46,947 nt of DNA from Verrucomicrobiota bacterium (GTDB lineage: Bacteria; Verrucomicrobiota; Verrucomicrobiia; Limisphaerales; UBA9464): NCBI GenBank assembly GCA_026397755.1, contig JAPLUF010000290.1, forward strand, positions 1 through 46,947, given 5' to 3'. Shown here in pieces: positions 1-46,947 of this stretch. The number at the start of each line of letters is the position of its first letter. Positions within the stretch are counted from its first letter, which is position 1. The notes under the pieces are model-generated. The model searched no databases. It saw only the letters and a program-made list of their open reading frames with translations, and was not told the DNA's origin. The position numbers were made by a program, and so were the translations under genes.

Positions 1-119
1 CCCAAGGCGGCCAGCAGCACTGCGAGGCGTTGGACGATGACGAAGACAATCATCCAGCAGCTCAGTGCGGCGAAGAGCAGGGGGGTCGAGAGGGTTTTGG
101 GCCTCTCGGTCGAAGCGGT

Positions 120-1655
120 TCAGAAGACCGGGCCCAAGGGCCAGGGGGCGAACTCCTCGTCGCCAATGCCAGCGTGCTCGCTCTTGGTGCGCTCACCATT
201 GGCCGCCGACAGGATGGCTTCAAAGATGCGTTCGCCCACTTGGGGAATTGTTTCCTCGCCATCCAGAATCGTGCCGGCATTGAGGTCGATGTCGCCTTCC
301 ATCCAGCGGTAGAGCGGTGTATGCGTGGAAACCTTGATGCAGGGAGCCGGTTTGCAGCCGTACACACTGCCGCGACCCGTGGTGAATACCCCGACCGTGC
401 AGCCTCCGGCCACCAATCCCGTCATGCTCACCGGGTCGTAGCCGGGCGTATCCATGAAGCACAGGCCAGGCCCTGTGATCGTCTGGGCATAGTGCAGCAC
501 CGACATGAGCGGGGCTTGGCCGCCTTTGGCCACGGCGCCGAGGCTCTTTTCGAAGATGGTCGTCAGGCCGCCCTCTTTGTTGCCGGCCGAGGGGTTGTTG
601 CTAATGGAGGCTCCGTGCTTCCGGGCGTGGTCTTCCCACCAGCGAATTCGTTCGAGCAGCGCATCGCACACCTCTCGGCTCACCGCGCGACGGGTGAGCA
701 GGTGTTCGGCGCCATAAATTTCTGGAGTCTCGGCCAAGACCGTCGTGCCGCCGTGGCGGATAATTTGGTCGGAAGCCCATCCCAGTGCCGGGTTGGCGGT
801 GATCCCACTGTGGCCATCGGAGCCACCGCAGTTCAGCGCCACGATGAGTCGACTCAAGGGCTGTGTGGATCGGCGCTGAGCGTTGACCGCAGGCAATAAA
901 CCGCTCACGGCTTTCACGGCGTCTTCTACCGTACGGCTGATGCCGCCCTGCTGCTGGATGTTGAGGACCAGCGGGGGTTCGCTGCCAGTCTCAGACTGAT
1001 CTAATCCGTGTCGGCGCACCATGGCTGCGGCCTGATTAGTCTCGCAGCCCAATCCGATAATGACGTAGGCGCCGATATTGGGATGGCGGGCGATTCCAAC
1101 GAGCACTCGCTGGAGAATTTCCGTGCCTTCATCGGCGGTGGCGCAGCCGGCCTTGTGGGTGAAGGCCACGACGCCGTCGATGCCGGGGAAGTCGCGCCGC
1201 AGCGCCTCAGGGGTGAAGCGTCGGGCCACGAATTGCGAGACACTGGCCGAACAGTTTACCGACGAAATCACTGCCACGTAGTTCCGCGTGCCGGCGCGGC
1301 CGCCCGGGCGAGTGAAGCCTTGGAAGGTGCGCCGTTCCGACTCGGGCAGGAGCAGCCATGGGGCGGTGGGTTCTAGAAAATGGTCGCCCGTGGCCAATTC
1401 ACCGGTATCCACATTGTGCACATGCACGTGGGTCCCGGCCGGGATGTCCATCGAAGCCCGTCCGATGAATTGCCCGTACTTGCGGATCGGGGACCCTTTC
1501 GCGAGCGGCCGAAGCGCCACCTTGTGGGCAGCCGGGATTGAGCCTTGGAAGGTGAGTTCACCCGCACTCTCGCCAGCGAGCAGGCGGCGGCGGACCACGG
1601 CGACATCGTCGTCCGGGTGGAGTCGGATTAAGGCATCGGCAGCAGAGAGGCTCAT
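120..1655 (-). CDS. uxaA: UxaA-family altronate dehydratase/hydrolase (SAF domain plus UxaA C-terminal domain)
   Basis: 516-aa ORF (track start 1670; MSLSAADALIRLHPDDDVAVVRR at 1655 is preferred). UxaA-like motifs: GFTRPGGRAGTRNYVAVISSVNCSA, FTHKAGCA, GLGCETNQ, LNCGGSDGHSGITANPALG, GIGDEEFAPW. Confidence 0.9.
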   Translation of the reverse strand: MSLSAADALIRLHPDDDVAVVRRRLLAGESAGELTFQGSIPAAHKVALRPLAKGSPIRKYGQFIGRASMDIPAGTHVHVHNVDTGELATGDHFLEPTAPWLLLPESERRTFQGFTRPGGRAGTRNYVAVISSVNCSASVSQFVARRFTPEALRRDFPGIDGVVAFTHKAGCATADEGTEILQRVLVGIARHPNIGAYVIIGLGCETNQAAAMVRRHGLDQSETGSEPPLVLNIQQQGGISRTVEDAVKAVSGLLPAVNAQRRSTQPLSRLIVALNCGGSDGHSGITANPALGWASDQIIRHGGTTVLAETPEIYGAEHLLTRRAVSREVCDALLERIRWWEDHARKHGASISNNPSAGNKEGGLTTIFEKSLGAVAKGGQAPLMSVLHYAQTITGPGLCFMDTPGYDPVSMTGLVAGGCTVGVFTTGRGSVYGCKPAPCIKVSTHTPLYRWMEGDIDLNAGTILDGEETIPQVGERIFEAILSAANGERTKSEHAGIGDEEFAPWPLGPVF

Positions 1656-1698
1656 GGTGATTGGAAGCAAAACTGCGCTCGACTGACCGTGGGTTCCA

Positions 1699-1724
1699 GA
1701 CTGTTTGTTGGGACTGTTTGTTGG
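1699..1724. repeat. Exact 13-bp tandem duplication upstream of uxaA
   Basis: GACTGTTTGTTGG at 1699-1711 and 1712-1724. Confidence 0.9.
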
Positions 1725-1751
1725 GCGGCTTGGGTGTTGGCCTGCCCGAGT

Positions 1752-4700
1752 TCATAGACCCGCCGGCACGAGTACTCGGTAGGATCGGCGTTCGCTCGAG
1801 AGGGGTTCTGTGCGCTCGATTGTTCGGGCATTGGGCAGGGCAGGTACCTCCAGCAGGCTCGACCAGACTCCGAGTTCGAGCGCCTCCGACACTTGCAGCG
1901 AGTAGCGTTGATTGACCAACGCTGGAAAGCGGAGCCGCAGTCCGGTGGGGGTGAGTTCAGCGCTCAAACGCAAACCCTCCGCCGGTCCGCCGGAACCAGG
2001 GCTGCCTCCAAGAAGGCTCCCAACGCGCCACTGAGTCTTGTCGCTCCAGCGATCAGGGCTGGCTTGTTCATCGACGACTTCCATGGAAAAGCCACCGCCA
2101 TCCGCGGCCGGAAACCAGTCCTTGAATCCGAAGTCCAAGATCTCCTCGCCCTGAGCATCCAGTAGTCGGAGCCGTTCTCCACCGTTGTCGAGGCGGCCGA
2201 CATATTGGCCGGCCACCGGCACACCTGCTCCGTACCGAGCGGTGAAGGCGGTGGCGTTGGCGACGATCACCACGCGTGCGCCCGGGTCCAATCGCTTCAC
2301 TGTGCTGGTGGAGAAGTCGAAGTCCACGCCATCGACCAGCCGGATGCCGGCGAGATCGAGTGACTCGCTGGGCGAGAGGTTGCGCAGCTCCAGAAACTCC
2401 AACTCATCGGGCAGAGACGAACCCACGGGACCGGCCGGCGGATTGAAATGGATCTCGGTGATTCGCAGCCAGCGTTGCGCGGCGCTGGGGTCGCCGGCGT
2501 AGGTGAGTTGGTGCGCGGTCTTGCCCCGGGGATTGAGCAGCGTGAGCGTTTCGCCGCGGGCTGAGAGTTGGCCAGAATACGGGCCCACCACGAAGAGTCC
2601 CTGACCTCCGCGCGGTCCGGTGGTGCGAGCGCGGAACTGGCGGACGTCGGGGCTGACGTACACCACGCTGTTGGAGGGGAGCACCGTGCCCGGATGGAAG
2701 GTGAACTCGACGGCACCGTCGAGCTTCCAACCGCTCAAGTCCAAGGCGAGGCCCGACCGGTTGGTGAGCACCAGGAACTCGTGCGCCTGGTTGCCTGAAA
2801 CTGGGTTGAATTCTACGTCCAGGATTTCAGGGGCCGCGTCTTCCGGTTGCGTCAGGGGGATGCCGGCGTTGTTGGAATTATTAATGCCAATGGTCCGGGC
2901 GGTGTTGGTGACGCAGTGGGTGAGGTACCAGTGGCGTCGACGCGGTTCGATGAATTGGTTGAGCAAGTCGCCGACGCCTGCGGTGAAGGTCTTGTTGCCG
3001 GCCCACGGTGAAGCGCCCCATTTCACGCGATCCAGCAGCGCCTCTGGACCAATGAGGTTGGTCAGGGCGACCACGCGGTTCTCGAGGATCCGTTTCTCAA
3101 AAGGCGTTCCCGGCGGCTGGACCAGCAAGTCGAGAATGGAGCGTTGACGGCGCAGGAGCATCTGGCGCGTTTCGGGCAGTCGAACAATCACGTCATAGAG
3201 GCGGTTGAAGTTGCCGCCGGTGCTGGAGCCTCCGTACAGCGGGTGACTCTTGGATCCATCCACCGTGGCCTCCAGCGGGTTGCTGCCGCCGTAGAGCTGT
3301 CCCCACGACGCATTCATGTCGAAGGGGATATTGCGCCAAAGCCCGTCCCCGAAGGTGTCGCGGTAGAGGCTCATGTTGGCCCACACGTCGTCGTTCTCAG
3401 CGCACCATCGGGTGCCGGCCAAGTGGTTGATAACCTGGGGCACATCGAGCAAGTCGAACACCGTGTTGCGCCGCGTCGTCAGCGGGGACGTTTCGCGGAT
3501 ACCGTTGGCCAGTTGCAAATAATCGGTGCGGCTGGGGTCGTTGTCGGGCTCGAGTTTCTGGAAGACGCCGGTGCTGGAAAAGTCCGGGGTCAGGTTGCCC
3601 ACGGCCTTGTAGAGGGCGCCCCGCGGGTCGTAGCCCATGCGCTCCACTTGTTCTTGGCCGATGACATCGTTGTGGAAGGCCAGTTGATAGAACTGACCAT
3701 TTAAGTGGACCCGCACCGGGTAGTGGAATGGGGAGGGGACTCCGAGTTGCTCCAGGAACCAGAAGCAGAGGCTCTGGCGCAAGTAGGCTGGGTCGAGGTA
3801 TTCGGCCAAGAGCGCCGACTTGCGGACACTCCCGCCGGGTCCGGGATGACGGAGTTCGTACCCTCGGTTGAACTCCAGGCGATGCGACTTCTTGTTCAAT
3901 CCAGCCGAGGTGTTTCCGCGCAATTCCATGTAGGCGTTGTCGTAGAGTTCGCCGTCGTGGAAGAGGGCGATCCGACCACCGGACTCGGTGTCGATGCCGG
4001 CCAGTTGATTGGGTGCAATGAAGAGGTGGAAGACCGGCAGCTGAGTTACGAAATTGGTGGGTTGGACGAGGGTGCCGAGGTATTCCGGGGAGGTGGTTGC
4101 GCTGGGAAAGAGCGGCCAGCGGGACGTGGCGCCGAGGGTGTCCGTGGCCACGATCCGGTAGCGGATCATTTGCCCTGGCGAGGCCAAGTCGGCGGGCAAG
4201 GTCGCCGCGTAGACGCCATCCCCGGCGGCGCCGTCTCCGTGGGCACCGTCATCCCACATCGGGATCCCGGTCTCCGCGCCGAAGAGGATGCGGTAGCGCA
4301 GCGTGACACTCGACACCGGTTGGAAGGTGTTGCGGACCCGGGTTGTGACGCGGAGGTCTTCGGTGTCGGTGGGGACCTTGGGTGTGTGCAGGACCTCCCC
4401 AATGAGGGGTCCCGGCAGGGCGGTGCCCCCCAGGTTGGCAGAACCGGGTGTGGGTCGCGTGAAGTAGACGCCAGAAGGTCCCCGATCCCAGGAATTGCCC
4501 TGAGGTACCTGGACAACTCCATGCGAGAGATCGGGAACTTGCGGTGGATAGGTCGCTTTGAACTCGCTGGCGATGTTCGTGCCGTCCGGACGTACCAACG
4601 CCAAGTATTCACCGCCCGCGGCGAGTTGGAAATTGGTGTGGAGGCGGGATCCCGGAGTCCGTCGGTCGGCACCTGAGGCGAAGACCACTAGGAATCCGCC

Positions 4701-6170
4701 GGCCGCCAGATTAGTTTCGGGAAACCGCCACTTAGTCAGGTTGCCGGCGTCATCCGTGAGCGACCATCCGCGCAAGTTGAGGGGAGCCTCCGCAGGGTTG
4801 AAGAGTTCGATCCAATCCACGTACTGCCCGGTCTCGTCCTTGAGGGTGCGCGTATTGGAAGCCATGAACTCGCTCAAGTACGGCGCAGTCTCGGAGGCGT
4901 CGGGGTCCAGTCGCACGATCCACGGCAGACCTGCGAAAGTATTGGGTGATGAGGCTAGGTCGTTAATGCCATGAACGAGGGTCCAAGCGAACTGCACTGG
5001 CCCGACCGGTGGAGCAGGGAAACTAAAGCGGAACTGGCTTCCGCTCAGGGCGATGACCGCTGTTGCGGGCACACCATTGATGAGCAAATCGGATGCCTCC
5101 ACGCCCGTCACCGGTTCACTGAAGAGGACGGAGAGCGAATCCAGAGATCTCACTGTGGCTCCCGAAGCGGGAAGCAATCCGGTGAGGGTCGGCGGTGTGT
5201 GATCCACCAACCGGTAGGTCCCCCCTCCGTTGCCTGTGACTGCCGGGTCGAAGCGGTTGGGCGGCTCGGCTTGATCCTCTAAAGCGAGTCGGGGATCCCA
5301 CTCGACGGTGACCGCTCCGTAGGTCGGTTGGGTGAATTCGAAACGGTAGGAGGTTGGAGTGGTGGCCGTGACCGATTTGGCTCCGATGCCGTTGACCAGC
5401 AGGTGCGCCGCCACCACTCCGGTGACAGGTTCGCTGAAGGTCACTGTCAATGCGGTGAACGTCTCGACCGTCGAACCGGGGACGGGATCCATGCGGAGCA
5501 CCGTCGGTGCTACCGAGTCTTTCTGGATGGCCTCCAGCGAGGCATCAAAGCCCAAATCACTGCTGCCGAGGCTGCTCTGGAAAACTTGGATTGCGAGGAC
5601 ATTGGTCCCGGCCTGCAGGTACAGGACCGGATCTGGTAGGGTGTATTCCGTGAAGGCAACGGGTTCTGCGGCGTTGTCGGCCAGGGTTGCCAAGCCTACC
5701 GCATCGCCAGAGGCACCCGGCACGTTTACCCGAAGCACCTCGGTGCCATTAATCCAAGCCACGAAGCCATCATCGACCAGCGCTCCGAGTCGGAGGGCGC
5801 TCACTTCGGTGATGGTCTGCACGACGAACGGGCAGCGCAGGAAGAGCGACCCGTAGACATTTTGCATGCCGCTGATCTGGGTGCCGCCCGGAAGAATATC
5901 GCCGTACCAGAAGGGGGCTGGAGCCGACGCGAACTGAGTCTCCTTGAACTCTACGGTGCGCCACGCCGTGACCGGAGCCGAGGCCTCGTTGGTTCCCGGT
6001 CGCCAACGCCAGGTTGCGCCGGTGGGAATCAGGGTCTCGGCCTGGAGATTGAGGCTGATTTGTGGGGCCAATCCGACCCAAAGAACGATGAACAACCACT
6101 GAACGACCCCGTCGAGTTTTCGGGGCCGAGGTCTGCTAGGGATCACTTGCAGACAGTTCTCCGGGGTCAT
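1752..6170 (-). CDS. Large secreted multidomain protein: SbsA-like Ig domains, several lamin-tail domains and a CotH kinase-like domain
   Basis: 1472-aa ORF. Two 'LxVxFSEPVTGVxAxxLLVNG' Ig-like repeats; lamin-tail signatures (ASNTRTLKDETGQYVDWIELFNPAEAPLNLRGWSLTDD; EFLVLTNRSGLALDLSGWKLDG; LEFLELRNLSPSESLDLAGIRLVDG); CotH-like block (ELRGNTSAGLNKKSHRLEF ... IPFDMNASWGQLYGG). Confidence 0.85.
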   Translation of the reverse strand: MTPENCLQVIPSRPRPRKLDGVVQWLFIVLWVGLAPQISLNLQAETLIPTGATWRWRPGTNEASAPVTAWRTVEFKETQFASAPAPFWYGDILPGGTQISGMQNVYGSLFLRCPFVVQTITEVSALRLGALVDDGFVAWINGTEVLRVNVPGASGDAVGLATLADNAAEPVAFTEYTLPDPVLYLQAGTNVLAIQVFQSSLGSSDLGFDASLEAIQKDSVAPTVLRMDPVPGSTVETFTALTVTFSEPVTGVVAAHLLVNGIGAKSVTATTPTSYRFEFTQPTYGAVTVEWDPRLALEDQAEPPNRFDPAVTGNGGGTYRLVDHTPPTLTGLLPASGATVRSLDSLSVLFSEPVTGVEASDLLINGVPATAVIALSGSQFRFSFPAPPVGPVQFAWTLVHGINDLASSPNTFAGLPWIVRLDPDASETAPYLSEFMASNTRTLKDETGQYVDWIELFNPAEAPLNLRGWSLTDDAGNLTKWRFPETNLAAGGFLVVFASGADRRTPGSRLHTNFQLAAGGEYLALVRPDGTNIASEFKATYPPQVPDLSHGVVQVPQGNSWDRGPSGVYFTRPTPGSANLGGTALPGPLIGEVLHTPKVPTDTEDLRVTTRVRNTFQPVSSVTLRYRILFGAETGIPMWDDGAHGDGAAGDGVYAATLPADLASPGQMIRYRIVATDTLGATSRWPLFPSATTSPEYLGTLVQPTNFVTQLPVFHLFIAPNQLAGIDTESGGRIALFHDGELYDNAYMELRGNTSAGLNKKSHRLEFNRGYELRHPGPGGSVRKSALLAEYLDPAYLRQSLCFWFLEQLGVPSPFHYPVRVHLNGQFYQLAFHNDVIGQEQVERMGYDPRGALYKAVGNLTPDFSSTGVFQKLEPDNDPSRTDYLQLANGIRETSPLTTRRNTVFDLLDVPQVINHLAGTRWCAENDDVWANMSLYRDTFGDGLWRNIPFDMNASWGQLYGGSNPLEATVDGSKSHPLYGGSSTGGNFNRLYDVIVRLPETRQMLLRRQRSILDLLVQPPGTPFEKRILENRVVALTNLIGPEALLDRVKWGASPWAGNKTFTAGVGDLLNQFIEPRRRHWYLTHCVTNTARTIGINNSNNAGIPLTQPEDAAPEILDVEFNPVSGNQAHEFLVLTNRSGLALDLSGWKLDGAVEFTFHPGTVLPSNSVVYVSPDVRQFRARTTGPRGGQGLFVVGPYSGQLSARGETLTLLNPRGKTAHQLTYAGDPSAAQRWLRITEIHFNPPAGPVGSSLPDELEFLELRNLSPSESLDLAGIRLVDGVDFDFSTSTVKRLDPGARVVIVANATAFTARYGAGVPVAGQYVGRLDNGGERLRLLDAQGEEILDFGFKDWFPAADGGGFSMEVVDEQASPDRWSDKTQWRVGSLLGGSPGSGGPAEGLRLSAELTPTGLRLRFPALVNQRYSLQVSEALELGVWSSLLEVPALPNARTIERTEPLSSERRSYRVLVPAGL

Positions 6171-6246
6171 TCCAAAAGGCTAGGAGGACCCGGTAGGATC
6201 AACAAGCGTGCAGGCCCTGAGACTCCAGGGTCGGTGGGGTTAACTC

Positions 6247-7065
6247 TCATTCAAAGTGCGGCTCGTTGTCGCGGTTCCAGAAACGGGCCACGGCCTTGCG
6301 TTGGGCGGGGTCTTTATGGAGTTGGCCGATGATGTCCAATCGGCGCTTGGATTCGGCATGGCCGTCGCAGAAGACCAGGGATGTGCGGCCAGCGTGGATC
6401 TCCAGCGGCCATTGGCGCTCCTCGTACATGCCGATGAATCCGCTCCAGTCGCGGTCGCCCTTCTTCTTCACGTCCCAGTTGCTGTCGCCGAAAGAAATCA
6501 TCTCGGAGGGGTTCTTGACCGAGGCTTCTTTGGTTTCACCCCAGACCGGATCCCCGAGGTACACGCCGAGCCCGGTGTTGGGTGTCAGCCCGGCGAAGGC
6601 GCCCCAGACGTTGTAGCCGTAGCTCATGAAGAAAGTGCCTCCTGGGCGCAGGCGCACTTCGTCCTTCAGGTAGCCCAGCTTGGCCGGGGCCCCGCTGCCG
6701 AACTTCGGAACCCATTGCGACTGCTGGGGTGCGGCCGGGCACCGGAAAATATCGGTGTTCTGACCGCCATACATGCTGCTGCGGAGCAGGGCTGGCCAGA
6801 TCCAGGCGGCCCCGTCGCCGCCGTCGATGCCCACCGGATACACCCCGTGGTCCATAATGTAGGTGATCGTCGCCAGGCCCATTTGGCGCAAATTGCTAAT
6901 GCATTTCACGCCGTTGGCCTTGGCCTTGGCCTTCGAGAGCGCCGGTAAGAGCATCCCGGCCAAGATGGCGATGATGGCGATGACCACCAGCAGTTCAATG
7001 AGGGTGAAACCGGTGGCACCGTGGGCTCGGTGACCGGTCCGTTGGTTCAGGGTTTTCGGATGCAT
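6247..7065 (-). CDS. Type II secretion/pilin-like protein with prepilin N-terminal cleavage/methylation domain
   Basis: N-terminus [34 protein letters not shown] is a canonical prepilin segment; C-terminal '[18 protein letters not shown]' motif is typical of PVC pseudopilins. Confidence 0.92.
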
Positions 7066-7164
7066 GGGGTGCGTGGGGAGAATTTTTCCGGGGAATGGAA
7101 CTGCTCTATCAGGCGTTGGCGATCCACGGAAGGGGAATCACCGATTGGTTTCTCCCCCGCGACA

Positions 7165-7293
7165 CACCGGCGGCGGCGGGGCTGGACCGCAGCGAGCATC
7201 GGATCGCAGCACCCCAATCCCCATCGTGCGTCAGCGCGAAAGCCCCTGCCTTCCGAACGATCCCTGCGAGCGTAGGTCCAACCCCGCGGAGCC
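7165..7293 (+). repeat. Copy A of an interspersed structured repeat (concentric inverted arms)
   Basis: Aligns by hand to the reverse complement of 26841-26972 (about 93/117 identical in gap-free blocks). Arms: 7176-7188/7275-7287, 7201-7206/7258-7263, 7224-7229/7234-7239. Confidence 0.8.
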
Positions 7294-7431
7294 ATTCCAA
7301 GACTGCACCTCCTCCACCGTGGATTGCCGTTTCCGGGCCGCCCCCGCAGCCGGTGCGGGCAATTTGATCCTCCTGTAACCCCTCGCCTCCGGGCTTTCCG
7401 GCGGTAGGGCTGCTGAGCTAACCTCAGGTCC

Positions 7432-8787
7432 ATGTTCGACTCCCTGAGTGGCAAATTGCAGAACGTCTTCCGCAACCTGCGCGGACTAGGGAAGATTTCC
7501 GAGGGCAACGTGTCGGAGTCCCTGCGCGATGTGCGCATGGCGCTGCTGGAGGCCGACGTGCACTTCAAGGTTGCCAAGGATTTCATCGAATCGATCAAGG
7601 CTAAGGCCCTGGGAGAAGAAGTCGTTCAGTCGGTCCACCCAGGCCAGCAGATGATTAAGATCATCAGCGATGAGTTGGTCACTCTGCTGGGATCGCAAAA
7701 CCAGGGGCTTCACCTCACCGGAAACCCGGCCTGCATTTTGATGTGCGGTCTCCACGGCTCGGGCAAGACCACCAGTTCCGGCAAGCTGGCCAAACTGCTG
7801 CTGAAGCAAGGGAAGCTGCCGTTGCTTGTGGCCGCTGATGTGTATCGTCCGGCCGCCATGGACCAATTGGCTACTCTTGGCGCGCAAATTGGTGTGCCGG
7901 TCTTCGTGATGAAGGGAGAGACCGACGTGATTAAGATCGCCCGGGAGGCGCTCGAATACGCGGCGGGTCACCAGTGCAACACGGTCATCTTTGATACCGC
8001 AGGGCGTCTTCAAATCGACGAAAACTTAGTCCAGGAACTGGTGCGTCTGCGTGATCTCATCAAACCGGCCGAGACCCTGCTGGTCCTCGACGCGGCCACG
8101 GGCCAAGAGGCCGTCAGCGTGGCCACCCATTTCGACAAGGCCCTCAATATCACGGGTGCCATTCTGAGCAAGCTCGATGGTGACGCCCGCGGTGGTGCGG
8201 CTCTGTCCTTCCGACACGTGGTGGGCAAGCCCATCAAGTTCATGGGCGTCGGCGAGAAGTTGGACGATCTCGAGCTGTTCCATCCCGAGCGCATGGCCCA
8301 GCGCATCCTGGGCATGGGCGATGTCGTCACGCTGGTCGAGAAGGCGATCGATCGTATCGATGCCTCCAAGGCGATGGATCTTGAGGAGAAGATGCGCAAG
8401 GGTCAGTTCACCCTGGATGACTTCCTCATGCAGCTCCGCGAGATGAAGAAACTTGGGCCGCTTCAGGACATCGTTGGCCTGCTGCCTGGGGGTTCGGAGA
8501 TGCTCAAGAACACGGATCTCTCCAAGAGTGAAAAGGACTTCAAGCGCATGGAGGGCATCTTGTGCGGCATGACGTGTCAGGAGCGTGGTTCTCCCCAAAT
8601 TCTCAACGCCCGGCGTCGTCAGCGTATTGCCAAGGGATCGGGGGTCACCGTCACCGAAGTGAACAACCTGCTCAAGCGCTTCGATGAGATGCGGGACATG
8701 ATGCGCAAGATGGGCAAGTTCCAGAAGATGATGACTAAGATGGGCGGGGCCGGCGGACTCATGGGCAAGATGCCCTTTGGGCGCTGA
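7432..8787 (+). CDS. ffh: Signal recognition particle protein Ffh
   Basis: 451 aa; MFDSLSGKLQNVFRNLRGLGKISEGNV, GLHGSGKTTSSGKLAKLL, DTAGRLQIDE, TKLDGDARGGAALS (here SKLDGDARGGAALS), M-domain with IAKGSGVTVTEVNNLLKRF. Confidence 0.98.
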   Translation: MFDSLSGKLQNVFRNLRGLGKISEGNVSESLRDVRMALLEADVHFKVAKDFIESIKAKALGEEVVQSVHPGQQMIKIISDELVTLLGSQNQGLHLTGNPACILMCGLHGSGKTTSSGKLAKLLLKQGKLPLLVAADVYRPAAMDQLATLGAQIGVPVFVMKGETDVIKIAREALEYAAGHQCNTVIFDTAGRLQIDENLVQELVRLRDLIKPAETLLVLDAATGQEAVSVATHFDKALNITGAILSKLDGDARGGAALSFRHVVGKPIKFMGVGEKLDDLELFHPERMAQRILGMGDVVTLVEKAIDRIDASKAMDLEEKMRKGQFTLDDFLMQLREMKKLGPLQDIVGLLPGGSEMLKNTDLSKSEKDFKRMEGILCGMTCQERGSPQILNARRRQRIAKGSGVTVTEVNNLLKRFDEMRDMMRKMGKFQKMMTKMGGAGGLMGKMPFGR

Positions 8788-8817
8788 GGTTTGCTGAGGC
8801 TCATTCCGGATTCGGCG

Positions 8818-9486
8818 TCAGCCGACCGATGCGGTTTCCTGAAAGAGGTCAGAAACGGCCGACCAGACGGCCTCTTCGACGCATTCTAACAATCCGCCGG
8901 CATCGACGTGTCGCCAGCGATCGGGCTCCGCGTGGAATGCCTCTCGGAAGCCTTGGGCCACCCGGGCGAAGAAGGCTTCCTGCTCTTCGTCGAAGCGGTC
9001 GGAGGGTTCGCTCGTCGCCTGCGCGGCCTGGCGTCCGGCCAAACGGGTTCGGGCGATTTCCGGGGCCACATCCAGCCAGAGTGTTCGATCCGGTCGCAGA
9101 CCTCCCACGGCCAGTTGGATCACCGACTGGACGGCTGCCAGATCCAGTCCGCGTCCAAACCCTTGATAGGCGACGGTCGAGTCGTAGAAGCGGTCGCAAA
9201 GGACGATTTGGCCCGACCGCAGCGCCGGAAGGATTCGCTGTTGCACCAATTCGGCGCGGCTCGCGTTCATGAGCAGCAATTCCGTTTCGGCAGACATGCT
9301 CCGACCATCCGGATCGTGCTTGAGCAAGTGGCGGATTTTTTCACCCAGCGGTGTCCCACCAGGTTCCCGAAGTTCCAGAACCGATCGCCCTTGGCGGCGC
9401 AAGCGTTCGGCCAAGCGGGCAATTTGCGTGGACTTCCCGGCGGCCTCGCCGCCCTCGAGCGTGATGAAGCGACCCGGATGACTCAC
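8818..9486 (-). CDS. tmk: Thymidylate kinase
   Basis: GRFITLEGGEAAGKSTQIARLAERL P-loop, LELREPGGTPLGEKIR, CDRFYDSTVAYQGFGRGL. GTG start. Confidence 0.96.
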   Translation of the reverse strand: MSHPGRFITLEGGEAAGKSTQIARLAERLRRQGRSVLELREPGGTPLGEKIRHLLKHDPDGRSMSAETELLLMNASRAELVQQRILPALRSGQIVLCDRFYDSTVAYQGFGRGLDLAAVQSVIQLAVGGLRPDRTLWLDVAPEIARTRLAGRQAAQATSEPSDRFDEEQEAFFARVAQGFREAFHAEPDRWRHVDAGGLLECVEEAVWSAVSDLFQETASVG

Positions 9487-10364
9487 GGTTGGGGCGTCTT
9501 GGCCGGAGTGGCGGAACGCCCCGTCTTGAAGGCGGCGCTGTCGAGGTGATCGGCCAGCGAGGCCATTTGGTCCTCATCCAAAATACCCCCCTGCTTGAGG
9601 TCGAAGGCGGGCATCAAGCTGTTGAGCTTGCCATTGCGGATCCACTGCATCCAGAAGGCCCGGTCGGTGGGGTGCTTTAGCTCCCGCAGCGTGGGCACCA
9701 TGGTGGCCTTGTTCTCGGCGTCATGGCAGATCCCGCAGGCGGTGGCGTAGAGCTCAGCGCCCCGCTTGCCCACGGTAGGGGCCACGTGGCAGGAGGCACA
9801 CTCGCCCCGGAAGACCGCCTGTCGGTCCGCGGCAGCCACGGCCAAATTGCGTTGCCGATCAGCCGACCGCATGCGACCCGGATCTGCCGGGGCGATGTGA
9901 ACCTTCACGTTCAAGAGAATGGATCCCACATCGGTCGAGACCGTCACCGTCTTCACGATGGTTCCCACTTTGCCCTGCAAATTCATGGTGCCTGAGATCT
10001 CGCCGCCCTTGCCGGGCTGGATGAGCCACGGTGTCTCGGGCAAACGAGCTACGGTGCAACCGCAGCTGGTCTTGGTGCCGGTGATGGTGACGGCGTTGGT
10101 CCAGGCATTGGTCAGGGCAAAACGAAAATCGACGGATTGCTCGCCATCCTTGGCATGGATCTCCCGGGTCTGGGTATCCCAGGCGAGGGCCTGAGGGTAT
10201 TGGATCCGTGCCGTCGCGGGAACCGTGTCACCCGGAGCCGGCAATGCCCGTTGGAAAGCGTTAATCTCCAGACCTCTGGGTTGTGTTGGTGCTTGCGCCG
10301 CCAACCCTAGGGTCAATAGGGCTGCCAGTGGCAACCACCCCCATCGGAAGCATCCTGAACTCAT
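9483..10364 (-). CDS. DUF1573-type domain fused to a cytochrome c-like region with two CXXCH motifs; predicted exported
   Basis: Track ORF begins at 10481, but MSSGCFRWGWLPLAALLTLGLAAQA at 10364 looks like the real signal-peptide start. DUF1573-like 'FRFALTNAWTNAVTITGTKTSCGCTVA'; heme motifs CASCH and CGICH. GTGA overlap with tmk. Confidence 0.82.
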   Translation of the reverse strand: MSSGCFRWGWLPLAALLTLGLAAQAPTQPRGLEINAFQRALPAPGDTVPATARIQYPQALAWDTQTREIHAKDGEQSVDFRFALTNAWTNAVTITGTKTSCGCTVARLPETPWLIQPGKGGEISGTMNLQGKVGTIVKTVTVSTDVGSILLNVKVHIAPADPGRMRSADRQRNLAVAAADRQAVFRGECASCHVAPTVGKRGAELYATACGICHDAENKATMVPTLRELKHPTDRAFWMQWIRNGKLNSLMPAFDLKQGGILDEDQMASLADHLDSAAFKTGRSATPAKTPQP

Positions 10365-10414
10365 GATGGAGGCAATAGCAGATTGTCCCGCGAGGGCCAG
10401 CCTGTTTTGACGGA

Positions 10415-11611
10415 GTGGCCCTGAAGGTCGGATTGGGGTGGCACAGAAGACCAAGGAGACGTATGCAACGGGCCGTAACAATGGGTGAGACTTCCTTCCA
10501 ATGGCTTAAGACGGGCGACGAGGCCTTTTCGGCCCTCATTGCTGCGATTGAAGGGGCGCGTAAATCCGTTTGCCTAGAGACCTACATTTACGCGGTCGGC
10601 AACCCGGGCGAAGCCGTTCGGAGCGCTCTAATCCGGGCGGCGCAGCGAGGTGTGCCTGTTCGCGTGCTCATTGATGGGTTGGGATCGTCGTCGCTCGACG
10701 AGGAGTTCTTCGACCCGCTCCGGGCTTCTGGTGGCGAAGTGCGGGTCTTCAATCCACTGACCCTGCGTCGGTTGCCCGTCCGCAGTCACCGCAAGCTGCT
10801 GGTCATCGATCAAACCTTGGCCATCACCGGAGGGTTTAACGTGGCTCCGGAATACCTGGGTGATGGCATTCATTCCGGATGGCGGGACATCGGCATCCGC
10901 CTCACCGGTCCGGTGGTCGAGACGCTGGACGATAGTTTTGAAACCATGTGGGAGCGGGCGGACCAGCGCCCTCTTCGCTTTCCGCGCTTGCGTCGTCGCA
11001 ACCCGGTGGACTCCCGATCGAGCGCGTCGGATGGCATTCGGGTGCTGCCTAGCGGGCCGGGTCGGGGTCGGAACGCCTTCTTGGCCGAGTTTCTTGAATG
11101 CCTCGAGGAGGCGCGCGACGTCCGCATCGCGGTGGCTTACTTTCTGCCGGGATTGGCCCTGCGTGCCGCTCTCCGTCGGGTGGCCGCTCGAGGTGGGAGG
11201 GTTCGGATCTTAGTGCCGGGGAAATCCGATGTGGCCATCTCGCTTCGCGCGGGGCGCTTTCTCTACGGCCGAATGCTGCGCTCCGGGGTGGAAATCCGCG
11301 AATACACTCCCCAGGTTCTGCACGCTAAACTTTACCGAGTGGACGATTCGGTCTTTGTTGGTTCGTCCAACCTCGATACGCGCAGTCTGCACATCAACCA
11401 CGAGTTAATGGTGCGCATCCAGCATCCGCAGGCCGCCGCGGACACAGCCGCCTGGTTTGATGCAACCGAAGCGATGGCTGCGCCGGTGGATGTAATGACT
11501 TGGTCCCGGTCGCGGTCTTGGTGGGAACGACTCCGTGAGCGCTGGAGCTTTCTGGTGCTCTCACGGATTGATCCCTACGTGACTCGCTGGCTCGCCGACG
11601 ATCCTCGCTGA
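10415..11611 (+). CDS. Phospholipase D-like/cardiolipin synthase family protein
   Basis: Two HKD motifs: SHRKLLVIDQTLAITGGFN and HAKLYRVDDSVFVGSSNLDTRS. Start may be internal, e.g. 10463. Confidence 0.92.
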   Translation: MALKVGLGWHRRPRRRMQRAVTMGETSFQWLKTGDEAFSALIAAIEGARKSVCLETYIYAVGNPGEAVRSALIRAAQRGVPVRVLIDGLGSSSLDEEFFDPLRASGGEVRVFNPLTLRRLPVRSHRKLLVIDQTLAITGGFNVAPEYLGDGIHSGWRDIGIRLTGPVVETLDDSFETMWERADQRPLRFPRLRRRNPVDSRSSASDGIRVLPSGPGRGRNAFLAEFLECLEEARDVRIAVAYFLPGLALRAALRRVAARGGRVRILVPGKSDVAISLRAGRFLYGRMLRSGVEIREYTPQVLHAKLYRVDDSVFVGSSNLDTRSLHINHELMVRIQHPQAAADTAAWFDATEAMAAPVDVMTWSRSRSWWERLRERWSFLVLSRIDPYVTRWLADDPR

Positions 11612-11624
11612 GAGCCTGCCGGGA

Positions 11625-12524
11625 TCAAACGGCCTCTTGCAGCGCGCGGATTCGGTCGTCGAGAGGCGGGTGCGAGGAGAACCAGTTGCCGTAATTGTGA
11701 CTGATCTTGAAAGCCGCCAACGATGCGGACCGATCATCAAGCACTCCGCCGCCTTCATGGATCGTTTTGAGGCGTTGCAGCGCACCCACCATGGCATCTC
11801 GGCTTTCGAGACGAGCAGCCATTGCGTCCGCGGCAAACTCGCGCCGGCGGCTGTAGGCCATGACCACCAGAGAAGCCAAAAGACCCAGGAATATTTGTGC
11901 TACCAGAGAGCCGATAAAGAACCCCATACCCGTGCCCGAGGAGCGTTCTTGGTCATCGCGTCGGTTGCCTTGCAGGAAGGAATCGACCAAGAGCCCGATG
12001 ATTCGGGAAAAGAAGATGACGAAGGTATTTAGGACCCCTTGGAGCAGTGACATAGTAACCATGTCCCCGTTGGCGATGTGGGCCACCTCATGGGCCAGTA
12101 CGCCCTCGACCTCCCGTTGGCGCATTTGATGCAGTAGGCCCGAACTGACAGCAACCAGAGCGTTGTTGCGCGAACGGCCGGTCGCAAATGCATTGGCCTC
12201 CGGGCTGTCATAGATGCCCACGTCTGGCATGGGGATCCCTGCCTTTTCGGTTTGCTCACGGACTGTCTGGATAAGCCACTCTTCAGTGCTGTTGCCTGGG
12301 GTCTTGATGAGCTCGATAGAATAGGCGCGGATGGCCATCCACTTGGAGATCAGGAGCGAAAACAGGCTGCCGGAGAAACCGATGACCAGCGACATCACCA
12401 GGAGTCCTGTGTAGCTCACCCCATGGGCACCAATCCACCGGTCGAGGCCCAGGGCCCGGACCACGATGGAGATGACCACGAGGACCGCGATGTTCGTCAG
12501 CGCAAAGAGCGCGATGCGTTTCAT
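11625..12524 (-). CDS. htpX: M48 family zinc metalloprotease HtpX
   Basis: 299 aa; LAHEVAHIANGDMVTM (HEXXH), N-terminal transmembrane helices, NALVAVSSGLL, SRRREFAADAMAARL. Confidence 0.96.
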   Translation of the reverse strand: MKRIALFALTNIAVLVVISIVVRALGLDRWIGAHGVSYTGLLVMSLVIGFSGSLFSLLISKWMAIRAYSIELIKTPGNSTEEWLIQTVREQTEKAGIPMPDVGIYDSPEANAFATGRSRNNALVAVSSGLLHQMRQREVEGVLAHEVAHIANGDMVTMSLLQGVLNTFVIFFSRIIGLLVDSFLQGNRRDDQERSSGTGMGFFIGSLVAQIFLGLLASLVVMAYSRRREFAADAMAARLESRDAMVGALQRLKTIHEGGGVLDDRSASLAAFKISHNYGNWFSSHPPLDDRIRALQEAV

Positions 12525-12725
12525 GAGGTTTGGATGGATGGGTCGCGCTCACGGCGACCACTCAGAAACAAATAGGAGGTCTCCGCCGGTCCTGCAACTA
12601 GGAGAAGGTGCCTGGTTTCCAAATCCGCCCGGGAGCCGTTCCCAGAAGTCGGGCCCACAATTGAATCTCGGGAAAGATTGCCAACGGCCGGCCGCTCCCG
12701 TAACCAATTGGTTCCGTCCTCAACT

Positions 12726-12899
12726 ATGCCCCTGTTTGGCAAACCGAAGAATCCTGAAGAACACCGGTACTATCTCTTGCCTGGTCAAGGGCGAGGTGCC
12801 CGGAAGAAGCACTTCCAGCAGTTGTTTGCGGCCATCATCGTCGGCTGCGTCTTTTCGGCGATCCTCGGGTTGCTGCTCTGGCAATTGAACCGGCGCTGA
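12726..12899 (+). CDS. Small single-pass membrane protein of unknown function (57 aa)
   Basis: In-frame ATG at 12726 inside the 12678 ORF: MPLFGKPKNPEEHRYYLLPGQGRGARKKHFQQLFAAIIVGCVFSAILGLLLWQLNRR. Soluble basic N-part plus one transmembrane helix. Confidence 0.6.
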   Translation: MPLFGKPKNPEEHRYYLLPGQGRGARKKHFQQLFAAIIVGCVFSAILGLLLWQLNRR

Positions 12900-13004
12900 G
12901 AGCCGGCAGGCTCTACGTCGATCGCTGGTCTCAACGAAGAAACCGAGACCGGTCGAAGTTCTCGTCGAGCCCGTCACTCCCGGCAGCAGCAACTCCTCCG
13001 CGCT

Positions 13005-13946
13005 TCAGCGTTTCATTTGTTCCCAACGCTGCATGAGGTCTTCCATCCCGTTGAGGGACGCAGCCGGCAGTGTTGGATTGAGCCGCTGGCGAATGTACTC
13101 CGCGGCCGCTTCATGATCGTTCACCGACCGAGGGAGTGTCGTGCCTGACGCGTTGGGGTGCCCGCCGCCATCGAGCCGGGTTGCCACCTTCAGCGCCTCG
13201 CCATTGCGACTGCGGAAGCTAACGATGAAGGCCCCGTTGCCTTTCTTGAAGAGCGTGGCCAGCACGGGATGCGGGGTGACACTGCGCTCCAACAGTTGGT
13301 GAACGATGACATTGGTGTTGCCCACCACTGGACGGACTAATCCGACCTCCGGGCACAGCGCCTCGACGTGGTCCTTAGCCCACGCGAAGCCGATGGGGTC
13401 TTCCACCTTGCGTTTGATACGCATCACTTCGAGGAGCGGGTGGTCGAGCAGCCCTTCGATGCGGCCGCCGATCAGGGAATGCAAGTTCCAGAACCCGTAC
13501 GATTTGACGAGGTTGGCGTAGTCACAGGCCTCGACGAAGTCGGCGTGAGATTCCTGGAAGAGGTCGCCGATGTCGGTCAGTTCGACGATCCGGTCCAGTT
13601 CCGCAGAGGCAATGCCTTCTTTTTGGCAGAGCTCATAGCACAGGCGGCTGGCCGATTTGCTAGGGTCATGGATGAATTGTGCCACAGATGCCTTGGCTTC
13701 CGAGGCATGATGGTCGACCACCAGCCAACTGTTGCGGTCGAGGCGTGCCTCGAAGGTGAAGTCGCTCACCCAGGCGGTGCGTTCAGAGAGTTGGCGGGCC
13801 TTCCAACCTTGATAGTGGTAGGCCTCCAGGGGCACCTCGGATGCAAACATCGCCCGTGCCAAGCGCTGCAGCAACAGGCCCGAGACGAGTCCGTCGAGAT
13901 CACTCTCATGCGTCAAAACCACCTGTGGCTCCACTAGCGTACCCAT
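13005..13946 (-). CDS. DHH-family phosphoesterase-like protein
   Basis: VVLTHESDLDGLVSGLLLQRL, WLVVDHHASE, LDGGGHPNASGTTLP. Start at 13946 (MGTLVEPQ) preferred to track start 14039. Confidence 0.82.
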   Translation of the reverse strand: MGTLVEPQVVLTHESDLDGLVSGLLLQRLARAMFASEVPLEAYHYQGWKARQLSERTAWVSDFTFEARLDRNSWLVVDHHASEAKASVAQFIHDPSKSASRLCYELCQKEGIASAELDRIVELTDIGDLFQESHADFVEACDYANLVKSYGFWNLHSLIGGRIEGLLDHPLLEVMRIKRKVEDPIGFAWAKDHVEALCPEVGLVRPVVGNTNVIVHQLLERSVTPHPVLATLFKKGNGAFIVSFRSRNGEALKVATRLDGGGHPNASGTTLPRSVNDHEAAAEYIRQRLNPTLPAASLNGMEDLMQRWEQMKR

Positions 13947-13969
13947 GGGGAGGACGCTAAGATTCCGCC

Positions 13970-13996
13970 TTCGAACAGGAAAGGATCCTGTTCGAA
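13970..13996. other. Perfect 11-bp inverted repeat, intergenic
   Basis: TTCGAACAGGA (13970-13980) - AAGGA - TCCTGTTCGAA (13986-13996). Confidence 0.85.
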
Positions 13997-14049
13997 AAAG
14001 CGGAGCCGCCGATGCGGTATACGCCCCCCCCCGGCGCACCGGATACCAA

Positions 14050-17000
14050 TCACTTTGGACCGCGGGAGAGCTGCTCCAGGTAGTCGAGCACCGAAGCGAG
14101 TTCGCGCACCGTCAGGCCGGCGGCAAGCCCCTCGGGCATGAGCGAACGCTGCTGTTTCTCTCGCTGGGTAATTTGTGAAATAGGGATCGTCTGCTCGATG
14201 GCGGCGATGGTTCGTATCGTGACGGCATCCGCGGCCTCGCGCACCACGAACCCGTCGATCTCAGTCCCGTCCTTGAGCTCGAAGTGATTGGCCACGAACC
14301 CCTGAGCCAGGGTCTTGTTGGGCAGGAGGATCGCCTCGGTCAGCTCGCGCCGTTTGTAGACAGTGGCGATGGTGCCGAGGTAGGGGCCTTTAACCGGTTC
14401 GTCCGCTTTGACTGTGTGGCAGCCGTTGCAGCCAATCTGGCCAAAGAGTTGCCCGCCGCGGGTGGCGTCGCCGGTGATCTTCTGGACCTGCGCTAGGACG
14501 TCGTCGATGGGCAGGTCGCCCACCTTGGCAGCCTTGGCCTCTGCCCGGAACTTGTCCGGGTCGATCTTCAGGCGGCTGATGGTTTCGCGGGCGGTCTTGG
14601 CGATGGTCGGGTCGGCATCGTCGAGGGCAGCCACGAACGCTGCGGCGCGTGATGCGTCACCGATTTGGGCGGCGGCTTTCAGGATTTGCAGGCGGCGTTT
14701 TGGCTGCGACCAACCGGCATCGAGGGACGCATTGGCCGCGGCCCGGGCTTCGGGAGCACCCACTTTGCGCGAGGCCAGACGGAGCACCGCGGTCTCGGCC
14801 AGTGCCGAAGAGGGCCCCTCGGCCTCGGCGGCTACGGCTTCAAACACGCCGTGGACTTGGTCGAGTTTCGGTGCATTTCGGAACGCGTTGGCGGCCTTCT
14901 CGGCGAGGTTGTTCTCGGACTTCGTCGCCTGGACCTTCGGCAAGGCCGTTAGTACGGCGCGCCAGGCGTCGGGGTCCACTGTCTTGACCAGCGCGATGAC
15001 GGCCTGCGCTCGGGCCGCATCGGAGGTCTCGGTCGCGTTGGCAGCCCGCACCAGCAGCGGCACGGCCTTGGCCGGGATTTCTTCAGACTCCGCCAATTGA
15101 GCCGCCACCGCCGGCAGCAAGCTGGGTTCCGAAGCGGCTCGGGTCAGAAGGGTTTCGAGGGCGTCACCCGCCGGAATTCGATGGCGGGATAATTCGCACC
15201 CGATCAACGCCGCCTCACTGGCCTCGGCGTGGTTCAGTTGGGCCTTCAGTGCTGTGGCAATGCGAGCGGTGCCTTCCCACGACTCGGGTTGGTAGTACGG
15301 CCCACGGGTATCCGGGCGAGTACCCCAGGAATCGCCCTTCCATGGTCCTTCCTGAAAATGCAGGCGGCACAGCGCGGTGATCAAGCCAGCGCGGCGGGAT
15401 TCCGATTTCTCGGACGACAGTCGCTGAATCAACGCATCGGCCACACCGGGCTGATGCAGAGACTGCAGCACCCTCAAGGCGGCGGTGCGCACCTCGGGTC
15501 GGGCCGTCGCCAGATCGATCACCTTCAGGCAGGCCTCCACCGCAGACACATCACTCAAGGCCCGCACGACGGCGTGGGCGACGATGGGATCGGGATCGGC
15601 CAAATGGCTCACGAGTGCCGGAGTCGCGGCGGGTCCGACTAAGCGCGAGGCGCTGTTGGCAGCCGTTCGCCGCACCACCGGATTCGCGGAGTTGAGGAGA
15701 CGCTCGAGTAAGTCCGGTGAAATGAGTCCGCGCGGTTGGGCTGAGCCGGCGAGCGCATGCAAAATGGCCGGCGCCAATACCTCATCGCTCATCATGCGGG
15801 GTAGGCGGCTTTTCGATTCCTGCGGAAAGCCCAGGACCATGGCATTCACCGCGGCGACGCGGGAACCCTTGCTGGCAGTGTCATCGGCGGCCACATCGCG
15901 CACGAGCGCCAGCACCGAGTTTCGGTCCACCCGGGCCGCGGCAGTCCGGCGGAGCAGAGACCGTTGGGCTTCGAGCCGGCGGCGGTGGCTGGGGGAGCGG
16001 AGGGCTTCGACGAGTTTCTCTGGCGACAGCGACTCGAAGTTCGGCATTGCCGGCGGGGTGTAACCCTTCGGGCTCACCCGGGCGATGAACCCGACTTCCG
16101 TGCCGACCCAAGTGAAGGAAGCCCCTTTCCAACTGGCGGCATAAACCGCGCTGTTGCCGTCCACATCGAGATCGGTCACGCGGGGTAGTCGGAGGAATTC
16201 TTCCTGGCTAGCAGTCATGGTGGCTCCCTTCGGAGTGAGTCCGTGGTGATAAACCCAGTCGCGTCCCCAATCGGCGGTGAAGGGAGCATTGTTCCAGCGG
16301 GCGGGCAGACCGGGTTCGTCGATCCAGGCGGCCCCGCATCCAGAGCCCCCACCGTAGTCGGCCAGCGGCTGGATGATTTCGTCGCCAAAGTTCTTGAAGA
16401 GGCGCGGGTAACCGTGCTGCGTCCGCCCGCTGAAGTGGTGGAGCCGAATGTCCCAACCGCCTCCGTCATTGGTGTTGTCCCGCGTGAAGCCTTCGAGTTC
16501 CGGACTCAGGGCTACCTCCAAAATATTGCGCGTGCCGTCGGCCCAGGTTTCCAGGCCGCTGCCGTCGGGCCGGAACCGCACCACGCCCCCGCCGCGCAGT
16601 TGTAGACGGGTGCCGTCGGTGCCCACGGCTTCCATGAAGCCAAAGTCGCCGATGGCCGCATACAGCCAACCGTCGATGCCCAGGGTCAGGCCGTTGGATC
16701 CGTGGTCGGCCGGCCGGTCTTTGAAGGTCCAGCCGATGCCGCGGATGAGTGTCTGCTTCTCGTCGGCCACCCCGTCCCCGTCCTTGTCGATGAACACGCT
16801 CACGTCGGGCGGGTGCAGCAAGTAGAGGCGATCATGATCCCAGACGAGTCCGCGCGGCGAATCGACGTCGGCCACGAAGGCCTTCACCTCATCGCCCTGA
16901 CCGTCGCCATTCGTGTCGCGCACGCGCAGGACACGGCCTAGGTGGGGCTTGCGGTCCAGCGAACCGTTGCCGTCACTGGAGACATAGAGTGTTCCGTCGG

Positions 17001-17247
17001 TCGCGGCCGCCACGAACACGGGATAATTCACTGCCGGCGGCGTGGCGAAGATCGTCACCTGAAACTCCGACGGGGCGCTCACGTCCTTCATCAAGCCCTC
17101 GACCTTGCTGGCGGTCACCGCGGGCAAGTGGGTCAATTCCTCCGGCGTCGGTTGCCGATCCTTGGCGGTGAAGGTCTGGGCCCCCAGAGGTGGCAAGGCC
17201 AGACCGAGAGCGGCCAGAAGACTGAGTCGCGAAAGAGGAGAAATCAT
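14050..17247 (-). CDS. PVC-type membrane-bound dehydrogenase/PQQ-like beta-propeller protein with HEAT repeats and C-terminal heme-binding domain
   Basis: 1065 aa; signal peptide, propeller-like N-part (DGTLYVSSDGNGSLDRKPHLGRVLRVRDTNGDGQGD), HEAT-like middle, C-terminal GGQLFGQIGCNGCHTVKADEPVKGPYLG and DGFVVREAADAVTIRT. Confidence 0.9.
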   Translation of the reverse strand: MISPLSRLSLLAALGLALPPLGAQTFTAKDRQPTPEELTHLPAVTASKVEGLMKDVSAPSEFQVTIFATPPAVNYPVFVAAATDGTLYVSSDGNGSLDRKPHLGRVLRVRDTNGDGQGDEVKAFVADVDSPRGLVWDHDRLYLLHPPDVSVFIDKDGDGVADEKQTLIRGIGWTFKDRPADHGSNGLTLGIDGWLYAAIGDFGFMEAVGTDGTRLQLRGGGVVRFRPDGSGLETWADGTRNILEVALSPELEGFTRDNTNDGGGWDIRLHHFSGRTQHGYPRLFKNFGDEIIQPLADYGGGSGCGAAWIDEPGLPARWNNAPFTADWGRDWVYHHGLTPKGATMTASQEEFLRLPRVTDLDVDGNSAVYAASWKGASFTWVGTEVGFIARVSPKGYTPPAMPNFESLSPEKLVEALRSPSHRRRLEAQRSLLRRTAAARVDRNSVLALVRDVAADDTASKGSRVAAVNAMVLGFPQESKSRLPRMMSDEVLAPAILHALAGSAQPRGLISPDLLERLLNSANPVVRRTAANSASRLVGPAATPALVSHLADPDPIVAHAVVRALSDVSAVEACLKVIDLATARPEVRTAALRVLQSLHQPGVADALIQRLSSEKSESRRAGLITALCRLHFQEGPWKGDSWGTRPDTRGPYYQPESWEGTARIATALKAQLNHAEASEAALIGCELSRHRIPAGDALETLLTRAASEPSLLPAVAAQLAESEEIPAKAVPLLVRAANATETSDAARAQAVIALVKTVDPDAWRAVLTALPKVQATKSENNLAEKAANAFRNAPKLDQVHGVFEAVAAEAEGPSSALAETAVLRLASRKVGAPEARAAANASLDAGWSQPKRRLQILKAAAQIGDASRAAAFVAALDDADPTIAKTARETISRLKIDPDKFRAEAKAAKVGDLPIDDVLAQVQKITGDATRGGQLFGQIGCNGCHTVKADEPVKGPYLGTIATVYKRRELTEAILLPNKTLAQGFVANHFELKDGTEIDGFVVREAADAVTIRTIAAIEQTIPISQITQREKQQRSLMPEGLAAGLTVRELASVLDYLEQLSRGPK

Positions 17248-17706
17248 GGCGAGCGGTCATGATGCCGCTTCGCCCTCACCGCTGGCAATGGTCGGCCGCC
17301 TAGGACTGTCGACCTTGTCGGGTTGGAAGTCGCCCTTGGAACTCACCGCCGATTCAAGCGCTGTCACCCATTGACGAATTTCCCCGGGTTTGGGTGCAGC
17401 GAGTCTGAGTGGTTCTGGACGTCCTCCCTCTGCCGATCGCATCCCGGCACTCAGCCGTGTGGAACTGCTCCAACCTCGTTCCCAGCGGATCAATATCCTC
17501 AAAACGGCGGATTAGGTGCCGATTTCAATCTGCAATTCCGAACACCAAAAAATTTATTTGGGGAATATATTCAATTATTTGACAAATCTAAAAAAATCGC
17601 TATGCCTGTGAAGTGGTGTGATTTAACTATATTAGTAATTATTTCAAATCAGAATAAACATTACAATTAGTCACGTTAAAATATAAAATTTACTTTAAAA
17701 CCCATA

Positions 17707-18435
17707 ATGAACCCCACCCCCGTCACCCCACCAACTCTCAACGCCACCAAGACACCCCCCCGATGGATTTCGTGGATTTGGAGTGTGATTTTGGCATTAG
17801 CAATGTCTCCAGCAGCTTTCGCGCAGAATGATGAGTTGAGCATCACTGTTAGCGGCAGACAGCAGTATGGATGCCCGTTGATGATCAAAGTTAAATCCAA
17901 ATGCAACGAGATCGATGCTTATGCAAATCTAAAATTTGACGGTAAGGAAGTGCCCACAGTTGGCGGAACGGGTGAAGTGGTTTTGGACAAAGTTGGATCC
18001 ATCTGGATAGAAGCTAAAAATAGCTGCAAAAGCACACGGCGCCGAATAAATGTGACTGAAATGGTGATGACAACGAGTTTGCCATTTATGGATCCAGAGG
18101 ACGACTCTGAAAATATTAGGCAGATAGCTATTATAAATCTCAAGCTATCCGATTCACCTCAGGGTCAGTTGCTCGAGTGGGAATATACAATTATTCCGTG
18201 GAACCTGCCAGGTAAAGGTTCAAGTTTAGTGACTGGATATTCAACTACGACTTATGCTCTTGGCATGGGCAGAGAAATCAATCAGCCCTCAACGATGACA
18301 CCCACTAAATCGGACAGATGGATCTCTGGACGTAGTTGGACCGGATGGGCACGATGGGCAAATATCGAGTGGAGTACTGTTTGCGGTGAGAATTATCTTA
18401 CAGCTCAGCAACCGTTCATTGGGCGTTTCTTTTAA
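17707..18435 (+). CDS. Hypothetical exported protein in AT-rich island, ORF1
   Basis: 242 aa; hydrophobic segment WISWIWSVILALAMSPAAFAQ with AxA-like cleavage site; no family recognised. Confidence 0.75.
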   Translation: MNPTPVTPPTLNATKTPPRWISWIWSVILALAMSPAAFAQNDELSITVSGRQQYGCPLMIKVKSKCNEIDAYANLKFDGKEVPTVGGTGEVVLDKVGSIWIEAKNSCKSTRRRINVTEMVMTTSLPFMDPEDDSENIRQIAIINLKLSDSPQGQLLEWEYTIIPWNLPGKGSSLVTGYSTTTYALGMGREINQPSTMTPTKSDRWISGRSWTGWARWANIEWSTVCGENYLTAQQPFIGRFF

Positions 18436-18451
18436 TTATAGCTTTTAAAAC

Positions 18452-19504
18452 ATGACAACACGTCTTTTTAAAAATAAAACACTATCCTGTATTGGCGTTT
18501 TCTGTTTACTAATAAATTTTTCAAAATACTCTATTTTGAATGCCGTGGAACCATCTCAAAAGGACGGTAAAGATGGTGGTTTTGAGAAAACTTTTGATAA
18601 GTATAAAGAATCTTTTGAGTTTACAGAGTTGGTGCAAATTGGAATCAAGAACGGGTTTGTTGGTAAGGATTCAGTTAAAACAATAATGGCGAAACTTAAT
18701 TACGGAAATACCAATAAATCTAACAAGGTGTATTTTGACGGCAGAGATGAAATTTATCCCAAGCGGGATAAGATTGAGGAGGCTGCGTTTCTATTTGGTC
18801 TTGAAAATTGCGACCAGAAAAATATGAAAATTTCATTGCTCATCCATGGTCGACCATTCAGATCTGAGAACAATTTTTTTAGAATTCTAGATCAACGATT
18901 GCGGATGCAAGTAGATAGTAAAACTCCTGATCTTGAAAAGCTTGCGCTGAAAAACATGGAGTATAGGTGTATCTATACCAGTGGTGGGATGTTTTCAGAG
19001 AAAATTCACAGAATTCCTGAAATCCTTGAGGTTGCAAGGCTTGAGTCTTTCAAGAAACCGGTAATTGCGAATATAATCCTCCGCCAATTGTGGCATGTAA
19101 TTGATGGTCCAAAATCCTATTATAACGCTGCGGATATGAAGGAGGGTTTAAAGTATATGGCTGTCGAATCAACCGCCGACGAAGATGCTGTAAATCATAT
19201 ATTTATAAAATTGGTTTGTCCTGAATTAGCTCAAGAGAATCAGCTGACTGAAATTTACAAACCTAATTCATTATCATGGAAAAGTGAAGTTCCGAAGGCA
19301 GCGATTTGGTATTTGTATCAAATCCGCAAGGACAGTTTGCGTGCACGCAAGGTGTTGGATGCTATCAAGGTTAACTGTAAGAGCCACGCAATATGGATTC
19401 AGGAAATTGAATCAGGAAGAATTGATGAGGAGATTGGGTTTACTAAACTCCTGAAACAGTCTCAGATTGCCAAAGATCAGTTTAAAACAAAAGCAGTAAA
19501 ATAA
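18452..19504 (+). CDS. Hypothetical exported protein in AT-rich island, ORF2
   Basis: 350 aa; N-terminal signal-like MTTRLFKNKTLSCIGVFCLLINFSKYSILNA; 16-nt gap after ORF1; no family recognised. Confidence 0.72.
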   Translation: MTTRLFKNKTLSCIGVFCLLINFSKYSILNAVEPSQKDGKDGGFEKTFDKYKESFEFTELVQIGIKNGFVGKDSVKTIMAKLNYGNTNKSNKVYFDGRDEIYPKRDKIEEAAFLFGLENCDQKNMKISLLIHGRPFRSENNFFRILDQRLRMQVDSKTPDLEKLALKNMEYRCIYTSGGMFSEKIHRIPEILEVARLESFKKPVIANIILRQLWHVIDGPKSYYNAADMKEGLKYMAVESTADEDAVNHIFIKLVCPELAQENQLTEIYKPNSLSWKSEVPKAAIWYLYQIRKDSLRARKVLDAIKVNCKSHAIWIQEIESGRIDEEIGFTKLLKQSQIAKDQFKTKAVK

Positions 19505-19541
19505 TATAGTAAAAGCTTCAAGAACCCCTGATTTTAAACAA

Positions 19542-20759
19542 ATGATATTCTCCGATTTTTATAGAAATAGTGAGACTGAGGTTGGGTGTTTCAAATTTGT
19601 ACAGTATACCGTTTTGTCGCAACTATGGTTAGGGGTTTTGTTTGCGTTAATTTATTTTTTTAATTGTCCTAAGTGCGAAGCGGACGAAGGAAAAAACGAC
19701 TGGAAAATCGATTTTAATGGGTACGAAGTACATGGTGAAATTCAGTTGAATCAAGTGATTAGTGATATTAAAAATAAGGTTTTGGCTAAACAATTTTTCT
19801 CGGTTTTTGTAAAAGGATCTGAGTGGGGTATAGTGGTTTCTGAGAGTTCAAGCCGAGATTCTAATCTCCAGTTAAAAAAACCCAAAATTCATTGGTACAG
19901 CAATGGTGCAGAGTCGATTTGTTGGGTGTTTTATGATGAATCAGATTACGATTCTGTCAGCATGTATCCACTTAGTTATCCAATATCCGAAGGGTCTGAA
20001 TCAACAATCCCGTTGCTGTGGACAATGTTTGCTTCAAGAGGTTTTTATGAGAAATCTGGAAGACAAAAAATGCCGCTTTTACATGATTGGGAGGCTCAGA
20101 TAAAATATTGGGATTTCCATTCAGTGAATATTCGTAGAACGGAATTCGCTTCAAACTCATCGTTTCCATCCAACCTGGTTTTTCTAAACGATATCGTACC
20201 GTTAGAGCTGAAAAGACAGGTGGATGAAGAGGATTCTAGACTGTGGGATTCTAAGGGGAGACGACGACCCGGAATCTATTTCAACAAATACAGAGTTCCT
20301 AGCGACGTTCACCCCACCAATGCATGGTATCGAGCGTTTCCACCCCAAAAGCAATCCAATCAATGGATCCCGACCGGATTTGAGGTTTCATTTTGGGATT
20401 CGCATTGGCCTCATGAGCCTCGATTGGTGAGGCAGGCGGAAGCCTCGGTTCAGCGATTTTCAGCGATATGTTCGTTGAAGGATTTGAAGCCCGTCATTCG
20501 ACGTGAAGTTTCCGTGGGTGAAATGCGGCAGTGGGCCGAAGAACCGCAAGTCATAAACGAAGAGCAAGGAAATAATATCCCCACCTACACGCTGATGCCC
20601 GGGGAGGATTGGCCGACGTTGGAACAGGCCAAGATCCGGTTGAAACATCCAGACCGGGATCGGCGCACGAAGCCTCAGCCTTGGGGCTTCGTTCTGCTTG
20701 GAGTGATCGTGGGAGTGCCTTTGTTTTGGGCGGCCCGGCGTTCCTTCCGGAGGGCTTAG
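19542..20759 (+). CDS. Hypothetical membrane-anchored protein in AT-rich island, ORF3
   Basis: 405 aa; hydrophobic N-terminal segment LSQLWLGVLFALIYFF and C-terminal WGFVLLGVIVGVPLFWAARRSFRRA (transmembrane helix plus Arg-rich tail). Confidence 0.75.
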   Translation: MIFSDFYRNSETEVGCFKFVQYTVLSQLWLGVLFALIYFFNCPKCEADEGKNDWKIDFNGYEVHGEIQLNQVISDIKNKVLAKQFFSVFVKGSEWGIVVSESSSRDSNLQLKKPKIHWYSNGAESICWVFYDESDYDSVSMYPLSYPISEGSESTIPLLWTMFASRGFYEKSGRQKMPLLHDWEAQIKYWDFHSVNIRRTEFASNSSFPSNLVFLNDIVPLELKRQVDEEDSRLWDSKGRRRPGIYFNKYRVPSDVHPTNAWYRAFPPQKQSNQWIPTGFEVSFWDSHWPHEPRLVRQAEASVQRFSAICSLKDLKPVIRREVSVGEMRQWAEEPQVINEEQGNNIPTYTLMPGEDWPTLEQAKIRLKHPDRDRRTKPQPWGFVLLGVIVGVPLFWAARRSFRRA

Positions 20760-21002
20760 GATTTTGGAATTTGATTGGAAGTTCGATCGAGAACCGGCAT
20801 CGCAGGCTCCGAAGCCGGGGCCGTGAATGGGTGTGTCATGCCGGGGGAATCGAATGCCTTCAGGGAGCATAACCTTTTCAAGCCCATTTATGCCGCTGGG
20901 CCCTGACCCGTCTCAGGATTATTGGTTAATGCTATGACTCTCGAGTTGATTCAGACGCTTTGGAAGGCCTAGAAGGAATTCGGGGCCCGAGAAAGGGATC
21001 CG

Positions 21003-22034
21003 TTGGGCTTCATCGTGGGTCATAAGTTGGTGCTGCTGGGCCTCGGAATCTTGGCTCCGATGGTCTTCGGCTTCCTAGATCCGTGGAAGTTCGAGTGGGT
21101 GACCACCAATTCGAAGAGCTACCTGATCATCGCCAGCCATGGCTACTCCGGGGGTGAATCGATTTATGCCTTTTATCCGGCCTGGCCCTGGGTGATTCGC
21201 GGGTTCTCGATAGTCTTCGGGCATCCCGACTGGACTGCCTACCTGCTTTCCAATGTGTTCTCCACCATCGGGTTACTCCTGTTCCACCGGATCGCCTTCC
21301 GAATCCACGGCGAGACGACAGCGTGGAATGCGCTGCGGCTCATGGTGGTCTTTCCGGGCTCGATGTTCTTTTTCGTGCCGTACACCGAATCGCTCTTCCT
21401 GATGGTCCTTATGATTCTGTGGCACGCGCGGATTCGGGAACGTTGGGTATGGGTGGCGGTCGCCGGTTTCCTATTGCCGCTGATCCGGCCGGTAGGCCTC
21501 TTCATTGTGCCTGTGTTTGTGGCTGAAATCTTGGCGAGTCGTCGCGGCTGGCGGGCGCTCTGGATGCTCTTGGCTCCTAGCCTCGGCTTCGCCACCTATC
21601 TGGGAAGCATGGCCATTCTGTCCGGGAATCCTTGGATTGGGTTCGAGGCCCAACGGTTTTACCCAGCGTATCCGTCGATCGCCAAGATCGGTGATGTGGT
21701 GGGATTTCTGAAGGCGTTCGCTTCCGTCCAACCGGTCCATGACTTCCTGCACTCCCCGCTCGATCGGTTCGTGTTTGTCGCGTTCTGCTGCAGCGGCGTT
21801 TGGATCTTCCGCCTGGGGCTCACCCAGTACGTCTATGCGGTGTTCTTCGGATTGGTTCCGGCGCTCTCCAATTCCCTGATGTCCTACACCCGGTTCGCCT
21901 GCCTGTTGTTTCCGTTGTTCTTAGTTTGGGGTCAGCGGTTCCAGCGGCCCGTGCTCGATTCGGTCTTGTTGCTGTTCTTCGGGGTCCAGGTGCTGCTGTT
22001 CTTGGCGCACTTGTCCAACCACTGGGCGGGATAG
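21003..22034 (+). CDS. Polytopic membrane protein, probably mannosyltransferase/PIG-V-like glycosyltransferase
   Basis: 343 aa, many transmembrane helices, 'FYPAWPWVIRGFS' and 'FFVPYTESLFLMVLMILWHAR' resemble the PIG-V family. TTG start at 21003 is doubtful (see findings). Confidence 0.7.
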   Translation: MGFIVGHKLVLLGLGILAPMVFGFLDPWKFEWVTTNSKSYLIIASHGYSGGESIYAFYPAWPWVIRGFSIVFGHPDWTAYLLSNVFSTIGLLLFHRIAFRIHGETTAWNALRLMVVFPGSMFFFVPYTESLFLMVLMILWHARIRERWVWVAVAGFLLPLIRPVGLFIVPVFVAEILASRRGWRALWMLLAPSLGFATYLGSMAILSGNPWIGFEAQRFYPAYPSIAKIGDVVGFLKAFASVQPVHDFLHSPLDRFVFVAFCCSGVWIFRLGLTQYVYAVFFGLVPALSNSLMSYTRFACLLFPLFLVWGQRFQRPVLDSVLLLFFGVQVLLFLAHLSNHWAG

Positions 22035-22096
22035 CCTGCCCGGGAGCCGAGACATCGCATTCAAGCGGAGGTCTGAGGGCGACGCTCTTGGACCTG

Positions 22097-23524
22097 TCAG
22101 GCCCCAACTCGGGGCAGCAGCTCTTCGATGGGTTTGCCGAAGGGGAGGATGGGCATGGGTCGGCCGCCCAAATCTAGGATGGATTCCGAGGCGTCGATGC
22201 CCAGATGCCGGTACACCGTGGCCCAGAGGTCGTTGGGGCTCAGCAGGCGTTCGGTTGGGTATTCAGCCCGAGCGTTGGTGGCTCCGACGATTTGTCCGGT
22301 GCGCATGCCACCGCCGGAGACCAGGAGTGACATCGCCTGCGGCCAATGGTCTCGGCCGGGTTGCATGACGCCAGTCTGGGATCCTTTGACCCGTTCCAAA
22401 CGGGGGGTACGACCAAACTCTCCGGTGACCACCAAGAGCACCCGCTGGTCGAGGCCACGGTCGTAGAGGTCTTCGATTAGGGCAGCCACCGCTTGATCAT
22501 AAGCCGGGAAGCGCCACTTGGAGTCTTCGAAGATGTGGCAATTGACCGCGTGGGAGTCCCAGTTGTAGGTGCATCCGGCAGGGATGGGTTTGCTGGGGAA
22601 GGGGTTCTCCCAAACCATGGTCACAAAGGGACAGCCCGCTTCGACCAGGCGTCGGGCTAGCAACCCCCGTTGTCCGTAGGCGTTCCAGCCGTAGCGCTCC
22701 CGGGTGGCAGGCGTCTCTTGCTGAAGGTCGAAGGCTTTTTGGACCCCGGCGTGCGTCAGCATGGTGACCGCCCGCTGGCTGAATTGATCCATCGACTCCA
22801 TCAACCCGCTGCTGTCGAGATCGCGACGGAGCCGGTCCATTCCGGAAAGCAAATGGGACCGATCCTCCATCCGGGTAGCCATGTCCGGGGTGAGGCTGAG
22901 GTTCTGAACCTTGAAGTTGGGTGCGCTGGGGTCGCCCACCACCATGAAGGGCGTGTGGCTGGTTCCCAGGTAAGAGGGCCCGAGGCTGAAGACGTCGATG
23001 TGGCTGCGTCCGTCGTCGACACCGGTGATGCAGGCCGGAAGGCCGGATTTTTGTCGAGCCTCCAAGGCGCGGCTCACGATGGAGGTGACGGCCGGCGCAT
23101 CGTTGACGAATTCGGTGGGTGTGGCCGGGATGCGTCCGGTCATGAAGCGCTTGTGCGCACCACCATGGTCGGAGAAGTCGTGGCACACCGAGCGCACCAG
23201 CGTGAAGCGGTCGGCGACCTTGGCTTGCCGGGGGAAGAGTTCGCAAATGTCTATGCCCGGCACGTTGGTCCGGATGGGCCGGAAATCGCCGCGGAATTCC
23301 GACGGCGCATCCGGCTTCATGTCGTAGGTGTCGAGTTGCGAGGGGCCGCCCGGCAACCACACGAAGATGACGGCCTTGTCCTGCGTGTTCGGAATGCCCA
23401 ACGGCGCGCCGGACGCTGCCAGGGAGCGCAGCCTCAGAAAATCACTCAGGCCCAAGCCCAAGGCGCTGATGCCTCCTAGTTCTAGGAAGCTGCGTCGGGA
23501 CAATGGGCCTGAGCATGAGTTCAT
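22097..23524 (-). CDS. DUF1501 domain-containing protein, Tat signal
   Basis: MNSCSGPLSRRSFLELGGISALGLGLSDFLRL; FVWLPGGPSQLDTYDMKPDAPSEFRGDF; VVTGEFGRTPRLE; GRDHWPQAMSLLVSGGGMRTGQIVGATN. Preferred start 23524. Confidence 0.95.
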   Translation of the reverse strand: MNSCSGPLSRRSFLELGGISALGLGLSDFLRLRSLAASGAPLGIPNTQDKAVIFVWLPGGPSQLDTYDMKPDAPSEFRGDFRPIRTNVPGIDICELFPRQAKVADRFTLVRSVCHDFSDHGGAHKRFMTGRIPATPTEFVNDAPAVTSIVSRALEARQKSGLPACITGVDDGRSHIDVFSLGPSYLGTSHTPFMVVGDPSAPNFKVQNLSLTPDMATRMEDRSHLLSGMDRLRRDLDSSGLMESMDQFSQRAVTMLTHAGVQKAFDLQQETPATRERYGWNAYGQRGLLARRLVEAGCPFVTMVWENPFPSKPIPAGCTYNWDSHAVNCHIFEDSKWRFPAYDQAVAALIEDLYDRGLDQRVLLVVTGEFGRTPRLERVKGSQTGVMQPGRDHWPQAMSLLVSGGGMRTGQIVGATNARAEYPTERLLSPNDLWATVYRHLGIDASESILDLGGRPMPILPFGKPIEELLPRVGA

Positions 23525-23571
23525 CGGAGGGTTTCTACGGAGGTGTTGGAACTGGGGTTCGGGGACCGGGG

Positions 23572-24978
23572 TTAAATATCCCAACCCTTGCGGCTGTCGC
23601 GCTTCACGAACCGCGCGGCCTCGGGCAAGTTGGTGGAGCGCATGTTCGGGCCGTCCCAGTCCATGACCTTGCCTTCACCAACACGCACCGCGATGCAACC
23701 CAGTAGGATGATTTCGGTGAGGTAGGCGGCGATGTCGAAGTTGGAGTAGGCGGGCGTGCCGTCGCGCATCATCTGGAACCACTCTTCATTGTGGCCCGGC
23801 GAGCGGGGGATGCTTTGGGGTACGGCTTTGACGGCCTCGTGGGCATCGCCGGGCAGGAAGATTTTTTCGTTACCCACCATGATGAAGAACTGGGAACCGT
23901 AATCGTCCGGCGAGAACAGCTTGCCCTTGTCGCCCACCAAGAGGCATCCGCTGGAGGGCAGCGAGCCCTTGAGGGTGACGATTTCTCGGGTGAGATCGGC
24001 GCTTGGTCGGAGCGGGGCAAGGTCCTTGTCAGACGGATTGCCGTCGTACCACCAGAACTTCAGCGGCGGCAGGCCGTCGCGTTCTGGGAACTCGAAGCGG
24101 AGTCGCGAGGTTTTGGCGAAGGTTTCGGGGAAGGATTGGGAAGTCAGTTCGGCCACCACTCGGGTCGGATAGCCCAGCTTGAGTGCGCGGAAGGGCATGT
24201 TGACCGTGTGGCAAGCCATGTCACCGAGGGCTCCGGTGCCGAAGTCGTTCCATCCGCGCCAGGCGAAGCCGTGGTAGACGCCCTTCTTGTACGGGCGGAA
24301 CTGCGCCGGCCCGAGCCACAGGTCCCAGTCGAGCGATTCAGGCACCGTGTCGGAACCCTCGGGCCGGGCCAGGCCCTGCGGCCACACCGGTCGATTGGAC
24401 CAGACATGCAGTTCGGTGACGTTGCCGATGATTCCGGACTGGATCACTTCGACCGCGCGACGCAGGCCGCTGCCGGCGCTGCCTTGGTTGCCCATCTGGG
24501 TGGCCAGTTTTCCGTCGCGAGCCAACTGCCGCAGGATACGGGCTTCATGGACCGTCTGGGTGAGCGGCTTCTGACAGTAGATGTGCTTGCCCAGGCGCAT
24601 GGCCGTGGCGGCGGCGATGCCGTGGACGTGGTCGGGTGTGGAGATGGTCACTGCGTCGATCGATTTGCCGATCTGGTCGAACATCTTCCGGAAGTCCTGG
24701 AACTGCTGGGCCTTCGGGTACTTCTGCCCCTTCTGGGCGAGCGTGTTCCGGTCGACGTCGCACAAGCCAACGATGGTGCCGCCGCAGCGCGCAGCGTCGT
24801 CGGTGTCGCTCGAACCCTTGCCTCCCACGCCGATACAACCGATCTGGATCCGTTCATTGGCTCCTAGCACCGAACCCACGTAAGGGAAGGCGAAGGCGGC
24901 GGCGGTGGCAGCGGCACTGCGGCTTAGAAAGCGGCGACGGTTGAGACCGGTGAGCGTGGTCGGGGGCAAGGGGTTCAT
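23572..24978 (-). CDS. Gfo/Idh/MocA family oxidoreductase, Tat signal
   Basis: NRRRFLSRSAAATAAAFAFPYV; IQIGCIGVGGKGSSDTDDA; DAVTISTPDHVHGIAAATAMRLGKHIYCQKPLTQTVHEARIL. Preferred start 24978. Confidence 0.95.
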   Translation of the reverse strand: MNPLPPTTLTGLNRRRFLSRSAAATAAAFAFPYVGSVLGANERIQIGCIGVGGKGSSDTDDAARCGGTIVGLCDVDRNTLAQKGQKYPKAQQFQDFRKMFDQIGKSIDAVTISTPDHVHGIAAATAMRLGKHIYCQKPLTQTVHEARILRQLARDGKLATQMGNQGSAGSGLRRAVEVIQSGIIGNVTELHVWSNRPVWPQGLARPEGSDTVPESLDWDLWLGPAQFRPYKKGVYHGFAWRGWNDFGTGALGDMACHTVNMPFRALKLGYPTRVVAELTSQSFPETFAKTSRLRFEFPERDGLPPLKFWWYDGNPSDKDLAPLRPSADLTREIVTLKGSLPSSGCLLVGDKGKLFSPDDYGSQFFIMVGNEKIFLPGDAHEAVKAVPQSIPRSPGHNEEWFQMMRDGTPAYSNFDIAAYLTEIILLGCIAVRVGEGKVMDWDGPNMRSTNLPEAARFVKRDSRKGWDI

Positions 24979-25267
24979 GGGATTCTTTAATGCGTTAACA
25001 GGCCGGACTCCGCGAGTCAATGCAGGCCCCGTTGCATCCTCAGGATCGAATGACGAGTGTGCTTGGCCCTCTGCGGCAGTGGGACCGGTCGCGTGGAGCG
25101 CCTCAGAAGATCGCGACCCAACGACCGGTTCCCTTTTCCGCCGTTTTAGGCACTCAGGGAGACAGAACGGGCGCTTGACCGGCTTGTCCGACGGTTCGTA
25201 CTCTCCCGCCTCTTTGCCGGAATGCGACTTTGCGTCCCGGCTTCATCCCTATCGCAGCAAGAAGCAC

Positions 25268-26596
25268 ATGAACGTTTCCGTCGAGAATTTGGGTCCGTGC
25301 AAGAAGCTCCTCCGCATCGAGGTGCCCGTCGAGCAGGTCAACGCCGCCTTTGACACCGTGACCGCCAGCTTCCAGAAGCAGGCTCAGTTGCCGGGTTTCC
25401 GGGCCGGCAAGGCTCCCAAGCACATGATCGTCAAATCGTACGAGAGTCAGATCAACGACGAGGTTCGCAAGAAGCTCTTCGGTGACTCTTACGCCGCCGC
25501 GTCGGCTCAGGAAAAGTTGCGTATCCTCGCAACCCTTGATGTGGAGGAGCTGACTTTCGGTCGTGGGTTGCCTTTTTCCTACACGGCGACCCTGGAGAAT
25601 GCTCCGGAGTTCGAGGTGCCTGAATACAAGGGTCTCAAGGCTCAACGTCCGGTGGCCCAACCCACCGAAGCCGATGTGGAGCGCGCCATGAACATTCTGC
25701 GCGATCAGCAGGTTCGCTACAACGATGTCACCCGGGCTCTCCAGGCCGATGACATCGCCGTGGTGAACTACAAAGGGACCTTCGATGGCAAGCCATTGAC
25801 CGAGGAGTTTCCCACGGCCCGTGGCCTGACCGAGAAGCAGAATTTCTGGGTTCAGGTGAAGGAAGAGTCCTTCATCCCCGGTTTCACGACTCCGCTGGTC
25901 GGCGCCAGTGCTGGCGACAAGCGCACGGTGCCGCTGACCTTGCCGGCCGACTTTGTGATCACCGGGCTTTCGGGCAAGAACGTGGTTTATGAGCTCGAGG
26001 TCGTGGGTGTGAAGGAAAAGGTGCTGCCGGCGCTGGACGACGAGTTCGCTAAGGGTTTTGGTGCCGAAGATTTGGCTAAGTTGACCGAGGGCATTCGTCA
26101 GGATTTGAAGAACGAGCTGGAGTTCCGCGGCCGTAAGGCGCTGCGGGATCAGTTGCTCAAGGTGCTGTTGGATTCTGTCAGTTTCGACCTGCCGGAGAGC
26201 GTGGTCGTTAGTGAGACTCGCAATGTGGTGTACAACATCGTCAACGAGAACCAGCAGCGGGGTGTTGCTAAGGAGATCATTGAGGAGCGCAAGGACGAGA
26301 TTTTCGCCAGTGCGGGTGCCAGTGCTAAGGACCGCGTTAAGGCGTCGTTCATTCTGGGTCGCATTGCCGAGTTGGAGAATATTAAGGCTGAGCAGAAAGA
26401 GATGACTCAGCGGGTTATCGCCTTGGCTGAGCAGAACAAGACTTCCCCGGAGAAAATGGCTAAGTCGCTGCAGGAGCGGAATGCCTTCCAGGAGCTGGCC
26501 CAAGAAATCATCATCGGCAAGGTGCTCGACTTCGTTGAGCTGAATGCTCAGGTGGAAGAAGTGGCTACACCGTCTCCGTCCGAGGTAAAGGCTTAA
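25268..26596 (+). CDS. tig: Trigger factor (peptidyl-prolyl isomerase chaperone)
   Basis: MNVSVENLGPCKKLLRIEVPVEQVNAAFDTVTASFQKQAQLPGFRAGKAPKHMI; PPIase-type middle and C-terminal helical domain. ATG at 25268 is the natural start; the track start 24905 is an upstream extension. Confidence 0.95.
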   Translation: MNVSVENLGPCKKLLRIEVPVEQVNAAFDTVTASFQKQAQLPGFRAGKAPKHMIVKSYESQINDEVRKKLFGDSYAAASAQEKLRILATLDVEELTFGRGLPFSYTATLENAPEFEVPEYKGLKAQRPVAQPTEADVERAMNILRDQQVRYNDVTRALQADDIAVVNYKGTFDGKPLTEEFPTARGLTEKQNFWVQVKEESFIPGFTTPLVGASAGDKRTVPLTLPADFVITGLSGKNVVYELEVVGVKEKVLPALDDEFAKGFGAEDLAKLTEGIRQDLKNELEFRGRKALRDQLLKVLLDSVSFDLPESVVVSETRNVVYNIVNENQQRGVAKEIIEERKDEIFASAGASAKDRVKASFILGRIAELENIKAEQKEMTQRVIALAEQNKTSPEKMAKSLQERNAFQELAQEIIIGKVLDFVELNAQVEEVATPSPSEVKA

Positions 26597-26640
26597 TTCG
26601 GAGTGGTCCCGTTTGTGGGGCTTTGCTTAAGAATTCAACG

Positions 26641-26679
26641 ACAACGGCGGCCAACTTTTGGCCGCCGTTGTGCTTTTTC
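26641..26679 (+). terminator. Intrinsic terminator downstream of tig
   Basis: Perfect 13-bp stem ACAACGGCGGCCA (26641-26653) / TGGCCGCCGTTGT (26659-26671), 5-nt loop ACTTT, followed by GCTTTTTC. Confidence 0.88.
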
Positions 26680-26840
26680 AGGGGCCAGTTTTCAGGGTCT
26701 GGGTTTCTAGTAATTGGAGTCCGCGGGAGCGATTCAGTGGGAGTGTTCCGGGTAGCACGGTGTGGTAGCCTGCTGGTTTTACGGTGTGCCGTTGTGAAGG
26801 TTTGTCTGCGGGTCTGGCGATGGCGGTGTAGGCCCGGTGG

Positions 26841-26972
26841 GGCTCCGCGGGGTCGGACCTGCGCTCGCTAGGGAACGTTGGGGCCGGTGGGGCTTTCGCG
26901 CGGCCGCGCGACGGGAATCAGGATGTGGACGTTCCAATGCTCACTCCGGTCCGGCCCCGCTGGCGCCCGGTG
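26841..26972 (-). repeat. Copy B of the interspersed structured repeat (concentric inverted arms)
   Basis: Arms 26847-26859/26948-26960, 26872-26878/26929-26935, and perfect 16-bp palindrome 26896-26911 TCGCGCGGCCGCGCGA. All are centred at 26903.5. Homologous to 7165-7293 in opposite orientation. Confidence 0.8.
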
Positions 26973-27046
26973 GCTGAGGTGGCGCGGAGGTTGAGGCCTC
27001 TGTGGATGAGGGCTCTCGTTGATTGCGCCGGGCTTGACGCTGGCTG

Positions 27047-27886
27047 TCAGCGGCAACGCTGCGCCAGCAACTCGACGAGCCCGGCTAGCACTTCTTCGCG
27101 GTCGCGGCCTGCAAGGCTGAGAGCCAATTGGGCGGTCAGGAATCCGTGCTTGGCTCCCATGTCGTAGCGGCGTCCGGCGGTTTCGAGGGCCAGGTAGCGC
27201 TCTTTTCGGGCGAGTGCGGAGAGGGCGGTGGATAGGTTCACCGGCCCGGTGGTCTCATTCACTTGACGTTCGAGCAGGTCCATCAAGGAAGGGGTCAAGA
27301 CGTGCATTCCGAAGAAGCAGAGGTAGTGCGCCGCACGCAAGCCCGGGATGACGAGACGCTGTTCGGCTAGGGTGGGTGTTGGTTTTTCGAGGACCTCCGC
27401 GATTTCGTACAAGGCGTCCCTTCCTGTGACCCGACGTCCGCCGATTGCTCCGTAGTAGGGCAGTTTGCTCTCATGCGTCGCCTGGACGGCAGAGACGGCG
27501 GAACGTTCGTTGGCAGCGGTTTCCATCAGTTGACGGGCGCAACTCGCCGCCGTGGCGCTGACATAGACATGGTCCCCGACCAGTAGGAGGAATGATTCTT
27601 CCTGGGTGAAAGCACGGCCGCACGCCACCGCATGGCCGTAGCCCCGGGGTTCGGTCTGCTCGATGAAGCGGAGCCTGCGTCCGTGGGGTCCTGCGGCTTC
27701 GGTGTAAGCGGCTTGGTCGCCCGGGTGGATGACGACCGCGATTTCTTCGATGCCGGCCGAGAGTGCTTCTTCAATCACCACGCCCAAGGCACTGCGGGAG
27801 ATGCCATCCTGACCCACCAGTGTCTGCAGCGGTAGGGTGCGCTGGTTTCGCCCGGCGGCGGTGATCAGAGCCTTCTTGATGTTCAT
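27047..27886 (-). CDS. UTP-glucose-1-phosphate uridylyltransferase-like nucleotidyltransferase (GalU family)
   Basis: [24 protein letters not shown] (diverged nucleotidyltransferase N-terminus), [59 protein letters not shown]. Preferred start 27886. Confidence 0.8.
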
Positions 27887-28040
27887 CGGATGGGGCACTG
27901 TGGCAGATCGGTGGGCGATTGTCAGCAGGCAGAGCGCGAGGCGGGCGGTGCGTGGGGTACCGAGGCTCGCGCTTTCGAACACCAAATTTCCTTCCCTGTC
28001 TCGACACCAGCGGGGCTCAGGGTTAGGAGTCCTTCAGCGC

Positions 28041-29378
28041 GTGAACCTTATCCAAATTACTCCGGGAGCCGGGGGCATGTATTGCGGCAACTGTTTTCGA
28101 GACAATGCCTTGGTGGCGGAGCTGCGCCGGCAAGGCCATGACACGGTGATGGTGCCCCTGTATCTGCCGATGACGCTGGACGAAGCCCCGACGGTGGGTA
28201 CCACCCCGACTTTCTTCGGAGGAATCAATGTCTTCTTGTCCCAGAAGATGGCCTGGTACCGGCGCTCTCCGGCATGGATGCGTCGAGCCGTGGACGCGCC
28301 TTGGCTGCTGAAATGGGCCGCTGGAAAAGCCGCTAAGACCCGGCCCCAAGATGTGGGCGAGCTGACGGTGTCGATGCTGCGCGGTGAGGAAGGTTCCCAG
28401 ATCCGCGAGTTGGAGGACATGGTTGCATGGATGTCTGGGTTGCCGCAGCCAGATGCGGTCTTTTTGTCCAATGCGCTGCTCTTGGGCTTTGCCCGTCGGC
28501 TGCGATCCGGGTTGGGAACGAAGGTGATTAGTTTTTTGCAAAGCGAAGAGTCCTTCCTCGATTCGTTGCCGGAACCTTTCCGCAGCGAAGCCTGGCGACT
28601 CATGGCCGAGCGGGGGCGCGAACTGGACGGTTGGATCGCCCCGACCCGTTATTTCGCCGACCGTATGATTCACCGACTGGGCCTTCCGGCAGATCGCGTC
28701 CGCGTGGCCAAGAGTGGGATCTCTCTTGAGGGCTACCGGGATCTCCCGAGTCGACCGGATGGCGGTTTTCGAGGCTCCACACCGACGCTGGGATTCTTTG
28801 CTCGGATGTGTCCTGAGAAGGGCTTGGACACGGTCGTTGAGACTTTCATTGAGCTGCGGGAACAGGAGCGGTTTTCAACGCTGCGATTGAAAGTTGGCGG
28901 CGGTTGTGGACCGGGGGATCAGGCCTTTGTGGAGACGTTGCGCCGACGTCTGGCCGAGGCCGGGTTGGCTCAAGCGGCTTCTTTCCATCCCAACCTTTCC
29001 CGCGACGAGAAGGTGAGTTTTCTGGCCTCGGTGGATGTTCTTTCGGTGCCGTCCCGATTCAGTGAGGCTTTTGGACTCTTTGTCGTCGAGGCCCTCGCTG
29101 CTGGCACCCCCGTCGTCCAACCCGATGTCTGCGGCTTCCGTGAGATCATCGAGGCGACGGGCGGAGGTCGTTTATGCTCCACAAACACCCCAAGTGCACT
29201 GGCAGCGACCCTCGCCGAGGTGTTGGCGAATCCTGCGGAACTGCGGCGTCTGGGCGAGTGTGGCCGGCAGGCGGTGTCCGAGCGCTTCAGTGATGCCGCG
29301 ATGGCTCGCGAGGTCTTGGCCGAGACTCGGTCCCTATTAGGCCATTCCCGAACTCCTGCATCGCCGCCCCATCCCTGA
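28041..29378 (+). CDS. Glycosyltransferase family 4 protein
   Basis: GTG start at 28041: VNLIQITPGAGGMYCGNCFRDNALVAELRRQGHDT; C-terminal GT-B features SVDVLSVPSRFSEAFGLFVVEALAAGTPVVQPDVCGFREIIEATGGG. Confidence 0.9.
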   Translation: MNLIQITPGAGGMYCGNCFRDNALVAELRRQGHDTVMVPLYLPMTLDEAPTVGTTPTFFGGINVFLSQKMAWYRRSPAWMRRAVDAPWLLKWAAGKAAKTRPQDVGELTVSMLRGEEGSQIRELEDMVAWMSGLPQPDAVFLSNALLLGFARRLRSGLGTKVISFLQSEESFLDSLPEPFRSEAWRLMAERGRELDGWIAPTRYFADRMIHRLGLPADRVRVAKSGISLEGYRDLPSRPDGGFRGSTPTLGFFARMCPEKGLDTVVETFIELREQERFSTLRLKVGGGCGPGDQAFVETLRRRLAEAGLAQAASFHPNLSRDEKVSFLASVDVLSVPSRFSEAFGLFVVEALAAGTPVVQPDVCGFREIIEATGGGRLCSTNTPSALAATLAEVLANPAELRRLGECGRQAVSERFSDAAMAREVLAETRSLLGHSRTPASPPHP

Positions 29379-29412
29379 CCTGTGGATCCTTGAACAACTC
29401 CTAATTACCCTC

Positions 29413-29871
29413 ATGCCCTTTTTCGAATTCCGAGCGACCCGCCGTGTCGAGTTCAACGAAACCGACCTGGCCGGCATCGTTCACTTCTCCAACTTCTTCC
29501 GCTACATGGAGACGGTGGAGGGGGCCTTTTACCGGTCGTTCGGTCAGTCGGTGATTTTGCGGGGGGCAGCTGAGCCTCTGGGCTTGCCGCGGGTGCATGC
29601 CGATTGTGACTACCTGAAGCCGCTGCGCTTTGAGGACCTGATCGAAATGCACCTCTTGGTGAAGGAAAAACGCGAGAAGACGGTGACCTACCAGATTCGC
29701 TTTTGGCGTATCGAACCGGGGCCGGCCGAGGAGGTGGCTGTGGGGCATGTGACCCTGGTCTGCGTGGGTCGGTGCCCTGGCGGTGAGCTCAAGTCTCAAC
29801 CCTTCCCAGTCGACTTCGCTGAGCACCTGGAGGTAGCGCCGACCTCCGCTTTACGCCCAGCCCGGGCCTGA
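29413..29871 (+). CDS. Acyl-CoA thioesterase, 4-hydroxybenzoyl-CoA thioesterase/YbgC-like hotdog fold
   Basis: FRATRRVEFNETDLAGIVHFSNFFRYMETVEGAFYRSFG hotdog-thioesterase motif. Confidence 0.88.
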   Translation: MPFFEFRATRRVEFNETDLAGIVHFSNFFRYMETVEGAFYRSFGQSVILRGAAEPLGLPRVHADCDYLKPLRFEDLIEMHLLVKEKREKTVTYQIRFWRIEPGPAEEVAVGHVTLVCVGRCPGGELKSQPFPVDFAEHLEVAPTSALRPARA

Positions 29872-29928
29872 GCCGAAACGAGGCTATTGGATCGTCCTGT
29901 TTGCGGCAGTAACCTGGCATGTAGCCCG

Positions 29929-30063
29929 ATGAGCCTCCTAGGTAGGGACCGATCTCCGAGCAGTCCAGGCTCTGGTGCGCTCCTATTGGGTGCTTTGCTC
30001 TTGGCCGTGTCCGCCGCCTTGCGTAGTGGGCCAACCGGGACAACGATTCAGCCCAGCGCATGA
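29929..30063 (+). CDS. Candidate small membrane protein (44 aa), ATGA-overlapping hisC
   Basis: Read directly, below the track length cutoff: MSLLGRDRSPSSPGSGALLLGALLLAVSAALRSGPTGTTIQPSA*, with the stop overlapping the hisC ATG at 30060. Confidence 0.4.
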   Translation: MSLLGRDRSPSSPGSGALLLGALLLAVSAALRSGPTGTTIQPSA

Positions 30064-31175
30064 GCAACGTGCTATCCCGATTCAATCCGTCCCTCGCCAC
30101 CCTGCCGGTGTATGTGCCCGGTCGGCCCATCGAGGAAGTCGCCCGCGAACATGGTCTGGATCCCGCCAGCATCATCAAGCTGGCCTCCAACGAAAACCCC
30201 TTTGGCCCCTCGCCCAAAGCCCTGGTGGCCATGGAGACGGTGCTGCGGCAACTGCACCTTTACCCCGATGGTTCAGCCTCGGTGCTCAAACGGGCTCTCG
30301 CCGAATCGCTGGGGGTCCGGACCGAGAACCTCATCTTGGGCAACGGCTCCAATGAACTCCTCGAGTTCGTAGGGCATGCCATGATGTGCCCGGGGGTCGA
30401 GGTGGTGGTTCCGGAGTTCTGCTTTGCCGTGTATCCCATCGTGACGGCCTTGTTCGGAGCCACGTTGGTGACCGTGCCTGCGGTCGATTTCGCTGCCGAT
30501 ATCGATGGCCTGATCCGGGCGATCACGCCCCGCACCGGCGTGCTCTTCCTAGCCAATCCCAACAACCCCACCGGCACTCGGACTTCCCGCGAGAATATTC
30601 TTCGGTTGCTGCGTGAAGTGCCCAAGGACGTGCTCATTGTCATGGATGAGGCGTATATCGAGTTCCTTGAAGATCCGGTCGACCTCGTCCCGCAAATTCT
30701 TTCGGGCCAACAGACCAATCTTCTGCTCTGCCGGACTTTCTCCAAGATCTTCGGCTTGGCCGGTCTTCGGCTGGGATATGGCATCGCTTCCCCGGCGTTG
30801 ATCTCGGCCTTCGAAAAAGTACGCCAACCCTTCAACATCAACTCCATTGCCCAGGCGGGTGCCCTGGCAGCCCTCCAGGATCACGATCATCAGGCGCGGA
30901 CCCGCGACAACAACCGGGTGGGCGTCGAGTATTTCCAGTCGGCCTTCAAGGCCATGGGGCTGCCTTACGTGCCGTCGCACGCCAATTTCGTGCTGGCCAA
31001 GACCGGTCGAGGCGGCGCCGTGTTTGCCGCGCTCCAGCAGCGGGGGATTATTACCCGGCCCATGGGCAGCTACGGGTTGACGGACTGGTTGCGGATTTCT
31101 GTCGGCACTCCGGCCGAGAACGCTCGCTGCCTGATCGCCCTGCGGGAGGTACTGGCGGCGATGCCTGCGGTCTGA
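30060..31175 (+). CDS. hisC: Histidinol-phosphate aminotransferase
   Basis: LASNENPFGPSPKALVAM, ILGNGSNELLEF, LFLANPNNPTGT, VMDEAYIEF, CRTFSKIFGLAGLRLGYGIA. Confidence 0.96.
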   Translation: MSNVLSRFNPSLATLPVYVPGRPIEEVAREHGLDPASIIKLASNENPFGPSPKALVAMETVLRQLHLYPDGSASVLKRALAESLGVRTENLILGNGSNELLEFVGHAMMCPGVEVVVPEFCFAVYPIVTALFGATLVTVPAVDFAADIDGLIRAITPRTGVLFLANPNNPTGTRTSRENILRLLREVPKDVLIVMDEAYIEFLEDPVDLVPQILSGQQTNLLLCRTFSKIFGLAGLRLGYGIASPALISAFEKVRQPFNINSIAQAGALAALQDHDHQARTRDNNRVGVEYFQSAFKAMGLPYVPSHANFVLAKTGRGGAVFAALQQRGIITRPMGSYGLTDWLRISVGTPAENARCLIALREVLAAMPAV

Positions 31176-31194
31176 TGGTTTTTTCGGAGCATTT

Positions 31195-31833
31195 ATGAAC
31201 ACCCCGGTCTCTCTGCGCGTTGAAAGCGTTCCCGCCCAGCAAGTGCCTTCGCGTGCCTTGCTCATCGTTCTGCATGGACTGGGTGACTCGTCGCAAGGTT
31301 GGGAATGGTTGCCCGGCGAATTGCGCCTGCCTTGGCTCGAGTACGCCTTGGTCAATGCACCCGATTCTTACTACGGCGGCTATTCGTGGTATGACCTGCC
31401 CGGTGATGCCGGTCCGGGCGTGCGTCGCAGTCGGAAACTCCTCCGCCAACTCATTGACGAGCGCATTGCCGCTGGCCATGCCCCGGAACGCATTGGGATT
31501 CTCGGGTTTTCGCAAGGATGCCTGATGACCTTTGACGTGGGGTGGCGGGTCACACCGAGGCTGGGAGCGTTGGTGGGTATTAGTGGTTACATTCATGACT
31601 CAGAGGCGTTGCTGCGCGAGTTGGGGCCCGAGGCGCGGCAAGTTCCGGCGCTCTTCACCCACGGCACTCAAGATCCGGTGGTGCCCATGGTGCCGGTCCG
31701 CGGACAGGCGCAGGCCTTGAAAGAGGCCGGACTGAACCTGGAATGGCGCGAGTTCGCCAAGGCCCACACCGTGGCCGGTGAACCAGAGATCCAGTTGATC
31801 CGCGACTTCCTCACCCGGCATTTGGGGTCTTGA
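31195..31833 (+). CDS. Alpha/beta hydrolase, phospholipase/carboxylesterase family
   Basis: LLIVLHGLGDSSQGW, IGILGFSQGCLMTFDV, ALFTHGTQDPVVPM. Confidence 0.92.
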   Translation: MNTPVSLRVESVPAQQVPSRALLIVLHGLGDSSQGWEWLPGELRLPWLEYALVNAPDSYYGGYSWYDLPGDAGPGVRRSRKLLRQLIDERIAAGHAPERIGILGFSQGCLMTFDVGWRVTPRLGALVGISGYIHDSEALLRELGPEARQVPALFTHGTQDPVVPMVPVRGQAQALKEAGLNLEWREFAKAHTVAGEPEIQLIRDFLTRHLGS

Positions 31834-31937
31834 TTCTGGGCTGGAGACGGGGCCTGCGCCGTTTTGAGTTACCCAGAGAGAGGCAATAGTGGGCCGCCGG
31901 ATTGCGCCGCTGCACGATAGGCATCAGGATCAGGCCA

Positions 31938-32696
31938 GTGAAGCTGACCTCATGGAACGTCAATGGCCTGCGCGCGGCGCTGGGCAAGGGATTGCTCGAC
32001 TGGATTGCCCAAGAGGATGCCGATGTCATTTGCCTCCAAGAGGTGAAGGCAATGCCTGAGCAAGTGTCTGTCGAGTGGCCTAGTGGGTACTCGGTCCATT
32101 GGAACTCCGCCGAACGCAAGGGCTACAGCGGTACTCTGACCCTGAGCCGTCGGCCGGTCCTCTCCGTCGAGCGAGGCCTGGGTTCGTGGTTATCGGACAA
32201 CGAAGGTCGGGTGTTGACGGTCGAACTCCAGGACCAGTTTGTCGTCAATTGCTACACACCCAATACCAAGAGGGATCTTTCTCGCCTGCCGTATCGGGAG
32301 CTGGAATGGGATCCGGCCTTTCGGGCTTATCTGAAGGCGTTGGAGGCCCGTAAGCCGGTGGTTTTTTGCGGAGATCTCAATGTGGCCCACGAAGAAATCG
32401 ATTTGGCCAATCCCAAGGCCAATGTTCGCAACCATGGGTTCACGGTCGAAGAACGCAGTGGGTTCACTCGGCTCATGGAGGCGGGGTTTGTGGATACGTT
32501 CCGCGACCGGCATCCGGGGAAGGGCGGGCATTATACCTGGTGGAGTCCGATGGCCGGCGCTCGGTCCCGGAATGTCGGGTGGCGTATTGATTATGTCGGG
32601 ATTTCGGGGGCGCTTCGACCGGCGTTGAAAGAGGCCTTCATTCGCCCGTCTGTTTTGGGATCTGACCATTGTCCAGTGGGCTTGGTGTTGGGCTGA
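31938..32696 (+). CDS. xthA: Exodeoxyribonuclease III (AP endonuclease family 1)
   Basis: GTG start at 31938: VKLTSWNVNGLRAALGKGLLDWIAQEDADVICLQEVKA; FCGDLNVAHEEIDL; WRIDYVGIS; GSDHCPVGL. Confidence 0.95.
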   Translation: MKLTSWNVNGLRAALGKGLLDWIAQEDADVICLQEVKAMPEQVSVEWPSGYSVHWNSAERKGYSGTLTLSRRPVLSVERGLGSWLSDNEGRVLTVELQDQFVVNCYTPNTKRDLSRLPYRELEWDPAFRAYLKALEARKPVVFCGDLNVAHEEIDLANPKANVRNHGFTVEERSGFTRLMEAGFVDTFRDRHPGKGGHYTWWSPMAGARSRNVGWRIDYVGISGALRPALKEAFIRPSVLGSDHCPVGLVLG

Positions 32697-32825
32697 AGTT
32701 CTCGATAGGGGCCCGAGGGCACTGATCGTAATCAAGACGTTCGGGCCTTGCTGAAGAGTTCCGCGGGTCGAGCGCTTCCACCTTGCCGTACCCGCATCCG
32801 CGCCGACACTCCCCGTGTGGATGCC

Positions 32826-33593
32826 ATGAAGATCACCGTCGAGACGCTGCGCGGATGGAAGGGTTGCCGCCCATTCGGTGCGTTGACGGCCTATGATTAT
32901 CCCGGGGCTCGGTTGCTCGATGAAGCCGGTGTGCCGGTGCTGCTCGTGGGGGATTCCCTGGGCATGGTGGTGCTGGGTCATCCGGACACCACAGCCGTAA
33001 CCATGGACGACATCGTCCATCACCTTCGAGCGGTGGCCCGCGCCCGAGGCCGGGCATTGATCGGAGCGGATTTACCGTACAAAGCCTATGAGACGCCTGC
33101 CCAGGCGGTCTGCAATGCCCGCCGCTTGGTTGAGGCGGGTGCCGAATATGTGAAGGCCGAGGGAGGGCAGGAAATTTTACCGCAAGTCCGGGCGATCTTG
33201 GCTGAAGGAATTCCCTTCATGGGTCATCTGGGCATGCTGCCCCAGCATGTGGTGGAAGAGGGCGGCAAGTACCGCATCAAAGGTCGGGACGAGGCGGGTC
33301 GTCAGCGCTTGTTGGACGACGCCCTTGCCTTGGAAGAAGCCGGCGCCTTTGCCTGTGTCTTGGAGTTGGTGACCCCACCGGTGGCTGCTGAAATCCGCAG
33401 TGTTTGCTCTCGAATGCTCACCCTCGGCATTGGCAGTGGTCCGGACTGTGATGGCCAGATTTTGGTGACGCACGACTTGGTTGGAGCCTTCCCCTGGTTC
33501 ACCCCCAAGTTCGTCGAACCCCGGGTCCGCACCGGGGAATCCATTCGCTCGGCCGCCCAAGACTGGCTGGCCTCATTAATACCTAATTATTGA
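32826..33593 (+). CDS. panB: 3-methyl-2-oxobutanoate hydroxymethyltransferase
   Basis: FGALTAYDYPGARLLDEAGVPVLLVGDSLGMVVLGHPDTTAVTMDDIVHH; VKAEGG; MGHLGMLPQHV; GIGSGPDCDGQILVTHD. Preferred start 32826. Confidence 0.96.
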   Translation: MKITVETLRGWKGCRPFGALTAYDYPGARLLDEAGVPVLLVGDSLGMVVLGHPDTTAVTMDDIVHHLRAVARARGRALIGADLPYKAYETPAQAVCNARRLVEAGAEYVKAEGGQEILPQVRAILAEGIPFMGHLGMLPQHVVEEGGKYRIKGRDEAGRQRLLDDALALEEAGAFACVLELVTPPVAAEIRSVCSRMLTLGIGSGPDCDGQILVTHDLVGAFPWFTPKFVEPRVRTGESIRSAAQDWLASLIPNY

Positions 33594-33765
33594 AATTTGC
33601 CCGTCTTTACGGGAGAGAATCGGGTCCGTCGCGTTAGGACGTCACTGGCGGCGTGCTGCTAAATTTATTGGCTAAAAAGAACAAAAAAAACAGGTTTTAT
33701 TTTCAAACTATTTCTCAAGTATCGGCATTTATGCACCGATAAGAGTTTGATTGAGACCTTTTTCA

Positions 33766-36700
33766 ATGCGTTTTTTAGCGGTGCTGTTACTCATGATCAG
33801 CGCATTTGCGGTACAAACGCTCAGTGCAAGCGTACCGACGGTGAGCGATTCGGCAGGGACGCGCACGTCGGCCGAAGATGTCCCAATTAATATTTCAGGA
33901 GTGACCGTAGGGGATGCCGATGGCGGCAGTCTGACCGTCACGGTGACGGCCGTCAGCGGCACGATCACCCTGGCATCGACCACCAGCTTGTCTTCGCTGA
34001 CCGGCAACGGAACCAGCTCGATTCAATTCATTGCACCCATTGCCGACGCCAATACGGCTTTGGCCGGCATGACGTTCACCCCGACACTGAATTTCAACGG
34101 AGCCGCCACCTTCAATGTGTCTGCCAATGATGGCACCACCACCACGGCTCTGGGCTTAAAGACTATCACGTTTACAGCGGTAAATGACGCTCCGGTCGGG
34201 GTCGCCGATTCGGCCACCCTCACCGAGGATGGCACCACGGCCACCGGCAACGTGCTGACCAACGACACCGACCCTGACACGGCCGACACCGGTTCCACCG
34301 AGACTAAAACCGTCTCGGCCCTGTCGGGCGGATCCCTCGGCGTGGCCAAGTTCGGAAGCTACGGCTACCTCATGCTCAGTGCCAACGGAGGCTTTACCTA
34401 CACGTTGGACGGCAACCTGAACGCGGTGCAGGCGCTGGCATCGGGCAGTAGCCTCACCGAGACTTTCACCTACACCGTGGCAGATCAGGTAGGTCTCACC
34501 GCCACCGCCATTCTCACGGTCACCATCACCGGTGCCAATGATCGGCCATCGCTGGTGGCCTCCTCCGTCATTCGCACCCAGTTTGAGAACATCACCACCG
34601 CGTTCCTGGTCTCCGAGCTCTTGTTGGATACCCAGAACGCGAGCATCGGAGTGGATCTCGACACTGGTACCCAACTAGGTGTGGCCATCACGGCCTCCAC
34701 CACGACCGACGCCTCCACCTCGATGGCCGGCGCCTGGTCGTACAGCCTGAACAATGGGACTACCTGGATGCCGTTCCCTGTTGTAAGCGGCACCTCGGCG
34801 CTGTTACTGCCGCCCACAGCCCAGGTTCGTTTCGTGGTCACCGAAAGCACATCGATCGATTCCCGGAATTCCGGCCATGTCACCCTCGAGTACCGGGCCT
34901 GGGACCAGTCAGTCGGCACCGCGGGTTTGACGGCCAACCCGACGGGAGATACCAGCACCGGGCCCTATAGTTCCGACTCAATTACGGCGGCCATGAACGT
35001 GATCTCGGTCAACGACCCGCCGTTGCTCACCACCGCCACCCTTACGGTCAACGAGAACAATGGCGCGTATCCTGCCGGTACCGTGTCGGCAACGCTCACC
35101 ACAGGGTTCACCCAAGATTCAACCCTGACGGGAACTCTTACGGGAACCCTGCGCCTGCACGACCCCGACAATGCCAACTCGCAAATCGTCTACCGCATCG
35201 AGGAGCTGCCGGCCAAAGGCTACCTGACCCTCTCAGGGGCCACTCTGGCTGTTGGGTCGGTTTTCACCCACGCCCAGGCGTCGGGCATCCAGTACACCCC
35301 GGACGTCGCGGAATTGTCGGCAACTACAACCGACCGTTTTTACTTCACCGTGCGCGATGGTGCCGGCGGCGAAATCGGTTCGACTGGCAAGAACACGGGC
35401 AGCAACCCGTGGGCCTACGTCGATGTCACTATCGTAGACGTCAACTCGCCGGTCCGGATCACTGGCGCTTCCCTGACCGTTTCTGAAAACAACAGTCCCC
35501 CAGGGACCGCGGTCATCGCCGAAGTCCCATTGCTGATCTCCGACGCGGATGATTTGACTAACCTTAGGTCGCTGACGGTTACGAGCCTTCCTTCCTCCAG
35601 CCTGGGTGTCCTGCAGTATTGGAACGGCTCTGCGTATGTGGCGTTGACCTCGGTCCCCACGACGATTTTAGCGACGTCGTTGGCGGCACATCCCTTGCGC
35701 TTCTCCTACAACAACTCGGTCGAGCCGACGGACCAGAGTGGCTCCCTGGTCGCCCTGTATTCCCAGACCAGCTTCTCCGTCACGGCAACGGATAACCGTG
35801 CGACTTCGCCGTCGAGCACCAGCGCGACCGTGAGCCTGAGCATCACCCCGGTGAACGACCCTCCGGTGTTGGTAATCGCCAACTCGCCCATGACCGTGGC
35901 CTTGGGCAGCGCCGACAACATCATCGGGAACACCGCCCCCAACCGATACCTCGTCACCACCGATCCCGACAGCCCGGTCGCCCAGCGGATCTACAGCGTG
36001 ACCCGGAACCCGGAGCATGGATACCTGACTTTGTCCGGCGCGCGCCTGGGTGGTGGCTTCATCTTCACCGAGGCCGACTTGACCGCCGGCAACCTCAAGT
36101 ACTCGCGCAACGATAGCGTCAACGCGGCCTCCGATTCTGTGAAATTCGTGGTCGTTGACGGGCATGGTGGCACCTCGGCCGAGGGAACCCTGGTTATTAA
36201 CGTCTCGACGCCAGGCACAGGAGTCGCATTCCGAGCGATCGTTTCCGAGGACCTGTTTGTCCGCCTCGATTCGGATGCCGTCTCGTTCACTGCCACCGCT
36301 ACAGTCACCGCGACTAAGCCGAGTCGAGGCGAACTCTACAAGGCGGGCGTGGGCATGTTCATCTATGCTCCAGACGCCGCCGCCACGACCTTCACCCAGG
36401 CCGACATCGATGCAGGCAAAATTGTTTATGTGAACAAGAGAGTTGCCATAGGCGGTTTTGCGACCTTCCCGTCATCAGAGCCCTCCTCATATAATTACAC
36501 CGACACGTCGACCCTGACGATCACCGACGGGGGATCCACCACCACGGCCACGCTGACGTTTACCGTCACTCCGGTCGATGATCCGCCGTATATCGCACAA
36601 GGGAATACTGGGGTTCCCAATGATTCTGAACCGGTGGCTGTCTTGGAACAGCAGGCCGACGGTACCGATGGACGGGTCGGGGCTAATTTCGAACTGACCG

Positions 36701-39700
36701 GCGTCGGTTCGGCTCTAAAATTGAGAGGTGGCGCGGGCAATCTTTGGACACTCGGAATTCCCGACCATTTTCATTATTACGACAGCGATTCTTCGTCGAT
36801 CCAGTACTACGCCAGCACCGTCAAGGGCCGGTTGGCCCGTTGGAGTGGCACTGCGTGGGAATACCTCAGCGTGGACGAATCCACGGGCCTCTCCACCTTT
36901 TCTGCGTCAGACCTGAACACGCTCAACATTGCCTACTTTCATGTGCCCAACAACGATGTGGCCACCGCCTCTGCGACGACCATCGCGGCCAGTGTTACGG
37001 TGTATGCAGTGGATGGTGGCCGGGTGTCAGCGGGCGATGTCATCATTTCTAGCGGAACTGTCAGCGAGGCTGCCACCCGTACTGTCTTCGACGGCGCCAC
37101 GAGCATCGCACTGCCGCGGTTAGCTTTGAACCGCAGCCCGAGCCGGACCTTGACCCTCACCATCCAGGACGTGAACGACCGGCCAGTGGGTGCGGCCAAG
37201 ACCTTCACCGTCACCGAGTATTCCAGCGGTCTTGCTGGCCAGACCACCCACATCCAGGACCTGAGTACTACCCAGATCACCGTTTCCGATCCCGACTCCG
37301 ACTCCGCGGCGTTCACTTACACGGTCACGGTGCTACCCACCAACGGCAAGCTGCAGAAGTCCGATGGCCAGCCGACCCCGACCTGGAGCGATCTGGCCGC
37401 AAACGCCACCTTCACTCAGGCCGAACTGACCGGCAGCCGGCTGCGTTATGTGAACTCGGGCAACGTAGAGGTTTTCTCCGACACCGATTGGTCCACGGCC
37501 AAGGACTCGTTCCAGTACACGGTGGCCGATGGCGATGGGTCGACCAGTACCGCGACCACGGTCTCCGTCAAGTTGCGACCCACCAATGAGCCGCCCAAGT
37601 TGGCCAACAACGGTCCGGGCACCGTGCCTGAGGGGGGCGCCCTGAAAATCACCGGTGCTCTCTTGGGTTCTGCTAACACCGCAAACAGCGGCGACATCGT
37701 GGCGGCGGTCGATTCCGACAGCTCCCGCACCCAGGTCCAGTTCCGGATCACGAGTGTGCCGGCCGTAGGGTATCTCTACGAGGGGAAGCCCGCCAACTTG
37801 GTCATCGGGTCGCTCACTCTGAACATCAAAGGAACCGTCGTCAGGCAATTCGGAGTAGGCAGCGTCTTCACGCTTCAGGACATCCAAGACGGCAAGTTGT
37901 GGTACCGACACAGTGGCTCAGAGCCCTCCAGCCACGGGGGCAGCGTGACCTTTGGCTACGCCGTGTCCGACGCCAGTGGAATGGCCGAACCCACCGCGAC
38001 CTTCACGGTCAACGTCACCCCGGTCAACGACGCCCCGGTGGTCACGGGTCTGAGCGGCGGATTGAACTACACCGAGGCCGATACGGCGGCCGGCGCCCCG
38101 GTGCAAATCGATACCTCGGTCAGTGTAGCCGATAACGATCTGGCCAATAACGGGCTTGATTTCCGAGGGGGATCCCTCCGCATCACCTACGCCTCGGGAG
38201 GCAACGCGGCCGACCAATTGGGTGTCGCCAATTTGGGCACCGGAGCGGGCCAGATCGGGGTCTCGGGCAGCTCTGTCAGCTACGCCAACGTGGTGATTGG
38301 GACCGTGGACTCGGCGGAAAATGGCGTGAACGGGACCGCGTTGAAGATCGTATTTTCGCCTGGAGCAAATCCCTCCCTGACCACGGCCGCCGTCAAGGCC
38401 CTGATCGAAGGCATCACATTCTCCCATGCCAACTACAATGCAGCCGTCACCGGAACTCGCACGCTGACCTACACCCTGGTCGATGGCGGTGGCACGGCGG
38501 GGTTTGGGGACAGTGTCGTTACCGTCTTCATAGGGCAGAGTACTTGGACCGGCTCCGCCACCATCACGGTGGTGTCGGCCAACGACCGCCCGGTGCTCAG
38601 CGTTCACACCGGTGGAGGGCAACTCCCGTTGGGGAGCATTGGTGAAAACGACACCACGTCGCCGACCCCGTTCTTGGTCTCGGCTTTCCTTCAGGCGAGC
38701 GCCGACACCACCCACACGGGCATCCAAGATCTCGACGCCAGTCCGGTCATGGGCATTGCTGTCACGGGTTCCACGGTCGCTGCCGCGGGCAAGTGGCAGT
38801 ATTCGGCCACTGGTTCGTCGTGGACCGATCTGGGATCGGTGAGCACTGGCAGTGCGCTCTTGTTGACGCCCGCTTACTCCATTCGCTTCCTCCCGGATGG
38901 TCTCGAGGGCGGCACGGCGACGTTGACGTACCTGGCTTGGGACCAAACGTCGGGTTCTGCCGGTTTACGGGTTAGCACCGCGGTGAATGCCACTCAAACG
39001 AGTGCGTTCTCCACCGCATCGGACACCTTGGCCATCACCGTGACTCCAGTGAATGATGCGCCCACGTTGACGGGTCTCGCGGGCGATTCCGTGACCGCGA
39101 CCGAAGACGCTACGTTCAGCTTTTCCATCGGGAACCGATTGACCTTGGCCGACGTGGATGCAGGCAGTGGCATCCTCTCCCTGTCCATCGCCCTGACCGG
39201 ATCTGGTAACTACCAGTTCACCAGCACCTCGGGCATTTACACGGATCCAGCGGCTTCGACGCAGAACGGCACTTGGACCGGATTCTCCAGTGCCAGCGGA
39301 ACGGTCACGGTGTACGGCACCTTGGCCAACTTAAACACCTTGTTGGGAACACTCCAGTACGTCCCAGCAGCCAATGCCAACAACGACAACCTGGCCTCTC
39401 AATCGCTTTCCGGCACTCCGACGTTGGCGTTGACCATCAGCGATCGGGGGTATGGCGAGAATGGGATCGCAGCCTCTGCCCAAACGGCCAGCCGGACCAT
39501 CACACTGTCTATCACAGCGGTGAATGACACCCCCACGATCGCGCTTTCCAGCACTACCTGGACTGTCAGTGAAAACGCAGGTGCCACCGTCGTCTCCAGC
39601 ACAATCACCTCGGCCGATATTAATGACGCCGCGGATACCGGCTATGCGGTGAGTTCCATTCCCTATCTCGTGGTGACGGCTCTCCGGGGCACCTTGTCCC

Positions 39701-42700
39701 TGAATGCTTCTGCCCAGAACCTCACCGACCAACTCTCCAACGGCAATCGCACGCTCACCCTGACGAGCACTCGAATCGGTGCGGCCAACGCCTATGGGGA
39801 TCTCAATGCCGCGCTCCTCAATGCTTCCTATTTACTCTACCAGCCGGACGCGAATTTCAGCGGATCCGACACGCTGACCCTCACCTTGCATGACGCTTCC
39901 CAGGCGGGCAGCGGCGGCGACAAGACAGCGACGAGCACGATCGCCGTGACCGTGGGTGGTAACAACAATGCGCCAGTTTTTTCCGGCCTGGACGCCACCC
40001 CGACGTTCACCGAAGACGGGGCAGCGGTCACCCTCGACAGCAATGCCACCGTATCGGATGTGGAACTGTCGGCTTACAACAATTGGGGCGCAGCCGTGCT
40101 GACGATTGCCCGGCAGGGTGGAGCCAATGCTGAGGATGTGTTTGGTTGGACCGGCAGCGGGAGCTCGGGCGTGAATGCAAGTGGCCCATCTGTGCGCATC
40201 GCAACCACCTCGGTCGGCACCTTCACATCCACGGGAGGCACGTTGACCATCACGTTTGCCAATGCCACCACGACGGCCCAGGTGAACACCGTGTTGCAGG
40301 GAATCACCTATGCCAACAGCAACAACAATCCGCCTGCTTCAGTCGTTCTTGCCTTCACAATCAACGACGCAAACGCCCCCACGGACCTCACCAAGACAAA
40401 CCCTCAGGGCAGCGGCGTGGCTGCCACCGCATCCGGTTCCATCACCATCACCATCACCGCCAACAATGACGCCCCGACCCTCACCGGTATTAGCGCCACC
40501 GGTTATACGGAAAATGCGGCGGCGATCACCCTGGCTTCGGCGGCGGTGCCTAGTGACCCGGAGTTGTCTTACTTGGCATCCCAAGCAGGCGATTTGGGTG
40601 GGGTCACCCTGACCTTGTCCCGTTCAGTTACAGCCAATGCCCTCGATCAGTTCGGATGGACCGGATCTGGCGACAGTGGCGTGAATGCCAGCGGATCGAG
40701 TGTGCGCATCGATACCACTTCCGTCGGCGCCTTTACTTCCGCCAGCGGCACCCTGGCCATCACCTTTGCCAGCGGTGTCACCAGGGCTCAGGTCCAGCAG
40801 GTGCTTAGGGGTATTACCTACCAGTTCACGGGTGAGTCTCTGGGAGCCGCTGTCACAGCCGACATCACGCTCAACTGGGTGCTGAACGATGGAAACGTCA
40901 CGGCCCAAGGTCAGGGCGGGCCTAAGAGTGTGACGGTGGCTCAAACAGTCACCCTCACAGGACTAAACGATGCGCCGGTGTTGACGGACACAATTCTCAC
41001 GGCAGGAGCATCCAACTTTATCCCACCAGCACCATACACTGAGGATATGGGAGCTCCGGTGGGCTCTATTGGTTTCCGAATTTCTACATTGGCCTCTTCC
41101 AGCAACATCACCGATTCGGACACCAATTCTATATTGGGCTTTGCCATCATTGCGACGGATTCCACCCATGGTGTCTGGTATTACTCCCTCAACAATGGAG
41201 GCACTGGCTATTGGATTCCTTTCACAGCGACCGCCAGCACGGCCCGTTTGTTCACTACCCATACGAACAATCGCCTCTATTTCAAACCTGACGCGAATTG
41301 GAATGGAACGATTTCTTCGGCGCTCACCGTTCGCGCTTGGGACGCGATTACGGGCAGCAACGGTGGCACGGTGGATTTGAGTTCTGGGAGCAGTACGGGT
41401 GGAACCACCTCCTACTCGACGGCCACCGACACGGTCAGTCTGACGGTGAATCCGGTGAATGATGCACCCACCCGCACCGCTGCCACGGCGACCTTGGCGG
41501 CGATTAATGAAGATCAAGCGACCACCGCCACGGATGTGACCGTGGTGAACAACGGAGCCACGGTGTCCTCCCTGTTCTCCGGCGTCTTCTCGGATGCCAC
41601 CGATGCTGTCACCGGCGGGTCTTCAGCCAATGCCTTCGCCGGTGTGGTGGTTGTCGACAACTCCGACAGCACATCCACAACACAAGGTGTTTGGCAGTAC
41701 AAGACCGGGGCCAGCGGAACCTGGACGGCTATTGGCACACGAACCACTTCCGATGGTCGCTACCTTGATGACGCTGATTTCATCCGGTTTGTGCCAGTGG
41801 CTCATTTCAATGGCACTCCGTCCGGGTTGGTCGTTCGACTGGCCGACAATTCCACGGATGCCGTCGCTTCTGGGGCGGTTTCCATCAATGTCTCCGATGA
41901 TACTACCCTGTCGGGAGGTTCGACCCGCTACAGCAGTAGCGTGAACGCGGTGACATTGAACACCTCCGTCACGGCCATCAACGATGCGCCACTGGCCTCG
42001 GGATCGTCGACTTTGACGGCGGTGAACGAAGATACGGCCACAGGTTCCATTGCCGGTGCAACGGTCTCGACCTTGTTCTCAGCGCGATTCAGTGACACAG
42101 CCGACACGGTTACTGGTGGCTCCACCGCCAACACGTTGGCGGGGGTGGCGATTGTCGGAAACAGCGCGTTGCCCGCCGAAGGCGTCTGGCAATATCGATC
42201 ATCAGGTGGTTCTTGGAGTCCTTTACCGACAGTCACATCGATTGCGGGTCTCCTGCTGTCGACAACGGGTGAATTGCGCTTCGTGCCTGTGGCCGATTAC
42301 AACGGCACACCGGGTGGCCTGACGGTGCGGTTGGTCGAACCCCCCACCTCAGTAACAGATGGGACCGCAGCGCCGGATTTCACGGTGTCATCGAATTATG
42401 GCGGATCCACAGCGTACAGTTCAGCCACCGTTGTTCTGGGGACCACCATCACCGCGGTGAACGATGTGCCGACACTCACGGCCACGTTGACCAACCCGAC
42501 AGTGACCGAAAACAGCGCGACCGGATCCGGTACATCCATCGACCCCGTCAACTTGGTGACGGGTGCCGCGGTCTCGGATTTGGATCTGACGACCACCACC
42601 GGGCTGTCAGCGACCGTTTTTGGTGCGGGCACCCTCACAGCCACCCTGACTGATGGTGTGGCGGGAGACGTCCTTCAGATTAGCGGTTCGCTCCCCACCG

Positions 42701-45700
42701 GTGTGTCGGTGAGCGGTGGCACGGGCAGTACCGCTTTGAGCGTTTCTCTCGACGCCGATACGACCCTCACCGAGGTGCAAAACCTGCTGAATGCGCTTCA
42801 GTACAAGAGCACCAGCGACAACCCCTCGGCCAATAGCACCGAATCCGGTCGAACCTACACCGTGTTGGTGAGTGACGGTCGCAACGCCCAAGGATCGTCT
42901 CCGATCAATTATGCCGGAGCAACGGCCGCCTCGTCTGCGACGTTGTCCGGCACCATCACCATTACGCAGGCCAATGATGCGCCGGTGGTGGATTCGTGGA
43001 CTGAAGGCCAGAACGTGACCCACACGGCAGTCACCTTGGCTCCGTCCGCTACTCTGACCGATGCGGACAATGAACAACTCTCCAAAATGACTTTGGTGGT
43101 AGGTGGGATAGTGGATGGCAACCAAGAGCGTATTTTTATTGGAGGAACGGCTTTCCCGTTGAGCACCGACGCCACTTCCACCGATGTAGGAAGCTTCTTG
43201 GTTAGCTATGTCGCGGGAACCGGCACGGGAACATTCACGGTGGTACCCGATGCGACGGCCCCGGCGATCGCCACCAAGACGAGTTTCCAGTCTCTGCTCC
43301 AGGGCATCACTTACCTCCACAACTCAGACAATCCCACCGACGGAGATCGCACGGTAGCGATCAGTGTTACGGATGCCGGATTGAGTGATGCCGCCACCTT
43401 TACGAGCGAACTGATTTCCGGTTTGGCGACGGCGATCATCAATGTCGATCCGGTGAATGACCAACCGACGATTACCGGACTGACGGATGTTAGCGTTTCC
43501 GAAAACGCCATTAATGCGGCGGCGGCTGTCTTGGATTCGGACGTGACGGTAACGGAGTACGACAGTGCTGATTACAACGGAGGAACTCTGACGGTCAGTA
43601 CAGTCAGCGGTACCGCCACGGTTTCTTTGCCGACCAGCGCCAGCACTCTGTTGGGTAATGTGCAAAAAGCGGCCACGGGCAGCAACGTGGAGTATTACAA
43701 CGGGAGTTCTTGGATTCCTGTAGGTACCTGGAGCGGCGGAGCGGGAGCTAATTTCGTGGTGACATGGAACTCGAGCGCTACGGCGGCGATCGCGGAGCGG
43801 GTGATTGAAAACCTGACCTATGCCAACAGTTCTCAGGCCCCGTCTGCTACCAGAACCCTGACCCTTGCCCTGAACGACGGCGACGGGGGATCGACTCAGA
43901 ATGCCACGATTACCGTGACAATTATTAGGGACAACGACGCGCCGAGTTTGAGCGCCACGACCTTGGGCGGCACCTATGTTGAGCAAGCATCCGCTATGAC
44001 GTTCGTATCTGGGACCATTGCGGTCAGTGATCCGGATGCGAATGCCGACTTCTACGCCGGTGGGGCCGGATCCATCACGGTGTCACTCGATGGATACCAA
44101 AGTGGGGATACGCTTGCGGTTCTTCATCAGGGAACGGGTGCGGCCCAAATTGGAGTTTCTGGATCGGCGATCAGCTACGGCAACGTGGCCTTTGCGAGTT
44201 TCACGGGAGGCGCTGCCGCCAATCTGGTGATCACCTTCACGAGCACCACGGCGACACCGGCCGCGGTGCAAGCACTTATCGGCCAATTGCGCTTTTCCAA
44301 TTTAAGCAACGATGACCCGACGGCGAATGGTACAGATCCCAGTCGTGTCTTCACGGTGACCTTAAATGATGGTGGAAACACGAAAGACGGAGGCTCATCG
44401 ACCGCCTCGCTGACGGCCTCGGTGACGGGCACCATCACCATCACGGCGGTGAACGATGTTCCGGTGGTGGCGGCTGGAGGGACGCTGGCTTACACGGAGA
44501 ACGGTGCTGCAGCGGCAATTCGGCCCACGCTCACTATTGCCGATTCCGACGATACGCAAATTGCCGGAGCGACGGTGACGATCAGTGCGGGTTTCACCAC
44601 CGGAGATGTGTTGGGTTTCACGGACCAGAACGGGATTACCGGAAGCTACACTACGGGCTCTGGCGTATTGACCCTGACAGGCACGACGATCGTGGCGAAT
44701 TATCAAACCGCTCTTCAGAGCGTGACCTACCGATCGACGTCGGAAGATCCAACGTCGAGCAGTGCGAGTCGGACGGTGACCTGGAGTGTCACCGACGCGA
44801 ACTCGGACGGAGCAGGTCTGGCTAGCGGAACGGCGACCACCACGATCAACATCACAGCGGTGAACGACACGCCGACTCTGGCTACACCGACGCCGATTGC
44901 GCTGACGGACACCGTGGCGGATGACTCGTTCTCCAACAGCACTGGCACGCTGGTCGGTGCCGACCGGGACTCCGGGACGACGCTGAGCTATGGAATCAGT
45001 GGCGGGACCGACAGCACCCTGACGGTATCCAAGACGGGTACCTATGGGACGCTGACGGTGACCAAAGCATCGGGCGACTACACGTTTGTGCCCAATGCGG
45101 CTGCGATCAATGGGTTGAGTGCGAACACCAGCGAGACCTTCACGGTGAGCGTGAATGACAACGCCAGTCCATCTCTTCAGGCCACCGCTGGCCTGATGGT
45201 GAATATCACTGCTGTGAACGACACCCCAGTTCTGTCGGCCGTGACCCCAGGAACCGTTCTGGAGCAGAATCAGTCGGCCAACACGACGGATACGGCGCTT
45301 CAAGGCACTCTTTCAGGCACCGATGCCGATGATGCCACGCTGACCTACGGGATCCAGGGTGAGACGGCCGCGGGAGGATTGGTTAGCAAGGCAGGCAGCT
45401 ACGGCACGCTGACGGTGACCACCGCCACGCGCGGTTATGCCTTCACCAAAAACACCGCTTTGATCGAGGCTCTGGATGACGGCGAGACTCGCACCGACTC
45501 GTTCTCGGTCACCGTGACTGACGGAAAATCGACGCCTGTCATCCAGACCTACACGGTGACGGTGACCGGTGCGGATGACCCAGCGACCTTGGGCACGGTG
45601 ACCTCGGGTGCAATCATTGAGGTGGATCAATCTTCGACCACGACCGACTTCGGCCTGACCGGCACGCTGGTGGGCGCCGATGTGGATGGCGAGACGCTGA

Positions 45701-46947
45701 CCTATGGCGTCGTTGGCGGCACCGCCGGCACGGGTACGACGGCCGGCACGGTGAGCAAGTTGGGCACCTACGGCACGCTGACGTTGAACACCTCCAGCGG
45801 CGCCGGCACGGTGAGCAAGTTGGGCACCTACGGCACGCTGACGTTGAACACCTCCAGCGGCGCCTACACATTCACCAAGAACACCTCGGCCATCGAGGCC
45901 CTGGATGTCGGCGAGAGCGCCACGGACACCTTCACGATGACCGTGGGCGACGGCGATGGTGATTTGATCACGCGCGCCTACACGGTGAGAGTGACCGGTG
46001 CGGATGACGCGCCGACCCCGTCGCCGGTGACACCGGGGACAATCGCTGAGGTAGATCAATCGGCGGCGACCATCGACAGCGCCCTCAGTGGGACATTGTC
46101 CTGCACGGATGCCGATGGGGACACACTGGCCTATGGGATTCAGGGCGGAACGTCGGCCGATGGCACGGTGAGCCAGGTGGGTAGCTTCGGCACGCTGACC
46201 GTGAACACCTCCAGCGGCGTCTACGCGTTCACCAAGAACACCTCGACCATTGAAGCCCTCGATGTGGGCGAGAGTGGCACGGATACGTTTCAGGTGACGG
46301 TCGCCGACGGCGATGGATCACCAGTGAGTTGGAATTACACGGTGACTGTGACCGGTGCGGACGACCCAGCGACCCTGGGTCCGGTGACACCGGGTACGAT
46401 TGCCGAGGTGGATCAATCGGCCGCGACGACCGACGCAGGCTTGGGCGGCACGCTGCTCGGTGCCGATGTGGATGTCGAGACGCTGACCTACGGCCTCGTC
46501 GGCAGCACCGCCGGTACGGGCACGGTGAGCAAGGTGGGTGCCTTTGGCAGGCTGACGATGAACCCCTCCAACGGCGTCTACACGTTCACCAAGAACGCAT
46601 CGGCCATCGAAGCCCTGGACGTGGGCGAGAGCGGCACGGACACCTTCACGATGACCGTGGGTGATGGGGATGGCGACCTGATCACGCGCACCTACACGGT
46701 GAGCGTGACCGGTGCGGATGATCCGGCGACCTTGGGCACAGTAACCCCGGGCACTATTGCCGAGGTGGACCAGTCGGCTACGACGACCGACTCCGGCTTG
46801 GTTGGTACGCTGGTGGGCGCCGATGTGGATGGCGAGACGCTGACCTATGGCGTCGTTGGCGGCACCGCCGGCACGGGTACGACGGCCGGCACGGTGAGCA
46901 AGTTGGGCACCTACGGCACGCTGACGTTGAACACCTCCAGCGGCGCC
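33766..46947 (+). CDS. Giant secreted repeat protein (cadherin/CSPG-like, Ig-like and VCBS-type repeats), 3'-truncated by the window end
   Basis: Direct translation from ATG 33766 (MRFLAVLLLMISAFAVQTLSASVPTVSDSAG...) stays open for 4394 codons to the last base. No track + ORF after 33766 lies in this frame, consistent with no stop. About 28 linkers of the type '(I/V)TxVNDAPxL'; C-terminal VCBS units 'ADVDGETLTYG...GTYGTLTLNTSSGAYTFTKNTSAIEALDVGESxTDTFTMTVGDGDG'. Confidence 0.93.
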   Translation, partial: MRFLAVLLLMISAFAVQTLSASVPTVSDSAGTRTSAEDVPINISGVTVGDADGGSLTVTVTAVSGTITLASTTSLSSLTGNGTSSIQFIAPIADANTALAGMTFTPTLNFNGAATFNVSANDGTTTTALGLKTITFTAVNDAPVGVADSATLTEDGTTATGNVLTNDTDPDTADTGSTETKTVSALSGGSLGVAKFGSYGYLMLSANGGFTYTLDGNLNAVQALASGSSLTETFTYTVADQVGLTATAILTVTITGANDRPSLVASSVIRTQFENITTAFLVSELLLDTQNASIGVDLDTGTQLGVAITASTTTDASTSMAGAWSYSLNNGTTWMPFPVVSGTSALLLPPTAQVRFVVTESTSIDSRNSGHVTLEYRAWDQSVGTAGLTANPTGDTSTGPYSSDSITAAMNVISVNDPPLLTTATLTVNENNGAYPAGTVSATLTTGFTQDSTLTGTLTGTLRLHDPDNANSQIVYRIEELPAKGYLTLSGATLAVGSVFTHAQASGIQYTPDVAELSATTTDRFYFTVRDGAGGEIGSTGKNTGSNPWAYVDVTIVDVNSPVRITGASLTVSENNSPPGTAVIAEVPLLISDADDLTNLRSLTVTSLPSSSLGVLQYWNGSAYVALTSVPTTILATSLAAHPLRFSYNNSVEPTDQSGSLVALYSQTSFSVTATDNRATSPSSTSATVSLSITPVNDPPVLVIANSPMTVALGSADNIIGNTAPNRYLVTTDPDSPVAQRIYSVTRNPEHGYLTLSGARLGGGFIFTEADLTAGNLKYSRNDSVNAASDSVKFVVVDGHGGTSAEGTLVINVSTPGTGVAFRAIVSEDLFVRLDSDAVSFTATATVTATKPSRGELYKAGVGMFIYAPDAAATTFTQADIDAGKIVYVNKRVAIGGFATFPSSEPSSYNYTDTSTLTITDGGSTTTATLTFTVTPVDDPPYIAQGNTGVPNDSEPVAVLEQQADGTDGRVGANFELTGVGSALKLRGGAGNLWTLGIPDHFHYYDSDSSSIQYYASTVKGRLARWSGTAWEYLSVDESTGLSTFSASDLNTLNIAYFHVPNNDVATASATTIAASVTVYAVDGGRVSAGDVIISSGTVSEAATRTVFDGATSIALPRLALNRSPSRTLTLTIQDVNDRPVGAAKTFTVTEYSSGLAGQTTHIQDLSTTQITVSDPDSDSAAFTYTVTVLPTNGKLQKSDGQPTPTWSDLAANATFTQAELTGSRLRYVNSGNVEVFSDTDWSTAKDSFQYTVADGDGSTSTATTVSVKLRPTNEPPKLANNGPGTVPEGGALKITGALLGSANTANSGDIVAAVDSDSSRTQVQFRITSVPAVGYLYEGKPANLVIGSLTLNIKGTVVRQFGVGSVFTLQDIQDGKLWYRHSGSEPSSHGGSVTFGYAVSDASGMAEPTATFTVNVTPVNDAPVVTGLSGGLNYTEADTAAGAPVQIDTSVSVADNDLANNGLDFRGGSLRITYASGGNAADQLGVANLGTGAGQIGVSGSSVSYANVVIGTVDSAENGVNGTALKIVFSPGANPSLTTAAVKALIEGITFSHANYNAAVTGTRTLTYTLVDGGGTAGFGDSVVTVFIGQSTWTGSATITVVSANDRPVLSVHTGGGQLPLGSIGENDTTSPTPFLVSAFLQASADTTHTGIQDLDASPVMGIAVTGSTVAAAGKWQYSATGSSWTDLGSVSTGSALLLTPAYSIRFLPDGLEGGTATLTYLAWDQTSGSAGLRVSTAVNATQTSAFSTASDTLAITVTPVNDAPTLTGLAGDSVTATEDATFSFSIGNRLTLADVDAGSGILSLSIALTGSGNYQFTSTSGIYTDPAASTQNGTWTGFSSASGTVTVYGTLANLNTLLGTLQYVPAANANNDNLASQSLSGTPTLALTISDRGYGENGIAASAQTASRTITLSITAVNDTPTIALSSTTWTVSENAGATVVSSTITSADINDAADTGYAVSSIPYLVVTALRGTLSLNASAQNLTDQLSNGNRTLTLTSTRIGAANAYGDLNAALLNASYLLYQPDANFSGSDTLTLTLHDASQAGSGGDKTATSTIAVTVGGNNNAPVFSGLDATPTFTEDGAAVTLDSNATVSDVELSAYNNWGAAVLTIARQGGANAEDVFGWTGSGSSGVNASGPSVRIATTSVGTFTSTGGTLTITFANATTTAQVNTVLQGITYANSNNNPPASVVLAFTINDANAPTDLTKTNPQGSGVAATASGSITITITANNDAPTLTGISATGYTENAAAITLASAAVPSDPELSYLASQAGDLGGVTLTLSRSVTANALDQFGWTGSGDSGVNASGSSVRIDTTSVGAFTSASGTLAITFASGVTRAQVQQVLRGITYQFTGESLGAAVTADITLNWVLNDGNVTAQGQGGPKSVTVAQTVTLTGLNDAPVLTDTILTAGASNFIPPAPYTEDMGAPVGSIGFRISTLASSSNITDSDTNSILGFAIIATDSTHGVWYYSLNNGGTGYWIPFTATASTARLFTTHTNNRLYFKPDANWNGTISSALTVRAWDAITGSNGGTVDLSSGSSTGGTTSYSTATDTVSLTVNPVNDAPTRTAATATLAAINEDQATTATDVTVVNNGATVSSLFSGVFSDATDAVTGGSSANAFAGVVVVDNSDSTSTTQGVWQYKTGASGTWTAIGTRTTSDGRYLDDADFIRFVPVAHFNGTPSGLVVRLADNSTDAVASGAVSINVSDDTTLSGGSTRYSSSVNAVTLNTSVTAINDAPLASGSSTLTAVNEDTATGSIAGATVSTLFSARFSDTADTVTGGSTANTLAGVAIVGNSALPAEGVWQYRSSGGSWSPLPTVTSIAGLLLSTTGELRFVPVADYNGTPGGLTVRLVEPPTSVTDGTAAPDFTVSSNYGGSTAYSSATVVLGTTITAVNDVPTLTATLTNPTVTENSATGSGTSIDPVNLVTGAAVSDLDLTTTTGLSATVFGAGTLTATLTDGVAGDVLQISGSLPTGVSVSGGTGSTALSVSLDADTTLTEVQNLLNALQYKSTSDNPSANSTESGRTYTVLVSDGRNAQGSSPINYAGATAASSATLSGTITITQANDAPVVDSWTEGQNVTHTAVTLAPSATLTDADNEQLSKMTLVVGGIVDGNQERIFIGGTAFPLSTDATSTDVGSFLVSYVAGTGTGTFTVVPDATAPAIATKTSFQSLLQGITYLHNSDNPTDGDRTVAISVTDAGLSDAATFTSELISGLATAIINVDPVNDQPTITGLTDVSVSENAINAAAAVLDSDVTVTEYDSADYNGGTLTVSTVSGTATVSLPTSASTLLGNVQKAATGSNVEYYNGSSWIPVGTWSGGAGANFVVTWNSSATAAIAERVIENLTYANSSQAPSATRTLTLALNDGDGGSTQNATITVTIIRDNDAPSLSATTLGGTYVEQASAMTFVSGTIAVSDPDANADFYAGGAGSITVSLDGYQSGDTLAVLHQGTGAAQIGVSGSAISYGNVAFASFTGGAAANLVITFTSTTATPAAVQALIGQLRFSNLSNDDPTANGTDPSRVFTVTLNDGGNTKDGGSSTASLTASVTGTITITAVNDVPVVAAGGTLAYTENGAAAAIRPTLTIADSDDTQIAGATVTISAGFTTGDVLGFTDQNGITGSYTTGSGVLTLTGTTIVANYQTALQSVTYRSTSEDPTSSSASRTVTWSVTDANSDGAGLASGTATTTINITAVNDTPTLATPTPIALTDTVADDSFSNSTGTLVGADRDSGTTLSYGISGGTDSTLTVSKTGTYGTLTVTKASGDYTFVPNAAAINGLSANTSETFTVSVNDNASPSLQATAGLMVNITAVNDTPVLSAVTPGTVLEQNQSANTTDTALQGTLSGTDADDATLTYGIQGETAAGGLVSKAGSYGTLTVTTATRGYAFTKNTALIEALDDGETRTDSFSVTVTDGKSTPVIQTYTVTVTGADDPATLGTVTSGAIIEVDQSSTTTDFGLTGTLVGADVDGETLTYGVVGGTAGTGTTAGTVSKLGTYGTLTLNTSSGAGTVSKLGTYGTLTLNTSSGAYTFTKNTSAIEALDVGESATDTFTMTVGDGDGDLITRAYTVRVTGADDAPTPSPVTPGTIAEVDQSAATIDSALSGTLSCTDADGDTLAYGIQGGTSADGTVSQVGSFGTLTVNTSSGVYAFTKNTSTIEALDVGESGTDTFQVTVADGDGSPVSWNYTVTVTGADDPATLGPVTPGTIAEVDQSAATTDAGLGGTLLGADVDVETLTYGLVGSTAGTGTVSKVGAFGRLTMNPSNGVYTFTKNASAIEALDVGESGTDTFTMTVGDGDGDLITRTYTVSVTGADDPATLGTVTPGTIAEVDQSATTTDSGLVGTLVGADVDGETLTYGVVGGTAGTGTTAGTVSKLGTYGTLTLNTSSGA
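45562..46947 (+). repeat. Tandem VCBS-type repeat array (units of 429, 357 and 357 nt plus a partial fourth)
   Basis: Unit boundary GTGACCGGTGCGGAYGAC at 45562, 45991, 46348, 46705. 45664-45804 and 46807-46947 are identical over 141 nt. Confidence 0.9.
45742..45864 (+). repeat. Exact 60-bp direct tandem duplication (20 aa, in frame)
   Basis: 45742-45804 equals 45802-45864 (63-nt identity at 60-nt period): GCCGGCACGGTGAGCAAGTTGGGCACCTACGGCACGCTGACGTTGAACACCTCCAGCGGCGCC. Confidence 0.97.

Follow-up and report, generated by a model that had tools for sequence, protein, structure and literature searches.

A replication-oriented family of structured intergenic repeats in freshwater-lake Verrucomicrobiota that resembles REPINs

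Two unrelated intergenic regions of the window, by which we mean the whole analyzed stretch of 46,947 nucleotides from a Verrucomicrobiota genome, had been noticed to share a structured repeat of about 130 bp. What is this repeat, and how did it become dispersed? The original prediction offered a MITE, a REP/BIME-like element or a dispersed structured RNA as possible answers. Re-reading of the sequence located the inverted arms of copy A at the positions given there, all centered at 7231.5-7232, and a recount of the two gap-free blocks shared by copies A and B yielded the same 28/35 and 23/31 identities. The similarity of both copies exceeds chance, as the local alignment score was 114, compared to a mean of 19.0 (sd 3.1, maximum 35, n = 1000) for shuffled sequences. 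The end-to-end match between both copies stood, while their ends were moved to 7169-7293 and 26967-26841, which are the limits of the covariance model and the positions where conservation drops. Copy A lies, as described before, between a gene for a protein with an N-methylation (pseudopilin-type) motif on the minus strand and ffh on the plus strand. When copy A was used as BLASTn query against its own genome (410 contigs, 3.79 Mb), 46 matches were obtained, and copies A and B matched each other with E = 2e-21. Many of the matches had a contig end at a distance of a few hundred bases or less, and several of them formed head-to-tail pairs. Hence, the two outcomes named beforehand as counter-evidence, a lack of further copies and shuffled sequences scoring alike, were both not observed. 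The features of the two copies are the following:

7169..7293, plus strand: copy A, with the subtype III core GGATCG/CGATCC (covariance model R1, 112 bits, E = 4e-19, copy A being part of the training set of this model; BLASTn to 45 other copies)
7176..7188, plus strand: 5' arm of helix P1 of copy A, GCGGGGCTGGACC, pairing with 7275-7287 (changes on both sides in 7 of 13 P1 pairs among 113 copies)
7189..7197, plus strand: 5' strand of the GNA plus GCGAGC internal module of copy A (G.A and A.G pairs in 39/40, 39/40, 30/40 and 38/40 copies)
7201..7206, plus strand: 5' arm of helix P2 of copy A, GGATCG, one of three interchangeable helix types of the family
7224..7239, plus strand: terminal hairpin P3 of copy A, TCGTGC-GTCA-GCGCGA, with TCGTGC at 7224 and GCGCGA at 7234 (alignment)
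7258..7263, plus strand: 3' arm of P2 of copy A, CGATCC (sequence)
7266..7274, plus strand: 3' strand of the GCGAGC plus GNA internal module of copy A (alignment of 40 copies)
7275..7287, plus strand: 3' arm of P1 of copy A, GGTCCAACCCCGC (sequence)
7288..7293, plus strand: conserved 3' end of copy A, GGAGCC, which together with GGC of the 5' end forms the remainder in empty alleles
26841..26967, minus strand: copy B, with the subtype I core GGAACGT/ACGTTCC (BLASTn, covariance model; a subtype II core occupies the same site in three related species)
26948..26960, minus strand: 5' arm of P1 of copy B, GCGGGGCCGGACC (sequence, alignment)
26847..26859, minus strand: 3' arm of P1 of copy B, GGTCCGACCCCGC (sequence, alignment)

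Close to copy B, at 26640-26680 of the window and following the trigger factor gene, there is a further strong inverted repeat, ACAACGGCGGCCAACTTTTGGCCGCCGTTGT, which is conserved in related genomes and is an ordinary terminator-like hairpin.

An alignment of 40 copies from the same genome and the covariance model, a step already proposed in the original prediction, defined an element of about 123 bp with strong covariation and recovered many more copies. The element folds into a rod-like structure that has three helices and conserved G·A mismatches: P1 (13 pairs) is followed by a GNA/GNA loop, a GCGAGC/GCGAGC module with a tandem G.A mismatch at its center, P2 and the terminal hairpin. P2 comprises 6-7 pairs and occurs in three types (GGAACGT, GGAAGC(GA)/GGAGGC and GGATCG), and the terminal hairpin of the family reads TCGCGC-(3-4 nt)-GCGCGA. 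The mismatches are retained in 39 (G.A), 39 (A.G), 30 (G.A) and 38 (A.G) of the 40 copies. Changes on both sides of a pair occurred at 10 pairs in the 40-copy alignment, which was not fitted to the model (67 cells compared to 18.5 after shuffling). They occurred at 16 pairs, including 7/13 in P1 and 4/6 in P2, among 113 copies from G006, G010, G014 and G018 (181 cells compared to 57.7 ± 4.9, with none of 500 shuffles as high), an alignment that was fitted to model R1 and thus leans towards structure.

The deviating pairs also bear on the strand. In the solid helix columns, G.T combinations outnumber A.C combinations by 48 to 13 in a hand count from the alignment table that omits helix ends and misaligned columns; because of these latter columns, A.C is in excess over all columns (118 to 58). 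The wobble and G.A pairs thus point to the plus strand of the element as the one on which the fold is kept. RNA folding of four single copies gave z values of about -2.5 to -2.8 for the plus strand; DNA folding of single copies gave weaker and mixed z values, and the minus strand frequently reached a lower predicted folding energy than the plus strand. Beyond the element ends, little sequence conservation was observed. In line with the earlier statement that no known RNA family matches, Rfam, which may lack ERIC, returned no family for the element, neither at the gathering level nor at E ≤ 1.

The covariance model counted 78 copies in the genome of the window (G000) and 28-136 copies in each of ten related species (G001, 76; G002, 53; G003, 68; G006, 136; G010, 117; G011, 56; G014, 73; G015, 28; G017, 89; G018, 78). 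The earlier-branching G016 and G009 have 17 and 7 copies, respectively, and none were found by the model in six other species of the same genus (G004, G005, G007, G008, G012 and G013). A tree of ffh, from which G002 was omitted, places these six element-free species outside, with G009 and G016 next. This topology and the copy counts together make a single origin of the family within the genus, followed by expansion, probable. Among 286 genomes of the class, matches occurred only in the genome of the window and in G022 of a sister genus, and the other 284 gave no copy under filters stricter than those behind the covariance-model counts. In G022, a single full-length copy (L189:2680-2803) is preceded just upstream by an apparent truncated second copy. 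A strict-pattern search of 84,980 species gave, among the 80 matches listed, Verrucomicrobiota MAGs, many of them with lake sample names. The same pattern had no match in IMG/VR viral contigs, and a phage origin was rejected. Two MAGs titled 'Akkermansia muciniphila' (CAMCYJ01 and CAMATE01) have copies of the element on dozens of contigs and cluster here with lake Verrucomicrobiota; the species name in these titles is probably wrong. The element appears to be a so far undescribed, lineage-specific repeat family of a small clade of freshwater-lake Verrucomicrobiota. As most BLAST-detected copies in the genome of the window lie near contig ends, the repeat is a probable cause of assembly breaks, and its true copy number is probably higher than counted, which matters for genome work on uncultured lake Verrucomicrobiota.

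No copy overlapped a gene called by a home-made gene caller in the 1.39 Mb examined. The gene context, judged in the genome of the window from individual loci, is mixed and includes codirectional, convergent and divergent neighbors with copies in sense and antisense. Copies often form head-to-tail clusters that take in flanking sequence; Tandem Repeats Finder does not detect these since the spacers vary. We compared the orientation of clusters to the local strand-corrected GC3 skew, with three thresholds that were chosen once the data had been inspected. At a cut-off of |D| ≥ 0.08, 20/21 clusters of G010 (p = 2e-5), 12/12 of G006 (p = 5e-4) and 6/7 of G014 had the plus strand of the element on the G-poor strand; these numbers changed to 29/39, 15/17 and 9/10, respectively, when no cut-off was applied. 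Beside lagging-strand genes, six copies were in sense and one was in antisense orientation, and therefore the bias is not due to gene direction. The G-rich strand carries rpoB, rpoC and atpD, which are expected on the leading strand. The plus strand of the element is accordingly on the leading-strand template; IS608-type elements use the lagging template. Copy B obeys this orientation rule, copy A breaks it, and another off-orientation site (G010 C31, 41.9 kb) is retained in related species.

Comparison of single sites showed how copies come and go. The element occupies the site of copy A (site A) in G000, G006, G010, G014 and G017, while G018 and G001 have the remnant GGCRGAGCC, which corresponds to the outer ends of the element, and G003 has a similar short junction (locus L161). 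Filled and empty alleles together with the tree therefore give a history of a single gain followed by two or three losses, the latter as expected for deletion between the short repeats that border a palindrome at its base. No target duplication distinguishes filled from empty alleles, and the empty ones are probably losses rather than pre-insertion sites. At the site of copy B (window 26841-26967; L131, L132, L150, L135), the flanks are alike, and the core is of subtype I in G000 and G010 and of subtype II in G001, G014 and G002; such a core swap between conserved flanks suggests conversion between copies. At a further site, G010 and G017 retain the basal hairpin only, and a copy on C92 of G000 is missing from three relatives. 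None of the sites compared showed a clean new insertion paired with an intact empty site.

A search for a RAYT (Y1 transposase) gene, also proposed in the original prediction, was successful. The genome of the window has five Y1_Tnp genes, and one of these (L044:934-1869, minus strand) encodes a RAYT-type protein of 311 aa whose C-terminal part extends past the Pfam Y1_Tnp domain (41 bits) and which scores 47.8 bits with NCBIfam REP_Tyr_transpos, below its cut-off of 80. Copies at least 72% identical are present in 9/11 element-rich genomes and in 0/8 others; the exceptions among the element-rich genomes are G015, which lacks this RAYT, and G006, which has a 61%-identical homologue only. The RAYT of G016 is a 61%-identical homologue as well. 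The motif GTGTAAATAGGTGGGACCGACCCC occurs 25-35 nt upstream of the gene in all nine orthologues and flanks the RAYTs of G006, G016 and G004 on both sides in inverted orientation; judged from this placement, it is the REP of this RAYT family. The motif varies between genomes in step with the RAYT (flanks of loci L300-L311).

Through this motif the transposase is linked to the element. Of 30 REP motifs from element-rich genomes, 27 had a like-oriented element no more than 60 nt away; in a second sample, 23/36 were near an element. In five species (G000, G001, G010, G014 and G017), an element adjoins the RAYT gene and sits between two REP motifs upstream of it; in G018, G003 and G011, only the REP motif is present there. 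The motif is found 8-47 times in the nine RAYT genomes and 0-4 times elsewhere. Most copies of the element have no adjoining REP (30 REP compared to 171 element matches). As G015 possesses 28 elements with neither that RAYT nor the motif, and G006 has 136 elements with four REP matches, the element can persist without this RAYT/REP pair. A GGGACCG-type core shared by the element arms and the REP scored only marginally above shuffled sequences (4 to 30 of 400 shuffles were as good), and the arms were not regarded as derived from this REP. The GT[AG]G tag is absent from the hairpin foot, which reads GGCGGCA at the 5' side on one strand and GGCTCC on the other. The species G007, which lacks the 123-bp element, has sixteen RAYT-family matches, most of them truncated or with internal stop codons.

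Of the three options originally put forward, the REP/BIME-like one agrees best with the intergenic position of the copies, the compensatory changes in the arms, the clusters with flanks and the link to RAYT and REP; the dissimilarity of the arms to the REP and the missing tag do not agree with it. We suggest that the element belongs to a new family of REPIN/ERIC-like miniature DNA elements that probably depends on the RAYT, and put the probability of this whole chain at about 0.5. The element would be non-autonomous and REPIN-like, and the RAYT-type HuH Y1 transposase encoded once elsewhere in the genome, the best candidate for its mobilizer, would recognize it as single-stranded DNA at replication forks, in company with the REP motif of the enzyme. 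The fold may be kept because the enzyme or a replication step needs it, and the strand bias may reflect single-strand access on one fork arm. Several observations argue against this reading: the arms differ from the REP of the RAYT, most copies have no REP beside them, G015 and G006 are exceptions, the plus strand, favored as the folded one, is found on the leading-strand template and not, as in IS608-type elements, on the lagging one, and a clean new insertion into an untouched site was not found.

Alternatively, the element could be a hitchhiker with no enzyme recognizing it: RAYT/REP units nearby would assist its spread, which would proceed through gene conversion and through segmental and tandem duplications, and the bias would arise by selective loss of copies with the hairpin on the lagging-strand template. 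The head-to-tail clusters with flanks, the core exchange at site B between subtypes I (G000, G010) and II (G001, G014, G002), the losses and hairpin-only remnants, and the loss in three species of the very site at which copy A breaks the rule are consistent with this. We nevertheless consider it doubtful, since duplication alone does not readily explain about 40 distinct clusters that occupy unrelated intergenic regions in part of a single genome, and the off-orientation site of G010 is kept in relatives. Furthermore, the plus strand has no advantage in predicted hairpin energy, so that selective loss is left without its premise and, as a cause of the bias, unsupported. A structured DNA signal that gives the chromosome a dispersed replication polarity through a single-strand fold used at the fork, either as a selfish family dependent on fork direction or as a polar mark used by the host, and composed of the G.A-containing hairpin and the RAYT REP, seems quite unlikely to us. 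Very improbable is a replication-polar signal useful to the host, similar to KOPS or Ter sites and structured by chance: it would account for the strong orientation, the intergenic positions and the expansion along one lineage, but the element is missing in six congeneric species and almost all others, is freely lost at site A and is unevenly clustered.

An ERIC-like dispersed RNA, co-transcribed with its neighbors and acting on mRNA stability or termination, is unlikely. The compensatory changes, the tolerance of G.U on one strand, the sheared-type tandem G.A pairs, the GNA/GNNA loops and the folding z values of the plus strand in four copies would all suit an RNA. However, copy A has no promoter-like or terminator-like site (in particular, no intrinsic terminator was found), the element occurs in divergent, convergent, sense and antisense contexts, its orientation tracks replication and not genes, it has no Rfam match, and sequence outside of it is hardly conserved; a gene-regulatory role is correspondingly unlikely, and a riboswitch or cis-regulatory leader was rejected because of the mixed gene context. 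Least probable of all is that the element is a MITE of the DDE type, bounded by terminal inverted repeats, duplicating its target and mobilized by a full-length IS that shares its ends. The inverted arms of the element do extend close to its ends, yet the filled and empty alleles at site A, the one resolved site, differ without target duplication and the remainder represents the element's own outer ends. At the loci inspected individually, no transposase gene bracketed by two element ends was noticed.

The rise of this repeat family can be followed along one branch, from 0 to 7-17 and then to 28-136 copies. Because its orientation to replication is nearly uniform, simple counts, with no assay, could test how REPIN-like elements move.

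With the ends and the omega/reRNA of IS200/IS605 elements, the element shares the single-strand fold and the link to a HuH Y1 enzyme; in contrast to these, no TnpB family member scored above cut-off in 19 genomes of the genus. A TnpB omega-RNA was rejected, as the weak PF07282 (Cas12f1-like_TNB) matches across the genus (L352:181-2484; L350:709-3012, minus strand) resemble PriA helicase with its zinc-binding cysteines. Integron attC sites have arms of the form RYYYAAC...GTTRRRY; the arms of the element run opposite, and this candidate was rejected by eye.

RUP, Correia/NEMIS and other bacterial MITEs (PMC2229807) are similar in length class, copy number and intergenic preference; RUP differs in being tied to TA target sites and to an IS with similar ends, and no duplication is seen here at site A. 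ERIC/IRU, a 127-bp enterobacterial repeat (reviewed in PMC2229807), is nearly equal in length and likewise a long imperfect intergenic palindrome with no transposase of its own. Our element differs in that it occurs in Verrucomicrobiota and not in enterobacteria, is oriented to replication and is accompanied by RAYT and REP. The closest correspondence is to REPIN/BIME elements with RAYTs (Bertels and Rainey 2011, PMC3116915; Quentin et al. 2018, PMC6006769), which are also high-copy intergenic palindromes of about 100 bp with compensatory changes in their inverted arms, tandem clusters that include flanks and excision-like losses; as for these, a copy adjoins the RAYT gene (in five species) and most element-rich genomes have a single close orthologue of the RAYT. 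Different are the conserved tandem G.A modules, the strong replication-strand orientation, of which we found no description for REPINs in the literature searched, and the REP, which lies beside the element instead of forming its arms. The GT[AG]G tag is missing as well, as has been reported for class 2.6 and 3 REPs (PMC6006769). Because of the differing arms and the missing tag, we regard REPIN membership as not established and do not call the element a REPIN; by analogy, it appears to work like one.
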